The notes beneath the pieces were generated by a model. The model was not told the origin of the DNA. It worked only from the letters and a program-made list of their open reading frames with translations, and did not search any database. DNA of 64,000 nt from Methylonatrum kenyense (lineage in GTDB: Bacteria; Pseudomonadota; Gammaproteobacteria; Nitrococcales; Aquisalimonadaceae): NCBI RefSeq assembly GCF_023195885.1, contig NZ_JALPKO010000003.1, forward strand, positions 310,001-374,000, written 5' to 3'. The position numbers and the translations under genes were made by a program. This document shows positions 1-64,000 of the stretch, piece after piece (position 1 is the first letter of the stretch; the number at the start of each line of letters is the position of its first letter).

Positions 1-353
1 GCGTGCAGATCCAGGAAATCGGTGTCGCTGCCCAGCGGCAGGATGTCCTGCGCGGTGCCGGCCCGCAGGTCGCGCAGGTAGCGTCCGCTGGAGAGCAGCA
101 CGTCTGCATGCGAGGCCAGTTCCTGGAACAGCCGCCAGTCCCGCGGGTCGGCGATGCTGCCTGCGACGCCCTCGATACCGGTCTGCGCGTCGATCAGGGA
201 AATACGGCCGTCCAGGGTCTGTACGAAGTTGGCGTAGATCCACGGGCCGGCGCGGCCCCGGTCGGGTAGCACCTGGTCACGATAGAGGCCTTTCAGCGGG
301 CGGGAAACCAGCGGGCCGGGACCGAACAGCGGTAAAACGCGATCTTGGTACAT
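1..353 (-). CDS. RibD C-terminal-domain (pyrimidine reductase-like) protein, 3' part beyond window
   Basis: The first 117 codons of a minus-strand gene that runs off the left edge. It begins with ATG at 353, preceded by an AAAGGA ribosome site. The segment YANFVQTLDGRISL (about residues 40-53) is the N-terminal beta strand/loop of the RibD C-terminal domain and dihydrofolate-reductase-like fold, where NADPH and a pyrimidine or pterin substrate bind. A later stretch with VLLSSGRYLRDL fits the same fold. Family knowledge suggests an NAD(P)H-dependent reductase related to riboflavin synthesis; no deaminase domain precedes it, so it is a stand-alone reductase rather than bifunctional RibD. Substrate unknown. 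Its promoter region is shared with a repeat element. Confidence 0.75.
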   Translation of the reverse strand, partial: MYQDRVLPLFGPGPLVSRPLKGLYRDQVLPDRGRAGPWIYANFVQTLDGRISLIDAQTGIEGVAGSIADPRDWRLFQELASHADVLLSSGRYLRDLRAGTAQDILPLGSDTDFLDLH

Positions 354-440
354 GACATCCTTTGCAACACGGGGAGGGGTTTCGTTGGGCCGGCAGTGGC
401 CTTTCGCTGATAGGCTTGGCGCCGACACTCACAGCAACAT

Positions 441-507
441 AAGGAAATACTGATTCATTCGCACGCCTGCGTTGGAGTCCGCAATTTCTCCGGGGCAAGG
501 CGCGCTT
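441..507 (+). repeat. Left-end fragment of the MITE-like repeat
   Basis: This stretch starts AAGGAAATACTGATTCATTC and matches the first about 65 bases of the full element that follows immediately at 508, including the TGCGTTGGAGTCCGCA and GGCAAGGCGCGCT segments. It is a solo left end lying head-to-tail with the full copy, so the gap between the two divergent genes here (354-793) is mostly repeat DNA. Confidence 0.8.
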
Positions 508-780
508 AAGGAAACACTGATTTATTCGCACGCCTGCGTTGGCGTCCGCATTTTTCCGAGGCAAGGCGCGCTGCGCAGCGCCGCAGTCGTTCTGCGGTCA
601 AGCAGCGCAACGCAGCAGTCGGGAAAAATGCGGCCCAACCCAAGGGGCCCGGCCGGTTTTGGCCCCTGGCGGCGTTGCGCCACCGGCCCGGTCGCTACCG
701 CTACCGAACCGGCACCGCGCCTTGCCAGATGACCAAAACCGGTCTCGGGCGCAGACGCGGGAATGAATCAGTGTTTCCTT
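508..780 (+). mobile_element. MITE-like element, copy A (273 bp)
   Basis: Non-coding element bounded by imperfect terminal inverted repeats. The left end is AAGGAAACACTGATTTATTC and the right end, read on the other strand, is AAGGAAACACTGATTCATTC; similarity extends to about 31 bases. Inner inverted segments (CCGCATTTTTCC near 546 and GGGAAAAATGCGG near 618; AAAACCGG near 735 against CCGGTTTT near 651) mean the whole element can fold into a long structure. A second copy lies at 50469-50790. The right end stops 13 bases before the MFS start codon at 794. No transposase is encoded, so mobility would have to be supplied in trans. Short frames inside it are not considered genes. Confidence 0.85.
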
Positions 781-793
781 ACCGGGGAACGCC

Positions 794-2131
794 ATGGCGC
801 TGATCAGACCGACCGATGATGTCGTCGAACGCAGTTATCGAATACTCAGTGGCGATGACAGCGACGAGCGCAGCTGCGAGGCCATTCCCGACAGCGCCTG
901 CTCGGATGTGCCCCGAAACTTCCTGCTGAATATCGGCAACGGCGCCTCGACCAAGCTGGCGGAACAGCTGGCCGGGCCGAATCTGGTGCTGCCCTGGCTG
1001 CTGTCTGCGCTGGGTGCACCGGCCGCTATCATCGGCTTCCTGATGCCGGCCAAGCAGGTCGGTTCGCTGGCGCCGCAGTTGCTGGTGTCCGGGCAGATCC
1101 GGCGGCTTGCACGACGCAAGTGGGCCTGGGTTGCTGCCGGGCTGTGCCAGGCCGCCTTGCTGCTGTTGATTGTCGTTGCTGTTCTCGTGCTGCCGCCAGT
1201 GGCCGCGGGGCTTGTGATCCTGGCGCTGTTCCTGTTGTTCGCGATCTGCAGCGGGGTCGGCTCGGTAGCCTTTCAGGATGTCACCGGCAAGACCATTCCC
1301 AAGGGCCGGCGGGGACGGCTGCTGTCGGCACGGGCGGCGATCGGTGGTGGACTGACCCTGGCGGCCGGGTTTGTGCTGCACCTGTTTTTCGGCGGGGCCG
1401 ACGCCATCGGCGTCTACCTGGGGCTGGTGGTCGTCGCGGCGGCGCTCTGGGGGCTGGCGGCGCTGCTGTTCCTGCTAGTGGACGAAACCCCGGGTGCCAC
1501 GGACGGGGGCCGCAATCCGGTGCAGGAGTTGCGCCGGGGGTTGGCGGTGACGCGCGATGTGCCGGGTTATCGGCGCTACATCACCACCCGCGGGCTGTTG
1601 CTGTCGGTGGAACTCGCGATGCCGTTCTATGCCTTGCACGGCGAGAACGTGTTTGGCGGTGAAGTGGCCGCCCTGGGTGTATTTGTCATCACCCTGGGGC
1701 TGGCCAGTGTTGTCAGCAGCCCGTTCTGGGGGTATTTCGCGGACCAGTCGAGTCGCACGGTGTTGCTCCTGAGCGGCCTGTTCGGTGCCCTGGCAGGCGT
1801 GCTTGCACTGATCATCGCGCTGGGTCCGGAGCCGCTGCAGCAGGCCTGGATCTACACCAGCGTATTCCTGGTGCTCGGCATTGCCGAGGCCGGGGTGCGG
1901 CTGGGGCGCAAGACCTACCTGGTCGACGCCGCGCCCAGCGGCGAGCGGCCGCTTTACGTGGCCTTCAGCAATACCTCGATCGGTCTGCTTGCGATCGCCG
2001 GCGGTGGGCTGGGCTTCATTGCCCAGTTTTTCGGTGCCGACGTGCTTGTGGCCGTGCTGGTCCTGCTGGGCCTTGCCGGGGCGATGGCGGCCTGGCGCAT
2101 GCCGGAGGCGGAACGGATGATGGCGCAATGA
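794..2131 (+). CDS. Major facilitator superfamily transporter
   Basis: A 445-residue inner-membrane protein with a soluble N-terminus of about 55 residues and then roughly 11-12 hydrophobic helices. The loop QIRRLARRKW after the second helix resembles the basic cytoplasmic 2-3 loop of MFS carriers, and the central hydrophilic stretch around GATDGGRNPVQELRRGL separates two six-helix halves. Substrate cannot be told. A GGGGAA ribosome site sits four bases before ATG 794, only 13 bases after the MITE-like element, so the native upstream region may have been displaced. Its stop overlaps the next start in ATGA, so it is probably translationally coupled to the uracil-DNA glycosylase. Confidence 0.8.
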   Translation: MALIRPTDDVVERSYRILSGDDSDERSCEAIPDSACSDVPRNFLLNIGNGASTKLAEQLAGPNLVLPWLLSALGAPAAIIGFLMPAKQVGSLAPQLLVSGQIRRLARRKWAWVAAGLCQAALLLLIVVAVLVLPPVAAGLVILALFLLFAICSGVGSVAFQDVTGKTIPKGRRGRLLSARAAIGGGLTLAAGFVLHLFFGGADAIGVYLGLVVVAAALWGLAALLFLLVDETPGATDGGRNPVQELRRGLAVTRDVPGYRRYITTRGLLLSVELAMPFYALHGENVFGGEVAALGVFVITLGLASVVSSPFWGYFADQSSRTVLLLSGLFGALAGVLALIIALGPEPLQQAWIYTSVFLVLGIAEAGVRLGRKTYLVDAAPSGERPLYVAFSNTSIGLLAIAGGGLGFIAQFFGADVLVAVLVLLGLAGAMAAWRMPEAERMMAQ

Positions 2132-2796
2132 GCGATAACAGGAGAACGTTGCAGCAGGCTGCGAAACCCTTCGATCCGGCGTGTCGCGCCTGCCCGCGGT
2201 TGGCCGGATTCCTGGATGCCATTGCCGCCGAGAGGCCGGACTACCACGCCGCGCCGGTGCCCGATTTCGGCGATTCCCGGGCACGATTCCTGATCGTTGG
2301 CCTGGCGCCCGGCATGCATGGTGCGAACCGCACCGGACGGCCGTTTACCGGCGATCATGCCGGCATCCTGCTGTATCAGACGCTGTACGACTTCGGCTTT
2401 GCCAGTGCGCCGGAGAGCCATTCCGCCGACGACGGTCTCCAATTGATGGATGCGCGGGTCAGCAACGCGGTGCGATGCCTGCCGCCCCAGAACAAGCCAA
2501 CGCCGGCCGAGGTTCGGAGCTGCTCGCCGTACCTGCGGCATGACCTTGAGCACCTGCCGGAGAAAGCCGTGGTGCTGGCCCTGGGCCGTATTGCGCACGA
2601 TGCAGTGCTTGCGGCCCTGGGTGAGCGGCGCAGCCGGTTCGCTTTCGGCCATGCGGCCGAACACCGGCCGGCGGCGGGATTCACCCTGCTGGATTCCTAT
2701 CACTGCAGTCGGTACAACACGCAGACCCGGCGCCTGACGCCGGCCATGTTCCAGGCCGTATTCCGGCGCGTCCGCGAGCTATTGGATCAGTCGTGA
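2128..2796 (+). CDS. Uracil-DNA glycosylase, family 5 (UdgB-like)
   Basis: A 222-residue protein that removes uracil (and in this family also hypoxanthine or other damaged bases) from DNA. The signature GLAPGMHGANRTGRPFTGD at about 58-76 is the family 5 motif I, where the usual catalytic Asp/Asn is replaced. Four cysteines (C19, C22, C117, C132) fit the 4Fe-4S ligands of families 4 and 5, and DSYHCSRYNTQTRRL near the C-terminus is the DNA-intercalation motif. The start overlaps the MFS stop and the stop overlaps the uvrC GTG start, placing base-excision and nucleotide-excision repair in one operon. Confidence 0.9.
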   Translation: MSDNRRTLQQAAKPFDPACRACPRLAGFLDAIAAERPDYHAAPVPDFGDSRARFLIVGLAPGMHGANRTGRPFTGDHAGILLYQTLYDFGFASAPESHSADDGLQLMDARVSNAVRCLPPQNKPTPAEVRSCSPYLRHDLEHLPEKAVVLALGRIAHDAVLAALGERRSRFAFGHAAEHRPAAGFTLLDSYHCSRYNTQTRRLTPAMFQAVFRRVRELLDQS

Positions 2797-4634
2797 AGTC
2801 ACCCAGTGCCTCCGAGTTCGACGCCAGGGCAGTGATTCGGCATCTGCCGGAGAAACCCGGTGTTTACCGCATGATCGACGCCAGCGGCACGGTACTGTAC
2901 GTGGGCAAGGCGCGTCGACTGAAGCGTCGTGTGGCCAGCTACTTCAACCGCAGCAACCGGGGCAGCCGGATTGACGCCATGGTGCGCCAGATCCGCGATA
3001 TCGAGATCACGGTGACCCATACCGAGGCCGAGGCCCTGATCCTCGAGAACAACCTGATCAAGCAGCACAGCCCGCGCTACAACGTCCTGTTGCGGGATGA
3101 CAAGAGCTATCCGTTCATCGTGCTCAGCGACCACAGTGATTTTCCACGACTGGGGTTCTATCGCGGCAGCCGGCGCAAGGGCGGTCGTTACTTCGGTCCG
3201 TTTCCGAGCGCCACGGCAGTGCGCAACACGCTGAGCCATCTGCAGAAGGTGTTTCCGGTCCGGCAATGCGAGGACAGCTTTTTCCGCAATCGTTCGCGCC
3301 CGTGCCTGCAATACCAGATCGAGCGCTGCACGGCGCCCTGCGTGGGATACATCAGCCCCGCGGACTACGCCCGCGATGTCAGCCATGCAGTGAAGTTTCT
3401 CGAAGGCCGCAGCGGCGAGGTCATTGACGAGCTGGCAGCTGCGATGGAAAAGGCAGCGGAGGCACTGGATTTCGAACAGGCCGCGCGCCTGCGTGACCGG
3501 ATCAGCAGCCTGCGCCAGATCCAGGAAAAACAGTACATCAGCGGCGAGAAGGGCGATCTGGACGTGGTTGCCTGTGTGCATGAGGGACGTCAGGCCTGTG
3601 TCCAGGTGTTCTATATCCGCGGAGGTCAAAACCTGGGCAATCGCAGCTACTTCCCGCGCATTCCCGAGGAAACCGATGAAGACGAGGTGCTGACCGCCTT
3701 TCTCGCCCGCTACTACCTGGGGCGCCAGGCGCCACGCGAGATCCTGGTCAATGGTGCGGTGCCGGAGAAGGACCTGCTGGAGGAAGCGCTGAGTCGCGAA
3801 AGCGGTCTGCAGGTCAGCATCCGGCAGCGGGTGCGTGCCGAGCGCCGGCGCTGGCTGGACATGGCGGTGACCAATGCACGTGCAGCGCTCGCTGCACGCC
3901 TGGCCAGTCATGCCGGCATGCAGCAGCGCTTCGAAGGGCTGCAGCAGGCGCTGAGCCTGGCGGAGGTGCCGGAACGCATCGAGTGTTTCGATATCAGTCA
4001 CACGGCGGGTGAGGCGACGGTGGCGTCCTGTGTTGTGTTCGATACCGAGGGTGCACGCAAATCGGATTATCGTCGCTTCAATATCCGCGACATTACGGCC
4101 GGCGACGACTACGCAGCGATGCGTCAGGCCCTGACCCGGCGGTACAAGCGCCTGCGGGAGGGCGAGGGCCGTTTGCCGGACCTGTTGCTGATCGACGGCG
4201 GTCGGGGCCAGTTGAAGCAGGCCATGGAAGCGCTCGAGGAGCTCCAGGTCACCGGCGTGGAGCTGGTCGGTATCGCCAAGGGGCCGGACCGGCGTCCGGG
4301 CGAGGAAACCCTGTTTCGTGCGGGCCAGGAGGATGTCGTTATACTGCCGCCAGATTCGCCGGCACTGCACCTGTTGCAGCAGGTGCGGGACGAGGCGCAC
4401 CGCTTCGCCATCACCGGACATCGGGCTCGCCGGGACAAGACCCGGCGCACCTCGCGGCTTGAGGATGTTCCCGGTCTTGGGCCCAAGCGCCGACAGATTT
4501 TATTAAAACAATTCGGTGGCCTGCGCGGCATATCTCGTGCTGGTGTTGAAGACTTGGCCAGTGTCAAGGGGATCAGCCGAGAGCTGGCCCAGCGGGTCTA
4601 CGACACCTTCCACGACGATGGCCCGGCGCCATAG
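2793..4634 (+). CDS. uvrC: UvrABC system protein C
   Basis: The 613-residue dual-incision nuclease of nucleotide excision repair; it acts with UvrB on damaged DNA. An N-terminal GIY-YIG nuclease domain (GVYRMIDASGTVLYVGKA, about 24-41) makes the 3' incision. A UVR motif at about 205-240 (AAEALDFEQAARLRDRI) binds UvrB. The RNase H-like domain (ECFDISHTAGEATVASCVVF, from about residue 396) makes the 5' incision, and helix-hairpin-helix repeats close the protein. The start is GTG at 2793 inside the GTGA overlap with the preceding glycosylase gene. Length is normal. It is followed by pgsA, as in E. coli. Confidence 0.97.
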   Translation: MKSPSASEFDARAVIRHLPEKPGVYRMIDASGTVLYVGKARRLKRRVASYFNRSNRGSRIDAMVRQIRDIEITVTHTEAEALILENNLIKQHSPRYNVLLRDDKSYPFIVLSDHSDFPRLGFYRGSRRKGGRYFGPFPSATAVRNTLSHLQKVFPVRQCEDSFFRNRSRPCLQYQIERCTAPCVGYISPADYARDVSHAVKFLEGRSGEVIDELAAAMEKAAEALDFEQAARLRDRISSLRQIQEKQYISGEKGDLDVVACVHEGRQACVQVFYIRGGQNLGNRSYFPRIPEETDEDEVLTAFLARYYLGRQAPREILVNGAVPEKDLLEEALSRESGLQVSIRQRVRAERRRWLDMAVTNARAALAARLASHAGMQQRFEGLQQALSLAEVPERIECFDISHTAGEATVASCVVFDTEGARKSDYRRFNIRDITAGDDYAAMRQALTRRYKRLREGEGRLPDLLLIDGGRGQLKQAMEALEELQVTGVELVGIAKGPDRRPGEETLFRAGQEDVVILPPDSPALHLLQQVRDEAHRFAITGHRARRDKTRRTSRLEDVPGLGPKRRQILLKQFGGLRGISRAGVEDLASVKGISRELAQRVYDTFHDDGPAP

Positions 4635-4652
4635 ATAATTGGGGAGATGGCG

Positions 4653-5225
4653 ATGCCACTCAATCTGCCAAATGCCCTGACACTGGGGCGGATCGTCCTG
4701 ATTCCGGTGTTTGGCCTGGTGTTCCTGCTGCCGGTGGGCTGGGCGAATCTGGCTGCGGCGTTCATCTTCGCATTGGCGGCAGTGACCGACTGGCTGGATG
4801 GCTATCTGGCTCGCCGGCTTGGTCAGACATCCGCCTTCGGCGCCTTTCTCGATCCGGTGGCGGACAAGCTGATGGTGGCAGTGGCGCTGGTGGCCCTGGT
4901 GGCGGTCAATCCCTCGCCATTGTTCGCATTGCCGGCGGCGATCATCATCTGCCGCGAAATTGCCGTCTCGGCACTGCGCGAATGGATGGCAGAGCTCGGC
5001 GAACGGGCCCATGTCGCCGTCAACATGCTGGGCAAGGTGAAGACCGCGCTGCAGATGGTGTCGATCACCATGCTGCTGTACCGGGAACCGGTGCTCGGCG
5101 TATCCATGCACGCGGTCGGTCTGTTGTTGCTGTTTGCTGCCGCAGCACTGACTCTCTGGTCGATGGTTCTCTACCTGATGGCCGCCTGGAAGGTGCTCGC
5201 GCGCGAGCCGCAATCCAACCGTTGA
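4653..5225 (+). CDS. pgsA: CDP-diacylglycerol-glycerol-3-phosphate 3-phosphatidyltransferase
   Basis: Inner-membrane enzyme that makes phosphatidylglycerophosphate, the committed step to phosphatidylglycerol and cardiolipin. The CDP-alcohol phosphotransferase motif is complete: DWLDGYLARRLGQ, then G-x3-D-x3-D in GAFLDPVAD. About four to six membrane helices are visible. Of two in-frame ATGs (4647 and 4653), the second is chosen because GGGGAG (4641-4646) touches the first one and is correctly spaced for the second. This gives MPLNLPNALTLGRI, matching the usual PgsA N-terminus, and 190 residues. It lies 18 bases after uvrC. Confidence 0.95.
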   Translation: MPLNLPNALTLGRIVLIPVFGLVFLLPVGWANLAAAFIFALAAVTDWLDGYLARRLGQTSAFGAFLDPVADKLMVAVALVALVAVNPSPLFALPAAIIICREIAVSALREWMAELGERAHVAVNMLGKVKTALQMVSITMLLYREPVLGVSMHAVGLLLLFAAAALTLWSMVLYLMAAWKVLAREPQSNR

Positions 5226-5241
5226 AAACACGGAGTCAGGC

Positions 5242-5269
5242 TTGACAGGGAGGGCGCCCGGATTAGAAT
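5242..5269 (+). promoter_or_regulatory. Sigma70 promoter of the tRNA cluster
   Basis: A perfect -35 TTGACA (5242-5247) and a near-perfect -10 TAGAAT (5264-5269) are separated by 16 bases. A GC-rich discriminator (AGGCGCC) follows, as is usual for growth-rate and stringently controlled stable-RNA promoters. The predicted start is near 5276, just ahead of tRNA-Gly. Confidence 0.85.
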
Positions 5270-5282
5270 AGGCGCCACTCAA

Positions 5283-5358
<76 letters not shown>

Positions 5359-5367
5359 GATTCCTGC

Positions 5368-5393
5368 AAGCCCCGGCTCCGCCGGGGCTTTGT
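5368..5393 (+). terminator. GC-rich hairpin after tRNA-Gly
   Basis: AAGCCCCGGC, a TCC loop and GCCGGGGCTT form a 10-bp stem followed by only a short T-poor tail (TGTGT). It may act as a weak terminator or as a processing signal between tRNA-Gly and tRNA-Cys. Confidence 0.5.
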
Positions 5394-5472
5394 GTATCCG
5401 GATGACGGTCTCGCGGTTTCGCCCGCGGCGCATCGTCACTGGTACCATGCGCGGAAAGCGCAGTTCGCCTCC

Positions 5473-5546
5473 GGCTCGGTGGCAGAGTGGTGATGCAGCG
5501 GCCTGCAAAGCCGTGTACGTCGGTTCGATTCCGGCCCGAGCCTCCA
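5473..5546 (+). tRNA. tRNA-Cys (GCA)
   Basis: A 74-nt cloverleaf with acceptor GGCTCGG/CCGAGCC, anticodon GCA in CGGCCTGCAAAGCCG, T loop GTTCGATTCC and an encoded CCA. It corresponds in position to cysT of E. coli. Confidence 0.96.
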
Positions 5547-5652
5547 TACCCTTCGACCCGCGAGTTCGCCGATTGACGGCGGAGGCAGTCGCGGGCACTG
5601 TCTTTTCCGGGCCATCTGCCCGGGTGGCGGAATTCCCGGCCGGCGGGCCCTT

Positions 5653-5670
5653 TAAATCAGAGTTTCCTTA
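5653..5670 (+). repeat. Short terminus-like fragment of the MITE-like repeat
   Basis: TAAATCAGAGTTTCCTTA matches the right terminal repeat of the element at 508-780 (AATCAGTGTTTCCTT) with a single internal mismatch. It sits in the AT-rich spacer between tRNA-Cys and tRNA-Leu. At this length it could be chance, but similar termini recur at several gene ends in the window. Confidence 0.35.
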
Positions 5671-5730
5671 ATATTGTGGAAAAACAATAAATTATATTGA
5701 ATTTATCAAGCGATATGTGACGGCCATATA

Positions 5731-5817
5731 GCGGGTGTGGTGGAATTGGTAGACACATCAGACTTAAAATCTGAAGGCTGAAAAGCCGTGCCGGTTCGAG
5801 TCCGGCCACCCGCACCA
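5731..5817 (+). tRNA. tRNA-Leu (TAA)
   Basis: An 87-nt class II tRNA with acceptor GCGGGTG/CACCCGC, anticodon TAA in AGACTTAAAATCT, a long variable arm (GGCTGAAAAGCC), T loop GTTCGAGTCC and an encoded CCA. It corresponds to leuZ in the E. coli order. The 184-bp AT-rich spacer upstream may hold its own promoter. Confidence 0.96.
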
Positions 5818-5891
5818 GTCACATGCGCCCGCACGCCAGAGGTTCTCTACTCTCGAGCCTTGAGATCAGGGCCTAACCCGTACTGAGCCAA

Positions 5892-6575
5892 TCAGATGCC
5901 GCCGAAACCCGGCGGAGTGAATCCGAGGTTGTTATCCACGGCCTTGACGCCCGCGGTGTTCTCGGCCGCCACCTGCACCGCCATCTTCTCCTGTGGATTC
6001 TCCACCATACCCCACAGCTGGACCCGGCCTTCGGAAACGATGACGTTGATGCGGTCGGCCCGCACGCCGGTATTCTCGTCAACTTCCCTGACGATCGCCT
6101 TGCGGATCTCTCGGTCGTCACTGGTCACCTCGGCGTCGGGTTCGGACACCGAGAAGCCGCGCAGCAGGTTCGCTCGGCTAACGATGCCGACCAGCTTGCC
6201 TGCGCTCACCACCGGCACGCGCTTGATCTGGTGCCGCTCGAGCAGGGTGGAAATCTTGTGCAAGGGCATCTCCTCACCGATGGTGATCGGGTCAGGGGTC
6301 ATCACCTGGTGGGCCCGATGGCCGTGGGACTTGACGTAATCGGCGGGGTCACGGCCGGCCACCAGCCTCAGCCACCATGACTCGCGGCGGTCGCCGCCAT
6401 TCTCGACGCGGCGCACCAGGTCTCCTTCGCTGACAATACCCAGCACCCTGGCGTTGGCATCCACCACGGGCACGGCACTGATGCCGCTATCGAGCAGCAG
6501 GGAGGCGATCGCGCGCACCTCGCTGTCGGGCCCTACGGTGATGACATTGCGAGTCATGATGTCTCTGGCTTGCAT
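5892..6575 (-). CDS. CBS-pair and BON domain protein
   Basis: A 227-residue cytoplasmic protein. The first CBS motif (residues about 7-56, ARDIMTRNVITVGPDSEV) and the second (about 88-137, QVMTPDPITIGEEM) form a Bateman module of the kind that binds adenine nucleotides. The C-terminal BON domain (about 155-215, with INVIVSEGRVQLWGMVENP) is a small fold thought to bind lipid or ligand. Such CBS-BON proteins are widespread in proteobacteria and have no firm role; an energy or stress sensor is an inference. The start at 6575 has an AGAGGA ribosome site. It is transcribed toward the tRNA genes. Confidence 0.85.
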   Translation of the reverse strand: MQARDIMTRNVITVGPDSEVRAIASLLLDSGISAVPVVDANARVLGIVSEGDLVRRVENGGDRRESWWLRLVAGRDPADYVKSHGHRAHQVMTPDPITIGEEMPLHKISTLLERHQIKRVPVVSAGKLVGIVSRANLLRGFSVSEPDAEVTSDDREIRKAIVREVDENTGVRADRINVIVSEGRVQLWGMVENPQEKMAVQVAAENTAGVKAVDNNLGFTPPGFGGI

Positions 6576-6703
6576 GGAGCGTCCTCTAAGCGTCTTGGAC
6601 AGGCGACGCGCGAATCACGGGCCACCGCCTCATTCTTCGATTGCCGGCAGGTTCCGCATCGGGCTTTGCCTCCCGTCAGAAGATAGCAAGGCCCGGCAAA
6701 GCC

Positions 6704-6763
6704 TGCCTTGCCCCGGGAAAAATGCGGACTCCAACCTGGGCGGGAATAAATCAGAGTTTTCCC
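6704..6763 (-). repeat. Inverted left-end fragment of the MITE-like repeat
   Basis: Read on the minus strand it gives a degenerate terminus (GGAAAACTCTGATTTATTC), then TTGGAGTCCGCATTTTT and CGGGGCAAGGC, matching the first 60 bases of the elements at 441 and 508. It lies in the gap 6576-6957, where no convincing gene is seen. Confidence 0.7.
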
Positions 6764-6957
6764 GGGTGTTAACCTGTCCTTTGACCAAGCGGGAGCCGAT
6801 CGGAGATCATGGCAAGTTCGCCATGGCCCGTCAGGCGGTGACCTAAGGTACGCGCTGGCGAAGAAAAGCCTATCCCGTGCCTCAAGGGCCGTTTGGGTCC
6901 GGCCCCGGGCACCATCCTGTCGCGCGCCGCGCAAGGCGCCACAATCGGAACCTCGCC

Positions 6958-7560
6958 GTGTCCGAGCAACCTGTTCATGCCCGCTGGAACGCCCGCTACC
7001 GGGGGCGGGAGCCCGACGAGACCGGGCCCGCTGAAGTGCTGGCCTGGCACAGCCACCTGCTGCCGCGCGAGGGCCGCGCGCTGGACGTCGCCGCCGGGCT
7101 CGCTGCCAACGGGATCTGCCTTTCCGGCCTTGGCCTCGACACCGAGGCCTGGGATATCTCCGATGTCGCGGTCTCTGCCGTCAACCGTTTTGCCCGCAAG
7201 CGCTTCCTGCCGTTGACCGCTCGCATCCGGGATGTGCAGACGCGGCCTCCCGAAAAAAACAGTTTCGACGTCATCGTGGTCAGCCGCTTTTTGCATCGGC
7301 CGCTTTGTGCGGCACTGGTCGACGCGCTGCGGCCCGGGGGCCTGCTGCTGTATCAGACCTTCACCCGGCTCAAGGTTTATGGGCGCGGCCCCTCGAACCC
7401 GGACTTTCTGCTGGATTCGGGAGAATTGCTGCACCTGTTCGCGCCGTTGCAGCCCGTCGTGTACCGCGAAGAGGGCGACCTCGGTGACGTGTCATCGGGG
7501 TTTCGCGACGAGGCGATGCTGATCGCGCGCAAGCCGACGCCGGAACCGCAGGCCAATTGA
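6958..7560 (+). CDS. Class I SAM-dependent methyltransferase
   Basis: A 200-residue cytoplasmic protein related to the TehB-like group. ALDVAAGLAANGICLSGLG is the glycine-containing SAM-binding motif I, WDISDVA resembles the acidic end of strand 2, and FDVIVVSRFLHRPL followed by LRPGGLLLYQTFT matches motifs II-III. The frame opens further upstream at 6877, but GTG 6958 is preferred because it follows GGAA by seven bases and family similarity begins there (VHARWNARY). Substrate unknown. It stands alone ahead of the SNF transporter. Confidence 0.75.
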   Translation: MSEQPVHARWNARYRGREPDETGPAEVLAWHSHLLPREGRALDVAAGLAANGICLSGLGLDTEAWDISDVAVSAVNRFARKRFLPLTARIRDVQTRPPEKNSFDVIVVSRFLHRPLCAALVDALRPGGLLLYQTFTRLKVYGRGPSNPDFLLDSGELLHLFAPLQPVVYREEGDLGDVSSGFRDEAMLIARKPTPEPQAN

Positions 7561-7667
7561 CCGTCTGCCCTGTCATGGCAGACTGACGCACGGTTTGCAT
7601 GAATGTCGGGCGGTCCACGGGCGGTCGCCGCGCAGAAGAATTCCAACGGCTCAGGCAGGGGAGAGTG

Positions 7668-9044
7668 ATGGCGGCACCACGAGCATCCGTCCACGGAGAA
7701 TGGTCGAGCAGCCTGTTTTTCATCCTCGCCGCCACCGGTTCCGCGGTGGGTCTCGGCAATCTCTGGCGGTTTCCGTACCTGGTGGGTGATAACGGCGGCG
7801 GTGCCTTCGTTGTCATCTACCTGCTGTGCATTCTGCTGGTCGGTCTGCCGATCATGATGGCGGAGATCATGATCGGGCGTCGGGGACGGCACAGTCCGAT
7901 CAACAGTCTGCGCCTGATCGCCCGCGATGAGGGACTGAATCCGGCCTGGCAGGGCCTTGGCTGGCTCGGCGTCGCCGCCGGCTTCATGATCCTGTCGTTT
8001 TACAGCGTGGTCGGTGGCTGGGCGCTGTATTACGGTTTCGAGGCCTTTCAGGGCGGTTTCCGGGGCATCGACACCGACACCGCCGGGACCCTGTTCGAGG
8101 GGGTGCTCGCGAGTCCGGGGCTGGTCGTGTTGTGGCACAGCATCTTCCTGCTGCTGCTGTTCGGTATTGTCGCCGCTGGCGTCAGACGGGGCCTGCAACG
8201 CGCCGTCACCTTGCTGATGCCGTTGCTGTTCCTGCTGCTGTTGTTCCTCGTGCTGTACGGCGCGCTGACCGGCGGGTTCGCCGAGACCCTGGCGTTCATG
8301 TTCCGGCCTGATTTCTCCGCGGTGGATGGAGGAACCATTCTGACCGCGTTGGGTCAGGCGTTCTTCACTCTCAGCCTGGGGATGGGGGCGATCATGGTCT
8401 ATGGCGCCTACCTGCCATCGCGCGCCTCCATTCCCGGCAATACGGTCTGGATCGTGGGCATGGACACGTTGACGGCGATCATTGCCGGGCTGGCCATATT
8501 CCCGGTGGTCTTTTCGGCGGGGATGGAACCGGCCCAGGGGCCGGGGCTGGTGTTCGTGACCCTGCCCGTGGTGTTTGGCGAAATCACGCTGGGAACGCTG
8601 CTCGGGATGGTATTCTTCGTGCTGTTGTCGGTGGCCGCGATCACTTCGGGGATTTCCCTGCTGGAACCGGCCGTCGCCTATCTCACCGAACGCGGGCCGC
8701 TGAGCCGGGCGGGCGCCGCCGCGATCATCACGCTTGCCATCTGGTTGCTGGGTATTGCAGCCGGCCTGTCGCTGAATGTCTGGGCGGACGTGCGCATCCT
8801 GCCGTTTGCCGATCTCGGGATATTCGATCTGCTTGAGTTCGTCTCCAATGACATCATGCTGCCGCTGGGTGGCTTGCTGATCGCCGTGTTCGCCGCCTGG
8901 CGGATCCGCTCGAAGACGCGCCTGGTGGAGCTTGGCATGCCGCCCGATAGCCTGCGTTTCCGGCTCTGGTTGCTGGTGACCCGGTTTGTTGCACCGCTGG
9001 CGGTCGTGCTGGTGTTCATGAACGCCCTTGGCCTGTTTGGCTGA
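7668..9044 (+). CDS. Sodium-dependent symporter, SNF/NSS family
   Basis: A 458-residue inner-membrane carrier of the neurotransmitter:sodium symporter family (LeuT fold), which takes up amino acids or related solutes with Na+. The TM1 signature SAVGLGNLWRFPYLVGDNGG (the unwound Na+/substrate site) is complete, and about 11-12 helices follow. The frame opens at 7599, but ATG 7668 has GGGGAG five bases upstream and gives a usual short N-terminus (MAAPRASVHGEWSSSLFFIL). The stop overlaps the DUF192 start in ATGA. Substrate not determinable. Confidence 0.92.
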   Translation: MAAPRASVHGEWSSSLFFILAATGSAVGLGNLWRFPYLVGDNGGGAFVVIYLLCILLVGLPIMMAEIMIGRRGRHSPINSLRLIARDEGLNPAWQGLGWLGVAAGFMILSFYSVVGGWALYYGFEAFQGGFRGIDTDTAGTLFEGVLASPGLVVLWHSIFLLLLFGIVAAGVRRGLQRAVTLLMPLLFLLLLFLVLYGALTGGFAETLAFMFRPDFSAVDGGTILTALGQAFFTLSLGMGAIMVYGAYLPSRASIPGNTVWIVGMDTLTAIIAGLAIFPVVFSAGMEPAQGPGLVFVTLPVVFGEITLGTLLGMVFFVLLSVAAITSGISLLEPAVAYLTERGPLSRAGAAAIITLAIWLLGIAAGLSLNVWADVRILPFADLGIFDLLEFVSNDIMLPLGGLLIAVFAAWRIRSKTRLVELGMPPDSLRFRLWLLVTRFVAPLAVVLVFMNALGLFG

Positions 9045-9532
9045 TGAACAGGCGGGCCTGGTGCTGGTACCGGGGCGTGTTGCTCCTGTCGCTACTGGTG
9101 ATGGCGGGCGCGGCACAGGCTGCCTGTGTTGAGAGCACGGCGGCGCTGGAATCCATGGAAAGGCGGCCGGTGCAGTTTTCCAGCCGCAATGGCGAGGATG
9201 TCCGGTTCACGGTCAGGATCGCGGCGAACCGTCGGCAGCGTGCGGCGGGCATGCAGCATCTCTGCGAGCAGGCGGTGCGCGACAATCCGATGCTGTTTCG
9301 TTTTCCGCGACCGGTGCAGCACGCCTTTCACATGCAGAATGTGCATGTGCCGCTGGACATTCTGTTCATTGACCGACACGGAGTGATTCGCAGCCGGCAA
9401 CGCATGATTCCGGGCGAGGCCCTGTACCGGCCGGATCATCCATTCCATTATGCGCTGGAAATGCTGGCCGGCGAGGCTGAGCGGCTTGGTCTCGCGGAAG
9501 GCATGCAGCTCCGTTCGCTGCGTTCAGACTGA
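9044..9532 (+). CDS. Exported DUF192 protein
   Basis: A 162-residue protein with an N-terminal signal peptide (hydrophobic GVLLLSLLVMAGAAQA, probable cleavage before ACVES). The rest is a DUF192 domain with RQRAAGMQHL, MLFRFPRPVQHAFHMQNVHVPLDILFIDRHG and the closing ALEMLAGEAERLGL. DUF192 proteins are common and have no established function. The start overlaps the symporter stop, and the copper ATPase gene follows nine bases later, so the three may be co-transcribed. Confidence 0.85.
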   Translation: MNRRAWCWYRGVLLLSLLVMAGAAQAACVESTAALESMERRPVQFSSRNGEDVRFTVRIAANRRQRAAGMQHLCEQAVRDNPMLFRFPRPVQHAFHMQNVHVPLDILFIDRHGVIRSRQRMIPGEALYRPDHPFHYALEMLAGEAERLGLAEGMQLRSLRSD

Positions 9533-9541
9533 GGTCCGGTA

Positions 9542-12010
9542 GTGGCGTCCGTCGAATCCCGTTCCATTCAACTCCCCGTGCAGGGTATGCATTGTGCGTC
9601 CTGCGTTGGACGCGTGGAAAAGGCGTTGGGCAGTGTGCCCGGTGTCACGGAGGCCACGGTCCAGCTGGTGACCGGGCAGGCCCGGCTACAGGTCGATCCC
9701 GCCGCGTTTCAACTCGATCAGGCAGTACAGGCGCTTGATACGGCCGGATACCCGGTACCGTCGCGCAGGCTGCGGCTGGACGTCGACGAGATGCATTGTG
9801 GCAGTTGTGTCGCGCGCGTCGAGGCGGCAGCGCGCGCGGTCGAAGGCGTTACCGAGGCGTCGGCCAATCTGGCCGATGGCAGCCTGCGGCTGGAGCTGAT
9901 TGCCGATGATGGCTTGGTCCCCGGGCTGCTGCGCGCCCTGGCGCAGGCAGGTTATCCGGCACGACTTGCTGATGTCGGGAGCTCGTCCCGGCGGCAGCGT
10001 GAACAGCGGGACCAACAGGATCTGGAACGGTTGCAGCGCGCGACGCTGCTGGCCGCGGCGCTGACCCTGCCGATCTTCGTCACCGAGATGGGCAGCCACC
10101 TGGTACCCGGATTCGCAGGCTGGTTGCAGGCGACAGCTGGCACCACGGCGATCCTCTACATGCAGATGCTGCTGGCCACCGTGGTGCAGTTCGGGCCGGG
10201 TTGGCGGTTCTACAGGCTTGGCGGCCCAGCGCTGTGGCGGGGCGCACCGGATATGCATTCGCTTGTCATGTTGGGCACCAGCGCCGCCTACGGTTACTCG
10301 GTGATCGCCACGCTGGCACCCGGGGTGCTGCCGGCGGCCGCGGTACACGTTTATTTCGAACCGGCGGCGGTGATCATCACCCTGGTGCTGCTGGGTCGTT
10401 ATATCGAGGGTCGGGCCAAGGGCAGGACCGGCGATGCAATCCGGCATTTGCTGGAACTCCAGGCGCCGGAGGCGCTGGTCCGCCGGGGCCCCGATTGGCA
10501 GCTCCAGCCGATTGAAAACCTTGTTCCGGGGGATCACCTGCTGGTGCGCCCGGGTGAGCGAATCCCGCTCGATGGCACGGTGCTGAGCGGCGAATCCTGG
10601 GTGGACGAATCCATGCTCAGTGGCGAACCGGAGCCAGTCCGGCGGGGCACGGAACAGGCCGTTGTCGGCGGCAGTGTCAACGGTAACGCCAGCTTGGAGA
10701 TCCGCGTTGATCGCACCGGCGAGGACACGGTGCTGGCGAACATCATACGCATGGTGCAGGACGCGCAGGCCGCGAAACTGCCCATTCAGGCCGTGGTGGA
10801 CCGGGTCACCGCCCGGTTCGTACCTGCCGTGCTGGTGGTGGCGGCAATCACCTTCCTGGCCTGGCTGGTGCTGGGTGGTGAATCCGCGTTGAGCCTGGCG
10901 CTGGTCAACGCGGTTGCCGTACTGATCATCGCCTGTCCCTGTGCCATGGGCCTGGCAACACCGGTGTCCATCATGGTGGGTACCGGCAGGGCGGCAGAGC
11001 TGGGAATCCTGTTCCGCGGTGGCGAGGCGCTGCAAACCCTGCGTGAGGTGGATCTGGTGGCCTTCGACAAGACCGGAACGCTGACCGTGGGCAGGCCACA
11101 ATTGACGCATCTGGAACTCGCCCCCGGTGTTGCCCTGGACCGGGAGGCGACGCTGCGGTTGCTGGCTTCCGTCGAACGCCAATCGGAACATCCCCTGGCG
11201 GCAGCCATTGTTGCCGCGGCCCCTGCAGGCCTGGCCGATGCCAGTGAGGTTGAAATAACGGCGGGCCAGGGCATTTCGGCGACCGTCGAGGGCCGTCGCC
11301 TGCATATCGGCTCGGATCGTTTCCTTGCCGCGCAAGGCGTGGATCTCGTGGCGTTGGCCGCGACGGCCGGGGCGCTTTCCGCCGGGGGCCGAACCGTAAT
11401 CTTCGCCGCCGAGGGCAATCAGCTGCTGGCGCTGCTGGCCGTTGCGGATCCGATTCGTGACGGCATGCGCGAGGCAATCCGCGGCCTGCGGGCACAGGGC
11501 TTGCGCTGCGTCATGGTAACGGGGGATGGTCGCAGCACCGCTGAAGCCGTTGCCGCAATCCTCGGCATTGCCGAGGTCCGCGCCGAGACCCTGCCCGGTG
11601 ACAAGGCTGCCGTGGTTCGCGAACTGCAGGAGCAGGGCGGTGCCGTGGCGTTTGTCGGCGACGGTATCAACGACGCACCGGCGCTGGCCCAGGCGGATAT
11701 CGGTATCGCCGTCGGCAGTGGCACCGACGTTGCCATCGAGTCGGCGGATGTGGTGTTGATGGGCAATGATCTGCGCCGGCTGGACGCCGCCATACGGCTG
11801 TCGACGGCGACCTTGCGCAACATCCACCAGAATCTGGTCTGGGCCTTCGGCTACAACACGCTGCTGATTCCGGTGGCCGCTGGATTGCTGTTCCCGCTGT
11901 TCGGACTTTTGCTGTCACCCATGCTGGCCGCCGTTGCCATGGGTCTGTCCAGCATCAGCGTCCTGGGCAATGCCTTGCGGTTGAAGCGGCAGCGCCTAGG
12001 GAAACACTGA
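9542..12010 (+). CDS. copA: Cu+-exporting P1B-type ATPase
   Basis: An 822-residue heavy-metal transporter of the inner membrane that drives Cu+ out of the cytoplasm with ATP. It has two N-terminal metal-binding domains (GMHCASC at 15-21; MHCGSC at 84-89), the actuator TGE-type loop ([11 protein letters not shown]), the transmembrane [13 protein letters not shown] motif (CPC, about 464-466) that marks Cu/Ag specificity, the phosphorylation site DKTGT (about 509), the HP motif (SEHPLAAAI) and the hinge [17 protein letters not shown]. The start is GTG 9542. No CueR-like regulator is adjacent. Its last bases (AGGGAAACACTGA) resemble the terminus of the MITE-like repeat. Confidence 0.95.
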
Positions 12011-12111
12011 GATCCGAGCCACTCCGAATGATAGAGTGGCGACGAGCGGCTTGTGATTGGCGATCACTGCCCTCAGGTAATCCCCAGAGGCAACAGTATG
12101 GAGCGGAGTCC

Positions 12112-12504
12112 ATGAGCAGACAGGAAAATGTCGGCCAGGTCGGAAGTGACGATACGGTGATGCTGCGGGGCAATACCGATATCGGGAATCAGGAACAAAC
12201 CCGCAGAATCATTCGGTATTTGCTGGACAAGCTGCCTGATGGCGGCTCCTTCGATGGCTCTGACGTCCTGCTGCAGACCCAGGAAACGGGTCTTCAGGTT
12301 TCCCAGGAACTCATCGCCGGCTCGCTGATGGACATGGCCCAGCGCGGCGAAGCCACCCTTACCGTCTACGACTTCGAGAACGGCGAAACACCAATCTACA
12401 ACTGCGCGTCAACGGACCTGCTGCGTGAGCGTGACGGGGTGATGATTCACGAACTGGTGATGACCCGCCGCGGCGAAGTGCCGCTGAGTCCAGGGACGGC
12501 CTGA
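12112..12504 (+). CDS. Hypothetical cytoplasmic protein
   Basis: A 130-residue acidic soluble protein, not recognised. The frame opens at 12028, but ATG 12112 is preferred because a GGAG lies just ahead and the codons upstream look non-coding. The central part (EQTRRIIRYLLDKLPDGG, then helices around VSQELIAGSLMDMAQRGEA) could be a small helical domain. It lies 100 bases after copA on the same strand, and the strand switches after it. A GC-rich hairpin-forming stretch (12532-12572) follows. Confidence 0.5.
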   Translation: MSRQENVGQVGSDDTVMLRGNTDIGNQEQTRRIIRYLLDKLPDGGSFDGSDVLLQTQETGLQVSQELIAGSLMDMAQRGEATLTVYDFENGETPIYNCASTDLLRERDGVMIHELVMTRRGEVPLSPGTA

Positions 12505-12583
12505 GACTTCGTTTGCCCACGGTGATCGAAGTGGCCGGGCGCCGCCAGGGGCCTTGCCCCGGGCGTGCCCGGCTGCTGGCTGT

Positions 12584-13267
12584 CTAACCCTGCTGCAGGG
12601 CCAGAATGACTGCCCTGGCCGTATCCTCCGACGAGGCCGGGTTCTGGCCGGTGACGAGCTTGCCGTCCGTGACCACATGGGCTTGCCAATCGTCGGCCCT
12701 GCTGTAGTTCCCGCCTCTTTCCTTCAGCATGTCTTCCACCAGAAACGGGACCACATCGGTCAATTGCACTGCGTCTTCCTCGGTGTTGCTGAACCCGGTG
12801 ACATTCCGTCCGGCGACCAATGCGCGGCCGGAATCAAGCTCGACATGGCGAAATACCGCTGGGGCATGGCACACCGCGCCGATGACCTTGCCCTGGTCGT
12901 GGGCACGGCGGATCAGGGAAATGGAATCCCTGTTTTCGGCCAGATCCCACAACGGCCCGTGACCGCCCGGATAGAACACTGCGTCGAAATCGTCGATGTC
13001 GACGTCGGCCAGGCGCCGGGTGGCAGCAAGTTGCTCCCGCGCGTCTGCATCGTTCATGAAACGCCGCGTGCTCTCCGTGAGTGCTTCCTCTGCCTCGCTA
13101 TTCGGGTCCACCGGTGGCTGACCACCTTTCGGGGAGGCCAACGTAATTTCCGCGCCGGCGTCGCGAAAGGCATAAAAGGGCGAGGTGAACTCTTCCAGCC
13201 AGAATCCGGTGGGATATCCGGAATCACCCAGTCGATCGTGGGAGGTCAGCACCATCAGGATCTTCAT
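12584..13267 (-). CDS. DJ-1/PfpI superfamily protein (Hsp31-like)
   Basis: A 227-residue class I glutamine amidotransferase-like protein. The nucleophile elbow GAVCHAP has Cys at about 133, the oxyanion/acidic element is FYPGGHGPLWDL (about 98-109), and HDRLGDSGYPTGFWLEEF at the N-terminus supplies the extra acidic residue typical of the Hsp31/glyoxalase III branch. Known members convert methylglyoxal to lactate or act as chaperones/deglycases. It is a single gene, convergent with the unknown protein at 12112-12504. Which activity it has cannot be settled here. Confidence 0.88.
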   Translation of the reverse strand: MKILMVLTSHDRLGDSGYPTGFWLEEFTSPFYAFRDAGAEITLASPKGGQPPVDPNSEAEEALTESTRRFMNDADAREQLAATRRLADVDIDDFDAVFYPGGHGPLWDLAENRDSISLIRRAHDQGKVIGAVCHAPAVFRHVELDSGRALVAGRNVTGFSNTEEDAVQLTDVVPFLVEDMLKERGGNYSRADDWQAHVVTDGKLVTGQNPASSEDTARAVILALQQG

Positions 13268-13387
13268 GTTCCTTGCCCTCCAAAGGCGGGGTTGCGTTCG
13301 ACTCGGTCAGAGGGGTTGTGCCGGCGGCATCGCCTTTCAAGCCCGTGACGGGCGACCGGCCGCCCTGCGTCCGGCGGCGCGGCGATT

Positions 13388-14596
13388 TCAGGTGGGTTTG
13401 CTGACCCGCTGCATGGCGGGGTCCTCGTCTGGTCGGGGCAGGGTCAGGGTGTCGGCATAGGCCAGCAGAAACAGAACGAAGCCAAGCACCCAGAATATGC
13501 CCGCAACTGCGAGCAGGCCCTGTGACTGGGGCATAAGCCCCCAGAGCAGTCGGAGTACCGCCGCGCCAATGATCGCGACGAAGGCGGCAATGGCCAGCGG
13601 TGGCGCCTGCAAGGGGCGACCCGTGTGACCGAGCGAGACCCGCGCCATCATGCCGATCACGAGAAGGCCCATGGCACCGACCGTCAGGGCATGGCTGCCA
13701 GCCGACCAGTTAACTGGCGCGCCAAGCAGGTGGAGGCCGAGCAGGGCGAGGCCGATACAGATCCACAGGTAGCCGAAGTGGAGCACCCAAAGCAGTGCAT
13801 CACCGAGGGTTTTGCGTGGCTGCCAGCGTGCCCAACGAATCAGGTTCAGTAACGAGGCCAGCAGCAGGAGTGGTCCCGCCGCGGTGTGCCTGCCGAACAG
13901 GAGCACGACCACCGCGCAGGCAAGCGTGGTGACCGTCGCCGACCAGTTGAGAACCACGTTCTGGCGTACGTCGACGTCCGGCAGACGTCGACCGGTGAAG
14001 AACGGAATAACCCGCCCACCCATGAATACCAGCAGCACGGTAACAAGCAGCACCGTGGCATCCAGGCTCCTCAGACCCCAGTGCAACGGAATCAGGCCGT
14101 GCAGAGACAGATGACTGGTCGCATTGAGTAGTGTCAGTGCGCCGAAAAACGGCAGGAACGCGTAATTTCGTTGATTGCGGGAGGCAAGCAGGACGCGGCC
14201 GAGAAGCAATGCGACCAGCGGAAAAAGCAGCAGGTCCATGACCGAAGTCAGGGCAAGCGGGATCGCCTGCGGAAACAGAAACCCGAGCCGTGCGACCAGC
14301 CAGAGCAGTACCAGACCAAGCAGTTGCGTGGGACGGGTCGTGGCAAGCCCTGTCCAGTTGCCGGCAGCTGTCAGCACGAAGCCCACGATGATCGCGCCGA
14401 GGAATCCGAACAGCATTTCGCGACCATGCCAAAGCAGCGGGTTGAGCTCCGCTGGCAGATTCGTCATGCCCTGCAGAAACAGGATCCAGATCAGGATCAG
14501 TAGGGCACCAAACAGGGCGCCCAGCAGGAAGAACGGACGGAAACCGATGGAAAAAGTTGCCGCCCAGCGTGTGGCAATCTCGGAACGTGAACGCAT
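13388..14596 (-). CDS. nnrS: NnrS family membrane protein (copy 1)
   Basis: A roughly 402-residue protein with about 12 hydrophobic helices. NnrS proteins are haem- and copper-containing inner-membrane proteins that relieve nitric-oxide stress. The conserved openings FSIGFRPFFLLGALFG and WHGREMLFGFLGAIIVGFVLTA, the GGRVIPFFTGRR loop and the late SHALTVGAMGLLVIGMMARVSLGHTG are visible. The frame opens at 14740, but the start is set at 14596, where AAGGTAAGGGAA precedes ATG and family similarity begins. It is divergent from a small exported protein. A second family member lies at 34703-35887. Confidence 0.9.
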   Translation of the reverse strand: MRSRSEIATRWAATFSIGFRPFFLLGALFGALLILIWILFLQGMTNLPAELNPLLWHGREMLFGFLGAIIVGFVLTAAGNWTGLATTRPTQLLGLVLLWLVARLGFLFPQAIPLALTSVMDLLLFPLVALLLGRVLLASRNQRNYAFLPFFGALTLLNATSHLSLHGLIPLHWGLRSLDATVLLVTVLLVFMGGRVIPFFTGRRLPDVDVRQNVVLNWSATVTTLACAVVVLLFGRHTAAGPLLLLASLLNLIRWARWQPRKTLGDALLWVLHFGYLWICIGLALLGLHLLGAPVNWSAGSHALTVGAMGLLVIGMMARVSLGHTGRPLQAPPLAIAAFVAIIGAAVLRLLWGLMPQSQGLLAVAGIFWVLGFVLFLLAYADTLTLPRPDEDPAMQRVSKPT

Positions 14597-14738
14597 TTCC
14601 CTTACCTTGGACCTGATGCCCAGTTGTTGTCTAAAAGAAATAAACCATATACTACTAATTAGCTGGGCCCATGACCATACGGATCGGCCTGTTCGGCCCG
14701 GCCTTCGGTGCCAGAAAACGTCAAACGGGAGAAAAATC

Positions 14739-15059
14739 ATGCGTCAGAAGACTTATCTGCTTGCCGGTGTCCTGTTCGCAATGCTCATCTTAATTCATGG
14801 CCCGGCGGTGGCCGCGGAGGAACAGGCCGCAGAGGAAGACTGGTTTCAGAGCCTGGTAACGGACACTCCGGCGGAAGGGTTTGCGCTGGCGGTTCGGCTG
14901 TCTCGCCGCAGTGTGACCACAACCCAGACCAATCTGGATGTGGTGCGTCAGTTGCGGCCGACCTACGCCAATGATGCCGAGCAACTGATCATGGCATCCG
15001 CCGTGATCGCCGCCTATTTCCAGACGGTTGCCGAGGCGAACGATTACTGGCGCGATTGA
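14739..15059 (+). CDS. Small exported protein of unknown function
   Basis: A 106-residue protein with a clear signal peptide (MRQKTYLLAGVLFAMLILIHG, cleavage near AVAAEEQ). The mature part is about 80 residues and contains no cysteine. I do not recognise the family. GGGAGA lies eight bases before ATG 14739; an open frame continues far upstream, but only across the nnrS antisense. It is divergent from nnrS, so the 142-bp AT-rich spacer probably drives both. The stop is followed by TCAGCGTTTCCTTAA, a possible remnant of the repeat terminus. Confidence 0.65.
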   Translation: MRQKTYLLAGVLFAMLILIHGPAVAAEEQAAEEDWFQSLVTDTPAEGFALAVRLSRRSVTTTQTNLDVVRQLRPTYANDAEQLIMASAVIAAYFQTVAEANDYWRD

Positions 15060-15120
15060 GTCAGCGTTTCCTTAACGGGTCCGCCGCGGCCTTTCAAGCC
15101 CGCGGCGCCGGGTCGCGGTG

Positions 15121-15594
15121 TCATTCCGGCGCGTGTACCACGCAGCGGTGCCACGGTGAGTAATAGCGCACGTAGGCCGGTGCGTGGGAGAACACGCCGG
15201 AAAGGACGATGACCAGCAGGAAGATTGTCGGCGCGAACGCCGGCAAGAGTAGCAGCACCGCCAAGAGGCCCAGTTTGAGCAGCACTGCCAGGCCGCGCAT
15301 CTGGAACAGCCAGATGCCGTGATTCCATACCGCCAGTGCCATCATCAGCCCGCCAGAGATCAGGGTGAGCCAGGCATAGGGCAGCCAGGCGCCTTCCGCC
15401 GGGTTCGAATAGAGGAATGCGCCGCCGAGTCCGGCAACGCCCACCAGATGCACCGAACGAAGGGCGATACTGATCCAGCGTTGACCGGGGCATCGGCGGC
15501 TCCGCGCTGGCAGAAGTCGGTCCGTTACCGCTCCTGCCATTGCGGGCCTCCGATTGGTGATGGCCGGGGCGGGTTTCCGCAGGGGGTCCATCAA
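15121..15594 (-). CDS. Four-helix inner-membrane protein, function unknown
   Basis: A 157-residue protein (or about 139 residues from the internal Met at 15540) with four strongly hydrophobic segments: [47 protein letters not shown] and [17 protein letters not shown]. Histidines near membrane ends ([19 protein letters not shown]) would allow a haem-binding bundle, which is only a suggestion. Its ATGA overlap with the fdxA stop indicates translation together with the ferredoxin. Confidence 0.65.
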
Positions 15595-15914
15595 CGCTCA
15601 AGCAGCTCGAGTTTGTTCGGCTTGCCGTCCCATTCCTCGGCGTCGGCCGGCGGGTCCTTCTGCTCGGTAATCACTGGCCACTCCCGTGACAGTTCGGCGT
15701 TGAGCTCGAGGAAGTGCATCTGGTCCTCCGGCAGGTCGTCTTCCGAGAGGATGGCCTCGGCCGGGCATTCCGGCTCGCACAGGGTGCAATCGATGCATTC
15801 ATCCGGGTCGATGACCAGGTAGTTCGGGCCTTCATGGAAGCAGTCCACCGGGCAGACTTCCACGCAATCGGTGTATTTGCACTTGATGCAGTTCTCAGTG
15901 ACGACAAAGGTCAC
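15591..15914 (-). CDS. fdxA: Seven-iron ferredoxin
   Basis: A 107-residue cytoplasmic electron carrier holding one 3Fe-4S and one 4Fe-4S cluster. The first cluster region [18 protein letters not shown] and the second [15 protein letters not shown] (about residues 9-55) show the FdxA pattern, and the acidic C-terminal extension ([16 protein letters not shown]) is characteristic of Azotobacter FdI-like ferredoxins. It overlaps the downstream membrane-protein gene by four bases. A 15-bp palindrome lies 29 bases upstream of the start. Partner enzyme unknown. Confidence 0.95.
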
Positions 15915-15942
15915 GACGACCTCTCCGATAGCCTGTTGAACA

Positions 15943-15957
15943 AGTATTCATAATACT
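15943..15957 (-). promoter_or_regulatory. AT-rich palindrome upstream of fdxA
   Basis: AGTATTCATAATACT is a perfect inverted repeat (six-base arms, three-base spacer) between fdxA and the SirB2-like gene. It may be an operator or overlap the fdxA -10 region; on the minus strand AATACT resembles a -10 hexamer. Confidence 0.4.
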
Positions 15958-15986
15958 GTAATAGTAATGCGCATGCCAGGGATCAG

Positions 15987-16373
15987 TTACAGCCATGGTG
16001 CCGGATTCTTGGTGAATGCGACCCACACGATGTATCCGAAGGTTGCCAGGGCCAGGCTAAGGGACAGCAGGCGGCCGGCGAGCGTCCGTGCACGTTTCAG
16101 CGCCAGGCTCCCCAGTGCGATATACACCAGCAGGGCAACGACCTTGGCTGTGAGCCAGTGGTCGACGAACGGCGCTTGCCGCGCCATGACCGCCAGCGCG
16201 ACGGCGCTGGTCAACAGGATGGTGTCGACAACATGCGGGATGACCTGGATCAAGTTGTTACCCGTCGAAACAGGTATTTTGCAGTTCAGCAATGCAGCAC
16301 GCAGGACAAACAGGGACAGGCTGAGGGCCGCACTTGACTGGTGAATCAATTTGATAAGCCCGTAGTGTTCCAT
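15987..16373 (-). CDS. SirB2 family membrane protein
   Basis: A 128-residue protein with four membrane helices. The N-terminal LIKLIHQSSAALSLSLFVLRA and VIPHVVDTILLTSAVALAV with conserved histidines match the SirB family (Salmonella SirB2), whose members often sit near respiratory or haem-related genes and whose function is unsettled. Start ATG at 16373. It is divergent from narK1 across 92 bases, in which no clear FNR or NarL site was found. Confidence 0.8.
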   Translation of the reverse strand: MEHYGLIKLIHQSSAALSLSLFVLRAALLNCKIPVSTGNNLIQVIPHVVDTILLTSAVALAVMARQAPFVDHWLTAKVVALLVYIALGSLALKRARTLAGRLLSLSLALATFGYIVWVAFTKNPAPWL

Positions 16374-16465
16374 GCTCCAGTCCTTTGAAAAACCAATACG
16401 CTGTTGACTACAGTTAGGGTCAGTGTCCTACAGGTCAACGCTCGAAGCAGGCAAGGAGAAGGCCA

Positions 16466-17746
16466 GTGACCCCGGACAGACGCACGCAGATCACGGTCCT
16501 GGGGGCCAACACTTTTGCCTTCACCATCTGCTTTGCCGTCTGGGTCGTCTTTAGCGTTATCGGCAACCCCATCGCCGATGAACTCGGCCTGACAGAAACG
16601 CAGTTCGGCATCCTGACCGCCGTTCCTATCCTCACCGGTTCGCTCGCCCGCATGCCGCTCGGCATGCTGGCTGATCGATTCGGGGGGCGTTCGGTGTTCG
16701 CCCTTTTGATGGTTGCCACCATCATCCCGATCTACCTGTTGCAGTTCGCGACCACCTATTCCCAGTTTCTGGTCCTCGGTGCCGTCGTGGGCCTGGCCGG
16801 CGGTTCCTTCTCGGTGGGTATTGCCTATACCGCACGTTTTTTCGAACGGAAACGACAAGGTTTGGCAATGGGCATTTTCGGCGCCGGCAATGCGGGCGCC
16901 GCACTGACCAAATTCGTCGCACCCACCGTGGTGGTGGTCTGGGGCTGGCAGGCCGTCCCCGCCATCTATGCCGTGGCAATGACGGTCACCGTGGTGGTGT
17001 TCTGGCTGCTGACCTGTCCCGAGCCGGAGCGCGATCGTAGCAACACGCCCAGCCTGCGCGAACAGCTCCTGGCACTGCGCGATCCGCGTGTATGGAAGTA
17101 CTGCCAGTACTACTCGGTGGTCTTCGGCGGCTACGTCGGTCTGTCCCTGTACCTGACCCGCTACTACATCATGGAATACGGCGTCGGTCTGCAACTGGCG
17201 GCACTGGTGGCGACCATCTTCGTGCTGCCATCGGGCGTCATCCGTGCATTCGGTGGCTGGCTATCGGACCGTTTCGGCGCGCATACGGTGACCTGGTGGT
17301 GCATGTGGTCCAGCTTCATCTGCCTGTTCGTCATGTCCTACCCGGAAACGCACTACGCCATTACCCAGCGCGATGGTTCGACGCTGGAGTTCTCTTTCGG
17401 CGTCAACATCTGGCTGTTCACGTTCCTGCTGTTCATCGTCGGTCTCGCCTGGGGTGTCGGCAAGGCCTCGGTATTCAAGTACATCTCCGATGATTTCGAT
17501 CGTGACATCGGTCTTGTCTCCGGCGTCGTCGGCCTTGTCGGCGGTCTGGCCGGATTCCTGCTCCCCATTATGTTCGGAGCTCTGGTGGACACCACCGGTG
17601 TGTCCAGCACGGTCTTCATGCTGCTGTTCGGCGTAACCGGCGTGTCGCTGATCTGGATGTGGTGGACCGAGCGGCGCAACCCCGTTCTGCGTGACAGCGA
17701 CTCAAGGTCAACCGACGGCTTTCAGCAAGGAGTGTCCGAATCATGA
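16466..17746 (+). CDS. narK1: Nitrate transporter, NarK1 type
   Basis: A 426-residue, 12-helix MFS protein of the nitrate/nitrite porter family. ANTFAFTICFAVWVVFSVIG opens TM1, ARMPLGMLADRFGGR is the conserved 2-3 loop with the substrate-contacting arginine, and GSFSVGIAYTARFFERKRQG and GGYVGLSLYLTRYY belong to the nitrate-signature regions. NarK1-type carriers are thought to import nitrate with protons. It starts with GTG 16466 behind CAAGGAGAAGG. The stop overlaps narK2 in ATGA, giving the two-transporter order known from Pseudomonas and Paracoccus ahead of narGHJI. Confidence 0.93.
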   Translation: MTPDRRTQITVLGANTFAFTICFAVWVVFSVIGNPIADELGLTETQFGILTAVPILTGSLARMPLGMLADRFGGRSVFALLMVATIIPIYLLQFATTYSQFLVLGAVVGLAGGSFSVGIAYTARFFERKRQGLAMGIFGAGNAGAALTKFVAPTVVVVWGWQAVPAIYAVAMTVTVVVFWLLTCPEPERDRSNTPSLREQLLALRDPRVWKYCQYYSVVFGGYVGLSLYLTRYYIMEYGVGLQLAALVATIFVLPSGVIRAFGGWLSDRFGAHTVTWWCMWSSFICLFVMSYPETHYAITQRDGSTLEFSFGVNIWLFTFLLFIVGLAWGVGKASVFKYISDDFDRDIGLVSGVVGLVGGLAGFLLPIMFGALVDTTGVSSTVFMLLFGVTGVSLIWMWWTERRNPVLRDSDSRSTDGFQQGVSES

Positions 17747-19146
17747 GCAAGCCAGGCATGGCGACGCCCTACCGCGAAGGGTATGTGCTGCATAACTGGA
17801 ATCCGGAAGACAACGACTTCTGGCAGGCGGAGGGGCGCCGCATCGCCTACCGGAACCTGTGGATCTCGATCCCCTGTCTGCTGCTGGCCTTCGCGGTCTG
17901 GATGATCTGGAGCGTGACTGCGGTGATGCTGCCGCAGGCGGGGTTCGACTACACCACCAACCAGTTGTTCTGGCTCGCGGCTCTGCCGTCACTGTCCGGT
18001 GCCACGCTTCGGGTGTTCTATTCCTTCATGGTGCCGATCTTCGGCGGTCGCCGCTGGACGGCGATCAGCACCGCGAGTCTGCTGATTCCGGCCGTGGGCA
18101 TCGGTTTCGCGGTGCAGAATCCGGATACCCCCTACTGGGTCATGATCACGCTGGCGATCCTTTGTGGCTTTGGTGGCGGCAACTTCGCCTCCAGCATGTC
18201 CAACATTTCGTTTTTCTTCCCGAAGCAGGAAAAGGGTACGGCGCTCGGGTTGAATGCCGGGCTGGGTAATCTGGGCGTCAGCCTGATGCAGTTCGTGGTG
18301 CCACTGGTCATTACCATCAGCGTCTTCGGTGCCTTTGGCGATGCCTCAGCGACTCGGGCCGACGGTTCGTCCCTCTGGTTGCAGAATGCCGGTTTCGTCT
18401 GGGTGCCGTTCATTCTTCTGGCGACCGCTGCCGCCTGGTTTGGCATGAATGACGTTGCCAACGCCAGAGCATCATTCGCCGAGCAGGCAGTGATCTTCCG
18501 GCGCAAGCACAACTGGCTGATGTGCTGGCTGTACATCGGCACCTTCGGTTCCTTTATCGGCTACTCGGCGGCGTTTCCGATGCTGATCAATAATCAGTTT
18601 CCGGATATCGATGGCACCCAGTACGCATTCCTTGGACCCCTGATCGGTGCCCTGATCCGCCCGGTTGGCGGCTGGCTGGCCGACAAACTGGGCGGGGCGC
18701 GCGTGACGCTCTGGAACTTTGTGGTGATGGGCTTGGCAGTGCTGGCGGTCATGCTGTTCCTGCCGGGCGAGGGTGGCAGCGGCAATTTCTGGGGCTTTCT
18801 GCTGGCCTTCCTGGTGCTGTTCGCAACCACCGGGGTTGGAAACGGTTCCACGTTCCGCATGATTCCGGTGATCTTCACCAATCAGGCGCAGGCCGCGGCG
18901 GGCAGCGACCCTGCTGCCCAGCGACAGGCTGTCGCGGATGGCAACAAGGAAGGCGCCGCCGTGCTGGGCTTCAGTTCCGCCATCGGTGCCTACGGTGGCT
19001 TCTTCATTCCCCGGGGCTTCGGCAGCTCCATCGCCCTGACCGGCACGGTCAGTCTGGCACTGTGGATATTCATTGTTTTCTACCTGAGCTGTATCGCCGT
19101 CACCTGGTGGTACTACGCACGTCGCGGCGCCGAGGCCCCTTGCTAG
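17743..19146 (+). CDS. narK2: Nitrate/nitrite antiporter, NarK2 type
   Basis: A 467-residue MFS protein with about 12 helices and a longer soluble N-terminus (YREGYVLHNWNPEDNDFWQAEGRR) typical of the NarK2 group, which exchanges nitrate for nitrite. GATLRVFYSFMVPIFGGRRW, FGGGNFASSMSNISFFFPK and the C-terminal nitrate signature around NKEGAAVLGFSSAIGAYGG are present. It begins inside the narK1 stop codon, and narG follows 27 bases after its end. Both carriers thus belong to the nar operon. Confidence 0.94.
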   Translation: MSKPGMATPYREGYVLHNWNPEDNDFWQAEGRRIAYRNLWISIPCLLLAFAVWMIWSVTAVMLPQAGFDYTTNQLFWLAALPSLSGATLRVFYSFMVPIFGGRRWTAISTASLLIPAVGIGFAVQNPDTPYWVMITLAILCGFGGGNFASSMSNISFFFPKQEKGTALGLNAGLGNLGVSLMQFVVPLVITISVFGAFGDASATRADGSSLWLQNAGFVWVPFILLATAAAWFGMNDVANARASFAEQAVIFRRKHNWLMCWLYIGTFGSFIGYSAAFPMLINNQFPDIDGTQYAFLGPLIGALIRPVGGWLADKLGGARVTLWNFVVMGLAVLAVMLFLPGEGGSGNFWGFLLAFLVLFATTGVGNGSTFRMIPVIFTNQAQAAAGSDPAAQRQAVADGNKEGAAVLGFSSAIGAYGGFFIPRGFGSSIALTGTVSLALWIFIVFYLSCIAVTWWYYARRGAEAPC

Positions 19147-19173
19147 GGGCTGATTCCGAACGGGAGGCATGTC

Positions 19174-22100
19174 ATGAGTTACTTTCTGGATCGATTGACC
19201 TTTTTTCAGCGCGTGAAAGAGGGGTTTTCCGATGATCACGGCGTCACGACCTCGGACACCCGGCGCTGGGAGGACGCGTACCGGCACCGTTGGCAGCACG
19301 ATAAAGTGGTGCGCTCCACCCATGGGGTCAACTGTACGGGTTCCTGCAGCTGGAAGATTTACGTGAAGAACGGGTTGGTGACCTGGGAAACCCAGCAGAC
19401 CGACTATCCGCGTACGCGACCGGATTTGCCGAACCACGAGCCCCGAGGCTGTGCGCGGGGCGCGAGCTACTCCTGGTACATCTACAGCGCGAACCGCCTG
19501 AAGTATCCGATGATTCGCGGTTCGTTGCTGCGTCTCTGGCAGGAGGCGAAAAAACAGCATGCCGATCCCGTGGCGGCCTGGGCCTCCATTGCCGACAACC
19601 GTGAAGTGGCCGCCCGCTACAAGGCGCGCCGTGGGCTTGGCGGCCTTGTGCGGTGCAGTTGGGATGAGGTCAACGAGCTGATCGCGGCCGCTAATGTCCA
19701 TACCGTGCGGCAGTACGGGCCGGACAGGGTTATCGGCTTTTCGCCCATTCCGGCGATGTCCATGGTTTCCTATGCGGCCGGCGCCCGCTATCTATCCCTG
19801 ATCGGCGGTGCTTGTCTGAGTTTCTACGATTGGTACTGCGATTTGCCGCCGAGTTCCCCGCAGACCTGGGGCGAGCAGACCGACGTTCCCGAATCAGCGG
19901 ACTGGTACAACTCCGGGTTCATCATGATGTGGGGGTCGAACGTGCCCCAGACACGAACGCCGGATGCCCATTTCATGACCGAAGTCCGGTACAAGGGCAC
20001 CAAAATCGTCACCGTGACGCCAGACTACTCCGAAGCCTCGAAATTCGGCGATATCTGGCTCAATCCCAAGCAGGGTACGGATTCGGCGCTGGCAATGGCT
20101 TTCGGGCACGTCATCCTGAAGGAATTCCACGTCGACAAACCGAGTGACTATTTCACCGACTACGCCCGGAAATACACCGATTTCCCGATGCTGGTGCGGC
20201 TTGATGCTGCGGAAAAAGGCTATCAGGCGGGGCGTTTCCTGCGTGCCTCTGATTTCGACGAGGGCCTGGGACAGGACAACAACCCGGAATGGAAGACGGT
20301 CGCCTACGACGAGAGCAGCGGGCAGGTGGTGGTCCCGAACGGGTCGGTGGGCTTCCGCTGGGGGGAAAACGGGCGCTGGAATCTCGAGGAAAAGGAGGCT
20401 GGTGGCCAGGACACGACGCTGCAACTGTCCGTGCTGGAACAGCGTGATGATGTTGCGGCGGTCGGTTTCCCCTATTTCGGCGGCAAGGAACACGAACTGG
20501 GACGTTTCCAGCCCAATCCCCAGGATGAGGTCATCTACCGCAAGGTTCCCGTGCGCAAGATCAAACTGGCGGATGGCGACGAGGCGCTCGTCGCAACGGT
20601 CTATGACCTGATTACCGCGCATTATGGTGTCGACCGCGGACTGGAATGCGACAACACGCCCGCCGGATACGATGACAACAAGCCCTACACGCCCGCCTGG
20701 CAGGAGCAGATCACCGGTGTCCCGAGGGACAGGGTGATTGCCGTGGCACGGGAGTTCGCAGAAAACGCCGACAAGACGAAGGGCCGCTCCATGGTCATTC
20801 TCGGCGCCGGTCTCAACCATTGGTACCACATGGACATGAACTACCGCGGCATCATCAACATGCTGGTGTTCTGTGGTTGCATCGGTCAGAGCGGCGGTGG
20901 TTGGGCGCATTATGTGGGGCAGGAAAAGCTGCGGCCGCAGACTGGCTGGCAGCCGCTCGCGTTCGGCCTCGACTGGGCGCGGCCGCCGCGGCACATGAAC
21001 GGCACCTCGTTCTTCTACGGCCACACCGATCAATGGCGCTACGAAAAGCTCAACATGGCGGACATGCTGTCGCCACTGGCCCGGCCGGAAGACTTCAAGG
21101 GTAGCGCGATTGATTTCAACGTGCGTGCAGAGCGCATGGGCTGGTTGCCTTCGGCGCCCCAACTGGCGGCGAACCCCTTGCAGATTGCCAGGGACGCGGC
21201 GGCGGCCGGCAAGGACGTCAAGGACTACGTGGTCGAAAAGCTCAAGAGCGGCGAATTGACCATGGCCTGCGAGGATCCGGACAACCCGGTGAACTTCCCT
21301 CGCAACATGTTCATCTGGCGCTCCAACCTGCTCGGTTCCAGCGGCAAGGGCCATGAATATTTTCTCAAGCACCTGCTCGGAACCAGCCACGGTGTGCAGG
21401 GCAAGGACCTGGGCGAAGAGGGTGGCGAAAAACCCATGGAAGTCACTTGGCGTGACTCCGTAACGGACGGCAAGCTGGATCTTCTGGTGACGCTGGATTT
21501 CCGCATGTCCACCACCTGCTTGTACTCGGATATCGTGCTGCCCACGGCCACCTGGTACGAGAAGAATGACCTCAACACCTCGGACATGCACCCGTTCATC
21601 CATCCGCTTTGCGAGGCGGTGAACCCGTGCTGGGAATCGAGATCGGACTGGGATATCTACAAGGGGCTGGCGAAAACCTTCTCCCGCCTCGCGGAACCGC
21701 ATCTGGGCAAGGAAACGGACGTCGTCACTTTGCCGATCCTTCACGATACGCCCGGAGAGATTGCGCAGCCCTTTGACGTCAAGGAGTGGCGGAAAGGGGA
21801 ATGCGAGCCCATTCCGGGCAAGACCATGCCCAACATCATTGCTGTCGAGCGGGATTACCTGAATACCTACGCGCGGTTCACCGCCGTCGGTCCGCTGTTG
21901 AACAAGCTCGGTAACGGTGGCAAGGGCATCAGCTGGAACACCGAGCATGAGGTTGACCTGCTGGGCGATCTGAACGGACGCCACCGTGGCGAGGGCGCGA
22001 ACAAGGGCTTGCCGAAAATCGAGACGGCAATCGACGCGGCGGAGGTCATTCTCACTCTGGCGCCGGAGACGAACGGCGAGGTGGCGGTAAAGGCCTGGGC

Positions 22101-22929
22101 CGCGCTGTCGGAGCAGACCGGGCGGGACCACACGCATCTTGCGCTGAACAAGGAAGAGGAGAAGATCCGGTTCCGTGATCTGGTGGCACAGCCCCGCAAA
22201 ATCATCTCATCTCCCACCTGGTCCGGCCTGGAGTCCGAACATGTCTCCTATAACGCCGGTTACACCAACGTTCATGAACTAATCCCGTGGCGCACCCTGA
22301 CCGGGCGCCAACAGCTTTACCAGGATCACGCCTGGATGCGCGCCTTCGGCGAGGGCTTCACCAGCTACAAGCCGCCGGTGAACATGCGCACAACCCAGGA
22401 GATCATCGGCGTCCGCGGCAATGGCAACGAGGAAATCGCCCTTAACTGGATTACCCCGCATCAGAAGTGGGGTATTCACAGCACCTACAGCGAGAACCTG
22501 CTGATGCTGACCCTGTCCCGGGGCGGGCCATGTGTCTGGATCTCGGAGACGGATGCGAAGAAGGTGGGCATCGTCGACAACGACTGGATCGAATGCTTCA
22601 ACAGCAACGGTGCGCTGGTTGCCCGGGCAGTTGTCAGTCAGCGGGTCAACGAGGGAATGGTGATGATGTACCACGCCCAGGAGAAGCTGGTGAACACTCC
22701 GGGATCGGAGATCAGCGGCGAGCGCGGCGGCATCCACAACTCGGTGACCCGCGCGGTCCTCAAGCCGACCCACATGATCGGCGGCTACGCCCAGCAGAGT
22801 TACGGCTTCAACTATTACGGGACAGTCGGTTCCAACCGGGACGAGTTCGTGGTGGTCAGGAAGATGAATCGCGTCAACTGGCTGGAAGGCGATGACGAGA
22901 GCATTTATCAGGCGGAGGAGCAGGCATGA
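19174..22929 (+). CDS. narG: Respiratory nitrate reductase, alpha subunit
   Basis: A 1251-residue catalytic subunit facing the cytoplasm, reducing nitrate to nitrite at a bis-MGD molybdenum centre. The N-terminal FS0 cluster ligands are seen as THGVNCTGSCSW (His, Cys, Cys) with the last Cys in EPRGCARG. The substrate-side region SADWYNSGFIMMWGSNVP carries the aspartate that ligates Mo in E. coli NarG, and RTPDAHFMTEVRYKGTK follows as in the family. No Tat motif is evident beyond the usual vestigial N-terminus. Start ATG 19174 with GGGAGG upstream. It overlaps narH by four bases. Confidence 0.97.
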   Translation: MSYFLDRLTFFQRVKEGFSDDHGVTTSDTRRWEDAYRHRWQHDKVVRSTHGVNCTGSCSWKIYVKNGLVTWETQQTDYPRTRPDLPNHEPRGCARGASYSWYIYSANRLKYPMIRGSLLRLWQEAKKQHADPVAAWASIADNREVAARYKARRGLGGLVRCSWDEVNELIAAANVHTVRQYGPDRVIGFSPIPAMSMVSYAAGARYLSLIGGACLSFYDWYCDLPPSSPQTWGEQTDVPESADWYNSGFIMMWGSNVPQTRTPDAHFMTEVRYKGTKIVTVTPDYSEASKFGDIWLNPKQGTDSALAMAFGHVILKEFHVDKPSDYFTDYARKYTDFPMLVRLDAAEKGYQAGRFLRASDFDEGLGQDNNPEWKTVAYDESSGQVVVPNGSVGFRWGENGRWNLEEKEAGGQDTTLQLSVLEQRDDVAAVGFPYFGGKEHELGRFQPNPQDEVIYRKVPVRKIKLADGDEALVATVYDLITAHYGVDRGLECDNTPAGYDDNKPYTPAWQEQITGVPRDRVIAVAREFAENADKTKGRSMVILGAGLNHWYHMDMNYRGIINMLVFCGCIGQSGGGWAHYVGQEKLRPQTGWQPLAFGLDWARPPRHMNGTSFFYGHTDQWRYEKLNMADMLSPLARPEDFKGSAIDFNVRAERMGWLPSAPQLAANPLQIARDAAAAGKDVKDYVVEKLKSGELTMACEDPDNPVNFPRNMFIWRSNLLGSSGKGHEYFLKHLLGTSHGVQGKDLGEEGGEKPMEVTWRDSVTDGKLDLLVTLDFRMSTTCLYSDIVLPTATWYEKNDLNTSDMHPFIHPLCEAVNPCWESRSDWDIYKGLAKTFSRLAEPHLGKETDVVTLPILHDTPGEIAQPFDVKEWRKGECEPIPGKTMPNIIAVERDYLNTYARFTAVGPLLNKLGNGGKGISWNTEHEVDLLGDLNGRHRGEGANKGLPKIETAIDAAEVILTLAPETNGEVAVKAWAALSEQTGRDHTHLALNKEEEKIRFRDLVAQPRKIISSPTWSGLESEHVSYNAGYTNVHELIPWRTLTGRQQLYQDHAWMRAFGEGFTSYKPPVNMRTTQEIIGVRGNGNEEIALNWITPHQKWGIHSTYSENLLMLTLSRGGPCVWISETDAKKVGIVDNDWIECFNSNGALVARAVVSQRVNEGMVMMYHAQEKLVNTPGSEISGERGGIHNSVTRAVLKPTHMIGGYAQQSYGFNYYGTVGSNRDEFVVVRKMNRVNWLEGDDESIYQAEEQA

Positions 22930-24497
22930 AGGTCCGCGCACAAATCGGCAAAGTTTTGAATCTGGACAAATGTATCGGCTGCCACACTTGCTCGGTGACT
23001 TGCAAGAATGTCTGGACGTCGCGCGAGGGCATGGAATACGCGTGGTTCAACAACGTGGAATCCAAACCCGGGATCGGTTACCCGAAGGACTGGGAGAACC
23101 AGGACCGCTGGAACGGCGGCTGGTCGATGAAAGGCGGAAAACTGCAGCCCAAGGCGGGCGGCAAGTGGCGCTTGCTGGCGAAAATCTTCGCCAATCCGGA
23201 TCTGCCCGGCATCGACGATTATTACGAGCCGTTCAATTACGACTACCAGCGTCTGCACAACGCGGCGGACTCCAAGCACCAACCGGTTGCCAAGCCCTTC
23301 TCGGCGCTGACCGGACGACCGATGGACAAGATCGAATGGGGTCCGAACTGGGAGGAGATTCTGGGCGGCGAGTTCGAAAAGCGCTCGAAGGACTACAACT
23401 TCCAGAATATTCAGAAGGAAATGTATGGCCAGTTCGAGAATACATTCCTGATGTATCTGCCCCGACTCTGCGAGCACTGCCTGAACCCGACCTGTGTCGC
23501 TTCCTGCCCATCGGGTGCCATCTACAAGCGCGAGGAGGACGGCATTGTCCTGATCGACCAGGACAAGTGCCGGGGCTGGCGCATGTGCATCTCTGGCTGC
23601 CCGTACAAGAAGATCTACTACAACTGGCAGGCTGGAAAATCCGAGAAATGCACGTTCTGTTTCCCGCGCATTGAGGTCGGGCAACCGACCGTTTGCTCGG
23701 AGACCTGTGTCGGACGGATCCGCTATCTCGGCGTGATCCTCTACGATGCCGACCGGATCAAGGAGGCGGCTTCGTCCGCCTCGGAGCAGGATCTCTACGA
23801 GGAGCAACTCAAGGTCTTTCTGGACCCGAATGATCCGGAGGTGCTTGCGGCGGCCAGAAAGGAAGGCATTCCCGAGGATTGGCTCGAGGCGGCCCAGCGC
23901 TCGCCGGTCTACAAGATGGCGATGGACTGGAAGGTCGCGTTTCCCCTGCATCCCGAATACCGGACGCTGCCCATGGTGTGGTACATCCCGCCGCTGTCGC
24001 CGATTCAGTCGGCCGCCGACGCTGGCGTCCTGGAGACGGACGGGCTGATCCCGAAAGTGGAGAACCTCCGTATTCCGGTGAAATACCTGGCGAATATGCT
24101 GACTGCCGGGGACGAGCGGCCGGTTATTCATGCGCTGGAACGGATGCTGGCAATGCGGCATTTCAAGCGCAGCCAGACCGTCGACGGCACACCCAATCAC
24201 CAGGTGCTCGAGCAGGTGGGGTTGGACGAGGAGACTGTCGAGGACATGTACCAGATCATGGCGATTGCGAATTACGAGCATCGTTTCGATATTCCCACCG
24301 CGAAACGCGAACTGTCTCTCGAAGACCCTTACGGTGAGCGCTCCGGCTGCGGGTTCAGCTTCGGCGACGGTTGCCACACAACCAGCGGTGGCACCACCCG
24401 CACCGACATTTTCGGTGGCAAGCCGTCGCGCAGGCGTGGCTTCCCGGCCCGGGTCGAATTCCGGACCGGGAGCAACGACAAGGCGGAGGAAAGCTGA
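22926..24497 (+). CDS. narH: Respiratory nitrate reductase, beta subunit
   Basis: A 523-residue iron-sulfur subunit passing electrons from NarI haem to NarG. Cysteine groups CIGCHTCSVTC, CEHCLNPTCVASCP, CRGWRMCISGCP and CTFCFPRIEVGQPTVCSETC supply three 4Fe-4S clusters and one 3Fe-4S; the Trp in CRGWRMC replacing a Cys is the normal NarH feature. The C-terminus is slightly longer than in E. coli and basic (FGGKPSRRRGFPARVEF). It overlaps narG and narJ by a few bases. Confidence 0.97.
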   Translation: MKVRAQIGKVLNLDKCIGCHTCSVTCKNVWTSREGMEYAWFNNVESKPGIGYPKDWENQDRWNGGWSMKGGKLQPKAGGKWRLLAKIFANPDLPGIDDYYEPFNYDYQRLHNAADSKHQPVAKPFSALTGRPMDKIEWGPNWEEILGGEFEKRSKDYNFQNIQKEMYGQFENTFLMYLPRLCEHCLNPTCVASCPSGAIYKREEDGIVLIDQDKCRGWRMCISGCPYKKIYYNWQAGKSEKCTFCFPRIEVGQPTVCSETCVGRIRYLGVILYDADRIKEAASSASEQDLYEEQLKVFLDPNDPEVLAAARKEGIPEDWLEAAQRSPVYKMAMDWKVAFPLHPEYRTLPMVWYIPPLSPIQSAADAGVLETDGLIPKVENLRIPVKYLANMLTAGDERPVIHALERMLAMRHFKRSQTVDGTPNHQVLEQVGLDEETVEDMYQIMAIANYEHRFDIPTAKRELSLEDPYGERSGCGFSFGDGCHTTSGGTTRTDIFGGKPSRRRGFPARVEFRTGSNDKAEES

Positions 24498-25189
24498 TGC
24501 GCGAGATCAAACTCCTGTCCGCACTGCTGGACTACCCGAGCGGGGAGTTACAGCAACATGCTGGCGAGTTGTTGGATGTGGTCGAGCAGAGTCCGAACCT
24601 CTGCAAGAGATCGCGGCATCGGCTTGCCGCGCTGATTGTGTTCATCCGCGATGCGGACCTGATTGAGCTGCAATCGACCTACGTGGGCCTGTTTGATCGA
24701 AGTCGCACCCTGTCGCTGCATCTGTTCGAGCATGTTCATGGTGAGGCGCGTGATCGTGGACAGGCGATGGTGGAACTGATGGAGATCTATCAGAACGAGG
24801 GATTCGAGATCTCCTCGCGGGAACTGCCCGATTATCTCCCGCTGTTTCTCGAATTCTGCTCACGACAAGCGCCTGATACGGCAATCGACTGGATGCAGCG
24901 GTCGGGGCATTTGTTGCAGGAAATGGAGGCCCGCCTCAGTGCCCGCAACAGTCCTTATGCCGCCGCTTTTCAGGCATTGCTCGACTTGACCGGATTACCG
25001 GAGGCCGGCAGTGATTTCCACGACAAAATTCATCGAGAGCCTGCTGATGATACGCCGGATGCGCTGGACCGCGCATGGGAGGAGGAGCCTGTGACATTCG
25101 GTCCCGGGGCAGCGGCCTGTGGCAGCGTCAAGACCGATTCCGGCCAGGCTGTCCCAGTCGACGTGTCGAATCTGGGCAGACCGGTTTGA
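24497..25189 (+). CDS. narJ: Nitrate reductase assembly chaperone
   Basis: A 230-residue all-helical cytoplasmic chaperone of the TorD/NarJ family, needed to load the Mo cofactor and FS0 into NarG before it docks on NarI. MREIKLLSALLDYPSGELQQH, YVGLFDRSRTLSLHLFEHVHGEARDRGQAM and ELPDYLPLFLEFCS are the family's conserved stretches. The open frame extends upstream to 24371 across the end of narH, but ATG 24497 at the TGATG junction is the natural start. The C-terminal tail is long and acidic. Confidence 0.95.
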   Translation: MREIKLLSALLDYPSGELQQHAGELLDVVEQSPNLCKRSRHRLAALIVFIRDADLIELQSTYVGLFDRSRTLSLHLFEHVHGEARDRGQAMVELMEIYQNEGFEISSRELPDYLPLFLEFCSRQAPDTAIDWMQRSGHLLQEMEARLSARNSPYAAAFQALLDLTGLPEAGSDFHDKIHREPADDTPDALDRAWEEEPVTFGPGAAACGSVKTDSGQAVPVDVSNLGRPV

Positions 25190-25211
25190 ACCGCACGGTT
25201 TCTGGAGAAAA

Positions 25212-25910
25212 ATGGCAATGTACCAATACCTCAATGAGTTCTTCTTCGGCGTATTCCCTTACATCGCTGGTTCCGTGTTTATTCTTGGAAGCCTGGTCCG
25301 CTTTGACAAGAGCCAGTACACCTGGCGGACCGGTTCAAGTCAGATGTTATCCAACGATCGCAAGTTCTTGATCGGAAACAATCTGTTTCACATCGGCGTG
25401 ATCGCCCTGTTCTTCGGTCATCTGTTCGGCCTGCTGACGCCAACCGCCGTCTACACCAGCCTCGGCATGAGCACAGGCGCCAAGCAGCTGATCGCGATAA
25501 TCGCCGGGGGTATCTTTGGCCTGATCTGTCTGGCCGGCATCGCTATTCTTGCCCATCGGCGGACGACGGATCCCAGGGTGCGGCGGACCGGAAGTCGCAT
25601 GGACATGTTCATTCTGTACCTGCTGTTTGCACAGTTGCTCACAGGATTGCTGACGATCCCGGTATCCACCGGCCACCTGGACGGCGAGGTCATGTTGCAG
25701 ATCACCGCCTGGGCGCAATCGCTGGTGACATTCCGTCCGGATGCGGCAAGCCACATCCTGGACATTCACTGGATCTACAAGCTGCACATGTTCCTCGGCA
25801 TGATCATGTTCCTGATCTTCCCGTTCACGCGGCTGGTGCACATCTGGAGCGTGCCGTTGGGCTATGCCTTTCGCGCGTACCAGATCGTCCGCCGCCGGCC
25901 GGTGGTGTGA
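25212..25910 (+). CDS. narI: Respiratory nitrate reductase, gamma (cytochrome b) subunit
   Basis: A 232-residue inner-membrane dihaem cytochrome b that oxidises quinol at the periplasmic side and feeds NarH. Five helices are visible, with haem-ligand histidines in NNLFHIGVIALFFGHLFG and DIHWIYKLHMFLG...RLVHIWSVPLGY. The start is ATG 25212 (GGAG four bases ahead) or the second ATG at 25218, which is ten bases from it; earlier codons in the frame overlap narJ and are not likely used. Confidence 0.95.
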   Translation: MAMYQYLNEFFFGVFPYIAGSVFILGSLVRFDKSQYTWRTGSSQMLSNDRKFLIGNNLFHIGVIALFFGHLFGLLTPTAVYTSLGMSTGAKQLIAIIAGGIFGLICLAGIAILAHRRTTDPRVRRTGSRMDMFILYLLFAQLLTGLLTIPVSTGHLDGEVMLQITAWAQSLVTFRPDAASHILDIHWIYKLHMFLGMIMFLIFPFTRLVHIWSVPLGYAFRAYQIVRRRPVV

Positions 25911-25918
25911 GGTTGAAA

Positions 25919-26683
25919 ATGAGCATTCAGGTCAACGACGTCACCATCAGCAGCAAAGCCATCAATGTGGAATCGGCCTATCACCAGGAGCCGGGCGGCG
26001 ATCCCCGCTATGCACTGCGCCGCGCCGCCATGGCCCTGGCCGTGCGAGAGTTGTTGCGGCAGCGTGCCAGCGAACTCGATTTGCCCATTGATGACGACGA
26101 GGATGCGGCCATCGATACCCTGCTGGAGCGCGAGGTGTCGGTGCCGGGTGCCGATGAGGAAACTTGTCGCCGCTGGTACCTGGCCAATCCCGGCCAGTTT
26201 CGCAGCCCGGACATGAGCGAGGTCCGGCACATCCTGCTGGCGGCTCCGCCTGATGACCTCCCGGCGCGGGAGGAGGCCCGCCAGACCGCCGAAGCCCTGA
26301 TCCAGCGGCTGACGGAGGAGCCCGGAGTTTTCCCTGAGTTGGCCAGAACCCACTCCCGTTGTCCTTCCGCGGAAGAGGGTGGGCATCTGGGGCAGATTAC
26401 CCGAGGCGAGACGGTACCGGAGTTCGAGGACGCCGTGCACCGTCTCCCCAAGGGGCTGGCGGCAACACCGATCAAGACTCGCTATGGCTTCCATGTGGTG
26501 GAAATCCTGCAGCGGGTGCCCGGCGAACTGCTTCCCTTTGATGCGGTGAAGGAGCGGGTTGCCGCCTATCTGGAAGAGCAGTCACGCCGGCGTGCCTTGA
26601 GCCAGTACATCCGATTATTGGCCGGTGCCGCGGAGATTCGGGGTGTCGACCTGGAACAGGCCGGTTCGCTGCTGGTGCAGTAG
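25919..26683 (+). CDS. Parvulin-type peptidyl-prolyl isomerase of the nar operon
   Basis: A 254-residue protein with an N-terminal helical part and a rotamase (PpiC) domain at about residues 100-205: FRSPDMSEVRHILLAA, FPELARTHSRCPSAEEGGHLGQI and YGFHVVEILQRVPGE. It lacks a signal peptide, so it should work in the cytoplasm, resembling NifM-like maturation factors. A parvulin in this place is known from other nar operons, such as the one in Pseudomonas, so a role in folding nitrate reductase is a reasonable inference. ATG 25919 with GAGG upstream is preferred over the GTG at 25907 overlapping narI. Confidence 0.85.
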   Translation: MSIQVNDVTISSKAINVESAYHQEPGGDPRYALRRAAMALAVRELLRQRASELDLPIDDDEDAAIDTLLEREVSVPGADEETCRRWYLANPGQFRSPDMSEVRHILLAAPPDDLPAREEARQTAEALIQRLTEEPGVFPELARTHSRCPSAEEGGHLGQITRGETVPEFEDAVHRLPKGLAATPIKTRYGFHVVEILQRVPGELLPFDAVKERVAAYLEEQSRRRALSQYIRLLAGAAEIRGVDLEQAGSLLVQ

Positions 26684-26693
26684 GGAGTAGCCG

Positions 26694-27104
26694 ATGGAAA
26701 TCGAGTCCTTTGACGATCTTCGGGATGCCGCACTGCGCGAGACTTGCCCGCAACGGCTGTTGGTGGTTCTGCTTCGGGCCGAGGAGGATGCCGAGGCGGA
26801 TATGACGGAAGAGGCGATTCAGGGGCGAGGCACCTTGACGCCGGTGATGGCCACGGATCTTGAGATTACGGAGAATCTTCGGTTGGACGCGCTGGCTGAG
26901 GAGGCCGATGGTCTCGGGCATCAATGGGATCTGTTATTGATGTCCGTTCTGCAGGGCAATCCCGGGCAACCGCTTACCAGCGAGCAGGCCGGTCCCTACA
27001 TCAAGCAAATGGTCGAATCCGTGATGTCCGGAACGGGGCTTGATCGCTACGCGGTGTTCGACCGCGCCGGTTGCCCGGTGCGGCTCAGTCGAAATGTCGC
27101 ATAG
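26694..27104 (+). CDS. Small conserved protein of unknown function in the nar operon
   Basis: A 136-residue acidic soluble protein. MEIESFDDLRDAALRETCPQRLLVVLLRAE and DRYAVFDRAGCPVRLSR resemble a family of about 125-residue proteobacterial proteins that databases often label 'ribonucleotide reductase subunit alpha' without good basis; this match is from memory. It begins ten bases after the parvulin and ends next to moeA, so it is co-transcribed with nitrate reductase genes. A role in molybdoenzyme maturation is only suggested by context. Confidence 0.7.
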   Translation: MEIESFDDLRDAALRETCPQRLLVVLLRAEEDAEADMTEEAIQGRGTLTPVMATDLEITENLRLDALAEEADGLGHQWDLLLMSVLQGNPGQPLTSEQAGPYIKQMVESVMSGTGLDRYAVFDRAGCPVRLSRNVA

Positions 27105-27150
27105 GGTGAATGAAGCCGCGCGCGCCAGTGCCGGCCATGGCGGGACGTCC

Positions 27151-28350
27151 ATGTTGTCGGTGGAACAGGCCCAGGAACTGATTCTTGCGGCCGCTCGAGC
27201 CAGTCCAGAAGCCGTGACCGTGCCGTTGGGGGAAGCACTCGGGCGGGTGGCGGCCGAGGGGCTGGCGGCCCGTGTCGCGGTGCCCCCGACGGATAATTCG
27301 GCGATGGACGGGTATGCAATCCGCGCCGAGGATGCCATGGCAGGGGGGCGGATCCTGCCGGTCAGTGCCGTGATTCCCGCAGGGACGGCACCGGGAAAAC
27401 TGGCAGCGGGTACTGCGGCGCGGATTTTCACCGGCGCTCCAGTACCCGATGGTGCGGACACGGTGGTGGTCCAGGAACTCTGCAGGCGCGATGGCGATTC
27501 GGTCCAGCTACCGACGGATCTTCATGCAGGCAGCAACATTCGGCGCGCAGGCGAGGATCTCCAGCGCGATGACCTGGTGCTGGCCGCCGGCACGCGGTTG
27601 CGACCCCAGCACCTCGCCCTGGCGGCGTCCGCTGGCTACGCTGCCATCGCGGTTCGGCCGCGACTGCGGGTGGCCATACTGGTCACCGGTGATGAACTGG
27701 TCGAGCCCGGCAAACCACTGCCACCCGGGAAAATCTACAATTCCAACGGTTTTGCGCTGGCCGGGTTGCTGCAGGCGCTCGGCTGCGAGACGCGGGATTG
27801 CCGAATCGTCGCTGATACCCTTTCGGAAACCATGGAGGCCCTGCGCGAGGCAGCTGCACATTCCGATCTGGTCATCACCAGTGGTGGTGTCTCGGTGGGA
27901 GACGAGGACCATGTTCGCGAGGCGGTCCAGCGGCTCGGCAGCGTGGACTTCTGGCGTGTCGCATTACGCCCAGGAAAACCGGTGGCGATGGGGCAAATCG
28001 GGGGAACACCGTTCTTTGGCCTGCCGGGCAACCCGGTATCCCTGTTCGTGACGTTCTGTCTGTTCGCGCGGCCATTCATCCTCAAGGCCCAGGGGTTGGC
28101 GGAGCCGTTGCCAGGGCATCTGCCTGCAACCGCGGACTTCAATCTCCATGCGGAGAGCCGAAGCCGTTATCTGCGCGGTCGACTGGACGTGGATGGGCAC
28201 CGGCTCCTGGCCACGCTTTTTTCCAACCAGGGATCCGGTGTCATGCGATCGACGACCTGGGCGAATGCACTGGTACGCATTCCACCGGAAACCGCAATAT
28301 CTCCCGGGGATAGCGTGTCCGCGCTTTACTATCCGGACATCGACGGTTGA
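27151..28350 (+). CDS. moeA: Molybdopterin molybdenumtransferase
   Basis: A 399-residue cytoplasmic enzyme that inserts molybdate into adenylylated molybdopterin, completing the cofactor needed by NarG. The landmarks are PPTDNSAMDGYAIRAED near the N-terminus, PGKIYNSNGFALAGLL, the MoCF-binding region VTGDELV...TSGGVSVGDEDHV and GLPGNPVSLFVTF. Starts at 27094 (ATG overlapping the previous gene) and 27109 (GTG) are possible, but ATG 27151 has a GGGAC ribosome site and matches the family's start. It is the last gene of the nar operon and converges with a hemerythrin gene. Confidence 0.93.
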   Translation: MLSVEQAQELILAAARASPEAVTVPLGEALGRVAAEGLAARVAVPPTDNSAMDGYAIRAEDAMAGGRILPVSAVIPAGTAPGKLAAGTAARIFTGAPVPDGADTVVVQELCRRDGDSVQLPTDLHAGSNIRRAGEDLQRDDLVLAAGTRLRPQHLALAASAGYAAIAVRPRLRVAILVTGDELVEPGKPLPPGKIYNSNGFALAGLLQALGCETRDCRIVADTLSETMEALREAAAHSDLVITSGGVSVGDEDHVREAVQRLGSVDFWRVALRPGKPVAMGQIGGTPFFGLPGNPVSLFVTFCLFARPFILKAQGLAEPLPGHLPATADFNLHAESRSRYLRGRLDVDGHRLLATLFSNQGSGVMRSTTWANALVRIPPETAISPGDSVSALYYPDIDG

Positions 28351-28415
28351 TATCCCGGCGGCCGAACTGTCGCGTCAAGGGCTTGGCCCATCACCGCATT
28401 TGTGTCCCCGGGTTG

Positions 28416-29099
28416 CTAATGTTCGTTGGTGCCCTCGAAGTGGGGAAACAGGATGGTGTCCTCCAGGTGCGTATGCACGATGAGGTCGTCCATGAACTTC
28501 GCCAGCCCCTGATACAGGAGGCGCCAGGAACCGCAAGCGTCTTCGGGCACCTTCAACCCGCCAGTCAGGGTTTCAAGCTCCTGCAGCAGTTCATGATGAT
28601 CGTCGTGATCTTCACGCATGCACGCGAGCGGGTCCGCCAAGCTTGCCAGGGGCTGTTGCTGCATCATGCGAAAAAGTACCTGCTCTTCCTTGCGCATGTG
28701 CGTATCCAGATCCGCGGCCAGCGTTTCCAGAGCAGTGGACAAACCCCTTGGGCACTGCGGATGGTTGCGGTGTGCCTCCTCGACGCGCTCGGCCAGCCGG
28801 ATCAGGCGCGGCAATTCGTACCGGTGCACGTCGTGATAGCGCGTGATGATGTGCTGGATCAGTTTGCCAGGGTGCTCCGGAATATCCACGGCATGAAAGG
28901 GCAGTATCGCTGAAAGTCGGCTCTCAAGTGCCTGAACATCGGCCTGCTGGTTGGCGGCGGCTTGGGCCAGGGTGAGATTGCTGTCACGCCAGATGCTCAG
29001 GCCGAAATCCCTCAGGATTGACGTTGCCCCCGGCATGGTCGCACTAATGCGGTGCAGCGTGCAGTGGCGCAGTACGGAAGGTTCATGATGATGTTGCAT
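28416..29099 (-). CDS. RIC/ScdA-like di-iron hemerythrin protein lacking the N-terminal Cys pair
   Basis: A 227-residue protein with the two-part layout of the iron-sulfur cluster repair family (RIC, YtfE, ScdA, DnrN). An ScdA_N-like segment at about 22-65 (ATSILRDFGLSIWRDSNLTL) is followed by a hemerythrin domain (about 80-220) with HAVDIPEH, ITRYHDVHRYELPRL, HMRKEEQVLF, HDDHHELL and HTHLEDTILF, which supply His and carboxylate ligands for a di-iron site. The usual CCGG motif of the N-terminal part is IWRDS here, so that Cys function is lost. ATG 29099 has AAGGAG upstream. An FNR/DNR box lies 93 bases upstream of the start. Confidence 0.85.
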   Translation of the reverse strand: MQHHHEPSVLRHCTLHRISATMPGATSILRDFGLSIWRDSNLTLAQAAANQQADVQALESRLSAILPFHAVDIPEHPGKLIQHIITRYHDVHRYELPRLIRLAERVEEAHRNHPQCPRGLSTALETLAADLDTHMRKEEQVLFRMMQQQPLASLADPLACMREDHDDHHELLQELETLTGGLKVPEDACGSWRLLYQGLAKFMDDLIVHTHLEDTILFPHFEGTNEH

Positions 29100-29191
29100 G
29101 GTTCCTGGTCTCCTTGCAGACGGGGATGCACGCCAAAGGAAGGCAATCGACATCCAAAACAAGTATATAAAATAAATGTCATTTGTTTTGA

Positions 29192-29205
29192 TTGATCTGG
29201 ATCAA
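29192..29205 (-). promoter_or_regulatory. FNR/DNR box in the hemerythrin-TonB receptor spacer
   Basis: TTGATCTGGATCAA is a perfect TTGAT-N4-ATCAA palindrome. Toward the hemerythrin gene a -10-like TATATA starts exactly 22 bases after the box, the class II -41.5 geometry, predicting a start near 29157. Toward the TonB receptor the equivalent hexamer is only GATTCT, so control of that gene is less certain. AAAACAA and TTGTTTT flank the AT-rich core next to it. Confidence 0.88.
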
Positions 29206-29318
29206 GGTGCGGCACCCGTTCGGCTGGGATTCTTTCTCCCGCGTTTGTCGGGCGGTCCCCCGGTTCACCGGAAGGCCCCCCGCGCAGAGGATTGATCGGA
29301 TCTTACTGGAGGGCTGTC

Positions 29319-31352
29319 ATGGAAAGGTTGGGCCAGGTGTTCGGGGCAGTACTGCTAGGCACGGGTATCGGCAGCAGTGGAGTAGCCCTCGCAGAATCGG
29401 TTCGCCTGGACCCGATCACGGTGACCTCACCTCGGGTGGAGCGTGACATCACCGAGACCGCGCAGGCGGTCAGCCTGGTGGAGCCGGAGGACATTCAGGA
29501 TGGCCGGCAGGCCCTGCAACTCGACGAGTCCTTGAACCGCGTGCCGGGTGTCTTCATGCAGAACCGATACAATTTCGCGCAGAACCTGCGGGTCTCGATC
29601 CGGGGTTTTGGCGCGCGGGCACCGTTCGGGATTCGTGGCATTCGTATTCTCGTGGATGGTATTCCGGAGACCCTGCCGGACGGGCAATCGCAGGTGGACG
29701 CTATCGACCTGGAGTCGGTTGACCGGATCGAGGTGATTCGGGGTCCGTCTTCGGCGCTCTACGGTAACGCAACCGGGGGGGTGCTCGACATCAGGACAAT
29801 GGAGGGGCCCGAACAACGGTATGTCGAGCTTCGGGGCACGGCCGGGGCCGACGACTTCCGACGCTACGGGATCCGAGGTGGTGGTCAGGGAGGGGGGCTG
29901 AATTACCACTACAGTGCCTGGGAACTGGCCCACGATGGATTTCGTGAGCAGAGCGAGACCCGCAAGCAGATGTTCAATGGCAAGCTGCGCTACGACGTCA
30001 CCTCGACGCGGAGCCTGACCACGGTATTTACCGCGTATAACCAGCCTTTGGGCGAGGATCCGGGCGGCGTCACTCGTGAAGAGGTCCGCGGCAATCGTCG
30101 CGCCGCCGCTCCGAACGCGGTCAATCTGGATGCCGGTCAGACCATCCAGCAACGGCGCCTCGGTCTGACATACCGGGACACCGATCTCGGCGGCGGAACA
30201 CTGCAGACCCGGGTTTTTTACACCACACGGGACTTCGAGCAGCAGCTGCCTTTTCCGGGCGACAGCCTGGTGGGTTTCGAACGCGACTTTTACGGCATTG
30301 GGATCGATTACTCCAACCGCCTTTCGATTGCCGGGATGCCGCTGCGCTACATCATCGGTGGTGAGGTGGATGAGCAACGGGATGATCGGTACCGTTTCAA
30401 CACCTTTTCCGGTAACCAGGTACAGGACGAACGGCAGAAGGCCACGGCGGCAGGGGCGTTTGCCCAGGGCGAACTCGGACTGACCGAACGGCTGGACCTG
30501 ACACTTGCCTCCAGGCTGGATCGGGTTCGCTTGCGGATCGATGATCGGGGCGATGGACCGGACGTCTCGGGCAGTGAAACCTTCGACGAGGCCAGTGCCT
30601 CCGCCGGACTGAGCTTCCAGGCCCTGCCGGAGCACCGGATCTACGCAACGGTGGGTTCCTCGTACCAGACGCCGACGTTTACCGAGTTCGCCCGAATTGA
30701 CGACAGCGGCAACCTGACCGGTGGTTTCAATCCGGATCTCGATTCGCAGCGCGCGGTGAACTACGAGCTCGGTGCCAAGGGATTCCTGGGTGATCGAACC
30801 CGCTATGAACTGGCGGTGTTTCAGGTGCGCACGCGGGACGAGATCGTTAACACCGGTACTGACCCGAACCAGTACGAAAACGCCGGCCGAACCCGTCGGA
30901 GCGGAGTCGAGCTCGGGCTCGAACACTTCCTGATGTCGCGTCTGAGTGTCTCCGGTGCGTATACCTATTCGGACTTCAAGTTTCGGGACTTCGAGGCTCA
31001 GGGCGAGAATTTCCGGGGAAATCGACTTGGTGGTCTGCCCCGTCATGCCTTTTTCGGTGAGCTGGCCTGGCGCGAACCAGGCGGATCGTATGCGATTCTC
31101 GACACGCTGCTGGTCGGTAGGGTGTATGCGGATAATGCCAACAACGAAAAGGTGGCCGGCTACGGGCTGATCAATGCCCGGGTCGGGACGGTGCAGCGTC
31201 TCGGTGTTTCCGAGCTTGAAACCTTCGTGGCCGTGAACAATCTGCTGGACAAGGATTACTTCAGTAATGTGCGCGTCGATGCCGCCGGTGGCCGGTTTTT
31301 CGAGCCTGCCCCGGGGCGCAACGCCTATGCCGGGGTGCGTGCGCGATTCTGA
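29319..31352 (+). CDS. TonB-dependent outer-membrane receptor
   Basis: A 677-residue protein with a signal peptide (cleavage near VALAESV). A TonB box-like DPITVTS precedes a plug domain with LDESLNRVPGVFMQNR, RGFGARAPFGIRGIRILVDG and SVDRIEVIRGPSSALYGNATGG, then a 22-strand barrel ending in a terminal aromatic-like GVRARF. The plug resembles FecA/ferric-siderophore-type receptors rather than an obvious OprC/NosA copper receptor, so the ligand is not assigned. ATG 29319 has GGAGG seven bases ahead. It lies alone between nar and ubi/nos genes beside an FNR/DNR box, which suggests expression in denitrifying cells. Confidence 0.9.
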   Translation: MERLGQVFGAVLLGTGIGSSGVALAESVRLDPITVTSPRVERDITETAQAVSLVEPEDIQDGRQALQLDESLNRVPGVFMQNRYNFAQNLRVSIRGFGARAPFGIRGIRILVDGIPETLPDGQSQVDAIDLESVDRIEVIRGPSSALYGNATGGVLDIRTMEGPEQRYVELRGTAGADDFRRYGIRGGGQGGGLNYHYSAWELAHDGFREQSETRKQMFNGKLRYDVTSTRSLTTVFTAYNQPLGEDPGGVTREEVRGNRRAAAPNAVNLDAGQTIQQRRLGLTYRDTDLGGGTLQTRVFYTTRDFEQQLPFPGDSLVGFERDFYGIGIDYSNRLSIAGMPLRYIIGGEVDEQRDDRYRFNTFSGNQVQDERQKATAAGAFAQGELGLTERLDLTLASRLDRVRLRIDDRGDGPDVSGSETFDEASASAGLSFQALPEHRIYATVGSSYQTPTFTEFARIDDSGNLTGGFNPDLDSQRAVNYELGAKGFLGDRTRYELAVFQVRTRDEIVNTGTDPNQYENAGRTRRSGVELGLEHFLMSRLSVSGAYTYSDFKFRDFEAQGENFRGNRLGGLPRHAFFGELAWREPGGSYAILDTLLVGRVYADNANNEKVAGYGLINARVGTVQRLGVSELETFVAVNNLLDKDYFSNVRVDAAGGRFFEPAPGRNAYAGVRARF

Positions 31353-31395
31353 CGGCGTCAATCAACGTCTTCCATCCCTCCCGTGGGACCCCCTT

Positions 31396-31425
31396 GCGGC
31401 ACCTTTTCAGGTGCCGCTTTTTTTT
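31396..31425 (+). terminator. Rho-independent terminator of the TonB receptor gene
   Basis: GCGGCACCT, loop TTTC, AGGTGCCGC, then eight T residues: a strong nine-base-pair hairpin with U-tract, 43 bases after the stop codon. Confidence 0.95.
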
Positions 31426-31485
31426 GACTTATCGTCCTCGCCGGAAAAGCTGTTCACTGGGGGCGCGACCGCCTGGAATGTGCCG

Positions 31486-31965
31486 TCATCGCCCGTCGGA
31501 ATCACCGACCGGCAATGCCCGAAGGAACGCGGTTAGCAGTCGGGGAAGGCGGTCGACCGTTACGGTGTCAAGCAGATTCTTGACCGCCAGCCCGAGTTCC
31601 GTATTCCCGGAAAGCCGCAATCGGCGCTGGAAGAACAGCGAGTCGGGGTCGCTGCGCCGAAGCAGGAGCAAAAGCAGATCCTCCGCGGTCGCCGCGATCG
31701 TGACGTCCGCCGGGCCGGACGCGGGCAGACCGCGCAGTCGTCCGCGGCGTTGGGTGAAACGCAACTCAAGTCCTGAGTCGAGGACGCATACCGCGAGCAC
31801 CTGTTCGCATAGCAGATCAAGATCGCCGTCATCCAGAGCATCCCGCAGTACTTGCCCGGCAACGCCGGCCACCAGGTGAGCGGGTAGTGGAGAGGGCAGC
31901 AGGGAGGCCAGTTGCGCCAGGCGGCCGGCTGTTGGCATGAGAGAGGAAGTGGGCAAGGCAGTCAT
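31486..31965 (-). CDS. ubiT: SCP2-domain accessory factor for anaerobic ubiquinone synthesis
   Basis: A 159-residue soluble protein with an SCP2/lipid-binding domain: LVAGVAGQVLRDALDDGDLDLL, then ADVTIAATAEDLLLLLLRRSDPDSLFFQRRLRLSGNTELG, the usual UbiT core. UbiT works with UbiU-UbiV in the O2-independent pathway, probably presenting the prenylated intermediate. The frame opens at 32184, but ATG 31965 at the ATGA overlap with ubiV is the likely start. It is the last gene of the ubiUVT operon, ending near the TonB receptor terminator. Confidence 0.88.
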   Translation of the reverse strand: MTALPTSSLMPTAGRLAQLASLLPSPLPAHLVAGVAGQVLRDALDDGDLDLLCEQVLAVCVLDSGLELRFTQRRGRLRGLPASGPADVTIAATAEDLLLLLLRRSDPDSLFFQRRLRLSGNTELGLAVKNLLDTVTVDRLPRLLTAFLRALPVGDSDGR

Positions 31966-32882
31966 CGCCGAGCGTCTCCCATGGTGACCTCGTGATGCCG
32001 ATGCATACCTGGTTCGCCAAACCAGTAGCCGTCGCAGGTCTCCGCAGTTTCGGCATCGACGCTTGCCAGTGCTTTGCCGTCGCCGGCGAAGGCATTCGCT
32101 ACTGCATGCAGCAGGGCGGTCGTGCCACGAGGCCGGGGGCTGAGCCGAAGGATGTCGGCGCCCGCGGCCCGGAGATCGCGCCAATGGGGCAGAAGGTTAC
32201 AGATGCGGCCGGATTGGGTCTGGATGCCATTGATGGTAAGAAAACGGTCGCCTTCCTGCGTTTCCACGGACAGGCCTTCCGGGTGCTCCATGCAGCGAAG
32301 GCCGCAGTGATCCTTGGGCAGGTCATGGTAACGCGCGGTGAAGCAGCGAGCCGACCAGGCCAGCGGTAGTCGGCCGTGGGCAAAAATCTCGGTCTCGGGT
32401 CGGTTCGGCCCGGTGGCCTCGAGGATGCCGGTCAAAGCCCGGCGGTCGAGTTCCAGAGGCATGACCCAGCGCTGCAAGCCCAGCTGGCGATAAATGCCCA
32501 GTGTCGCAGCGTTGTAGATATTCACCGAAGGGCCGGTAACGAACGGAATCCCCAATTGCTGCATCAACTGGATCGCCGCCACGTCATTGGCCTCCACCAG
32601 GAACTCGCCGTTCTCGCAAAGCCGCCTTAACATTCCCATTTCCGAGCGTGATTCCAGCAGCGTCAGCGTGGAGAGCACCACTTCCTTACCCGCCGCGCGC
32701 AGTTCGCGCCCCAACCCGGCCCAGTCTTCAGGACGAAACTCACGGCGTTTGGCGCAGACTGTCTCGCCCAGGTAGACGATATCTACCGGGCTATCCGCGA
32801 CATCGGCGTAGAAGCGTTCCAGTTCGGTACGCGGCCAGAAGTACTGGCAGGGGCCAAGCGATAGCCTGAGCTTGTCAAGCAT
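31962..32882 (-). CDS. ubiV: O2-independent ubiquinone hydroxylation protein UbiV
   Basis: A 306-residue member of the U32 peptidase family without protease role. With UbiU it hydroxylates the ubiquinone ring without oxygen, using prephenate and a 4Fe-4S cluster. Cluster cysteines are visible in LGETVCAKRR and in ARCFTARYHDLPKDHCGLRC. Start ATG 32882 (GGAG five bases upstream, giving MLDKLRLSLGPCQYFW) fits the family better than the upstream ATG 32909 overlapping ubiU. Confidence 0.93.
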   Translation of the reverse strand: MLDKLRLSLGPCQYFWPRTELERFYADVADSPVDIVYLGETVCAKRREFRPEDWAGLGRELRAAGKEVVLSTLTLLESRSEMGMLRRLCENGEFLVEANDVAAIQLMQQLGIPFVTGPSVNIYNAATLGIYRQLGLQRWVMPLELDRRALTGILEATGPNRPETEIFAHGRLPLAWSARCFTARYHDLPKDHCGLRCMEHPEGLSVETQEGDRFLTINGIQTQSGRICNLLPHWRDLRAAGADILRLSPRPRGTTALLHAVANAFAGDGKALASVDAETAETCDGYWFGEPGMHRHHEVTMGDARR

Positions 32883-32905
32883 GCGGTCTCCGTTGGTTGC
32901 TATCC

Positions 32906-33904
32906 TCATTGCCAGGGACGATGGTAGGCGCCGAGGGTTGTCTGGCTACCTTCGGATAAATCGGCCAGTGCCTCCTGCCACGACCAGGCCGACCGGTAGC
33001 CACGGGGGTTGTCCGTGCAGGCGTTGATGGCGGCACGCCAGACGGCGGTAACCTGGGCCACATAACCGGGACTGCGTTGCCGTCCTTCGAGCTTCACGGC
33101 GGTGATCCCGGCGGTGTGCAACTCCGGAAGCAGATCCAGGGTGTTCAGACTGGTGGGCTCTTCAAGAATATGACCCATGCGGCCGCCGACGTGGAAACGC
33201 CCCTTGCAAAGCGTGGGATAACCGGCCCGTTCTCCATCCTGGAAACGGTCAATCAGGGCACCATTCAGGCGGGTTTCGAGCGTTCCGTTGCCCTGCTCCT
33301 CCCAGCGCACATGGGCGGCGGGGGAGCAGGCACCACAGGTGTTGGGGGACTCACCGGTCACATAGGACGACAAAAAGCAGCGGCCTTCAGCCATGATGCA
33401 CAGCGAACCGAATCCGAAGACCTCCAGCTCAACCGGGCTGTTTTCTGCCAATTGCGTAACCTGGGCCAGTGACAGGACGCGCGGCAGCACTGCTCGCCGG
33501 ATCCCGAACTGCTCGCGGTAGAAGGTCAAGGCCTCGACGCTTGTTGCCGAGGCCTGGACGGACAGGTGACGGTCCAGCCGCGGATAGGTTCTGGCGGCGT
33601 ACTCCAGAACACCTGGATCCGCGACGATTATGCCATTCACCCCGAGGTCGGCCGCCTGGTCGATCGCTGACGTCCATTGGGACCAGCCATGCGGCCCCGG
33701 GTAGGTGTTAATGGCCAAAAGCACTCGACGACCCCGGCCATGGGCGTAGGCAATACCCTCCGCCAGGCGTTCGGCGGAGAAGTTCAGTCCGACGAAGTGC
33801 CGGGCATTGGTGGCGTTACGCAGTCCCGCGTAGATTGTGTCGGCTCCTGCATCCACGGCCGCACTCAGGGCGGGCAGGCTTCCTGCGGGACAGACCAGTT
33901 CCAT
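32906..33904 (-). CDS. ubiU: O2-independent ubiquinone hydroxylation protein UbiU
   Basis: A 332-residue U32-family protein, partner of UbiV. It starts MELVCPAGSLPALSAAVDAGADTIYAGL, and the cluster cysteines appear in LCIMAEGRCFLSSYVTG, NTCGAC and PTLCKGRF. The C-terminal KLEGRQRSPGYVAQV is the U32 signature. ATG 33904 is chosen over the longer open frame because family similarity begins there. An FNR/DNR box (33962-33975) lies 58 bases upstream, consistent with oxygen-limited expression. Confidence 0.93.
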   Translation of the reverse strand: MELVCPAGSLPALSAAVDAGADTIYAGLRNATNARHFVGLNFSAERLAEGIAYAHGRGRRVLLAINTYPGPHGWSQWTSAIDQAADLGVNGIIVADPGVLEYAARTYPRLDRHLSVQASATSVEALTFYREQFGIRRAVLPRVLSLAQVTQLAENSPVELEVFGFGSLCIMAEGRCFLSSYVTGESPNTCGACSPAAHVRWEEQGNGTLETRLNGALIDRFQDGERAGYPTLCKGRFHVGGRMGHILEEPTSLNTLDLLPELHTAGITAVKLEGRQRSPGYVAQVTAVWRAAINACTDNPRGYRSAWSWQEALADLSEGSQTTLGAYHRPWQ

Positions 33905-33961
33905 GGGCGCGTCTCTCTGACGGGTGGCGCCACAGTCTGCTAGGAAGGGCGGGTTTCGGCC

Positions 33962-33975
33962 TTGACCCCGATCAA
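33962..33975 (-). promoter_or_regulatory. FNR/DNR box upstream of ubiU
   Basis: Read on the minus strand it is TTGATCGGGGTCAA, matching TTGAT-N4-ATCAA at nine of ten positions. A -10-like TAGCAG sits 19 bases downstream in TTCCTAGCA, a string also found at the nos promoter. The box overlaps the last codons of the adjacent dnr gene. Confidence 0.8.
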
Positions 33976-34706
33976 GGTCCTCCGGGCGCCTGTTTGGCCC
34001 GGGCAGAGGCCGGCCCCGGCCCGCCGGGAAATTCTTGCCGTAGGCGGTGTATTTCAAGCAATTCGATTTTGCGGCCGCGGATTCGGATCAGACCCTTGGC
34101 GGCAAGACCATGCAGGATTCTGGACAGTGTTTCCGGGGTAACCGACAGACGAGACGCGAGGACATGCTTTGGCGCCGTTAGCGTAATGGTGGCGTCTTCC
34201 GGACGCTCCCGATTTGCCTGGGCCAGCAGGAAATGCACAACCCGTGGAGTCGCCTGTTGCAACGTGAGTTGATCGATGTCGTGAAGGCGCAGGTGGAGGC
34301 GCGCACTGAGGTCGGCGAGTAATCGAAAGCAGGCCTGCGGACTGGTGCGAAGCGCTTCCCGATAGGGTGCGCTGGGAATGGCAATCAGTTCGCAGTCGGC
34401 GGTCGCCTCCGCCGTCACCGGGTACTGACGCGCCTCCATGAACATGACTGCCTCGGCAAAGGTTTCCCCGGGACCGATCAAGTGGATTACTTTCTCGACC
34501 CCGCTTGGGCTGGTGCGGAAGAGTTTGATTAGGCCAGCGAGTACCAGGAAAAAGCGGTCTGCCGGATCGTCCTGGTGGAACAGAATGGTTCCGCTGCTAA
34601 GAGTAAGGCGCTTGCACCGCTCGGCGATCGCCCTGCGGTTGCCCGGCTGCAGGCTCGCGAACAATGGTGAGGTCGACAGGGAGTCGGCGATATCTGTTTC
34701 GGTCAC
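33972..34706 (-). CDS. dnr: Crp/Fnr-family regulator, Dnr type
   Basis: A 244-residue transcription factor. A cyclic-nucleotide-binding-like beta roll (about 15-130, with GTILFHQDDPADRFFLVLAG and HLIGPGETFAEAVMFMEARQYPVTAEA) is followed by a dimer helix and an HTH at about 180-205 (HVLASRLSVTPETLSRILHGL). The E-T-x-S-R recognition helix predicts TTGA half-sites, matching the boxes nearby. FNR-type cluster cysteines are missing, which points to Dnr/NnrR, haem-dependent NO sensors. Its start overlaps the nnrS stop by four bases. Confidence 0.88.
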   Translation of the reverse strand: MTETDIADSLSTSPLFASLQPGNRRAIAERCKRLTLSSGTILFHQDDPADRFFLVLAGLIKLFRTSPSGVEKVIHLIGPGETFAEAVMFMEARQYPVTAEATADCELIAIPSAPYREALRTSPQACFRLLADLSARLHLRLHDIDQLTLQQATPRVVHFLLAQANRERPEDATITLTAPKHVLASRLSVTPETLSRILHGLAAKGLIRIRGRKIELLEIHRLRQEFPGGPGPASARAKQAPGGP

Positions 34707-35887
34707 GACAACCTCCTTCCTTTCGGGCCGACAGTTCCGGAAATGGGCTGGCGAAGGGAGGCCGGGAGCAGGCCGGTCAGATCAGAATGACGCAGCAGCA
34801 AGACGAGCAGCAACGTGAACGCAAGGCTCCAGAGCGCAGCCGAGAGCCAGAGCGCGGTGACCGATCCGGGCAGGGCGATGCGCAGCATGGCCGCGCCGGA
34901 CAGCGCCAGGACCATTATCGGCAGCAACGGCTGGTTGGCCGGTGACCGCTTGCGGCGGTTGAGGCGAACCCGAGCCATGACGGTGGCGGTCAAGGTTCCA
35001 AGGCCGCCAATGGTCAGCGCATGCAGTGCCGCACCGGCGGACAGTGCGGCGGTCAGCCAGTGGGTGCCGAGCAGGGCCATTCCAGCGGCCAGCCAGGCGT
35101 ACCCCAGCAGGAGGCAGAGCAGGTCGGGCCGCTGTCGGTAACGCCAGGGTTGCCAGCGCCAGAGTCGAGCGGCTGCGAGCATCGCAGCGATGAGCAGCAG
35201 CACACCCGCCAGCGGCCTGGCGAAGGGCAGGGACTGGACCAGTAGGGTTGCCAGCAAAAGCAGTATCAAGCCACCTTCCATACGCGGCTGAAGCCTTGCT
35301 TGGAGGGTGCCACCGGCGCGTTCGGTTGCGTTGGCCACGGCCGGTGCGATGATTCGCCCGCCCATGATCACCAGCAGCAGGGCGAACAACAGCATTCCCT
35401 GGTACATCACGGTGCGTTGCCAGTCTGTGCCGAGCGGCTGCAGCAGGTGGAAGGCGGCGACGGCGAGTCCGACGGCGATCAGCAAGGGACCGAAGATTTT
35501 GTTGCGTGGCTTTTTTGCTGCTCGCAGAAACGGCGGCGCGGTCAGGCCCACCAGGGCCGCGGCGAACGACAGATTGGCGACCACTGCCGGGAGGCTTCCG
35601 GGCATGACCAGAAACAGCCCGCGGGCCAGCAGCCAGAGGCCTGCGAGCAGCATCAGGTAACGGGAATCGATGCGGTTGACCAGATATCCGGTGACCACCG
35701 CCAGGGCAAAGCCGAACAGCAGTTCGTGCGCATGAAATAGTGAATGGGCAAAGCCTGGCAGCAGTGGCGCGGCGCCAAGCATGCCATGCAGTGTCAGCGG
35801 GACCGTCAGCAGCGAATAGGCCGCAGCCAGCGGGAAGAACAGTTGTTCCGCCGCCACCGTGTGCGCGGCCCTGGTGTGCGCGTTCAT
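34703..35887 (-). CDS. nnrS: NnrS family membrane protein (copy 2)
   Basis: A 394-residue protein with about 12 helices. FAHSLFHAHELLFGFALAVVTGYLVNRI and LHALTIGGLGTLTATVMARVRLNRR are the histidine-bearing NnrS signatures. It is first in a two-gene operon with dnr. The 23-bp palindrome at 35900-35922 lies just before its start and fits the NsrR operator pattern, suggesting NO-derepressed transcription. It is clearly diverged from copy 1 at 13388-14596. Confidence 0.9.
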   Translation of the reverse strand: MNAHTRAAHTVAAEQLFFPLAAAYSLLTVPLTLHGMLGAAPLLPGFAHSLFHAHELLFGFALAVVTGYLVNRIDSRYLMLLAGLWLLARGLFLVMPGSLPAVVANLSFAAALVGLTAPPFLRAAKKPRNKIFGPLLIAVGLAVAAFHLLQPLGTDWQRTVMYQGMLLFALLLVIMGGRIIAPAVANATERAGGTLQARLQPRMEGGLILLLLATLLVQSLPFARPLAGVLLLIAAMLAAARLWRWQPWRYRQRPDLLCLLLGYAWLAAGMALLGTHWLTAALSAGAALHALTIGGLGTLTATVMARVRLNRRKRSPANQPLLPIMVLALSGAAMLRIALPGSVTALWLSAALWSLAFTLLLVLLLRHSDLTGLLPASLRQPISGTVGPKGRRLS

Positions 35888-35899
35888 ACGCGGTGTTAT

Positions 35900-35922
35900 A
35901 ACATGTAAACAACTTGCATGTT
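35900..35922 (-). promoter_or_regulatory. NsrR-like 23-bp palindrome upstream of nnrS
   Basis: The sequence has half-sites AACATGTAA and, on the other strand, AACATGCAA. Its core ATGTA-N7-TGCAT fits the ATGYA-N7-TRCAT core of the NsrR operator. It lies 12 bases upstream of the nnrS start, where a repressor would block transcription or initiation, and an NsrR-type repressor is encoded at 44704-45144. Confidence 0.65.
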
Positions 35923-36001
35923 AAACGCGGTATGGCGTAAACCTGTCTGTGTCACGCTTCCGGACGGTGGCCTGCACATTCCTTTGCACGGTAAGAGAGT
36001 G

Positions 36002-36370
36002 ATGGGAGACCTTCTGGCGCGTTACTGCTGGTGTCTTTTCGGTACGGCCTGCGTCGGGGTTGGTGCCGTCGGCGTGATTGTGCCGCTTTTGCCGACGACG
36101 CCGTTTCTGCTTCTCGCGGCGTGGGCTTATGCCCGTGGTTCGGAGCGGTGGCGGCTGTGGCTGGTCAATCACCCCCGCCTTGGTCCCTGCATCCGGGCTT
36201 GGCAGCAATCCCGGGCGATACCGCGGCGGGCCAAGGGCCTTGCCATTGTCTCCCTGCTGTTCAGTCTGGTGGTTGCTCTGTGGCTGGCGTTGCCGCCGGT
36301 CGCGCTGGCTGCGCAAGCTGCGGCCTTGCTGGCAGTTGCCATTTTCCTTCTCAGCAGGCCCACCGCATAG
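36002..36370 (+). CDS. DUF454 (YbaN-like) membrane protein
   Basis: A 122-residue inner-membrane protein with three to four helices: VGVGAVGVIVPLLPTTPFLLLAAWAYARGSERW, with the short loop NHPRLGPCIRAWQQSRAIPRRAK, is the DUF454 signature. No function is established. ATG 36002 with AAGAGAG upstream is preferred over the open frame from 35918, which would overlap the NsrR-like site. It lies between nnrS/dnr and the nos operon. Confidence 0.8.
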   Translation: MGDLLARYCWCLFGTACVGVGAVGVIVPLLPTTPFLLLAAWAYARGSERWRLWLVNHPRLGPCIRAWQQSRAIPRRAKGLAIVSLLFSLVVALWLALPPVALAAQAAALLAVAIFLLSRPTA

Positions 36371-36442
36371 CGAAATCCGTCTCCGGTAACGGCTCCGCGG
36401 GTCGTAACGCTGCCGAATACCAAATCCGGGGCCGATGGAACC

Positions 36443-36469
36443 AAAACAAGTAAAAACTTTACTTGTTTT
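36443..36469. promoter_or_regulatory. 27-bp perfect palindrome upstream of the nos promoter
   Basis: Arms AAAACAAGTAAA and TTTACTTGTTTT are perfect 12-base inverted repeats around AAC. It lies 10 bases before the DNR box, with its centre near -72 of the predicted nos start. It is too AT-rich, and lacks a separate T-run, for a standard terminator, so an operator for an unidentified dimeric regulator is likely. Confidence 0.6.
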
Positions 36470-36479
36470 GAGCGACTTC

Positions 36480-36521
36480 TTGACAGGGATCAAGTCGGCT
36501 TTCGCCTGTGCTTCCTAGCAT
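36480..36521 (+). promoter_or_regulatory. DNR-dependent promoter of the nos operon
   Basis: The box TTGACAGGGATCAA (36480-36493) fits TTGAT-N4-ATCAA at nine of ten positions. A -10-like TAGCAT (36516-36521) starts exactly 22 bases later, so the box is centred at -41.5 from a predicted start near 36528. No -35 hexamer is seen, as expected for class II activation. Confidence 0.88.
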
Positions 36522-36587
36522 TGCCACCAGGGCCGGCTTCTTTCCCTGTCCGCCGAGTTCGGCAATCACTCACGGAGGCAATACACC

Positions 36588-36908
36588 ATGAACAGCAGAT
36601 CCTTTGCCCTTACCGCCATGTTGACCCTGGTATTCGGCATGGCCGGCACAGCAACGGCAGGTGACATCTCGCGCGGCGAGGGCATCTCAAGTACCTGCAT
36701 CGCCTGCCACGGACCGGGAGGCAACAGCACAATGCCGGCCATGTACCCGAGCATCGCCGGTCGTGATGCGGACGAGCTTGCTGCTCTGCTCCACGGCTAC
36801 CGGGATGGTGATATCCAGGATTCCCAGATGGCGCCGCAGGCCGCCCACCTTACGGACCAGGATATCGAGGATCTGGCAGCCTACTTCGCGGCTCAGGAGG
36901 CCAAGTAG
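36588..36908 (+). CDS. Small periplasmic c-type cytochrome upstream of nosR
   Basis: A 106-residue monohaem cytochrome c with a signal peptide (ALTAMLTLVFGMAGTATA, cleavage near GDISR). The haem site CIACHGPGG follows at about 37-45, and the Met ligand is likely in DSQMAPQAAHLTD. It is of the c553/class I type. As first gene after the DNR promoter and six bases before nosR, it is probably an electron carrier to nitrous oxide reductase; that role is inferred. Confidence 0.9.
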   Translation: MNSRSFALTAMLTLVFGMAGTATAGDISRGEGISSTCIACHGPGGNSTMPAMYPSIAGRDADELAALLHGYRDGDIQDSQMAPQAAHLTDQDIEDLAAYFAAQEAK

Positions 36909-36914
36909 TCCGGC

Positions 36915-39065
36915 ATGCGCCAATTGGTCCGGTCACTGCTGTTGGTCCTCCTTGGGCTCGTTCCTGTCGCGGCAGCAGAATCCGCTGGCGCGACATTGGA
37001 ACGGTTCTTCCCGGAGGCGGATCGGCTGGGCGAGGTCAGGGGTGATCCGCCGGCGGCAATCGCCTACCGGGCTGACGAACCCCTGGGTCTGCTGTTCGAA
37101 ACCAACGATGTTGCACCGATTCCGGCCTATTCCGGCGAGCCGGTGAACATGCGTGTGGGGCTGGATCAGGCGGGCCGCATCACCGGCGTCCAGGTGCTGG
37201 AGCACAGCGAACCGATCATGCTGGTGGGTATTCCGGAATCGAGGCTTGTGGATTTCGTCGAGCAGTACCTGGGCCGCTCCATCCAGGATCGGGTTCGCGT
37301 TGGCTTGTCTCCGAGAAAGCGAGAAGGTTACGAGTACGTCGATGCAGTCTCCGGCGCGACGGTGACCGTTGTAGTGATGGCCGAGGCCATCATGCGCGGC
37401 GCACGGGAGGTTGCCCTTGCTCATGGCCTGGTGGATGCCGGTTCGTTACAGGTCATGCGGTCGGCGACAGTCCGAGACGAACTGTTCGAGACGAAGGACT
37501 GGTCGAGCCTGCGGGAGGTCGGCGCCGTGGGGCATATGCACCTAACGCGAGGAGACGTGGACCAGGCCTTCTCGGGAACGGCAGCAGAGAACGTCGACAC
37601 GGCCGCTGCCGAGTCGGTAGACGAGACTTTCATTGACTTATATGCCGCGCACCTGAATCCGCCCACTGTCGGCCGAAACCTGTTGGGTGAGGACGCCTAT
37701 CAGCGGCTGATGGATCGTCTGGATGAAGACGAACACGCACTTCTGCTGATGGCTTCGGGCGTTTACTCCTTCAAGGGATCGGGTTTCGTTCGTGGCGGAA
37801 TTTTCGATCGCTTCCAGTTGCTTCAGGAAGATCGCTCCATCCAGTTCCTTGATCGCGACCTGGTACGTGCTCCGCCGCTGCAAGTGGAGGGAAGCCCGAC
37901 TGTCAGCGAGCGCGATATCTTCATTGTCCGCGCAGAACACGGTTTCGATCCCGGTCGTCCCTGGGAGGTTGAGTTGCTGGTCCGTCGGCAGGTGGGTGCG
38001 CTGGACTCGGCCTTTGTCAACTTTCACCTCGAGGTCACACCGCCGGAGGCCTTCTTCGACTACCCCGAACAAGGATTCCCGGACGATGACCGCCCCCTTT
38101 GGGTGTCGGTCTGGGAGGACAGGGTCGTACACGTGGTCGTGCTCGGTGCGGGACTCGTCGTGCTGACGCTGATTCTGCTGTTTCAGGACGTGCTGGCGCG
38201 ACGACCGACGCTGCTGCATTGGCTGCGCACGGGCTTTCTGATTTACACGGTGGTGTTTATCGGTTGGTACGCCCTGGCCCAGCTTTCGGTGGTGAACATC
38301 TTCACTTTTACCAACGCCATTTTCACCGACTTCCAGTGGTCCACCTTCCTGATGGACCCGATGCTTTTCATCCTCTGGAGTTTCGTTGCGGCAACGCTGC
38401 TGCTCTGGGGACGCGGTGTTTACTGCGGCTGGTTGTGTCCGTTCGGAGCCGCCCAGGAGTTGATCAACGAAGTCTCGCGCAAGTTTCGAGTTCCCCAGTT
38501 CGAGTTGCCCTGGGCGGTGCATGAGCGGCTCTGGGCCTTGAAGTATCTGATTTTGATTGGGCTTTTCGGTGTTTCCCTGCACAGCCTGTCTACCGCCGAA
38601 GTCTACGCCGAGGTCGAGCCATTCAAGACCGCCGTGACCATGCAGTTCCAGCGGGAATGGGGTTTCGTGCTCTATGCCGCAGGCCTGCTGGTCGTCTCGG
38701 CATTCAATCGTAAATTCTTCTGCCGCTACGTCTGCCCCCTCGGCGCGGGTCTGGCGATTCCCGCCCGAATCCGTCTGTTCGACTGGCTCAAACGCCACAG
38801 AAATGACTGTGGCAGCCCCTGCCAGATCTGCGCCAATGAGTGTGAGGTACGCGCCATTCACCCGGACGGTCGGATCAATGCAAACGAATGCCATCACTGC
38901 CTGGACTGCCAGGTGACCTACTGGAACGACAGGAAATGCCCGCCGATGGTCAAGCAGCGCAAACGGCGGGAAAGGTCGGCCCGGACGGCGTCAGGCGCCG
39001 GTTCCGGCAATCAATTCCCGGTAATTCGGGTGCAAAAGCGGGTGCCCACTGAAACCGCCGTTTGA
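36915..39065 (+). CDS. nosR: Nitrous oxide reductase regulator/electron donor
   Basis: A 716-residue inner-membrane flavo-iron-sulfur protein that supports NosZ activity and nos expression. A signal/anchor and periplasmic FMN-binding domain come first, with [15 protein letters not shown] as the SGAT motif for covalent FMN at Thr. Several membrane helices follow, with cytoplasmic [13 protein letters not shown] and [10 protein letters not shown], then ferredoxin-type cysteines in [19 protein letters not shown] and [11 protein letters not shown] attachment normally needs ApbE/NosX, which is not encoded in this window. Confidence 0.96.
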
Positions 39066-39111
39066 GCCGGTGCGGTCCCGTCAGGTTCCTACCCACTGTA
39101 GAGGTGATCTC

Positions 39112-41013
39112 ATGAGTGACGACAAAGACGACAACACCCGGGTGGAAAACCCCGGACGCCGCCGATTCCTCGGCACCACGGCCGCTGCCGGCATTGTCGG
39201 TGCCGCTGGCGCCACTGGTACGGGGCTGCTGATGCGTAGCGGCAGAAGCCTGGCCGCTTCGGCAGACGGCAACGCACACAAGGTGGGGCCAGGGGAGCTT
39301 GACGACTACTACGGCTTCTGGAGCGGAGGCCATTCGGGCGAGGTGCGCATCTTCGGCGTGCCGTCGATGCGCGAACTGGTACGCATTCCGGTTTTCAACT
39401 ACGACAGCGCGACGGGCTGGGGCCAGACCAACGAAAGCAAGCGGGTGCTGGGCGACAGCGGAGCTTTCCTCAACGGTGACACGCATCACCCCAAGGTGAG
39501 TTACACCGACGCCCGCTACGACGGTCGCTGGTGCTTCATCAACGACAAGGCCAATACACGGGTGGCGCGCATCCGGCTCGACATCATGCGCACGGACAAG
39601 ATCACCACCATTCCCAATGTCCAGTCCATTCATGGCTTGACCCTGCAGCGGGTGCCGTCCACCGAACGCGTATTCGCCGCTGGCGAGATGATCATCCCCA
39701 CCCCCAACGACGGTCGCAACCTGGACGATCCGTCCGAGTATTGGACACTGATGTCCTGCCTGGATGCCGAGACAATGGAGCTCAAGTGGCAGGTGATCGT
39801 TGACGGCAACATGGACAACTGCGACACCGACTACGGTGGAAAATATGTCGGGGCGACCTGCTACAACTCGCCCCGCGGTGTCACGCTGCAGGAGATGATG
39901 GGGCCGGAGCGGGACTGGGCGGTGATTTTCAATATCGCCCGGATCGAGGAGGCAGTGGCCGCAGGGAACACCTTCACGATCGGCGATTCTGACGTCCCGG
40001 TGGTGGACGGACGCGGCGCGGAACGGCATGGCTCGGAATTCACGGTCTATATCCCCGTGCCACGCAGTCCTCACGGTTTCAACACCAGTCCGCCGGACGG
40101 CAAGTATTTCGTCTGCAGTGGCAAGCTGTCGCCCACCTGCACAGTGGTGGAGTGGTCACGGGTTGACGACTGGTTCGACGGCAAGCTGGAGGATCCGCGT
40201 GAGACGGTGGTCGCCGAACCGGAGGTGGGTCTCGGCCCGCTGCACACCACCTTCGATGGTCGTGGCAATGCCTATACATCCCTGTTTCTGGACAGTCAGG
40301 TGGTGAAGTGGAACCTGGCAGACTCCATCCGCCACTACAACGGCGACGACGTGAATTACATCCGTGACCGGGTGGATGTGCATTACCAGATCGGGCATCT
40401 GAAGGCTTCGCTGGCCTGCAGCCGCGACGCCGACGGCAAGTACCTGGCTTCGCTCAGCAAGTTTTCGAAGGATCGGTTCCTCTCGGTGGGGCCGCTGCAC
40501 CCAGAGAATGACCAGCTGATTGATATCTCCGGCGAGCGCATGGAGTTGGTGCATGATGGTCCCACCTATGCCGAACCCCATGACGCGCTCATGGTGCGCG
40601 CTGATCAGCTCAATCCGATCAAGGTCTACGAACGGGACGATCCGTACTTTGCTGAAACGGTGGCAATGGCCAAGGGCGATGGGGTGACGCTGGAGCGGGA
40701 CAACAAGGTGGTCCGCGATGGCAACAAGGTGCGCGTCTACATGACCTCGGTTGCACCCAACTTCGGCATGACCGAGTTCAAGGTCAAGCAGGGTGACGAG
40801 GTCACCGTTGTGGTAACCAACCTGGACAGGATCGAGGACGTTACCCACGGCTTCTCCATCATCAACTACGGCATCAACTTCGAGATCAACCCGCAGCAGA
40901 CCTCGTCGGTGACATTCGTCGCGAATAAACCGGGCGTGTACTGGTACTACTGCAGCTGGTTCTGCCACGCCCTGCATATGGAAATGGCAGGACGCATGTT
41001 GGTTGAAGCGTAG
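39112..41013 (+). CDS. nosZ: Nitrous oxide reductase, clade I (Tat-exported)
   Basis: A 633-residue periplasmic copper enzyme reducing N2O to N2. The Tat signal [21 protein letters not shown] marks the clade I type. A seven-bladed propeller carries the CuZ histidines (among them [11 protein letters not shown] and QSIHGLTLQ). The C-terminal cupredoxin domain has the CuA site [15 protein letters not shown] 39112 with GAGGTGATCTC upstream is preferred over the GTG at 39070, which would put 14 extra residues before the Tat signal. Confidence 0.98.
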
Positions 41014-41067
41014 CCGGAGGGGCGGCTCCGGAAGCGGAGCCGCCCATTCCATTCAAGGAGAATCGCG

Positions 41068-42372
41068 GTGTACCTAGGTCCAATTCGTTGTCTGCTGCTG
41101 GCCGTTTTCCTGGCCGGATCGCCGGTACTTGCTGGTCAGGGCATCGACCCGGAACAGGGGCCCCTTCAGGCGCACATCGACGCCGCTTCGGCGGGTAGCA
41201 CCCTGGTATTGGGGCCGGGTATTCACGCCGGCGGAGTGGTTATTGACAGACCGCTTACCCTGCGTGGCGAACCGGGGGCAGTGATCGATGCTGGAGGCCA
41301 GGGCGATGTGATCCGGGTGCAGGCCGAGGACGTCAGCATCCAGGAGGTGATATTGCGCAACTCCGGTTTCGATCTCACGGCCATGAATGCCGCGATCCAT
41401 GCGGAGCGCGGTGCGCATCGGCTCCACGTCGAGGGCACCGTAATGGAGGACGTCGCTTTCGGATTATGGCTCTGGCATCTGCGGGGGCCTCGGGTGATCG
41501 GCAATCGCATCTCCGGCAGCGAGGCGATTCGTTCCCAGGACCGGGGTGACGGTATCCGGCTGTTCAACGTCGAGGACGGCCTGTTCGCTGACAACGAGGT
41601 ACGGCACACCCGTGACGGCGTGTACATCGATACAAGCAGCGAGGTGGAGTTTCGTGGAAATCGCTTCTCCGATTTACGGTACGGCATCCACTACATGTAC
41701 TCGCATCACGGGCGAATCATCGATAACCGCACGACGCGGACCCGCAGCGGTTTTGCACTGATGATGTCGAATCATCTGGAGGTGCGTGGCAATCGCTCGG
41801 AGCGGGACCGCAACTACGGATTCCTGCTCAATTTCGTGAATTACAGCGAACTCGCTGACAACGTGGTTGACGGTGTTACCGGTTGGGCCGGCGCCGCGAA
41901 CACCGAGCACGGCGTGACCCTCGGGGCGGAGGGCAAGGGCTTGTTCATCTATAACGCCCAGTCTAATGAGGTCCGGGACAATCGGATTGCCAACAGCGAG
42001 ATCGGGGTCCACCTCACTGCTGGTTCCGAGGGAAACCGTATCCACGGCAACAGCTTTGTCAATAACCGCACCCAGGCAATGTACGTTTCTACTCGGCCGC
42101 AGGAATGGTCACACGAAGGGCGGGGCAACTACTGGAGCGATTACCTGGGCTGGGACCTCGGCGGCGACGGAATCGGTGACCGTCCGCATGAACCCAATGA
42201 TGCAGTGGACCGGTTGTTGTGGACCTATCCGATGGCGCGGCTGCTGATGAACAGTCCGGCAGTGCAGTTGATTCGCTGGGTGCAGCAGCAGTTTCCGGTG
42301 TTTCGGCCGTCCGGACTGCGGGACAGCGCACCGCTGATGCGGCCGGGCCATGCACTGGAGGGAACGGGATGA
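41068..42372 (+). CDS. nosD: Periplasmic NosD protein, copper-site maturation
   Basis: A 434-residue exported protein with a signal peptide (LLLAVFLAGSPVLAGQ) and a right-handed beta-helix of parallel repeats (IRLFNVEDGLFADNEVRHT, GVYIDTSSEVEFRGNRFSD and similar). It works with NosF and NosY to deliver copper to NosZ. Start is GTG 41068, with AAGGAGA well placed upstream. The stop overlaps nosF in ATGA. Confidence 0.94.
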   Translation: MYLGPIRCLLLAVFLAGSPVLAGQGIDPEQGPLQAHIDAASAGSTLVLGPGIHAGGVVIDRPLTLRGEPGAVIDAGGQGDVIRVQAEDVSIQEVILRNSGFDLTAMNAAIHAERGAHRLHVEGTVMEDVAFGLWLWHLRGPRVIGNRISGSEAIRSQDRGDGIRLFNVEDGLFADNEVRHTRDGVYIDTSSEVEFRGNRFSDLRYGIHYMYSHHGRIIDNRTTRTRSGFALMMSNHLEVRGNRSERDRNYGFLLNFVNYSELADNVVDGVTGWAGAANTEHGVTLGAEGKGLFIYNAQSNEVRDNRIANSEIGVHLTAGSEGNRIHGNSFVNNRTQAMYVSTRPQEWSHEGRGNYWSDYLGWDLGGDGIGDRPHEPNDAVDRLLWTYPMARLLMNSPAVQLIRWVQQQFPVFRPSGLRDSAPLMRPGHALEGTG

Positions 42373-43304
42373 ACCACGCGGTGTTGCTGGAAGGGGTGGG
42401 CCGGCGCTTCGGCCAGGTGCACGCCCTTGACGGAATCGATCTGGCCTTGGCCCAGGGGGAGGTTCTTGGCTTGCTGGGCCACAACGGTGCAGGCAAATCC
42501 ACGCTGATCAAGCTGGTGCTCGGCGTACTGGCTCCCGGATCGGGGCATGTCTCGGTACTGGGTCAGGATCCGCGCGGATCCCGGGCTCGTCACCTGCGGC
42601 TACAACTCGGCTATCTGCCGGAAAACGTCAGTTTTTACGACAATCTCAGCGGTCGCGAAGTATTGCGCTATTTCGCCCGCCTCAAGCGGGTTTCAGCCGC
42701 CGAGGCAGAGCGCCTGCTGGAGCGGGTGGGGCTGGGGCAAGCTGCGGGGCGGCGGGTGCGCACCTATTCAAAAGGCATGCGTCAGCGTCTCGGGTTGGCC
42801 CAGGCATTGCTCGGCCAGCCGCGCTTGCTGTTGCTGGACGAACCGACCGTGGGTCTCGACCCGATGGCGGTACGCGACGTCTACGGAATGATCGACGCCC
42901 TGCGTGGAGCAGGCACGAGCGTGATTGTCTGCTCACACGTTCTGCCGGGAGTGGAACCCCACCTGGATCGGGTGGCGATCCTCTCCGCCGGACGCCTGCT
43001 CGCCGCAGGCACCATCACTGGTCTTCGACGGGAGGCCGGACTTCCCCTGCGGGTTTACGCCCGGGGTGGAGCGCTCAACGGCGCCCTGCGGCAACGGCTG
43101 GGCGGCCTGATCCTCGGTGTTGATGGCGAGGCATCCGGGGGCATTCACTTTACTGCCCCGGCGGACGGGAAGCTTGAGGTGCTGCGCGCCTTGCTCGCCG
43201 AGCCCGGCTTGCAAGACGTCTCGATCGAGGCCCCGGGACTCGACGCGCTGTACGCTCACTTCGATGGCAAGGGGCATGATGGCAAGGGGAAGTGCCATGC
43301 GTGA
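42369..43304 (+). CDS. nosF: ABC transporter ATPase for NosZ maturation
   Basis: A 311-residue ATPase. Walker A is GHNGAGKST, the signature is YSKGMRQRLGLAQAL, Walker B is LLLLDEPTVGLDP and the H-loop is VIVCSHVL. Its membrane partner is NosY and the periplasmic partner is NosD. The open frame extends upstream over nosD, but ATG 42369 is the proper start. The stop region overlaps nosY by eight bases. Confidence 0.95.
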   Translation: MNHAVLLEGVGRRFGQVHALDGIDLALAQGEVLGLLGHNGAGKSTLIKLVLGVLAPGSGHVSVLGQDPRGSRARHLRLQLGYLPENVSFYDNLSGREVLRYFARLKRVSAAEAERLLERVGLGQAAGRRVRTYSKGMRQRLGLAQALLGQPRLLLLDEPTVGLDPMAVRDVYGMIDALRGAGTSVIVCSHVLPGVEPHLDRVAILSAGRLLAAGTITGLRREAGLPLRVYARGGALNGALRQRLGGLILGVDGEASGGIHFTAPADGKLEVLRALLAEPGLQDVSIEAPGLDALYAHFDGKGHDGKGKCHA

Positions 43305-44121
43305 ACTTCTGGTAGTCGCAGGCAAGGAATTCCGGGATGGATTGCGAAATCGCTGGGTGCTTTCCATCAGCCTAACGTTTGCCGCCCTGGCGGTGGGACT
43401 GGCCTGGTTTGGTGCCGCCGCCTCCGGTAGTCCCGGCCTTAGTCCAGTATCCACCACCATCGCCAGTCTGGCCAGCCTGGCCGTGCTGCTGGTTCCGCTG
43501 ATCGCGTTGATGCTGGCCTATGACAGCATTGTGGGCGAGGAGGAGCAGGGTACGCTGCTGCTATTGTTGAGTTACCCGCTGGGACGCACCGAGTTGATCA
43601 TCGGCAAGTTTCTGGGACACGGGGCCATCATGGCGCTGTCCACAGGCCTTGGTTTCGGTTCTGCGGGTCTGGTGATCGCCGTGCTGACCGGTCAGGCTGC
43701 CGCTATGGCCGCACCGTTCGCGGTGTTCATGCTCAGCGCGACGCTACTGGCTTGGGTGTTTCTGGCCCTGGCGTACCTGATCAGCGTGCTGGTTCGCGAG
43801 AAGGCCAGGGCAGCCGGTCTGGCACTACTGGTCTGGTTCCTGTTCGTGTTGGCTTATGATCTGGTTTTGCTGGGTATTCTGGTTGGCAGCGAGGGCCGAC
43901 TGGACGATGGCCTGTTCCGGAGCCTGCTGCTGCTGAATCCTACCGACGTTTTCCGGTTGGTTAACCTCACCAGCTTCGAGGTAGTCGCCGCCGGCAGCGG
44001 TCTGCTCAGCGTGTTCAGTGAGGCTGCCTACCCGGTCCCACTGCTGCTCGGAATCCTCGTCGTCTGGATCGTTCTTCCACTTGGCGCCGCCGCGGGCCTG
44101 TTCGCCCGCCGCCGGGCTTGA
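43297..44121 (+). CDS. nosY: ABC transporter permease for NosZ maturation
   Basis: A 274-residue membrane protein with six helices, beginning MRELLVVAGKEFRDGLRNRWVL as ABC-2 type permeases do. The first cytoplasmic loop contains DSIVGEEEQGTLLLLLSYP, the conserved coupling segment. It forms the NosFY transporter with the preceding gene. ATG 43297 lies inside the nosF 3' end. Confidence 0.94.
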   Translation: MRELLVVAGKEFRDGLRNRWVLSISLTFAALAVGLAWFGAAASGSPGLSPVSTTIASLASLAVLLVPLIALMLAYDSIVGEEEQGTLLLLLSYPLGRTELIIGKFLGHGAIMALSTGLGFGSAGLVIAVLTGQAAAMAAPFAVFMLSATLLAWVFLALAYLISVLVREKARAAGLALLVWFLFVLAYDLVLLGILVGSEGRLDDGLFRSLLLLNPTDVFRLVNLTSFEVVAAGSGLLSVFSEAAYPVPLLLGILVVWIVLPLGAAAGLFARRRA

Positions 44122-44139
44122 CCACCGGAGCGTATTGCC

Positions 44140-44679
44140 ATGTTCAAACGTCGCCAGCTGCTGCACCTGATGGCTGCCCTGCCGATTCTGGGGCTGGCCG
44201 CTTGCCGCGGGGGGCAGGAAACGTCCTCGGATGACTGTTCCCCGCTGCTACTTACGGAGGATCATGATTGCGCCCTGTGCGGCATGAGCGTGACCCACCA
44301 CACGGGTCCCAAGGGGCAGGCTTGCCTACGTGACGGTCGGGTACTGCCATTTTGTTCCGTCACGGATATGTTGTCCTGGGCTTGGCAGCCGGAATCCGCC
44401 AATGCCGTTCGCGGTTTGCGGGTGCATGATTTGTCGCGCACCGACTGGGATCAGCCGTCCGAGGACGCCTGGATGGACGCGGTCGAGGCAGTTTATGTTG
44501 TGGGGCATGGGCGCCGCGGCGCGATGGGGCATTCGCCGGCACCGTTCTCGTCCCGCGCCGACGCCGAGCGCTTTGCCTCACGGCATGGTGGCCGGTTACT
44601 GGCGTTTGATGAACTGGACTGGGAAATCCACAAAGGTGCCGAGCCGACGGGGTACGAGGCCCATCCGCACGCTCATTGA
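44140..44679 (+). CDS. nosL: Copper chaperone lipoprotein
   Basis: A 179-residue lipoprotein: the signal ends in the lipobox LAAC. It binds Cu+ and supplies it to NosDFY/NosZ. The copper-binding CALCGMSV motif, with the downstream FCSVTDMLSWAW and the conserved AVEAVYVVGHGRRGAMG stretch, identifies the family. It is the last gene of nosRZDFYL, convergent with the nsrR-type gene. Confidence 0.95.
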   Translation: MFKRRQLLHLMAALPILGLAACRGGQETSSDDCSPLLLTEDHDCALCGMSVTHHTGPKGQACLRDGRVLPFCSVTDMLSWAWQPESANAVRGLRVHDLSRTDWDQPSEDAWMDAVEAVYVVGHGRRGAMGHSPAPFSSRADAERFASRHGGRLLAFDELDWEIHKGAEPTGYEAHPHAH

Positions 44680-44680
44680 C

Positions 44681-44695
44681 CCGGGCGTCGCCCGG
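44681..44695. terminator. Short GC hairpin between convergent nosL and nsrR
   Basis: CCGGGCG, a single T, CGCCCGG: a seven-base inverted repeat placed between the two stop codons, with no clear T-tract in either direction. Terminator activity is possible but unproven. Confidence 0.4.
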
Positions 44696-44703
44696 CCACC
44701 TTC

Positions 44704-45144
44704 TCAGGTGGTGACCCCCAGCATTTGCCGCAGGGACTGCCGGTTATCAAGGATGTCGGCCAATGTGTAACGGTCGAGCACGTCCATGAATGCATCAAGC
44801 GCCTCTTTCAGCATTCCTTGCAGGCGGCAATCCGGTGCCAGTCGACAACGGCCCGAACTGCTGAAACATTCGACGATGGCCATATCGGCCTCGGTTTGCC
44901 GTACCAGGACGCCGACATTGATGTCCTCGGGCCGCATCTGCATCCGCAGACCACCACCCTTGCCGCGGACGGTCTCGATATAACCCAGCTTGCCGAGCTG
45001 ATAGACCACCTTCATGACGTGGTTTCGGGAGATCGCGTAGCGCTCGGCGATTTCGGTGATGGTTGCACGTTCCCCGTCGTCGCCACGCACGCCAAGATAG
45101 ATCAGCACGCGAAGTGCATAGTCGGTATAGAGAGTCAGCCGCAT
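44704..45144 (-). CDS. nsrR: NsrR-type Rrf2 family repressor
   Basis: A 146-residue regulator. MRLTLYTDYALRVLIYLGV and the winged HTH (ITEIAERYAISRNHVMKVVYQLGKLGYIETVRGKGGGLRM) match NsrR closely, and three cysteines in ECFSSSGRC and PDCRLQG fit the cluster ligands of the NO-sensing 2Fe-2S/4Fe-4S protein. NsrR represses NO-defence genes until NO destroys its cluster. A candidate operator is the palindrome at 35900-35922. Confidence 0.92.
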   Translation of the reverse strand: MRLTLYTDYALRVLIYLGVRGDDGERATITEIAERYAISRNHVMKVVYQLGKLGYIETVRGKGGGLRMQMRPEDINVGVLVRQTEADMAIVECFSSSGRCRLAPDCRLQGMLKEALDAFMDVLDRYTLADILDNRQSLRQMLGVTT

Positions 45145-45222
45145 GGCAGAAAGGGACCAGTTGCGTGAGAAACAAAAAGTTTGCCACAGCCGGGCGGAAT
45201 CCGATATCGGCGACTCAGGGAT

Positions 45223-45795
45223 TTACGCATTCCCCATTCCCATTGTTTCCAATTCCCGATTGGTGTTGGGCCAGATCATGCGATCCAGGTCCGCGTAGGC
45301 CTCCTCGGCGCGGCGGCGCGTGCCGTGGTCCGTCACGCGTTCATGGAAGCGACGCAGAGTCTGCCAATCAGCAGTTGTCAGTGCCTTCTCCAGGTGCCGG
45401 AAGATATGAAGCTCCTCCAGGTCCATTTGCAGCCGAAAGCGGGAAATGTAGCTGGTTCCAGCCTCGATCAGGGTGGAGCGCCTATGGATTTGGCCGTTGA
45501 TGATGTCGTCCAGCAATGCGGCGAGTCGCCTGCCGTCGCGATGCAGTTCAGTAAACTCTTGGGCAAGCGCCCGGACGGCCGGTTCGGCTGCCGGCATGCG
45601 AATCCGCAGGCGATCGAACAACATGGCTTCGAGCCGGTGATGATAGCCATCCGGAAACGTTGTCAGGAAATTCAGCACGCGCTCCATCAGCGGGTAATCG
45701 GCATGCCCGACGCGTTGCGCAGCAACAAGCTGAGTTTCAAGTGCTGATAGTAGCGTTCGCAGCTTCCCGTGATCACGACGGAGTTCTTCAAGCAT
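45223..45795 (-). CDS. Hemerythrin-domain protein
   Basis: A 190-residue all-helical protein consisting of a single hemerythrin-like domain: LRRDHGKLRTLLSALE, FPDGYHHRLEAMLFDRL, LHRDGRRLAALL and DLEELHIFRHLEKAL carry the His/Glu ligands of a di-iron centre. It is a different subfamily from the RIC-like protein at 28416. Placed next to nsrR, it may be an NO- or O2-responsive iron protein. Start ATG 45795. Confidence 0.8.
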   Translation of the reverse strand: MLEELRRDHGKLRTLLSALETQLVAAQRVGHADYPLMERVLNFLTTFPDGYHHRLEAMLFDRLRIRMPAAEPAVRALAQEFTELHRDGRRLAALLDDIINGQIHRRSTLIEAGTSYISRFRLQMDLEELHIFRHLEKALTTADWQTLRRFHERVTDHGTRRRAEEAYADLDRMIWPNTNRELETMGMGNA

Positions 45796-45978
45796 TCGAT
45801 TTCCCTCGTCAGAGCCAACCGGCCTGACATGCCGGCAATCAGCAATGAAAGAAGTATAGAAAATAACTGTTAATGATTCCAGAAATCTCGTGCTGATGGC
45901 CGACGAACAATGGGAAGACGGAATCGGGCCAGGTCGGGCCGTGCGGGGAAGCGTGATATCCGACGCCGAATCTTGATT

Positions 45979-46920
45979 TTACAGCGGATGCGAAGCCCGG
46001 AGATTTTCCCGCACGAATTCCCGGAACACCCGGACCCGGGCCGGTGCGTCGCGCCCACCGAGGGTGATGGCGTACAGCGTGCCCTCGGCCGCGTGCCACT
46101 CGGGGAGCACGCGCCGGACAGCGCCGGTCGCAATGGAGCCGGCAGCGACAAGGTCGGGAACCGGAGCGATGCCTCCCCCGGCCGCGGCGATACGCAGGAT
46201 GCTGGCATAGTCGTTCGCCTGGACCACCGGCCGCACGGCCACTTCCCGACGCTTTCGCCGATCGCCGGTCAGCGTTAATTGCACGGTGCCGGAAAATTCC
46301 CGGGCGACCACCAGATCATGCGCTTTGAGGTCCGCCGGCGTGACTGGAGCACCACCTGCAGCTGCCAGATAGCTCGGCGATGCGTAAAGCCCGATCCTGA
46401 ACTCGCCCACTGTGGATGCGCGATAGCCCATGTCCGGAAGGTCATCTACCGCAGCCCGAAGGGCCAGATCCACGCGGTGAGCGGCGAGATCGATGGGCGC
46501 GTTCGCGAGGACGAGTTCCATGGTGATCTGCGGGTGCCGCGCCCGGAATTGAACCAATAGGTCCGGCAGGGCAGTCATGCCGAAGTCCATCGGCGCGGTG
46601 ATCCGCAGGTGCCCCCGCGGCACGGTCTTGGACTGACGAGCAGCCTCCGCGGCTTCGTCCAACCAATTAAGGGCCTCTCTGGCCCTTGCGTGAAATGCAA
46701 GGCCCTCATCGGTCGGTGTTACCGCCCTGGGCGTGCGCGCCAGCAGCTGTACCCCCAGGCGCCGCTCCAGACGCGACAGACGCCGACTCACGCTGCCTTT
46801 GGTCTCGCCGAGTTGCCGGGCCGCCGCGGAGACGGTACCGAATTCCGTGACGGCACAGAAAGCCCGCACATCGTCCAGGGAACCACCGAGAGTTTCCAAA
46901 ATGTCAACCATGTGTTCCAT
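45979..46920 (-). CDS. LysR family transcriptional regulator
   Basis: A 313-residue regulator with an N-terminal winged HTH (DDVRAFCAVTEFGTVSAAARQLGETKGSVSRRLSRLERRLGVQLLARTPRAV, given here only as domain limits, about 14-65) and a periplasmic-binding-like effector domain. The start is ATG 46920 (GGAAGA upstream) or 46911; the longer open frame is antisense to the dioxygenase gene. It is divergent from the dioxygenase/GS-hydroquinone reductase pair and most likely controls it. Confidence 0.88.
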   Translation of the reverse strand: MEHMVDILETLGGSLDDVRAFCAVTEFGTVSAAARQLGETKGSVSRRLSRLERRLGVQLLARTPRAVTPTDEGLAFHARAREALNWLDEAAEAARQSKTVPRGHLRITAPMDFGMTALPDLLVQFRARHPQITMELVLANAPIDLAAHRVDLALRAAVDDLPDMGYRASTVGEFRIGLYASPSYLAAAGGAPVTPADLKAHDLVVAREFSGTVQLTLTGDRRKRREVAVRPVVQANDYASILRIAAAGGGIAPVPDLVAAGSIATGAVRRVLPEWHAAEGTLYAITLGGRDAPARVRVFREFVRENLRASHPL

Positions 46921-47026
46921 GTTGGCTGTCTTCCGCCAAAAAGGAAACCTCTCCATCCTGAGGGCGGATGGGCACGACAAATCACCACGACGTCCGATAG
47001 TCAGACCGCAGCCGGAGGTTCCCGTA

Positions 47027-47836
47027 ATGACGACACAAGATTTGCCGGTGCTGTTCGTGCCACATGGCGCGGGCCCATGCTTCTTCATGGACTGGGAGCC
47101 GCCCGGGACCTGGGCCCGGATGGAACAGTGGCTGCGATCCGTACCGGAGCTTGTCGGTGTCCGGCCGAGGGCGCTGCTGGTGGTTTCCGGACACTGGGAG
47201 GCACCCGTGTTCACGTTAAATGCGCAACGGCAACCGCCGTTGCTTTACGACTATGGTGGTTTCCCGCCGCATACCTACGAATTGCAGTACCCGGCCGCCG
47301 GATCCCCCGCGCTCGCGGCACGGGTCGAGTCGCTGCTTGGGGAGCCTGGTATGGATGTTGCGCTTGAGCACGAACGGGGGTTGGACCACGGGGTATTCAT
47401 CCCGCTGAAGGTGATGTATCCGGACGCGGATGTGCCGGTCGTGCAACTGTCCCTGAAACGCGGGCTGGATCCCGCGGACCATCTGGCGATGGGCCGTGCG
47501 CTTGCGCCTCTGCGGCGAGAGGGTGTGCTGATTATCGGTAGCGGTATGAGTTATCACAACATGCAGCGGTTTCGCTTCGACGATGCCGAACTCGATCCGG
47601 ACTCGGTGGCGTTCGACGCCTGGTTGAGAGACACCGTCCCGTTGCCGGCAGCCGAGCGAGAGCAGCGGCTCGCGGCCTGGGTCCGAGCACCCGGCGGCCG
47701 CGCTGCGCACCCGAGGGAGGAGCATCTGCTGCCCCTGCATGTGGCCGCCGGGGCCGCCAACCAGGACACCGGCCGCCAGGCGTTTCAGGATCGTGTCCTG
47801 GGCAGCGTGCAATCCGCGTACATATTCGGTGGATAA
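47027..47836 (+). CDS. DODA-type/LigB-like extradiol dioxygenase
   Basis: A 269-residue enzyme of the class III extradiol ring-cleavage family. Histidines in VPHGAGPC, VVSGHWEAPVFT, GLDHGVFIPLKVMYPDA and the catalytic IGSGMSYHNM are in the expected order for the Fe2+/Zn2+ site. Start ATG 47027 with GGAGG nine bases ahead. Family members act on catecholic or DOPA-like substrates. The divergent LysR gene and the GS-hydroquinone reductase 17 bases downstream suggest a role in quinone/aromatic stress. Confidence 0.88.
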   Translation: MTTQDLPVLFVPHGAGPCFFMDWEPPGTWARMEQWLRSVPELVGVRPRALLVVSGHWEAPVFTLNAQRQPPLLYDYGGFPPHTYELQYPAAGSPALAARVESLLGEPGMDVALEHERGLDHGVFIPLKVMYPDADVPVVQLSLKRGLDPADHLAMGRALAPLRREGVLIIGSGMSYHNMQRFRFDDAELDPDSVAFDAWLRDTVPLPAAEREQRLAAWVRAPGGRAAHPREEHLLPLHVAAGAANQDTGRQAFQDRVLGSVQSAYIFGG

Positions 47837-47853
47837 GGAAAGGGGAGGCAATC

Positions 47854-48897
47854 ATGCCGGGACTGGTTAATGGCAAGTGGGTCAAGGGCAGCGTCGCGGA
47901 AGGCGAGATCGACGACGGCGCCTTCCGGCGCGAGCCCACTCGATTCCGTGACTGGATCACGCCCGACGGTTCACCCGGGCCGGACGATCGCCGTGCCTTC
48001 CCGGCGGAACCCGGCCGATACCAATTGTTCGTCGCGTACCTGTGCCCCTGGGCATCGCGCGCGCTGATCCTGCGCAAGCTCAAGGGGCTGGGGGCATTGA
48101 TCCCCGTCTCTGTGGCCGACGCCGTACTCGGCGAGGAGGGCTGGACCTATGCCAAGGTGGAGGACGCGGGCCCCAGGCTTGGGGCCATCGATCGCCACTA
48201 CCAGCTCTACACCGCCACCGATCCGGGCTATAGCGGAAAGGTGTCAGTGCCGGTGCTGTGGGACCGCGAGCAGGGGCGAATCGTGAACAACGAATCCGCC
48301 GATATCGTACGCATCCTGAACACGGCGTTTGATCACCTGACCGGCAATGATCTGGACTTCTACCCGGAGCCGCTGCGTCACGAGATCGACGCCTGGAACG
48401 CGCTGATCTACGAGACACTCAACAATGGCGTCTACCGCGCGGGCTTTGCGAAATCCCAGGCGCACTACGATGCGGCTGTCAGCGATGTGTTCGAGACGCT
48501 GGACCGGCTGGAATGTCAGCTGAACAATCAGCGTTACCTGGCCGGCCATTACCTGACCGAGGCGGACTGGCGGCTGTTCGTGACCCTGGTGCGTTTTGAT
48601 GCCGCCTATCATGGCGCTTTCAAGTGCAATATCCGGCGTCTCGAGGATTATCCGAATCTCTCCAATTACCTGCGGGAACTCTATCAGTGGCCCGGGGTGC
48701 GCGAGACCGTCAATCTGCAGCACATCAAGAAAGGCTACTACTCGATCACTGCCATCAACCCCACGCGGATCGTGCCTAGCGGACCGGTACTCGACTTTGA
48801 TCGTCCGCATGATCGTGACCGGCTGGAAGGGCAGGGTGTCTGGCGGCGTTCATCGACGTGCGTCCACGGCGCCCGACGTTCATCGTTCAGTCAATGA
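47854..48897 (+). CDS. Glutathionyl-hydroquinone reductase (YqjG/ECM4 type GST)
   Basis: A 347-residue glutathione transferase of the xi class that reduces glutathionyl-hydroquinones. The N-terminal FRDWITPDG and the catalytic AYLCPWASR (Cys near residue 64) are typical, as are VPVLWDREQGRIVNNESADI and the C-terminal dimer segment IRRLEDYPNLSNYLREL. The C-terminus runs about 20 residues longer than usual with low-complexity basic sequence (RRSSTCVHGARRSS), which may be a shifted stop. It is in an operon with the dioxygenase. Confidence 0.92.
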   Translation: MPGLVNGKWVKGSVAEGEIDDGAFRREPTRFRDWITPDGSPGPDDRRAFPAEPGRYQLFVAYLCPWASRALILRKLKGLGALIPVSVADAVLGEEGWTYAKVEDAGPRLGAIDRHYQLYTATDPGYSGKVSVPVLWDREQGRIVNNESADIVRILNTAFDHLTGNDLDFYPEPLRHEIDAWNALIYETLNNGVYRAGFAKSQAHYDAAVSDVFETLDRLECQLNNQRYLAGHYLTEADWRLFVTLVRFDAAYHGAFKCNIRRLEDYPNLSNYLRELYQWPGVRETVNLQHIKKGYYSITAINPTRIVPSGPVLDFDRPHDRDRLEGQGVWRRSSTCVHGARRSSFSQ

Positions 48898-48910
48898 GCC
48901 CATGCACCAT

Positions 48911-49047
48911 CACCGGCAAGCCGAACCCGGGGGCAGGGCGGTGCTGCACCGAAAACCGGCAGCTTGCCGGTGTGCGGTCAGGAACAGGAGGTGCTGGGAG
49001 ACCGCTCGCCTAACCGGAACTGGCTGGCCTGACGGGTTTTTCAGGCC
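48911..49047. other. Hairpin-rich spacer between convergent genes
   Basis: Holds CACCGGCAAG (48911-48920) and its complement CTTGCCGGTG (48963-48972), a compact ACCGGCA/TGCCGGT stem (48955-48971), and GGCCTGA/TCAGGCC (49026-49047). These may be transcription ends for the GS-hydroquinone reductase and gdhA; T-tracts are weak. Confidence 0.35.
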
Positions 49048-49081
49048 AATCCGGTTGTTCGCAGCGGCTGTAGAATCCGAA

Positions 49082-50790
<1,709 letters not shown>

Positions 50791-50913
50791 AAGGGTGTCA
50801 GGTCTGGCTCCGGAAGGAAATCCGCGTTGCGCTCGAAAGGGAGTGTACCGGATAGCAACTGGATGGACGCATGCCGAGGGCCGGGCCGTCCGGGGAGGCC
50901 TTGGTATCGACGC

Positions 50914-51669
50914 CTAATCAAGTAACGGCAGATCCGCCAGCATGGGTTCCAGCACGGTGCCGATAAGGAAGGCGACAATGGCGGCGCCACCGCCCATGAG
51001 CAGTGTTTCGAAACCAGCGCGCCAGCGTTTCATGGACAGAATGACACCCTTCGCGTAGCCGATACCAAACAAGGCCATGGCCGTTATGATCGCGCTTGCC
51101 ACGAAATACTCGGCGCCGGTGAATACCGGCACCAGGAAGGGGAGCAGCGGGATGGAACCCACCGCCATGAAGGTCGCGAAGGTGGCCAGGCCAGCTTTGC
51201 TTGCGGACGGGCCCGTCAAGGCTACACCGTATTCCTCCATCAGCATGGTATCCACCCACAGGCGGCGGTCACTGGTGATGGTCTCGACAATATTCTCCAG
51301 CGCCCCGCCCCGGAAACCCTTTGCCTCGAAAATGGCGCGGATCTCCTCCTGTTCACCGTCGGGGTCGACGGCCACATGGTGTATTTCCTGCGCGCGGAGC
51401 CGGCGACGTTCATCGTCCGAGGCCTTGACTGCCTGATAGTTACTCACTCCCATGCTGAAGGCGTCGGCGATCAGGCTGGCAACACCAAGTACGAATGCCA
51501 CCACGCCGGGCAGCCCGGCGCCCGCCACACTGGCAACCACCGCCAGGGTCGTGATGCAGCCGTCAATACCTCCGAGAATGGCATCTGGCAGATAGCTTGG
51601 CCGGTTGCCTTCAGCCAGGCGCCGTCGGATGGCAACAGGATCGTGACTGTGGTTTAACTCCGGATTCAT
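50914..51669 (-). CDS. VIT1/CCC1-family iron or manganese transporter
   Basis: A 251-residue membrane protein. The first transmembrane signature LPDAILGGIDGCITTLAVVASVAGAGLP and the second FVLGVASLIADAFSMGVSNYQAVKA are followed by a cytoplasmic metal-binding region rich in Glu (EQEEIRAIFEAKGF...MLMEEYG), then three more helices. Such proteins move Fe2+ or Mn2+. It is preceded by the MITE-like element and faces the DsrE-like/bacterioferritin genes, so an iron-handling role fits. Confidence 0.88.
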   Translation of the reverse strand: MNPELNHSHDPVAIRRRLAEGNRPSYLPDAILGGIDGCITTLAVVASVAGAGLPGVVAFVLGVASLIADAFSMGVSNYQAVKASDDERRRLRAQEIHHVAVDPDGEQEEIRAIFEAKGFRGGALENIVETITSDRRLWVDTMLMEEYGVALTGPSASKAGLATFATFMAVGSIPLLPFLVPVFTGAEYFVASAIITAMALFGIGYAKGVILSMKRWRAGFETLLMGGGAAIVAFLIGTVLEPMLADLPLLD

Positions 51670-51825
51670 GGGTCTGTCCTGATTCAGGTAATCATTGAAG
51701 TGCGGATGTTTTTTGCGGAGATGCGGTCAGCATCCCACAATGCACGGCGTGGGTCCGCTAACCGGGTTTGTACGGTCTAGTTGGCCTGTCATATGCCGAA
51801 CTGTTCGCCAACCAGGAGATCCGTT

Positions 51826-52191
51826 ATGCATCTCGCCATTGCCTCGACCTACGGCCCAACCGACCCGACACGAGCGACCGTCCCGTTTTTGCACGCGCGT
51901 GCCGCGCGGGAGCAGGGTGACGCGGTGACCATCATGTTGCTGCACGATGCCGTGCTGCTGGCGCACGGGGATTCGGCCCAGGATATTCGTGCGTTCGGTC
52001 CACCGCCGCTCGGAGCTATCTTCGAGGAGCTGGCGGCGGACCCCAACGTAACGTTGCTGGTGTGCAAGCCATGCCATACCGTGCGTCGCCTCGAGGAATC
52101 CCGTTTACATGCTGGTGCCCGGTTGGCAACGATGGGGGACTTTCATCGAGCCATACGGGAGAATGGAGCGACCGTGTCTAACTACGGCTAG
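51826..52191 (+). CDS. DsrE/DsrF-like protein
   Basis: A 121-residue cytoplasmic protein of the DsrE-like fold: IASTYGPTDPTRATVPFLHARAAREQGDAVTIML, then LLVCKPCHTVRRLEE with a candidate sulfur-carrying Cys pair. Family members relay sulfur or act in small hexamers. ATG 51826 with AGGAGA eight bases ahead is preferred over the longer open frame. Substrate and partner unknown; it is followed by bacterioferritin on the same strand. Confidence 0.75.
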   Translation: MHLAIASTYGPTDPTRATVPFLHARAAREQGDAVTIMLLHDAVLLAHGDSAQDIRAFGPPPLGAIFEELAADPNVTLLVCKPCHTVRRLEESRLHAGARLATMGDFHRAIRENGATVSNYG

Positions 52192-52274
52192 GACAACGCT
52201 GTCCGCGCTTTGGTAAATTCGGGCGTTTCAAGGGACAATCTTCGTAGCGTTGTCATGGACTATCAGGAGGTGGC

Positions 52275-52739
52275 ATGAAGGGTGACAAGAAGGTCATTGA
52301 GTATCTCAACCGCGGCGTGCGCAGCGAGCTTACGGCCGTCCACCAATACGTCCTGAATGCGCGACTCCTTGAACACTGGGGCCTGAATAGCCTGGCGAGC
52401 AAACAGGAAGAGGAAGCGCGGGAGGAGATGCAGCACGCTGATCGTCTCATCCGCCGCATCCTGTTCCTGGGTGGTAGCCCGAACGTGCAGGACATGGATA
52501 CGGTTCGTGTCGGCAATGACGTCAGGGAAATCCTGGAGAATGATCTGGCAGCCGAGTCAGAGGCACTGGCCCTTTACCGGGAAGCGATGGAGTACTGCGA
52601 GAAAGCGCGGGATTACCAGAGCCGTGACATCTTCGGCGCCTTGTTGGCCGACGAGGAAGGTCACTACGATTTCCTGGAGACTCAGCTGGAACTGATGGAG
52701 CGCATCGGCCGGAAGAACTTCGAACAGTCCGGTACGTAA
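52275..52739 (+). CDS. bfr: Bacterioferritin
   Basis: A 154-residue subunit of the 24-mer haem-containing iron store. It starts MKGDKKVIEYLNRGVRSELTAVHQY; the haem-ligand Met lies in EEAREEMQHADRLIRRIL and the ferroxidase residues in that helix and in LADEEGHYDFLETQLELMERIG. Length is normal. AGGAGG sits seven bases before ATG 52275. It neighbours the VIT1-like transporter. Confidence 0.95.
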   Translation: MKGDKKVIEYLNRGVRSELTAVHQYVLNARLLEHWGLNSLASKQEEEAREEMQHADRLIRRILFLGGSPNVQDMDTVRVGNDVREILENDLAAESEALALYREAMEYCEKARDYQSRDIFGALLADEEGHYDFLETQLELMERIGRKNFEQSGT

Positions 52740-52901
52740 GCGTCCAGCGAGAATGGCCGATGGGAGCGGCTGCGCGTTCTCTGTATTTGTATGTCCTGGC
52801 CCGGAAGATTGTCCACGTGATCTCTCGGACGGATGTTGCGTTCCCTCGAACACCCGGGTTCCAGACTGTCGATTCCCTGCAAAATCACGCCGGAGGTCTA
52901 C

Positions 52902-53504
52902 ATGACGACACCGTCAACTACTCTTCGTACCCTTCTCAGCCTGGGGCAGGCGCCCTCGGCCTTGTCGGATTCGGCGCTGATCCTCATTGATTGCCAGAAC
53001 ACCTACCGTGAAGGCGTCATGAAGCTTGAGGGAGTGGAGGAGGCGCTGACGGAATGTCAAACGCTGCTCGAACGGGCTCGGGGCGCCGGCATCCCGATCT
53101 TCCACATTCAACACGACGCGGGGCCCGGGTCACCGTACGACATCCGCGCTGACATTGGGGCGATTGCTGATCCGGTTGCTCCGAAGAACGGCGAACCGGT
53201 CATTACCAAGCATTTGCCCAACTCGTTCGTGGATACGGACTTGCATGATTCTCTTCAGCAGGTCGGGGTCCGGAACATCATTCTTGCGGGTTTCATGACC
53301 CACATGTGCGTTAACTCCACGGCCCACGGCGGTTTCAATCTCGGATACGCACCGACCGTTGTGGCCAGTGCCACGGCGAGCCGGCCATTGGAAGCGAGGG
53401 ATGGGCAGGTTCTGTCTGCGGAGGCCGTACGAGACGGTGCCTTGGCCTCCACGCGCGACCTTTATGCGATCATCGTGAACACTGCGGCGGACATTCCGGA
53501 TTGA
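52902..53504 (+). CDS. Isochorismatase family cysteine hydrolase
   Basis: A 200-residue alpha/beta hydrolase with LILIDCQNTYREG (catalytic Asp), the Lys around VITKHLPNSF and the nucleophile in LAGFMTHMCVNSTAHGG. Family members split isochorismate, nicotinamide, N-carbamoyl compounds or other amides, so the substrate is not assigned. ATG 52902 has GGAGG seven bases upstream. No siderophore genes are nearby. Confidence 0.88.
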   Translation: MTTPSTTLRTLLSLGQAPSALSDSALILIDCQNTYREGVMKLEGVEEALTECQTLLERARGAGIPIFHIQHDAGPGSPYDIRADIGAIADPVAPKNGEPVITKHLPNSFVDTDLHDSLQQVGVRNIILAGFMTHMCVNSTAHGGFNLGYAPTVVASATASRPLEARDGQVLSAEAVRDGALASTRDLYAIIVNTAADIPD

Positions 53505-53590
53505 GCGCAAACCCACCACGGCCCTTGCGGTAGGTCTGAGCGACGGTTCCCTAGCCTGCGGCAGACGTACTGACTCGAAGGACGGCGCCA

Positions 53591-54043
53591 TTGGCGGATT
53601 ATACGATCCGAATGAAGCGCGTGTACGACACGCCGGAGCCGGAGGACGGAGCCCGGCTCCTGGTGGATCGGGTCTGGCCTCGTGGTGTGCGGCGCGAGGC
53701 GCTTGAGCTCACCGACTGGCCCCGACAGATCACCCCTTCCGCCGCGTTACGCAAGCGCTGGCACGCCGGCGAGCTCGACTACGAAGGCTTTGCTGGTGCC
53801 TTCCGGGATGAGCTCACGGAGCGTGCTGATGATCTGATCCCCTTGATGCGCCGCGCCCGTGAGGGCCCCCTCACGTTGCTCAGCGCGGTGCGCCGCATGG
53901 AGCGATCCCACGTTCCGGTGCTTCGGGCGGTGCTCCTGGAGCAACTGACCACGGAGGATCGCGAGGCGGGGGATTACGAGACGAGCTCCCCGCCGTGCTA
54001 CGCGGAAGAGTTTTACGGGCCGGACTACAAACCGCCCTCGTGA
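53591..54043 (+). CDS. DUF488 domain protein
   Basis: A 150-residue soluble protein with IRMKRVYDTPEPEDGARLLVDRVWPRGV at its N-terminus and the helical RRMERSHVPVLRAVLLEQL, the DUF488 pattern (YeaO-like). Function unknown. The track starts at TTG 53591; ATG 53612 is an alternative, but residues before it (ADYTIR) fit the family strand. It is next to the isochorismatase on the same strand. Confidence 0.8.
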   Translation: MADYTIRMKRVYDTPEPEDGARLLVDRVWPRGVRREALELTDWPRQITPSAALRKRWHAGELDYEGFAGAFRDELTERADDLIPLMRRAREGPLTLLSAVRRMERSHVPVLRAVLLEQLTTEDREAGDYETSSPPCYAEEFYGPDYKPPS

Positions 54044-54051
54044 AGCCCGTA

Positions 54052-55236
54052 CTACAGTTTGTCGAGCGCTTGCTTGAGGTCGGCCCGTAGATCGTCGACG
54101 TCCTCCAGCCCGATGGAGAGCCGGACGAGCTGCTCCCGAATGCCGCGCCGCTCCCGCTCCGCGGGGCTTAGGTCCGTGTGGCTGGTCACCGCTGGTTGCG
54201 TTACCAGGCTCTCCACGCCGCCTAGGCTTGGCGCGTTGAGGAACAGTTCCAAGGCGTCCACGAACCGGGTGGCTTCGTCGACACCGCCGTCGATCTCGAC
54301 GCCCAACATGCCGCCGAAGCCGGTCATCTGGCGCGTGGCCACGGAGTGGCCGGGGCTCGAAGGCAGGCCGGGGTAGTGCACGCGCGCCACGTGCGGGTGC
54401 GCCTCCAGGACTTCGGCGAGTTGCGCGGCGCTGGCGTTGTGGCGCTCGACCCGGATGAACAGCGTCTTTAGGCTGCGCGAGAGCAGGGCGGCGGTCTCTG
54501 GCGCGGGAGCCTGGCCGAACTGCTTGCGCCAGCCGCGCAACGGAGCCATCCCCTGGGCCGTCCCGAGGGCCACGCCGGCGGTCAGGTCGCTGTGGCCGCC
54601 AAGGTACTTGGTGGCGCTGTGCAGCACGATGTCAGCGCCCCACTTCATTGGCTGTTGGTTCACGGGGGTCGCGAAGGTGTTGTCCACCGCGAGCAGGGCG
54701 CCGAAGCGGTGTGCGGTCCCGGCCAGGTGCTCCAGGTCGTGGACGGCCAGGTCGGGGTTGCTCGGGGTCTCGGTCAGGACAAGACCGAAACCTTCCGCCA
54801 ATACGTCGGGCAATTCCGCGACGGCGTCGGAACCGAGCAGACGGGTGGGAATACCGAGCTGTGGGAGCTGTCGTTCCAGTAACTCCTGCGTGCCGCCATA
54901 CAGGTTGCCGAACCCCGCGACCCCGGCGCGACCGACCCCGAGGCATGCCGCGGTGATGGCTGCCATCCCGGAGCTGAAGACCACGGCCTCTTCAGCGTCC
55001 TCCAGCTCCGCCAGCTGCTCCTCCACTGCGAGCAGCGTCGGGTTTTGGCCGTATCGGGTGTAGAGTCCCCGCGCCTCGCCGCTGCCGACCGCTGCAGCGA
55101 GCTGGGCGGTCCGCTCGAAGGCGAAGGTAGTCGCGGTGTAGATTGGGCCATGGGCCGCGCCGTGGGGGTCCCTAAGATCGGCACCATGAATGACCCTTGT
55201 GGCGCGGCTGCGCCGGGTGGCGTTTGAATCACGCAT
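54052..55236 (-). CDS. Trans-sulfuration PLP enzyme (cystathionine synthase/lyase or methionine lyase family)
   Basis: A 394-residue fold type I enzyme. The PLP lysine lies in LHSATKYLGGHSDLTAG, the phosphate-binding strand in VVFSSGMAAITAA, and YTRYGQNPT and the C-terminal VTSHTDLSPAERERRGI match the Cys/Met metabolism family. Which reaction it catalyses (gamma-synthase, gamma-lyase, beta-lyase) cannot be told from these motifs. Start ATG 55236 with AAGGGGAA upstream. It is the last GC-rich gene before the AT-rich accessory stretch. Confidence 0.9.
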   Translation of the reverse strand: MRDSNATRRSRATRVIHGADLRDPHGAAHGPIYTATTFAFERTAQLAAAVGSGEARGLYTRYGQNPTLLAVEEQLAELEDAEEAVVFSSGMAAITAACLGVGRAGVAGFGNLYGGTQELLERQLPQLGIPTRLLGSDAVAELPDVLAEGFGLVLTETPSNPDLAVHDLEHLAGTAHRFGALLAVDNTFATPVNQQPMKWGADIVLHSATKYLGGHSDLTAGVALGTAQGMAPLRGWRKQFGQAPAPETAALLSRSLKTLFIRVERHNASAAQLAEVLEAHPHVARVHYPGLPSSPGHSVATRQMTGFGGMLGVEIDGGVDEATRFVDALELFLNAPSLGGVESLVTQPAVTSHTDLSPAERERRGIREQLVRLSIGLEDVDDLRADLKQALDKL

Positions 55237-55757
55237 TGCTTCATTCCCCTTTCAAGACCAGGCACAGCGTGCCTGTCTACCCAACCGATGGAAACGTGGG
55301 TTGACGGGGGATCATGCTCGAAAAAAGTACTATCTCCAATATTGCAAAAAGAATTTGTATTGGTTCGTCATGGCTCCGGTCTCTCAGGCCGTGGAGCCTC
55401 CTCAAAACCCGGGGGTGGTTCAGCCATCTTTTGGTTGGCAACACACACCGTCCGCGACGTGGAGCCGAATTTCTGGTGGCCGGCTACCGTGAGCCCAGGT
55501 AAGGCCCTGCGCTGCCAACTTTCGGGGCACGGGCCGTCGTCCAATTTTTAATCTTCGCCTCGCTGGTTTATTCCGTTAAGAATTCGACAAGAGGGAATAT
55601 TTTTTGGAAGAATGGACTGCTTTGCCCCGTTATGATTAGCGAATAAAGAAAAAACATGAATTAATATTATCCACCGTTGTTCTTAAAATAATATGTAGCT
55701 CCCTGGCGGGTAAAGGGTGAGGACACCTCAGATGATAAAAAGCGGAGTGCAAAGCCC
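55237..55757. other. Intergenic region without a supported gene; AT-rich at its right half
   Basis: The left part has a small hairpin (CAGGCAC/GTGCCTG, 55259-55275). Small open frames here show no recognisable protein. From about 55560 the sequence becomes clearly AT-rich (runs such as ATTAATATTATCC and AAAATAATATG), probably the promoter region of the following exported hydrolase and a sign of foreign DNA. Confidence 0.6.
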
Positions 55758-57305
55758 ATGTTTAATAAAAACCCTTCTCGCAGCCCACCAAACTGTTTTT
55801 GCGCTGAGTCGTCGACCCGATCGCGAAAAAATTTAAACGTAATTTCCCACTTTAATTCCACTCTCCTGCGATCAACAGCCTATAGTCTGCTAACTGCGGC
55901 CTTGGTTTCAGGCACCATGGCGGGAGGACTTGCGTGGGCCGACCCGGCAGAGCCCGTTAACCCGCTGGAACGACGATTCCTCTCCGGGCCGCCGCTGAGC
56001 ATTTGTGATCAGGGGTCGTTTTTTGTCGGTGGCGTCCCCAAGATTACCAATTTCGCTGGCGCGAGTGAGGGGCCACCGCAGCAAATCATTATTGGTCAGG
56101 CCTACGTTCAGTTCCAGATCCCGTCCGTAAGACGGCAATGGCCATTAATCATGGTGCATGGGTCAACGCACACCGGCGCCGCGCTGGATTCGACGCCGGA
56201 CGGAAACGAGGGTTGGTTGCCACAAGCTGTGCGCAACAACCTTGCGACCTTCATCGTTGATCAGCCGGGACGTGGACGCTCCGGCTTTGACCATTCCGTC
56301 CTCCACGAAGCGCGGGAGACAGGTAACCTGGATTTAATCCCAACATTCGGCAGGATCACCGATAATCAGGCATGGACAATCTGGTTTGGCCACTTGCTTC
56401 CGTCGGGTTCAACGATCCTCGATGGCACGATGATTCCCCATGGCGGGCCAGGTGATCCTGATCCACCAGAAACGGATCCGCCATCCGAGGCCCATGGAGA
56501 TTATCCACCGGCTTATCCGATTCCACCGGTACCCAGATCAATTGATTCAGACCTTGAAATGCGTGCGGGCGCCATCGGCCCGGCCCCGAATCCCGATAAC
56601 AACCCCTACCTGGCGCTCAACTACAATAAGCAGCTGGTGCCGAATGCAGAGGCCACTTTGCCGCGGTCCACTTGCGCGGCATGCGATCCCATGGACGTTG
56701 CCCCAGACAGCACGTGGTCATCCCGAGCCATGGCGGACCTGGTTGAACATCTTGGTGGCGCGATCGTCTCGCCCCACTCACAGTCCGGCATCCATTTATT
56801 GCATATGATCCGGATATTGAAGGAGAGGGGGACGTTACACCTCGTGCAGGGAATAATTATTCCCGAGTCCAATATCGGACTGTCCAACTTGGTGAATGCT
56901 GGCATTACACCAGGGGATTTCGATCACATTCCGTTCCTGCTTATGAATGGAGACTACCGCACTGGAGCCGCACGTGATAGGCAACGTGAAATGGTTGCTG
57001 CGATAAATGCAAGTCCTACTCGTTCGGTGGGGCCGGCGGTCTATGTGGACCTGGATCACCCGGACTTTGAAGGGCGATTCCACGGCACAACTCACATGAT
57101 GATGCTGGGTACTAACGCCAGCGACATATTCGATTTTGCCTTGGAGTGGGCAGATGAGAATATACCCAACCCCACGGGGATTCCTTGCCCTGCGGGCCCG
57201 GGAGATCGTGGTGCTCCACCGCCCCATGCCGGCACTCAGGGTCCACCGCCTCATGCCGGCACCCAGGGCCCACCTCCCCATGCTCGGGGGCGCCAGGACC
57301 GCTAG
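55758..57305 (+). CDS. Exported alpha/beta hydrolase with proline-histidine C-terminal repeats
   Basis: A 515-residue protein with a long basic N-region and signal segment (SLLTAALVSGTMAGGLAWA). GSFFVGGVPKITNF, IMVHGSTHTGAALDSTPDG, FIVDQPGRGRSG and the nucleophile region VSPHSQSGIHLLHM show an alpha/beta hydrolase related to the one at 57536-58636. A Pro/Asp-rich insert (residues about 238-265, GDPDPPETDPPSEAHGDYPP) interrupts the domain. The C-terminus carries nearly three copies of PPPHAGTQG. Substrate unknown. GGAG lies ten bases before ATG 55758. Confidence 0.75.
   Translation: MFNKNPSRSPPNCFCAESSTRSRKNLNVISHFNSTLLRSTAYSLLTAALVSGTMAGGLAWADPAEPVNPLERRFLSGPPLSICDQGSFFVGGVPKITNFAGASEGPPQQIIIGQAYVQFQIPSVRRQWPLIMVHGSTHTGAALDSTPDGNEGWLPQAVRNNLATFIVDQPGRGRSGFDHSVLHEARETGNLDLIPTFGRITDNQAWTIWFGHLLPSGSTILDGTMIPHGGPGDPDPPETDPPSEAHGDYPPAYPIPPVPRSIDSDLEMRAGAIGPAPNPDNNPYLALNYNKQLVPNAEATLPRSTCAACDPMDVAPDSTWSSRAMADLVEHLGGAIVSPHSQSGIHLLHMIRILKERGTLHLVQGIIIPESNIGLSNLVNAGITPGDFDHIPFLLMNGDYRTGAARDRQREMVAAINASPTRSVGPAVYVDLDHPDFEGRFHGTTHMMMLGTNASDIFDFALEWADENIPNPTGIPCPAGPGDRGAPPPHAGTQGPPPHAGTQGPPPHARGRQDR
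57216..57290 (+). repeat. 27-bp tandem repeat inside the hydrolase gene
   Basis: Two complete 27-base units and a partial third encode PPPHAGTQG, PPPHAGTQG and PPPHARG at the protein C-terminus. Unit length is a multiple of three, so copy-number change would keep the frame. Confidence 0.9.
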
Positions 57306-57337
57306 ATCAAACGGCCAGGGCGATTCACCTTCTTAAT

Positions 57338-57374
57338 CACGGCGCCTGCTATCTGCGGGCGCCGTGTTTCTTTT
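57338..57374 (+). terminator. Terminator after the exported hydrolase
   Basis: CACGGCGCC and GGCGCCGTG form a nine-base-pair stem followed by TTTCTTTT, 33 bases after the stop codon at 57305. Confidence 0.85.
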
Positions 57375-57480
57375 GATCGAACTATATTGACCTTAAGCGG
57401 TCGGGCCTGAGACCCAATTACCGTTGGCACCGCGAGCGAGGGTGGAGGAGAGAGGCCGTCAGGAGAGGGCTGAAAGATGA

Positions 57481-57508
57481 AGCCCTGCGGCCCATTGGGC
57501 GCAGGGCT
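57481..57508 (-). terminator. Hairpin after the second hydrolase (minus strand)
   Basis: AGCCCTGCG and CGCAGGGCT pair around GCCCATTGGG; on the minus strand the stem is followed by a T-rich TTCATCTTTC. It lies 28 bases after the stop of the minus-strand hydrolase and converges with the terminator at 57338. Confidence 0.65.
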
Positions 57509-57535
57509 GCAAAAGCCAATGCGTTTAACGATAGT

Positions 57536-58636
57536 TCAACGATTACGACCGACGCCGCGCCCTCGACGTTCTACATTTTCACTAATCCAGTCGATGATCA
57601 GGTCCGCAATCTGATCGCTATTCAAGTCGTTCATTAGCATATGACTGTTACCGAAGATTCCCATCGCTGGTGGGTACAGCATTTCCGCGTTACCACCTGC
57701 CGAGTTGACACGCTCGATGAATATATTGCAGTTATCAAATGCAGCTTGCCAGGTTGTACCGGCAAGATGGTCGCCGAAAACGACTTGAATTGGCACTGTT
57801 GCGAGTGTCGCAATCTCGTCGTCGGTGTAGATATTGGCGTTACACCCACCTGCGGGTTCAAGCAGCACCGCGCCGCGAATCCCGGCAGGGTCAATAAGTG
57901 CGGCTTCAAGTGGAAATCTTCCTGACTGGGAAAATCCGGCAAGTACCGCTCCGTCCAGCTTTGCGGCCAGCTCGGCCATTGCTTGCCAGTTGGGATCCGG
58001 GCTGGGCAGGAGTGCGTTCAATGTTGTTGTTTGTTGCTTGGCGAATTCGTCCAAGGCTTCAATTGGAAACTGCGTGTCCGGAAAAGGAATGCCGGGTTGT
58101 GGTCCAAATCGAAACGCCGTCCATGCGAACTCATTGCTCGTCCTGTTCATCAGAGGCAACTCGTCTGGAGGAAGCAGGCCTGCGCGGACTTGGTTGAACA
58201 ACGAAACATCGTGCGTAGAACGACCACGCGCAGCTTGATCAGGAATGTATGTGGGGTAGCCCTCTCGAACAAAGTACTCGAACCAGCCCATGCGACCATC
58301 AGGTTGCGTATCGTAGTTTTTCCCGCTTAAGCCTCCGCCGTGAACCAGTACCACAGGGACCTTCTGGCGCCCCTGAGGTACCATGTACTGAACGTACATT
58401 TGATTGACCATGGTGTGACCGGTTCGCGAGTCCGTTCCCAGAGCATCTGAGAAGATTAGGTCGCCGCCGACATAGAAGCTGCCAACAGACTCGAGAACTA
58501 GTGGTGGTTTGCTTTCTTCAAGGGTTTCGAATTGCTGCGCGCTCGCCACGCCGGCGACGCTCAGGCTCCCGGCCATTGCAAGAGCGATGGCTATTGAGGT
58601 TTTTTTGCTTATAGAATCTGTGTTTCCGCTTTTCAT
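57536..58636 (-). CDS. Exported alpha/beta hydrolase
   Basis: A 366-residue protein with a clear signal peptide (SIAIALAMAGSLSVAGVASA, cleavage before QQF). GSFYVGGDLIFSDA, VNQMYVQYMVPQGRQKVP, VVLVHGGGLSGKNYDTQPDG and YIPDQAARGRST precede the nucleophile in LAGFSQSGRF; FGDHLAG and the late GNSHMLM would give Asp and His. It is related to the hydrolase at 55758-57305. The AraC gene follows the same strand 183 bases upstream and may control it. Substrate unknown. Confidence 0.85.
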   Translation of the reverse strand: MKSGNTDSISKKTSIAIALAMAGSLSVAGVASAQQFETLEESKPPLVLESVGSFYVGGDLIFSDALGTDSRTGHTMVNQMYVQYMVPQGRQKVPVVLVHGGGLSGKNYDTQPDGRMGWFEYFVREGYPTYIPDQAARGRSTHDVSLFNQVRAGLLPPDELPLMNRTSNEFAWTAFRFGPQPGIPFPDTQFPIEALDEFAKQQTTTLNALLPSPDPNWQAMAELAAKLDGAVLAGFSQSGRFPLEAALIDPAGIRGAVLLEPAGGCNANIYTDDEIATLATVPIQVVFGDHLAGTTWQAAFDNCNIFIERVNSAGGNAEMLYPPAMGIFGNSHMLMNDLNSDQIADLIIDWISENVERRGRGVGRNR

Positions 58637-58819
58637 AACGACCTCGGCGATTACTGACGATTAGGATGGTTCACTGTTTGGTGCGCAAGCATTTGCTCGC
58701 GTCGATCAGAGTGACGCCGAAGTAAAAAAAATTCTATCAGATTAAATTTGACATTTTTCAAAAAAATTTTTCTAAAACACAGGGCTGTGCAATATAGATA
58801 AAATATCTTTTTTCGTCGT

Positions 58820-59713
58820 TCAGTTTGTCCCCGATGCCCTGTATTTTTTTGGTGTAACTCCCGTCATCCTTTTGAAAACAGAGGTGAAGTGACTCTGGCT
58901 CGAGAACCCGAGATCTAAGGCAATTTCAACAATGCATGAACTCCTTAACGTCAGGAGGCGTTTGGCTTTCTCAATACGCCTCTGAATGACGTACTGATGA
59001 GGTGTTGTGCCAACCGATTCATGGAACATGAGGCAAAAGCGCTGTGCACTCATGTTTTTTAAGGCAGCGATCCTCTTAAGCGATAAATCACCGCCAAGGT
59101 TTCGTTCGATGTAATCTAGAATTTCCTTGAGTGCCTGTTGGCATAACTCATTGCGAGAAGGTATCGGCCGTCGATTTTCTCGCCGATATCGATGGATGAG
59201 CAAGCATATGAGGGCCGTGGATAACGATTGTCCGTACAGATGGCCCGATAGGCATCCGGTACTGATCTCGGCGGCAATGCTTCGAAGGAGCGTTTCAATA
59301 CGCTCGTCGTTAAATGCCGGATGATGTTGGAGGTTTACGTTGGCGATGGTCTCATGATTGTCGAGGTGTTCCATTAGCCAAACGTCTTCAAGTTCCACCA
59401 GTAAAACCTCGGTGGAACCGACCCATGTTATCGGGGATGCCTCGTAGGCGCGGGGCCAGATGCCAATACATCCAGGTCTGGTCGTGATTTTGTGACTGAC
59501 TCCTGATGACCGATACCTAAGCGAGACTGTTCCCTGGAGGGTAAGCGCGATGTAAGTCCGGGGCCACCGCAGGTAATCAATCGGCAACGTCGTTGTGAAT
59601 CGGGCCCAACGGGCAGGCAGTCCACCCCAGCGAAGCCCAGAAGTTGAGACCAATGTCTGACCAAGTTCTACCGGTGACGACAACGCGCCTTTCGAGGCAG
59701 GTTGGGCGATCAT
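58820..59713 (-). CDS. AraC family transcriptional regulator
   Basis: A 297-residue regulator with an N-terminal sensing domain and a C-terminal double HTH (about 195-295): LSLKRIAALKNMSAQRFCLMF and the second helix pair IVEIALDLGFSSQSHFTSVFKRMTGVTPKKYR are the AraC signature. The frame opens at 59962, but ATG 59713 with GGGGGAAA just upstream is more likely. It lies next to the exported hydrolase it could regulate. Confidence 0.85.
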   Translation of the reverse strand: MIAQPASKGALSSPVELGQTLVSTSGLRWGGLPARWARFTTTLPIDYLRWPRTYIALTLQGTVSLRYRSSGVSHKITTRPGCIGIWPRAYEASPITWVGSTEVLLVELEDVWLMEHLDNHETIANVNLQHHPAFNDERIETLLRSIAAEISTGCLSGHLYGQSLSTALICLLIHRYRRENRRPIPSRNELCQQALKEILDYIERNLGGDLSLKRIAALKNMSAQRFCLMFHESVGTTPHQYVIQRRIEKAKRLLTLRSSCIVEIALDLGFSSQSHFTSVFKRMTGVTPKKYRASGTN

Positions 59714-60272
59714 GGTTTCCCCCAGCTTACATGATCGTTGATTGTTGACCTGCCAGTTGAAGCGCCGTGGCGCGACCGACAGTGGGCACGTCAGTGATTC
59801 GGCGTTACTGTCATGCAGAGGATTCCCGGACGGCAATGGGCCGGACAAGCGAATCCCAATTTCCCCGAGTGAGTATAGACAAAAGTCGTAGGGCGATGGT
59901 CGACAAAACTTAACATAATATACAATATACGCAGTAACAAAAGCCCTATTCGTTTCAACCACTTATTGGTATTGGTAATTCCAGTTCAAAAGTGAATTTT
60001 GACGACAAGTGCCGCAAGAGACTGAAATCGCGGTCACCTTACTAAGAGGTTGCGCCCGCGCGTAGCGCGCCACCCCACCGCGAGGTGTACCAGCAGCCTC
60101 GTCTTCATTCACCCGGCTCTCCTAAGAACCAGAAGTCGAGGCCGAACTCCTTTGCTTTTTTTCAGCTTCTCATCGGCGCTCTCGGCGGCGATATCGATTG
60201 TGCGCGTATTCTTTTGTGAACGAGCTTGTTCCTTACCTGGACCAACCCCTGCGTCTGGTTCGCAGTTTGAAG
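59714..60272. other. Intergenic region, no supported gene
   Basis: The left part is AT-rich upstream DNA of the AraC gene (TATACAATATACG near 59919). Around 60049-60071 lies a GC palindromic stretch (GCGCCCGCGCGTAGCGCGCC). No open frame here resembles a protein. It marks the boundary between the hydrolase/AraC stretch and the SIR2-HerA operon. Confidence 0.5.
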
Positions 60273-60695
60273 TCAGGCAATCTCAATAACACCAACCGAG
60301 ACATACGCAAGGCAAAACATTCCGGTCACGAACGCAGCTATACCTAGAACACCAAGCCCCCAGATCAAGGTGTCGGCAATGCCTGGTGTCCCCGAGGTGT
60401 CTAGATCTTCGCCATCAAGCTTTTTGCGCCATCGTTCGGCGAAGGAGTAATCGCGCCAGATGATGGTGAGAAGGCAGAGCACAAGGGAGATTATTGCTAG
60501 AAACAAGGCAACCCATCCCCATTTGAGCACATCCAGAAGTACAGAGGTGAGTGTTGGCGCTGTTTGGCTGGTGAATATGCCGATGGAGACGGTCAATGCC
60601 CCACCGCTCAAAACAAAGACGGCTTTTGCTAACGAGTCCGCCCGCTTACGAGTGTCCTCGGTTAGCGCATTGAATAGTTCAAGATCATCTGCCAT
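60273..60695 (-). CDS. Small three-helix membrane protein downstream of HerA
   Basis: A 140-residue protein beginning MADDLELFNALTEDTRKRADSLAKAV with a charged helix, then three hydrophobic segments (VFVLSGGALTVSIGIF, WGWVALFLAIISLVLCLLTIIW, TLIWGLGVLGIAAFVTGMFCLAYV) and a basic loop (RDYSFAERWRKKLDG) between the last two. No recognised family. It follows the HerA gene on the same strand at 139 bases. Upstream starts in the open frame (to 60917) are possible, but ATG 60695 fits best. Confidence 0.6.
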   Translation of the reverse strand: MADDLELFNALTEDTRKRADSLAKAVFVLSGGALTVSIGIFTSQTAPTLTSVLLDVLKWGWVALFLAIISLVLCLLTIIWRDYSFAERWRKKLDGEDLDTSGTPGIADTLIWGLGVLGIAAFVTGMFCLAYVSVGVIEIA

Positions 60696-60834
60696 GAGTT
60701 TGTTTACGCTCTTCCTTGCCTCACACCCAGCTTCGGTGGCGTCGCACATCCTGTCGCTGCATGCTGCAGTTATGTCGGGCCATTTCCATCGTTGGCTTCG
60801 CCAATCATCTCCCAGGCCCAAGATATTGCCGCAC

Positions 60835-62601
60835 TCACCTCTCCACTTTTGACGGCTTGACTGCCCAATGCTCCTGATATTTTGGGCCATCTGATCTTGG
60901 CTTGACGCCGGGCGCACGGATCTGGATCGTCAGCGGGATCGGGAAATCCGTACCGATGATTGCCGCCTCGCCGGGACGGAGATTTGGCAGGAATGCCGAA
61001 GCCGCCCGGTCGATCTCACCGCAGGCTCGCTCCACCACTTCACGGTCACGGTCGTTGGTAAGCCGGTGCACGATCAGAGTGCCCATCTGGCTCAGAACGC
61101 CTTCGGTGACATCACGCGGCCGTTGGCTGGCCAGACAAATATTCAGGCCGTACTTGCGGCCCTCCTTGGCTATCACTTCGAAGGCATCGAGCCTAGAGGC
61201 ATAGTCTTCAGCGCCGATCTGACGACCGAGAAAATTATGTGCTTCGTCCACCAGAAGCACCGTTGGGCGATTCTGAAACGATCCAGCGCGAGCCTTGGTC
61301 AACAGGTGCCGACCGATGACATTGGCGATTATTTCACGGGCGTGAAATTCATAGGCAATCCCGCTGAGGCAGATTCTGAGTAGGTTGTGGCCCCCATCGA
61401 TGAAGTCATCGATCTGTTGGGTTAACGCAATTCCCGTGTCCGGCTGGAACACGCACTTGAATGCGGGGGATGCCAAGACCCCGTTGATGCGTGCCACGAG
61501 TGACAGGCAGTAGGAAAAATTGCCGTCCTCACGTCCCCATTTTGTGGGATCCTTCTCCCCTTGCCTGGCACCAAAACCTTCCGGATAGACGCACTCCTGC
61601 TCTATCTGTTTGACCAGTAATCTCACATCGAAGGGCTGGCGCGGATCGTCCAGCCTGCTCGACACATCTTGCTCCATCTCCGCCGCTTCAATATCCGTCT
61701 TCGATTTATTGATCTTCTCGATGACGCCATCCGTTGCAAGACCGGGTCTCAGGTTGGCAAGCCGCAGACTTCTAATCGCCGCTCGGAGTTTCGGCCCCTG
61801 AACTTTGCCTGCTGGCTCGAACAGCGCAGTGAAGTCCGACTCCAGAAAAGATGTCGGTGGCAACGAGCAAGAAGTGGATGCAGCCGCCTTCTCTATGGGG
61901 TGGCCCAGATGGCAGTGGACGACATTATCTCCTGCGAAGTTCCGGTACTCACCGGTGGCGTCGATCAAAATCAGCTTCGCTTGGGATCGCAGGCATTCCT
62001 CGATGATTCGCGCTGTCGTCCAGCTTTTACCGCCTCCGGTTGCGCCGAGAATCGCGCAATGACGGCCGAACAGCCGCTCAGGCTTTACGGTGACAGCACT
62101 CCTCTGCGCCACATCGATCGCGCCGAGGTTCAGGACCACGGGCTCCCTGTCATCAGCATCGTGTTCCATCAGGCGGGGCAGCAGTGCGAGAAACCGATGC
62201 GGGGCAGCGTAGATCCGATCTCCGAGGCGCGGGTAGGCGTCGACGCCTGCGGTGACTTGCAGGTCATCCATGGCAACACAGCCTAGTAACTGAATCTGGC
62301 CCAGTGCGTCCAGATCACTATTTCCTGAGAAGTCGCGCCGGATATTGCGCCGCTCTGGTTCCCGCAGGCGGACTTCAGCGATGCGCCCCAGCAGAAGGCT
62401 TTGTTGGCCCTCGATAAGAACAAACTCGCTGACTTCGCCCAGGCCGTAGCGGGCACCGGCAAAATGAGAACCACTCGGATTGCCAGCTACGCTGAGATTG
62501 ACGCCCACTCTTTGGGCAGTAATCGAGGAGGCCACCCCAAGAAATAGTTCAGGCCGCAGCAATCCGTTTGGGAAGGTCTCATCGATGCACAACTTGCTCA
62601 C
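60835..62601 (-). CDS. HerA-type hexameric ATPase of a SIR2-HerA defence operon
   Basis: A 588-residue cytoplasmic ATPase of the DUF87/HerA (FtsK-HerA) family. An N-terminal HAS-barrel-like region (about 1-140) precedes Walker A GATGGGKS (186-193) and Walker B VLLVDEAHNF (about 455). SQRPRDVTEGVLSQMGTLIVHRL is the sensor/arginine-finger region, and ending residues AIIGTDFPIPLTIQI are typical. Its start GTG 62601 overlaps the SIR2 stop. Paired with SIR2, it matches the known NAD-depleting anti-phage module; the reasoning is by family, not by test. Confidence 0.93.
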   Translation of the reverse strand: MSKLCIDETFPNGLLRPELFLGVASSITAQRVGVNLSVAGNPSGSHFAGARYGLGEVSEFVLIEGQQSLLLGRIAEVRLREPERRNIRRDFSGNSDLDALGQIQLLGCVAMDDLQVTAGVDAYPRLGDRIYAAPHRFLALLPRLMEHDADDREPVVLNLGAIDVAQRSAVTVKPERLFGRHCAILGATGGGKSWTTARIIEECLRSQAKLILIDATGEYRNFAGDNVVHCHLGHPIEKAAASTSCSLPPTSFLESDFTALFEPAGKVQGPKLRAAIRSLRLANLRPGLATDGVIEKINKSKTDIEAAEMEQDVSSRLDDPRQPFDVRLLVKQIEQECVYPEGFGARQGEKDPTKWGREDGNFSYCLSLVARINGVLASPAFKCVFQPDTGIALTQQIDDFIDGGHNLLRICLSGIAYEFHAREIIANVIGRHLLTKARAGSFQNRPTVLLVDEAHNFLGRQIGAEDYASRLDAFEVIAKEGRKYGLNICLASQRPRDVTEGVLSQMGTLIVHRLTNDRDREVVERACGEIDRAASAFLPNLRPGEAAIIGTDFPIPLTIQIRAPGVKPRSDGPKYQEHWAVKPSKVER

Positions 62602-63779
62602 AGCTCTCTCGTCACGCCCTTGATGGCTTTCATTAGGGCGTCCGCCGGCGTCAACGATTTCAGGTCGGGGATCATCTCAGCGAATTCACAAAACGATGCG
62701 GTGATAAACCACACATCTTCACCACGATGACTCAGTCGGAACAGCCTTTTCCAGTGCGCATTATCTCCCGTTTCATTCGTGCGAGCCCCGGGATCTACCA
62801 CGATTAAACGCAAGTGGGGGTTCGACTCTACGGCACCTAGGAGTGGCTCGGCCAGATGATCGTCATTGAAGCCAAAGCCCACGGTCAGTAAACATGTATT
62901 CGGTTCGCGCACGGCGGCAAGATACTGAGCCATTGATTCGAGATGGGGTTGGGCGAAGCTCTGCTGGTACTTGCCCCGTGCGGGGTAGATCAGACAAGCC
63001 TCGTCAGGGGTCGGCTTGTCTTTCTCGCAAATAGTGCCGTCTTCGCCCTTCGCCCAGTTGACTGATCCGTGGAGCTTGTAGAGCAGGAACACGCCTTCCA
63101 GGTACTGGCCAAGGTCGTCGCCGCTTCGCGGTCGCCGGATGATGTCGTAGCCGAAGAACCTAGGGTCATAATGGCGAGGAGCCGTAAACGAGAATCCGTC
63201 GAGAGCTACGCCGCCAAGCGCGGCGGCAGCCCGTTCGTAACAGAGGTCATAGTTGGTCGTGAACACCTTCAGGCGTTGATCACGAACGCGCCGACGGGAG
63301 AGGCGATGCAGAAAAGTCTTGTGATCGTGTAGGTCCCCGGTGTCCAGGAATGTCGAGCATTCGTTTAGGATCACTTCCTTGCTGAAGTTCAAGAAGTTGC
63401 TGACGTGTTCATCCTGGTTCACCAGCAAGAAGGCCTCGACCCTGGATAGGAAGGCCTCAATATCCTTGTTCGCAAGGTCATGATTGACCTTCTCCGCGGT
63501 CCGCTTGGCGTCATCCGTCGGTTCTTCACCAACAGCGCGCTCCCAAAGGTCAAGCATGGATGGCCCGCCGGCTGATCGCGAACATCCGGATCCAGCGAGA
63601 ATCACAAGATGCTGCATTTGTAAGGACGCAAGCAGCGAATTCTTCAGCTCGTCCTTGGCTTTCCGCACCTCCTCTGGCTGATGACTCTCGTCGTGTGAGT
63701 TCCCAGCACCCAGCGCCTGCCAATCGTCCGAACCAGGTGTCCGTAAGGCAGGAACGGCTCTCTGCTCGTGCCTGATCAT
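62598..63779 (-). CDS. SIR2-like NAD+ hydrolase of a SIR2-HerA defence operon
   Basis: A 393-residue SIR2-domain protein. The NAD-binding LAGSGCSRSAGG (61-72), FTTNYDLCYERA, the catalytic KLHGSVNW histidine region and VGFGFNDDH give the sirtuin-like set used by defence NADases. Acidic-basic linker sequences lie before the domain. It is first in the operon, with AAGGAGG about 11 bases before ATG 63779. Known SIR2-HerA systems destroy NAD+ on phage infection; this protein fits by domain and order. Confidence 0.93.
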   Translation of the reverse strand: MIRHEQRAVPALRTPGSDDWQALGAGNSHDESHQPEEVRKAKDELKNSLLASLQMQHLVILAGSGCSRSAGGPSMLDLWERAVGEEPTDDAKRTAEKVNHDLANKDIEAFLSRVEAFLLVNQDEHVSNFLNFSKEVILNECSTFLDTGDLHDHKTFLHRLSRRRVRDQRLKVFTTNYDLCYERAAAALGGVALDGFSFTAPRHYDPRFFGYDIIRRPRSGDDLGQYLEGVFLLYKLHGSVNWAKGEDGTICEKDKPTPDEACLIYPARGKYQQSFAQPHLESMAQYLAAVREPNTCLLTVGFGFNDDHLAEPLLGAVESNPHLRLIVVDPGARTNETGDNAHWKRLFRLSHRGEDVWFITASFCEFAEMIPDLKSLTPADALMKAIKGVTREL

Positions 63780-63901
63780 TTGGCCTATGACCTCCTTCTC
63801 GGACAGCTAGGTTTCTCCGACGTAGTTAACCCGCGGCGCAGTCTCGACGGCGGGGCTGTCGGTGTCGGATTGAGCGCCCGGTTGGGTTTCCGGGCCAGAA
63901 T

Positions 63902-64000
63902 TTACTTTTTGTCCTTCGGACGATGATCTTCACGGACATCTCTGAGCGGCGGTCCTTCTGGTTTTGGCGGGGCAGTCGGTCGCTGCGAAGGAGGGTTTTT
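63902..64000 (-). CDS. Possible C-terminal tail of a gene entering from the right
   Basis: An open frame of 32 codons runs from the window edge to a TAA at 63902-63904 and would encode KNPPSQRPTAPPKPEG followed by charged residues (REDHRPKDKK). A proline/charged tail is plausible for a protein end, but a frame of this length is not significant alone. The stretch 63780-63901 is otherwise empty. Confidence 0.35.
   Translation of the reverse strand, partial: KNPPSQRPTAPPKPEGPPLRDVREDHRPKDKK

Follow-up and report, generated by a model that had tools for sequence, protein, structure and literature searches.

The SIR2-HerA (Nezha) anti-phage system is encoded by two genes, and its published complex contains 12 SIR2 and 6 HerA subunits and hydrolyses NAD+ (PMC11559045). 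Two genes are enough for defence elsewhere: in Vibrio cholerae, a native host of the system, resistance was kept when a whole island was deleted and SIR2 and herA were spared (PMC11559045). Here we analysed a stretch of 64,000 nucleotides (contig positions 310001-374000, hereafter the window) from a 2.95-Mb genome in 29 contigs. In this window the first-pass annotation had read a SIR2-HerA operon followed by a possible membrane third component, here called TM140. The identification of SIR2-HerA stood; the proposal of a third component was not supported. We consider it very probable that the pair is an ordinary one and that TM140 is not a subunit of it, but a neighbour from a promiscuous family in a mobile defence island. 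The features in the window are as follows:

62598..63779, minus strand: SIR2, NADase subunit, 393 aa (PADLOC PDLC04075, solved SIR2 chains, invariant motifs)
60835..62601, minus strand: HerA, ATPase subunit, 588 aa (PADLOC PDLC04103, Walker motifs, solved complexes)
60696..60834, minus strand: gap between HerA and TM140, 139 bases (site searches)
60273..60695, minus strand: TM140, 140-aa three-helix membrane protein with an ATG start (TM segments, unnamed mobile family)

The three ORFs were found at the places claimed for them on the minus strand, and the ORF reading of the window gives HerA a GTG start and a 4-bp overlap with the stop of SIR2. PADLOC, Pfam, solved structures and invariant motifs agree on the pair with its NADase motifs. 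SIR2 matches PDLC04075 at E 1.6e-81 and HerA matches PDLC04103 at E 2.4e-153, and SIR2_2 in SIR2 and DUF87/HerA_C in HerA exceed the Pfam cut-offs. In alignments with three relatives, TTNYD (N176) and KLHGS (H237) of SIR2 are invariant, so the catalytic Asn and His are both present, and the Walker A motif GATGGGKS and DEAH of HerA are invariant as well. SIR2 matches the solved SIR2 chains 8yhx, 8j4u and 8w9l, and HerA matches the HerA chains of solved complexes, for example 8j4u and 8woc; the entry 8j4u holds both of the matched proteins. The layout, an NADase SIR2 followed by an overlapping ATPase HerA, is that of the Nezha operon. SIR2 and HerA are clearly a complete though divergent SIR2-HerA (Nezha) pair, which differs from the described system in that the strict NCBIfam cut-offs are not reached, although the PADLOC subfamily match is strong, and in the unrelated membrane genes on its flanks. 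Type I restriction-modification genes lie beside or around many of the closest SIR2-HerA relatives (L019, L020, L021, L022, L038, L041 and L058).

By homology and published work, we infer that the pair works as the published complex does. SIR2 and HerA would form the ordinary two-protein anti-phage complex, in which HerA, assembled with SIR2, would turn on the NAD+ hydrolase of SIR2 upon phage infection, and the depletion of NAD+ would cause the phage to fail. No novelty is claimed for SIR2-HerA itself.

On the upstream side of SIR2, just outside the window, lie a second membrane gene and then other defence and transposition genes:

L002:8014-8592, minus strand: three-helix membrane protein of 192 aa, on the strand of SIR2 and 233 bp upstream of it
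L002:8850-14890 (contig 374849-380889), divergent from SIR2-HerA and the 192-aa gene: complete Shango operon, SngA, SngB and SngC (PADLOC)
L002:15227-18962 and L014:28-1623, beyond Shango: homologues of TnsA, TnsB, TnsC and TniQ

Shango is a known anti-phage system (PMC10250203), and its full three-gene set is recognised here at E 3e-73 (SngA), 9e-171 (SngB) and 8e-248 (SngC). It lies beside SIR2-HerA and is divergently transcribed, but it is a separate system, outside the window and the reported coordinates. In L092 and L093 (Ruegeria and Pelagimonas), a distant SIR2-HerA pair is closely followed by Shango genes that lie on the other strand, so the two systems are neighbours in at least one other element, which is apparently shared. 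Defence genes are frequent cargo of Tn7-like transposons (PMC8649781). The TniQ match is weak (E 0.00021, below the Pfam cut-off), and no Tn7-like ends were found when inverted repeats and repeated TnsB-like sites were sought. The best reading of these surroundings is that the SIR2-HerA pair sits within a mobile defence island. Further along the contig, at 389300-396800, pieces of a denitrification-type gene cluster (NnrS, Crp/Fnr-like and others) that lies within window positions 14600-47900 recur in inverted orientation with 78-88% identity.

TM140 is the three-helix protein that had been described from its sequence: three hydrophobic segments are present (residues 22-40, 61-79 and 119-137), and AlphaFold2, run with no alignment, predicts with low confidence (pLDDT 63.6) that residues 2-41, 49-93 and 105-139 each form a long helix. 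A conserved LSGGAL..S motif is located in the first helix, and homologues at 52% and 38% identity show that TM140 is a real gene. TM140 is above the cut-off in no family of Pfam, PADLOC or NCBIfam; the best library matches are weak (PADLOC PycTM, E 0.012; NCBIfam SLATT_4, E 0.11), and no significant match to a PycTM or SLATT profile was obtained. It shares with SLATT and PycTM proteins a small size, a helix at the N-terminus, several TM helices and a location near defence genes, but no cyclase or nucleotidyltransferase partner is present among the genes examined around the window pair. A search of solved structures with the TM140-family profile gave insignificant matches only.

No close relatives of TM140 were found in genome contigs, plasmids or phages, while more distant members of the family were recovered by profile searches from a few genomes. 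The closest relative found, in G503, is 52% identical over 133 residues. On either side of it stands a copy of a repeat whose end is GGCGTTA. This repeat, which we take to be of the attC (VCR) type, recurs along the locus, and successive copies are separated by one gene. Read from the repeats and the gene spacing, the locus is laid out like a chromosomal integron cassette array. Another member in G503 and one in G720 lie inside or adjoining cassette-type arrays, and in G620 the family member is preceded by a transposase that, from its sequence, is presumably IS30-like. One further member, found with a four-member subset of the alignment, comes from a viral contig, where its neighbours are terminase-like genes. 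The window copy itself is not a present-day integron cassette, because neither an attC-like core nor an RYYYAAC/GTTRRRY pair is found near 60273-60834.

Defence genes occur in the vicinity of several members of the family, which makes a defence role plausible. The member in G005 follows HsdR, that in G149 is near a ParE-like ORF and a type IIG enzyme, that in G352 is near a resolvase-like gene, an E1-like protein and a DrmC-like protein, and that in G387 is near a PDC-S69 candidate. Such neighbours, together with the cassette-type arrays and the viral contig, favour the possibility that TM140 by itself makes up a one-gene element for defence or stress, from a family that accumulates in defence islands and cassette arrays and changes its partners. 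This is compatible with our best explanation, which denies only that TM140 is a subunit of SIR2-HerA. However, TM140 has no significant PADLOC or Pfam family, some members lie among ordinary genes (G250, for example), and the neighbours that were scanned are hand-picked, with no matched control. We therefore regard a one-gene element as possible but rather unlikely.

The first-pass annotation had suggested that TM140 may add a membrane effector or sensor to the SIR2-HerA system, and had proposed to look for it beside other pairs. On this rival reading, TM140 would be a third component specific to this locus, co-transcribed with the pair and serving as a membrane tether or sensor, or as a membrane-damaging effector. 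What ties it to SIR2 and HerA is only the shared strand and the 139-bp gap, in which no promoter-like or terminator-like site was found, so that read-through from HerA and co-transcription are possible. Restriction enzymes that adjoin some family members, and the second small membrane protein on the flank of the pair, also speak for such a component. On the other side, the GC3 of TM140 (0.546) is unlike that of HerA (0.642) and SIR2 (0.655) and is closer to that of a neighbouring AraC gene (0.541).

The search beside other pairs gave the outcome that the first-pass annotation had named as refuting its proposal. HerA was scanned in one genome per species over 84,980 species, and the best 80 loci by similarity to the window HerA were taken with up to 8 kb per side. 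SIR2 adjoins HerA in 54 of these 80 loci, and more than 600 bp are available downstream in 52 of the 54. Neither TM140 nor a relative is present within the fetched flank of any of the 52 pairs, and no ORF of the 80 listed HerA loci gives a significant match to TM140 by blastp, to a 3-member or a 13-member profile by hmmsearch --max, or to TM140 by phmmer at full sensitivity. A count of 0 of 52 places the rate of TM140 below about 6% at 95%, although rare lineages with a third gene could escape a list that is capped at 80 and chosen by similarity. The closest listed pair, L019 (HerA 83% and SIR2 75% identical), has no TM140-type gene; there, SIR2 is overlapped by four bases by the gene before it, which carries N6_Mtase and type I specificity domains. 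Two possible membrane ORFs behind HerA were set aside: one at L033 (183 aa) looks spurious, and one at L031 (89 aa, two TM) is unrelated, with no SIR2 detected at that locus.

Seen from the side of TM140, the result is the same: 12 members of the family were examined at other loci, and none of them adjoins SIR2-HerA. Class samples of 369 genomes contain SIR2 relatives in 6 other genomes and TM140-profile matches in 7 other genomes, and the two never share a genome except that of the window. Given these absences, and the sufficiency of two genes elsewhere, it is quite improbable that TM140 is a third component of the system. Still more doubtful is the idea that the pair and the two same-strand three-helix proteins, of 192 aa upstream and 140 aa downstream, make up a lineage-specific, membrane-linked variant of SIR2-HerA. 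The two membrane proteins are unrelated to each other. The 192-aa one belongs to no family, and neither the other 330 genomes of a class sample nor viral contigs gave a match to it.

The favoured reading remains that of an ordinary SIR2-HerA pair with a neighbour. TM140 belongs to a small and promiscuous family of membrane proteins with three helices, and would have ended up 139 bases downstream of HerA within the mobile defence island. Its likeliest status is that of a passenger or an independent element, and its likeliest role that of an independent membrane accessory, which may itself function in defence. The locus shows how a mobile passenger gene can pass for a plausible “third component”. 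Moreover, a separate defence screen may be worthwhile for this unnamed family, whose members occur in integron cassettes, in a viral contig and next to restriction systems.
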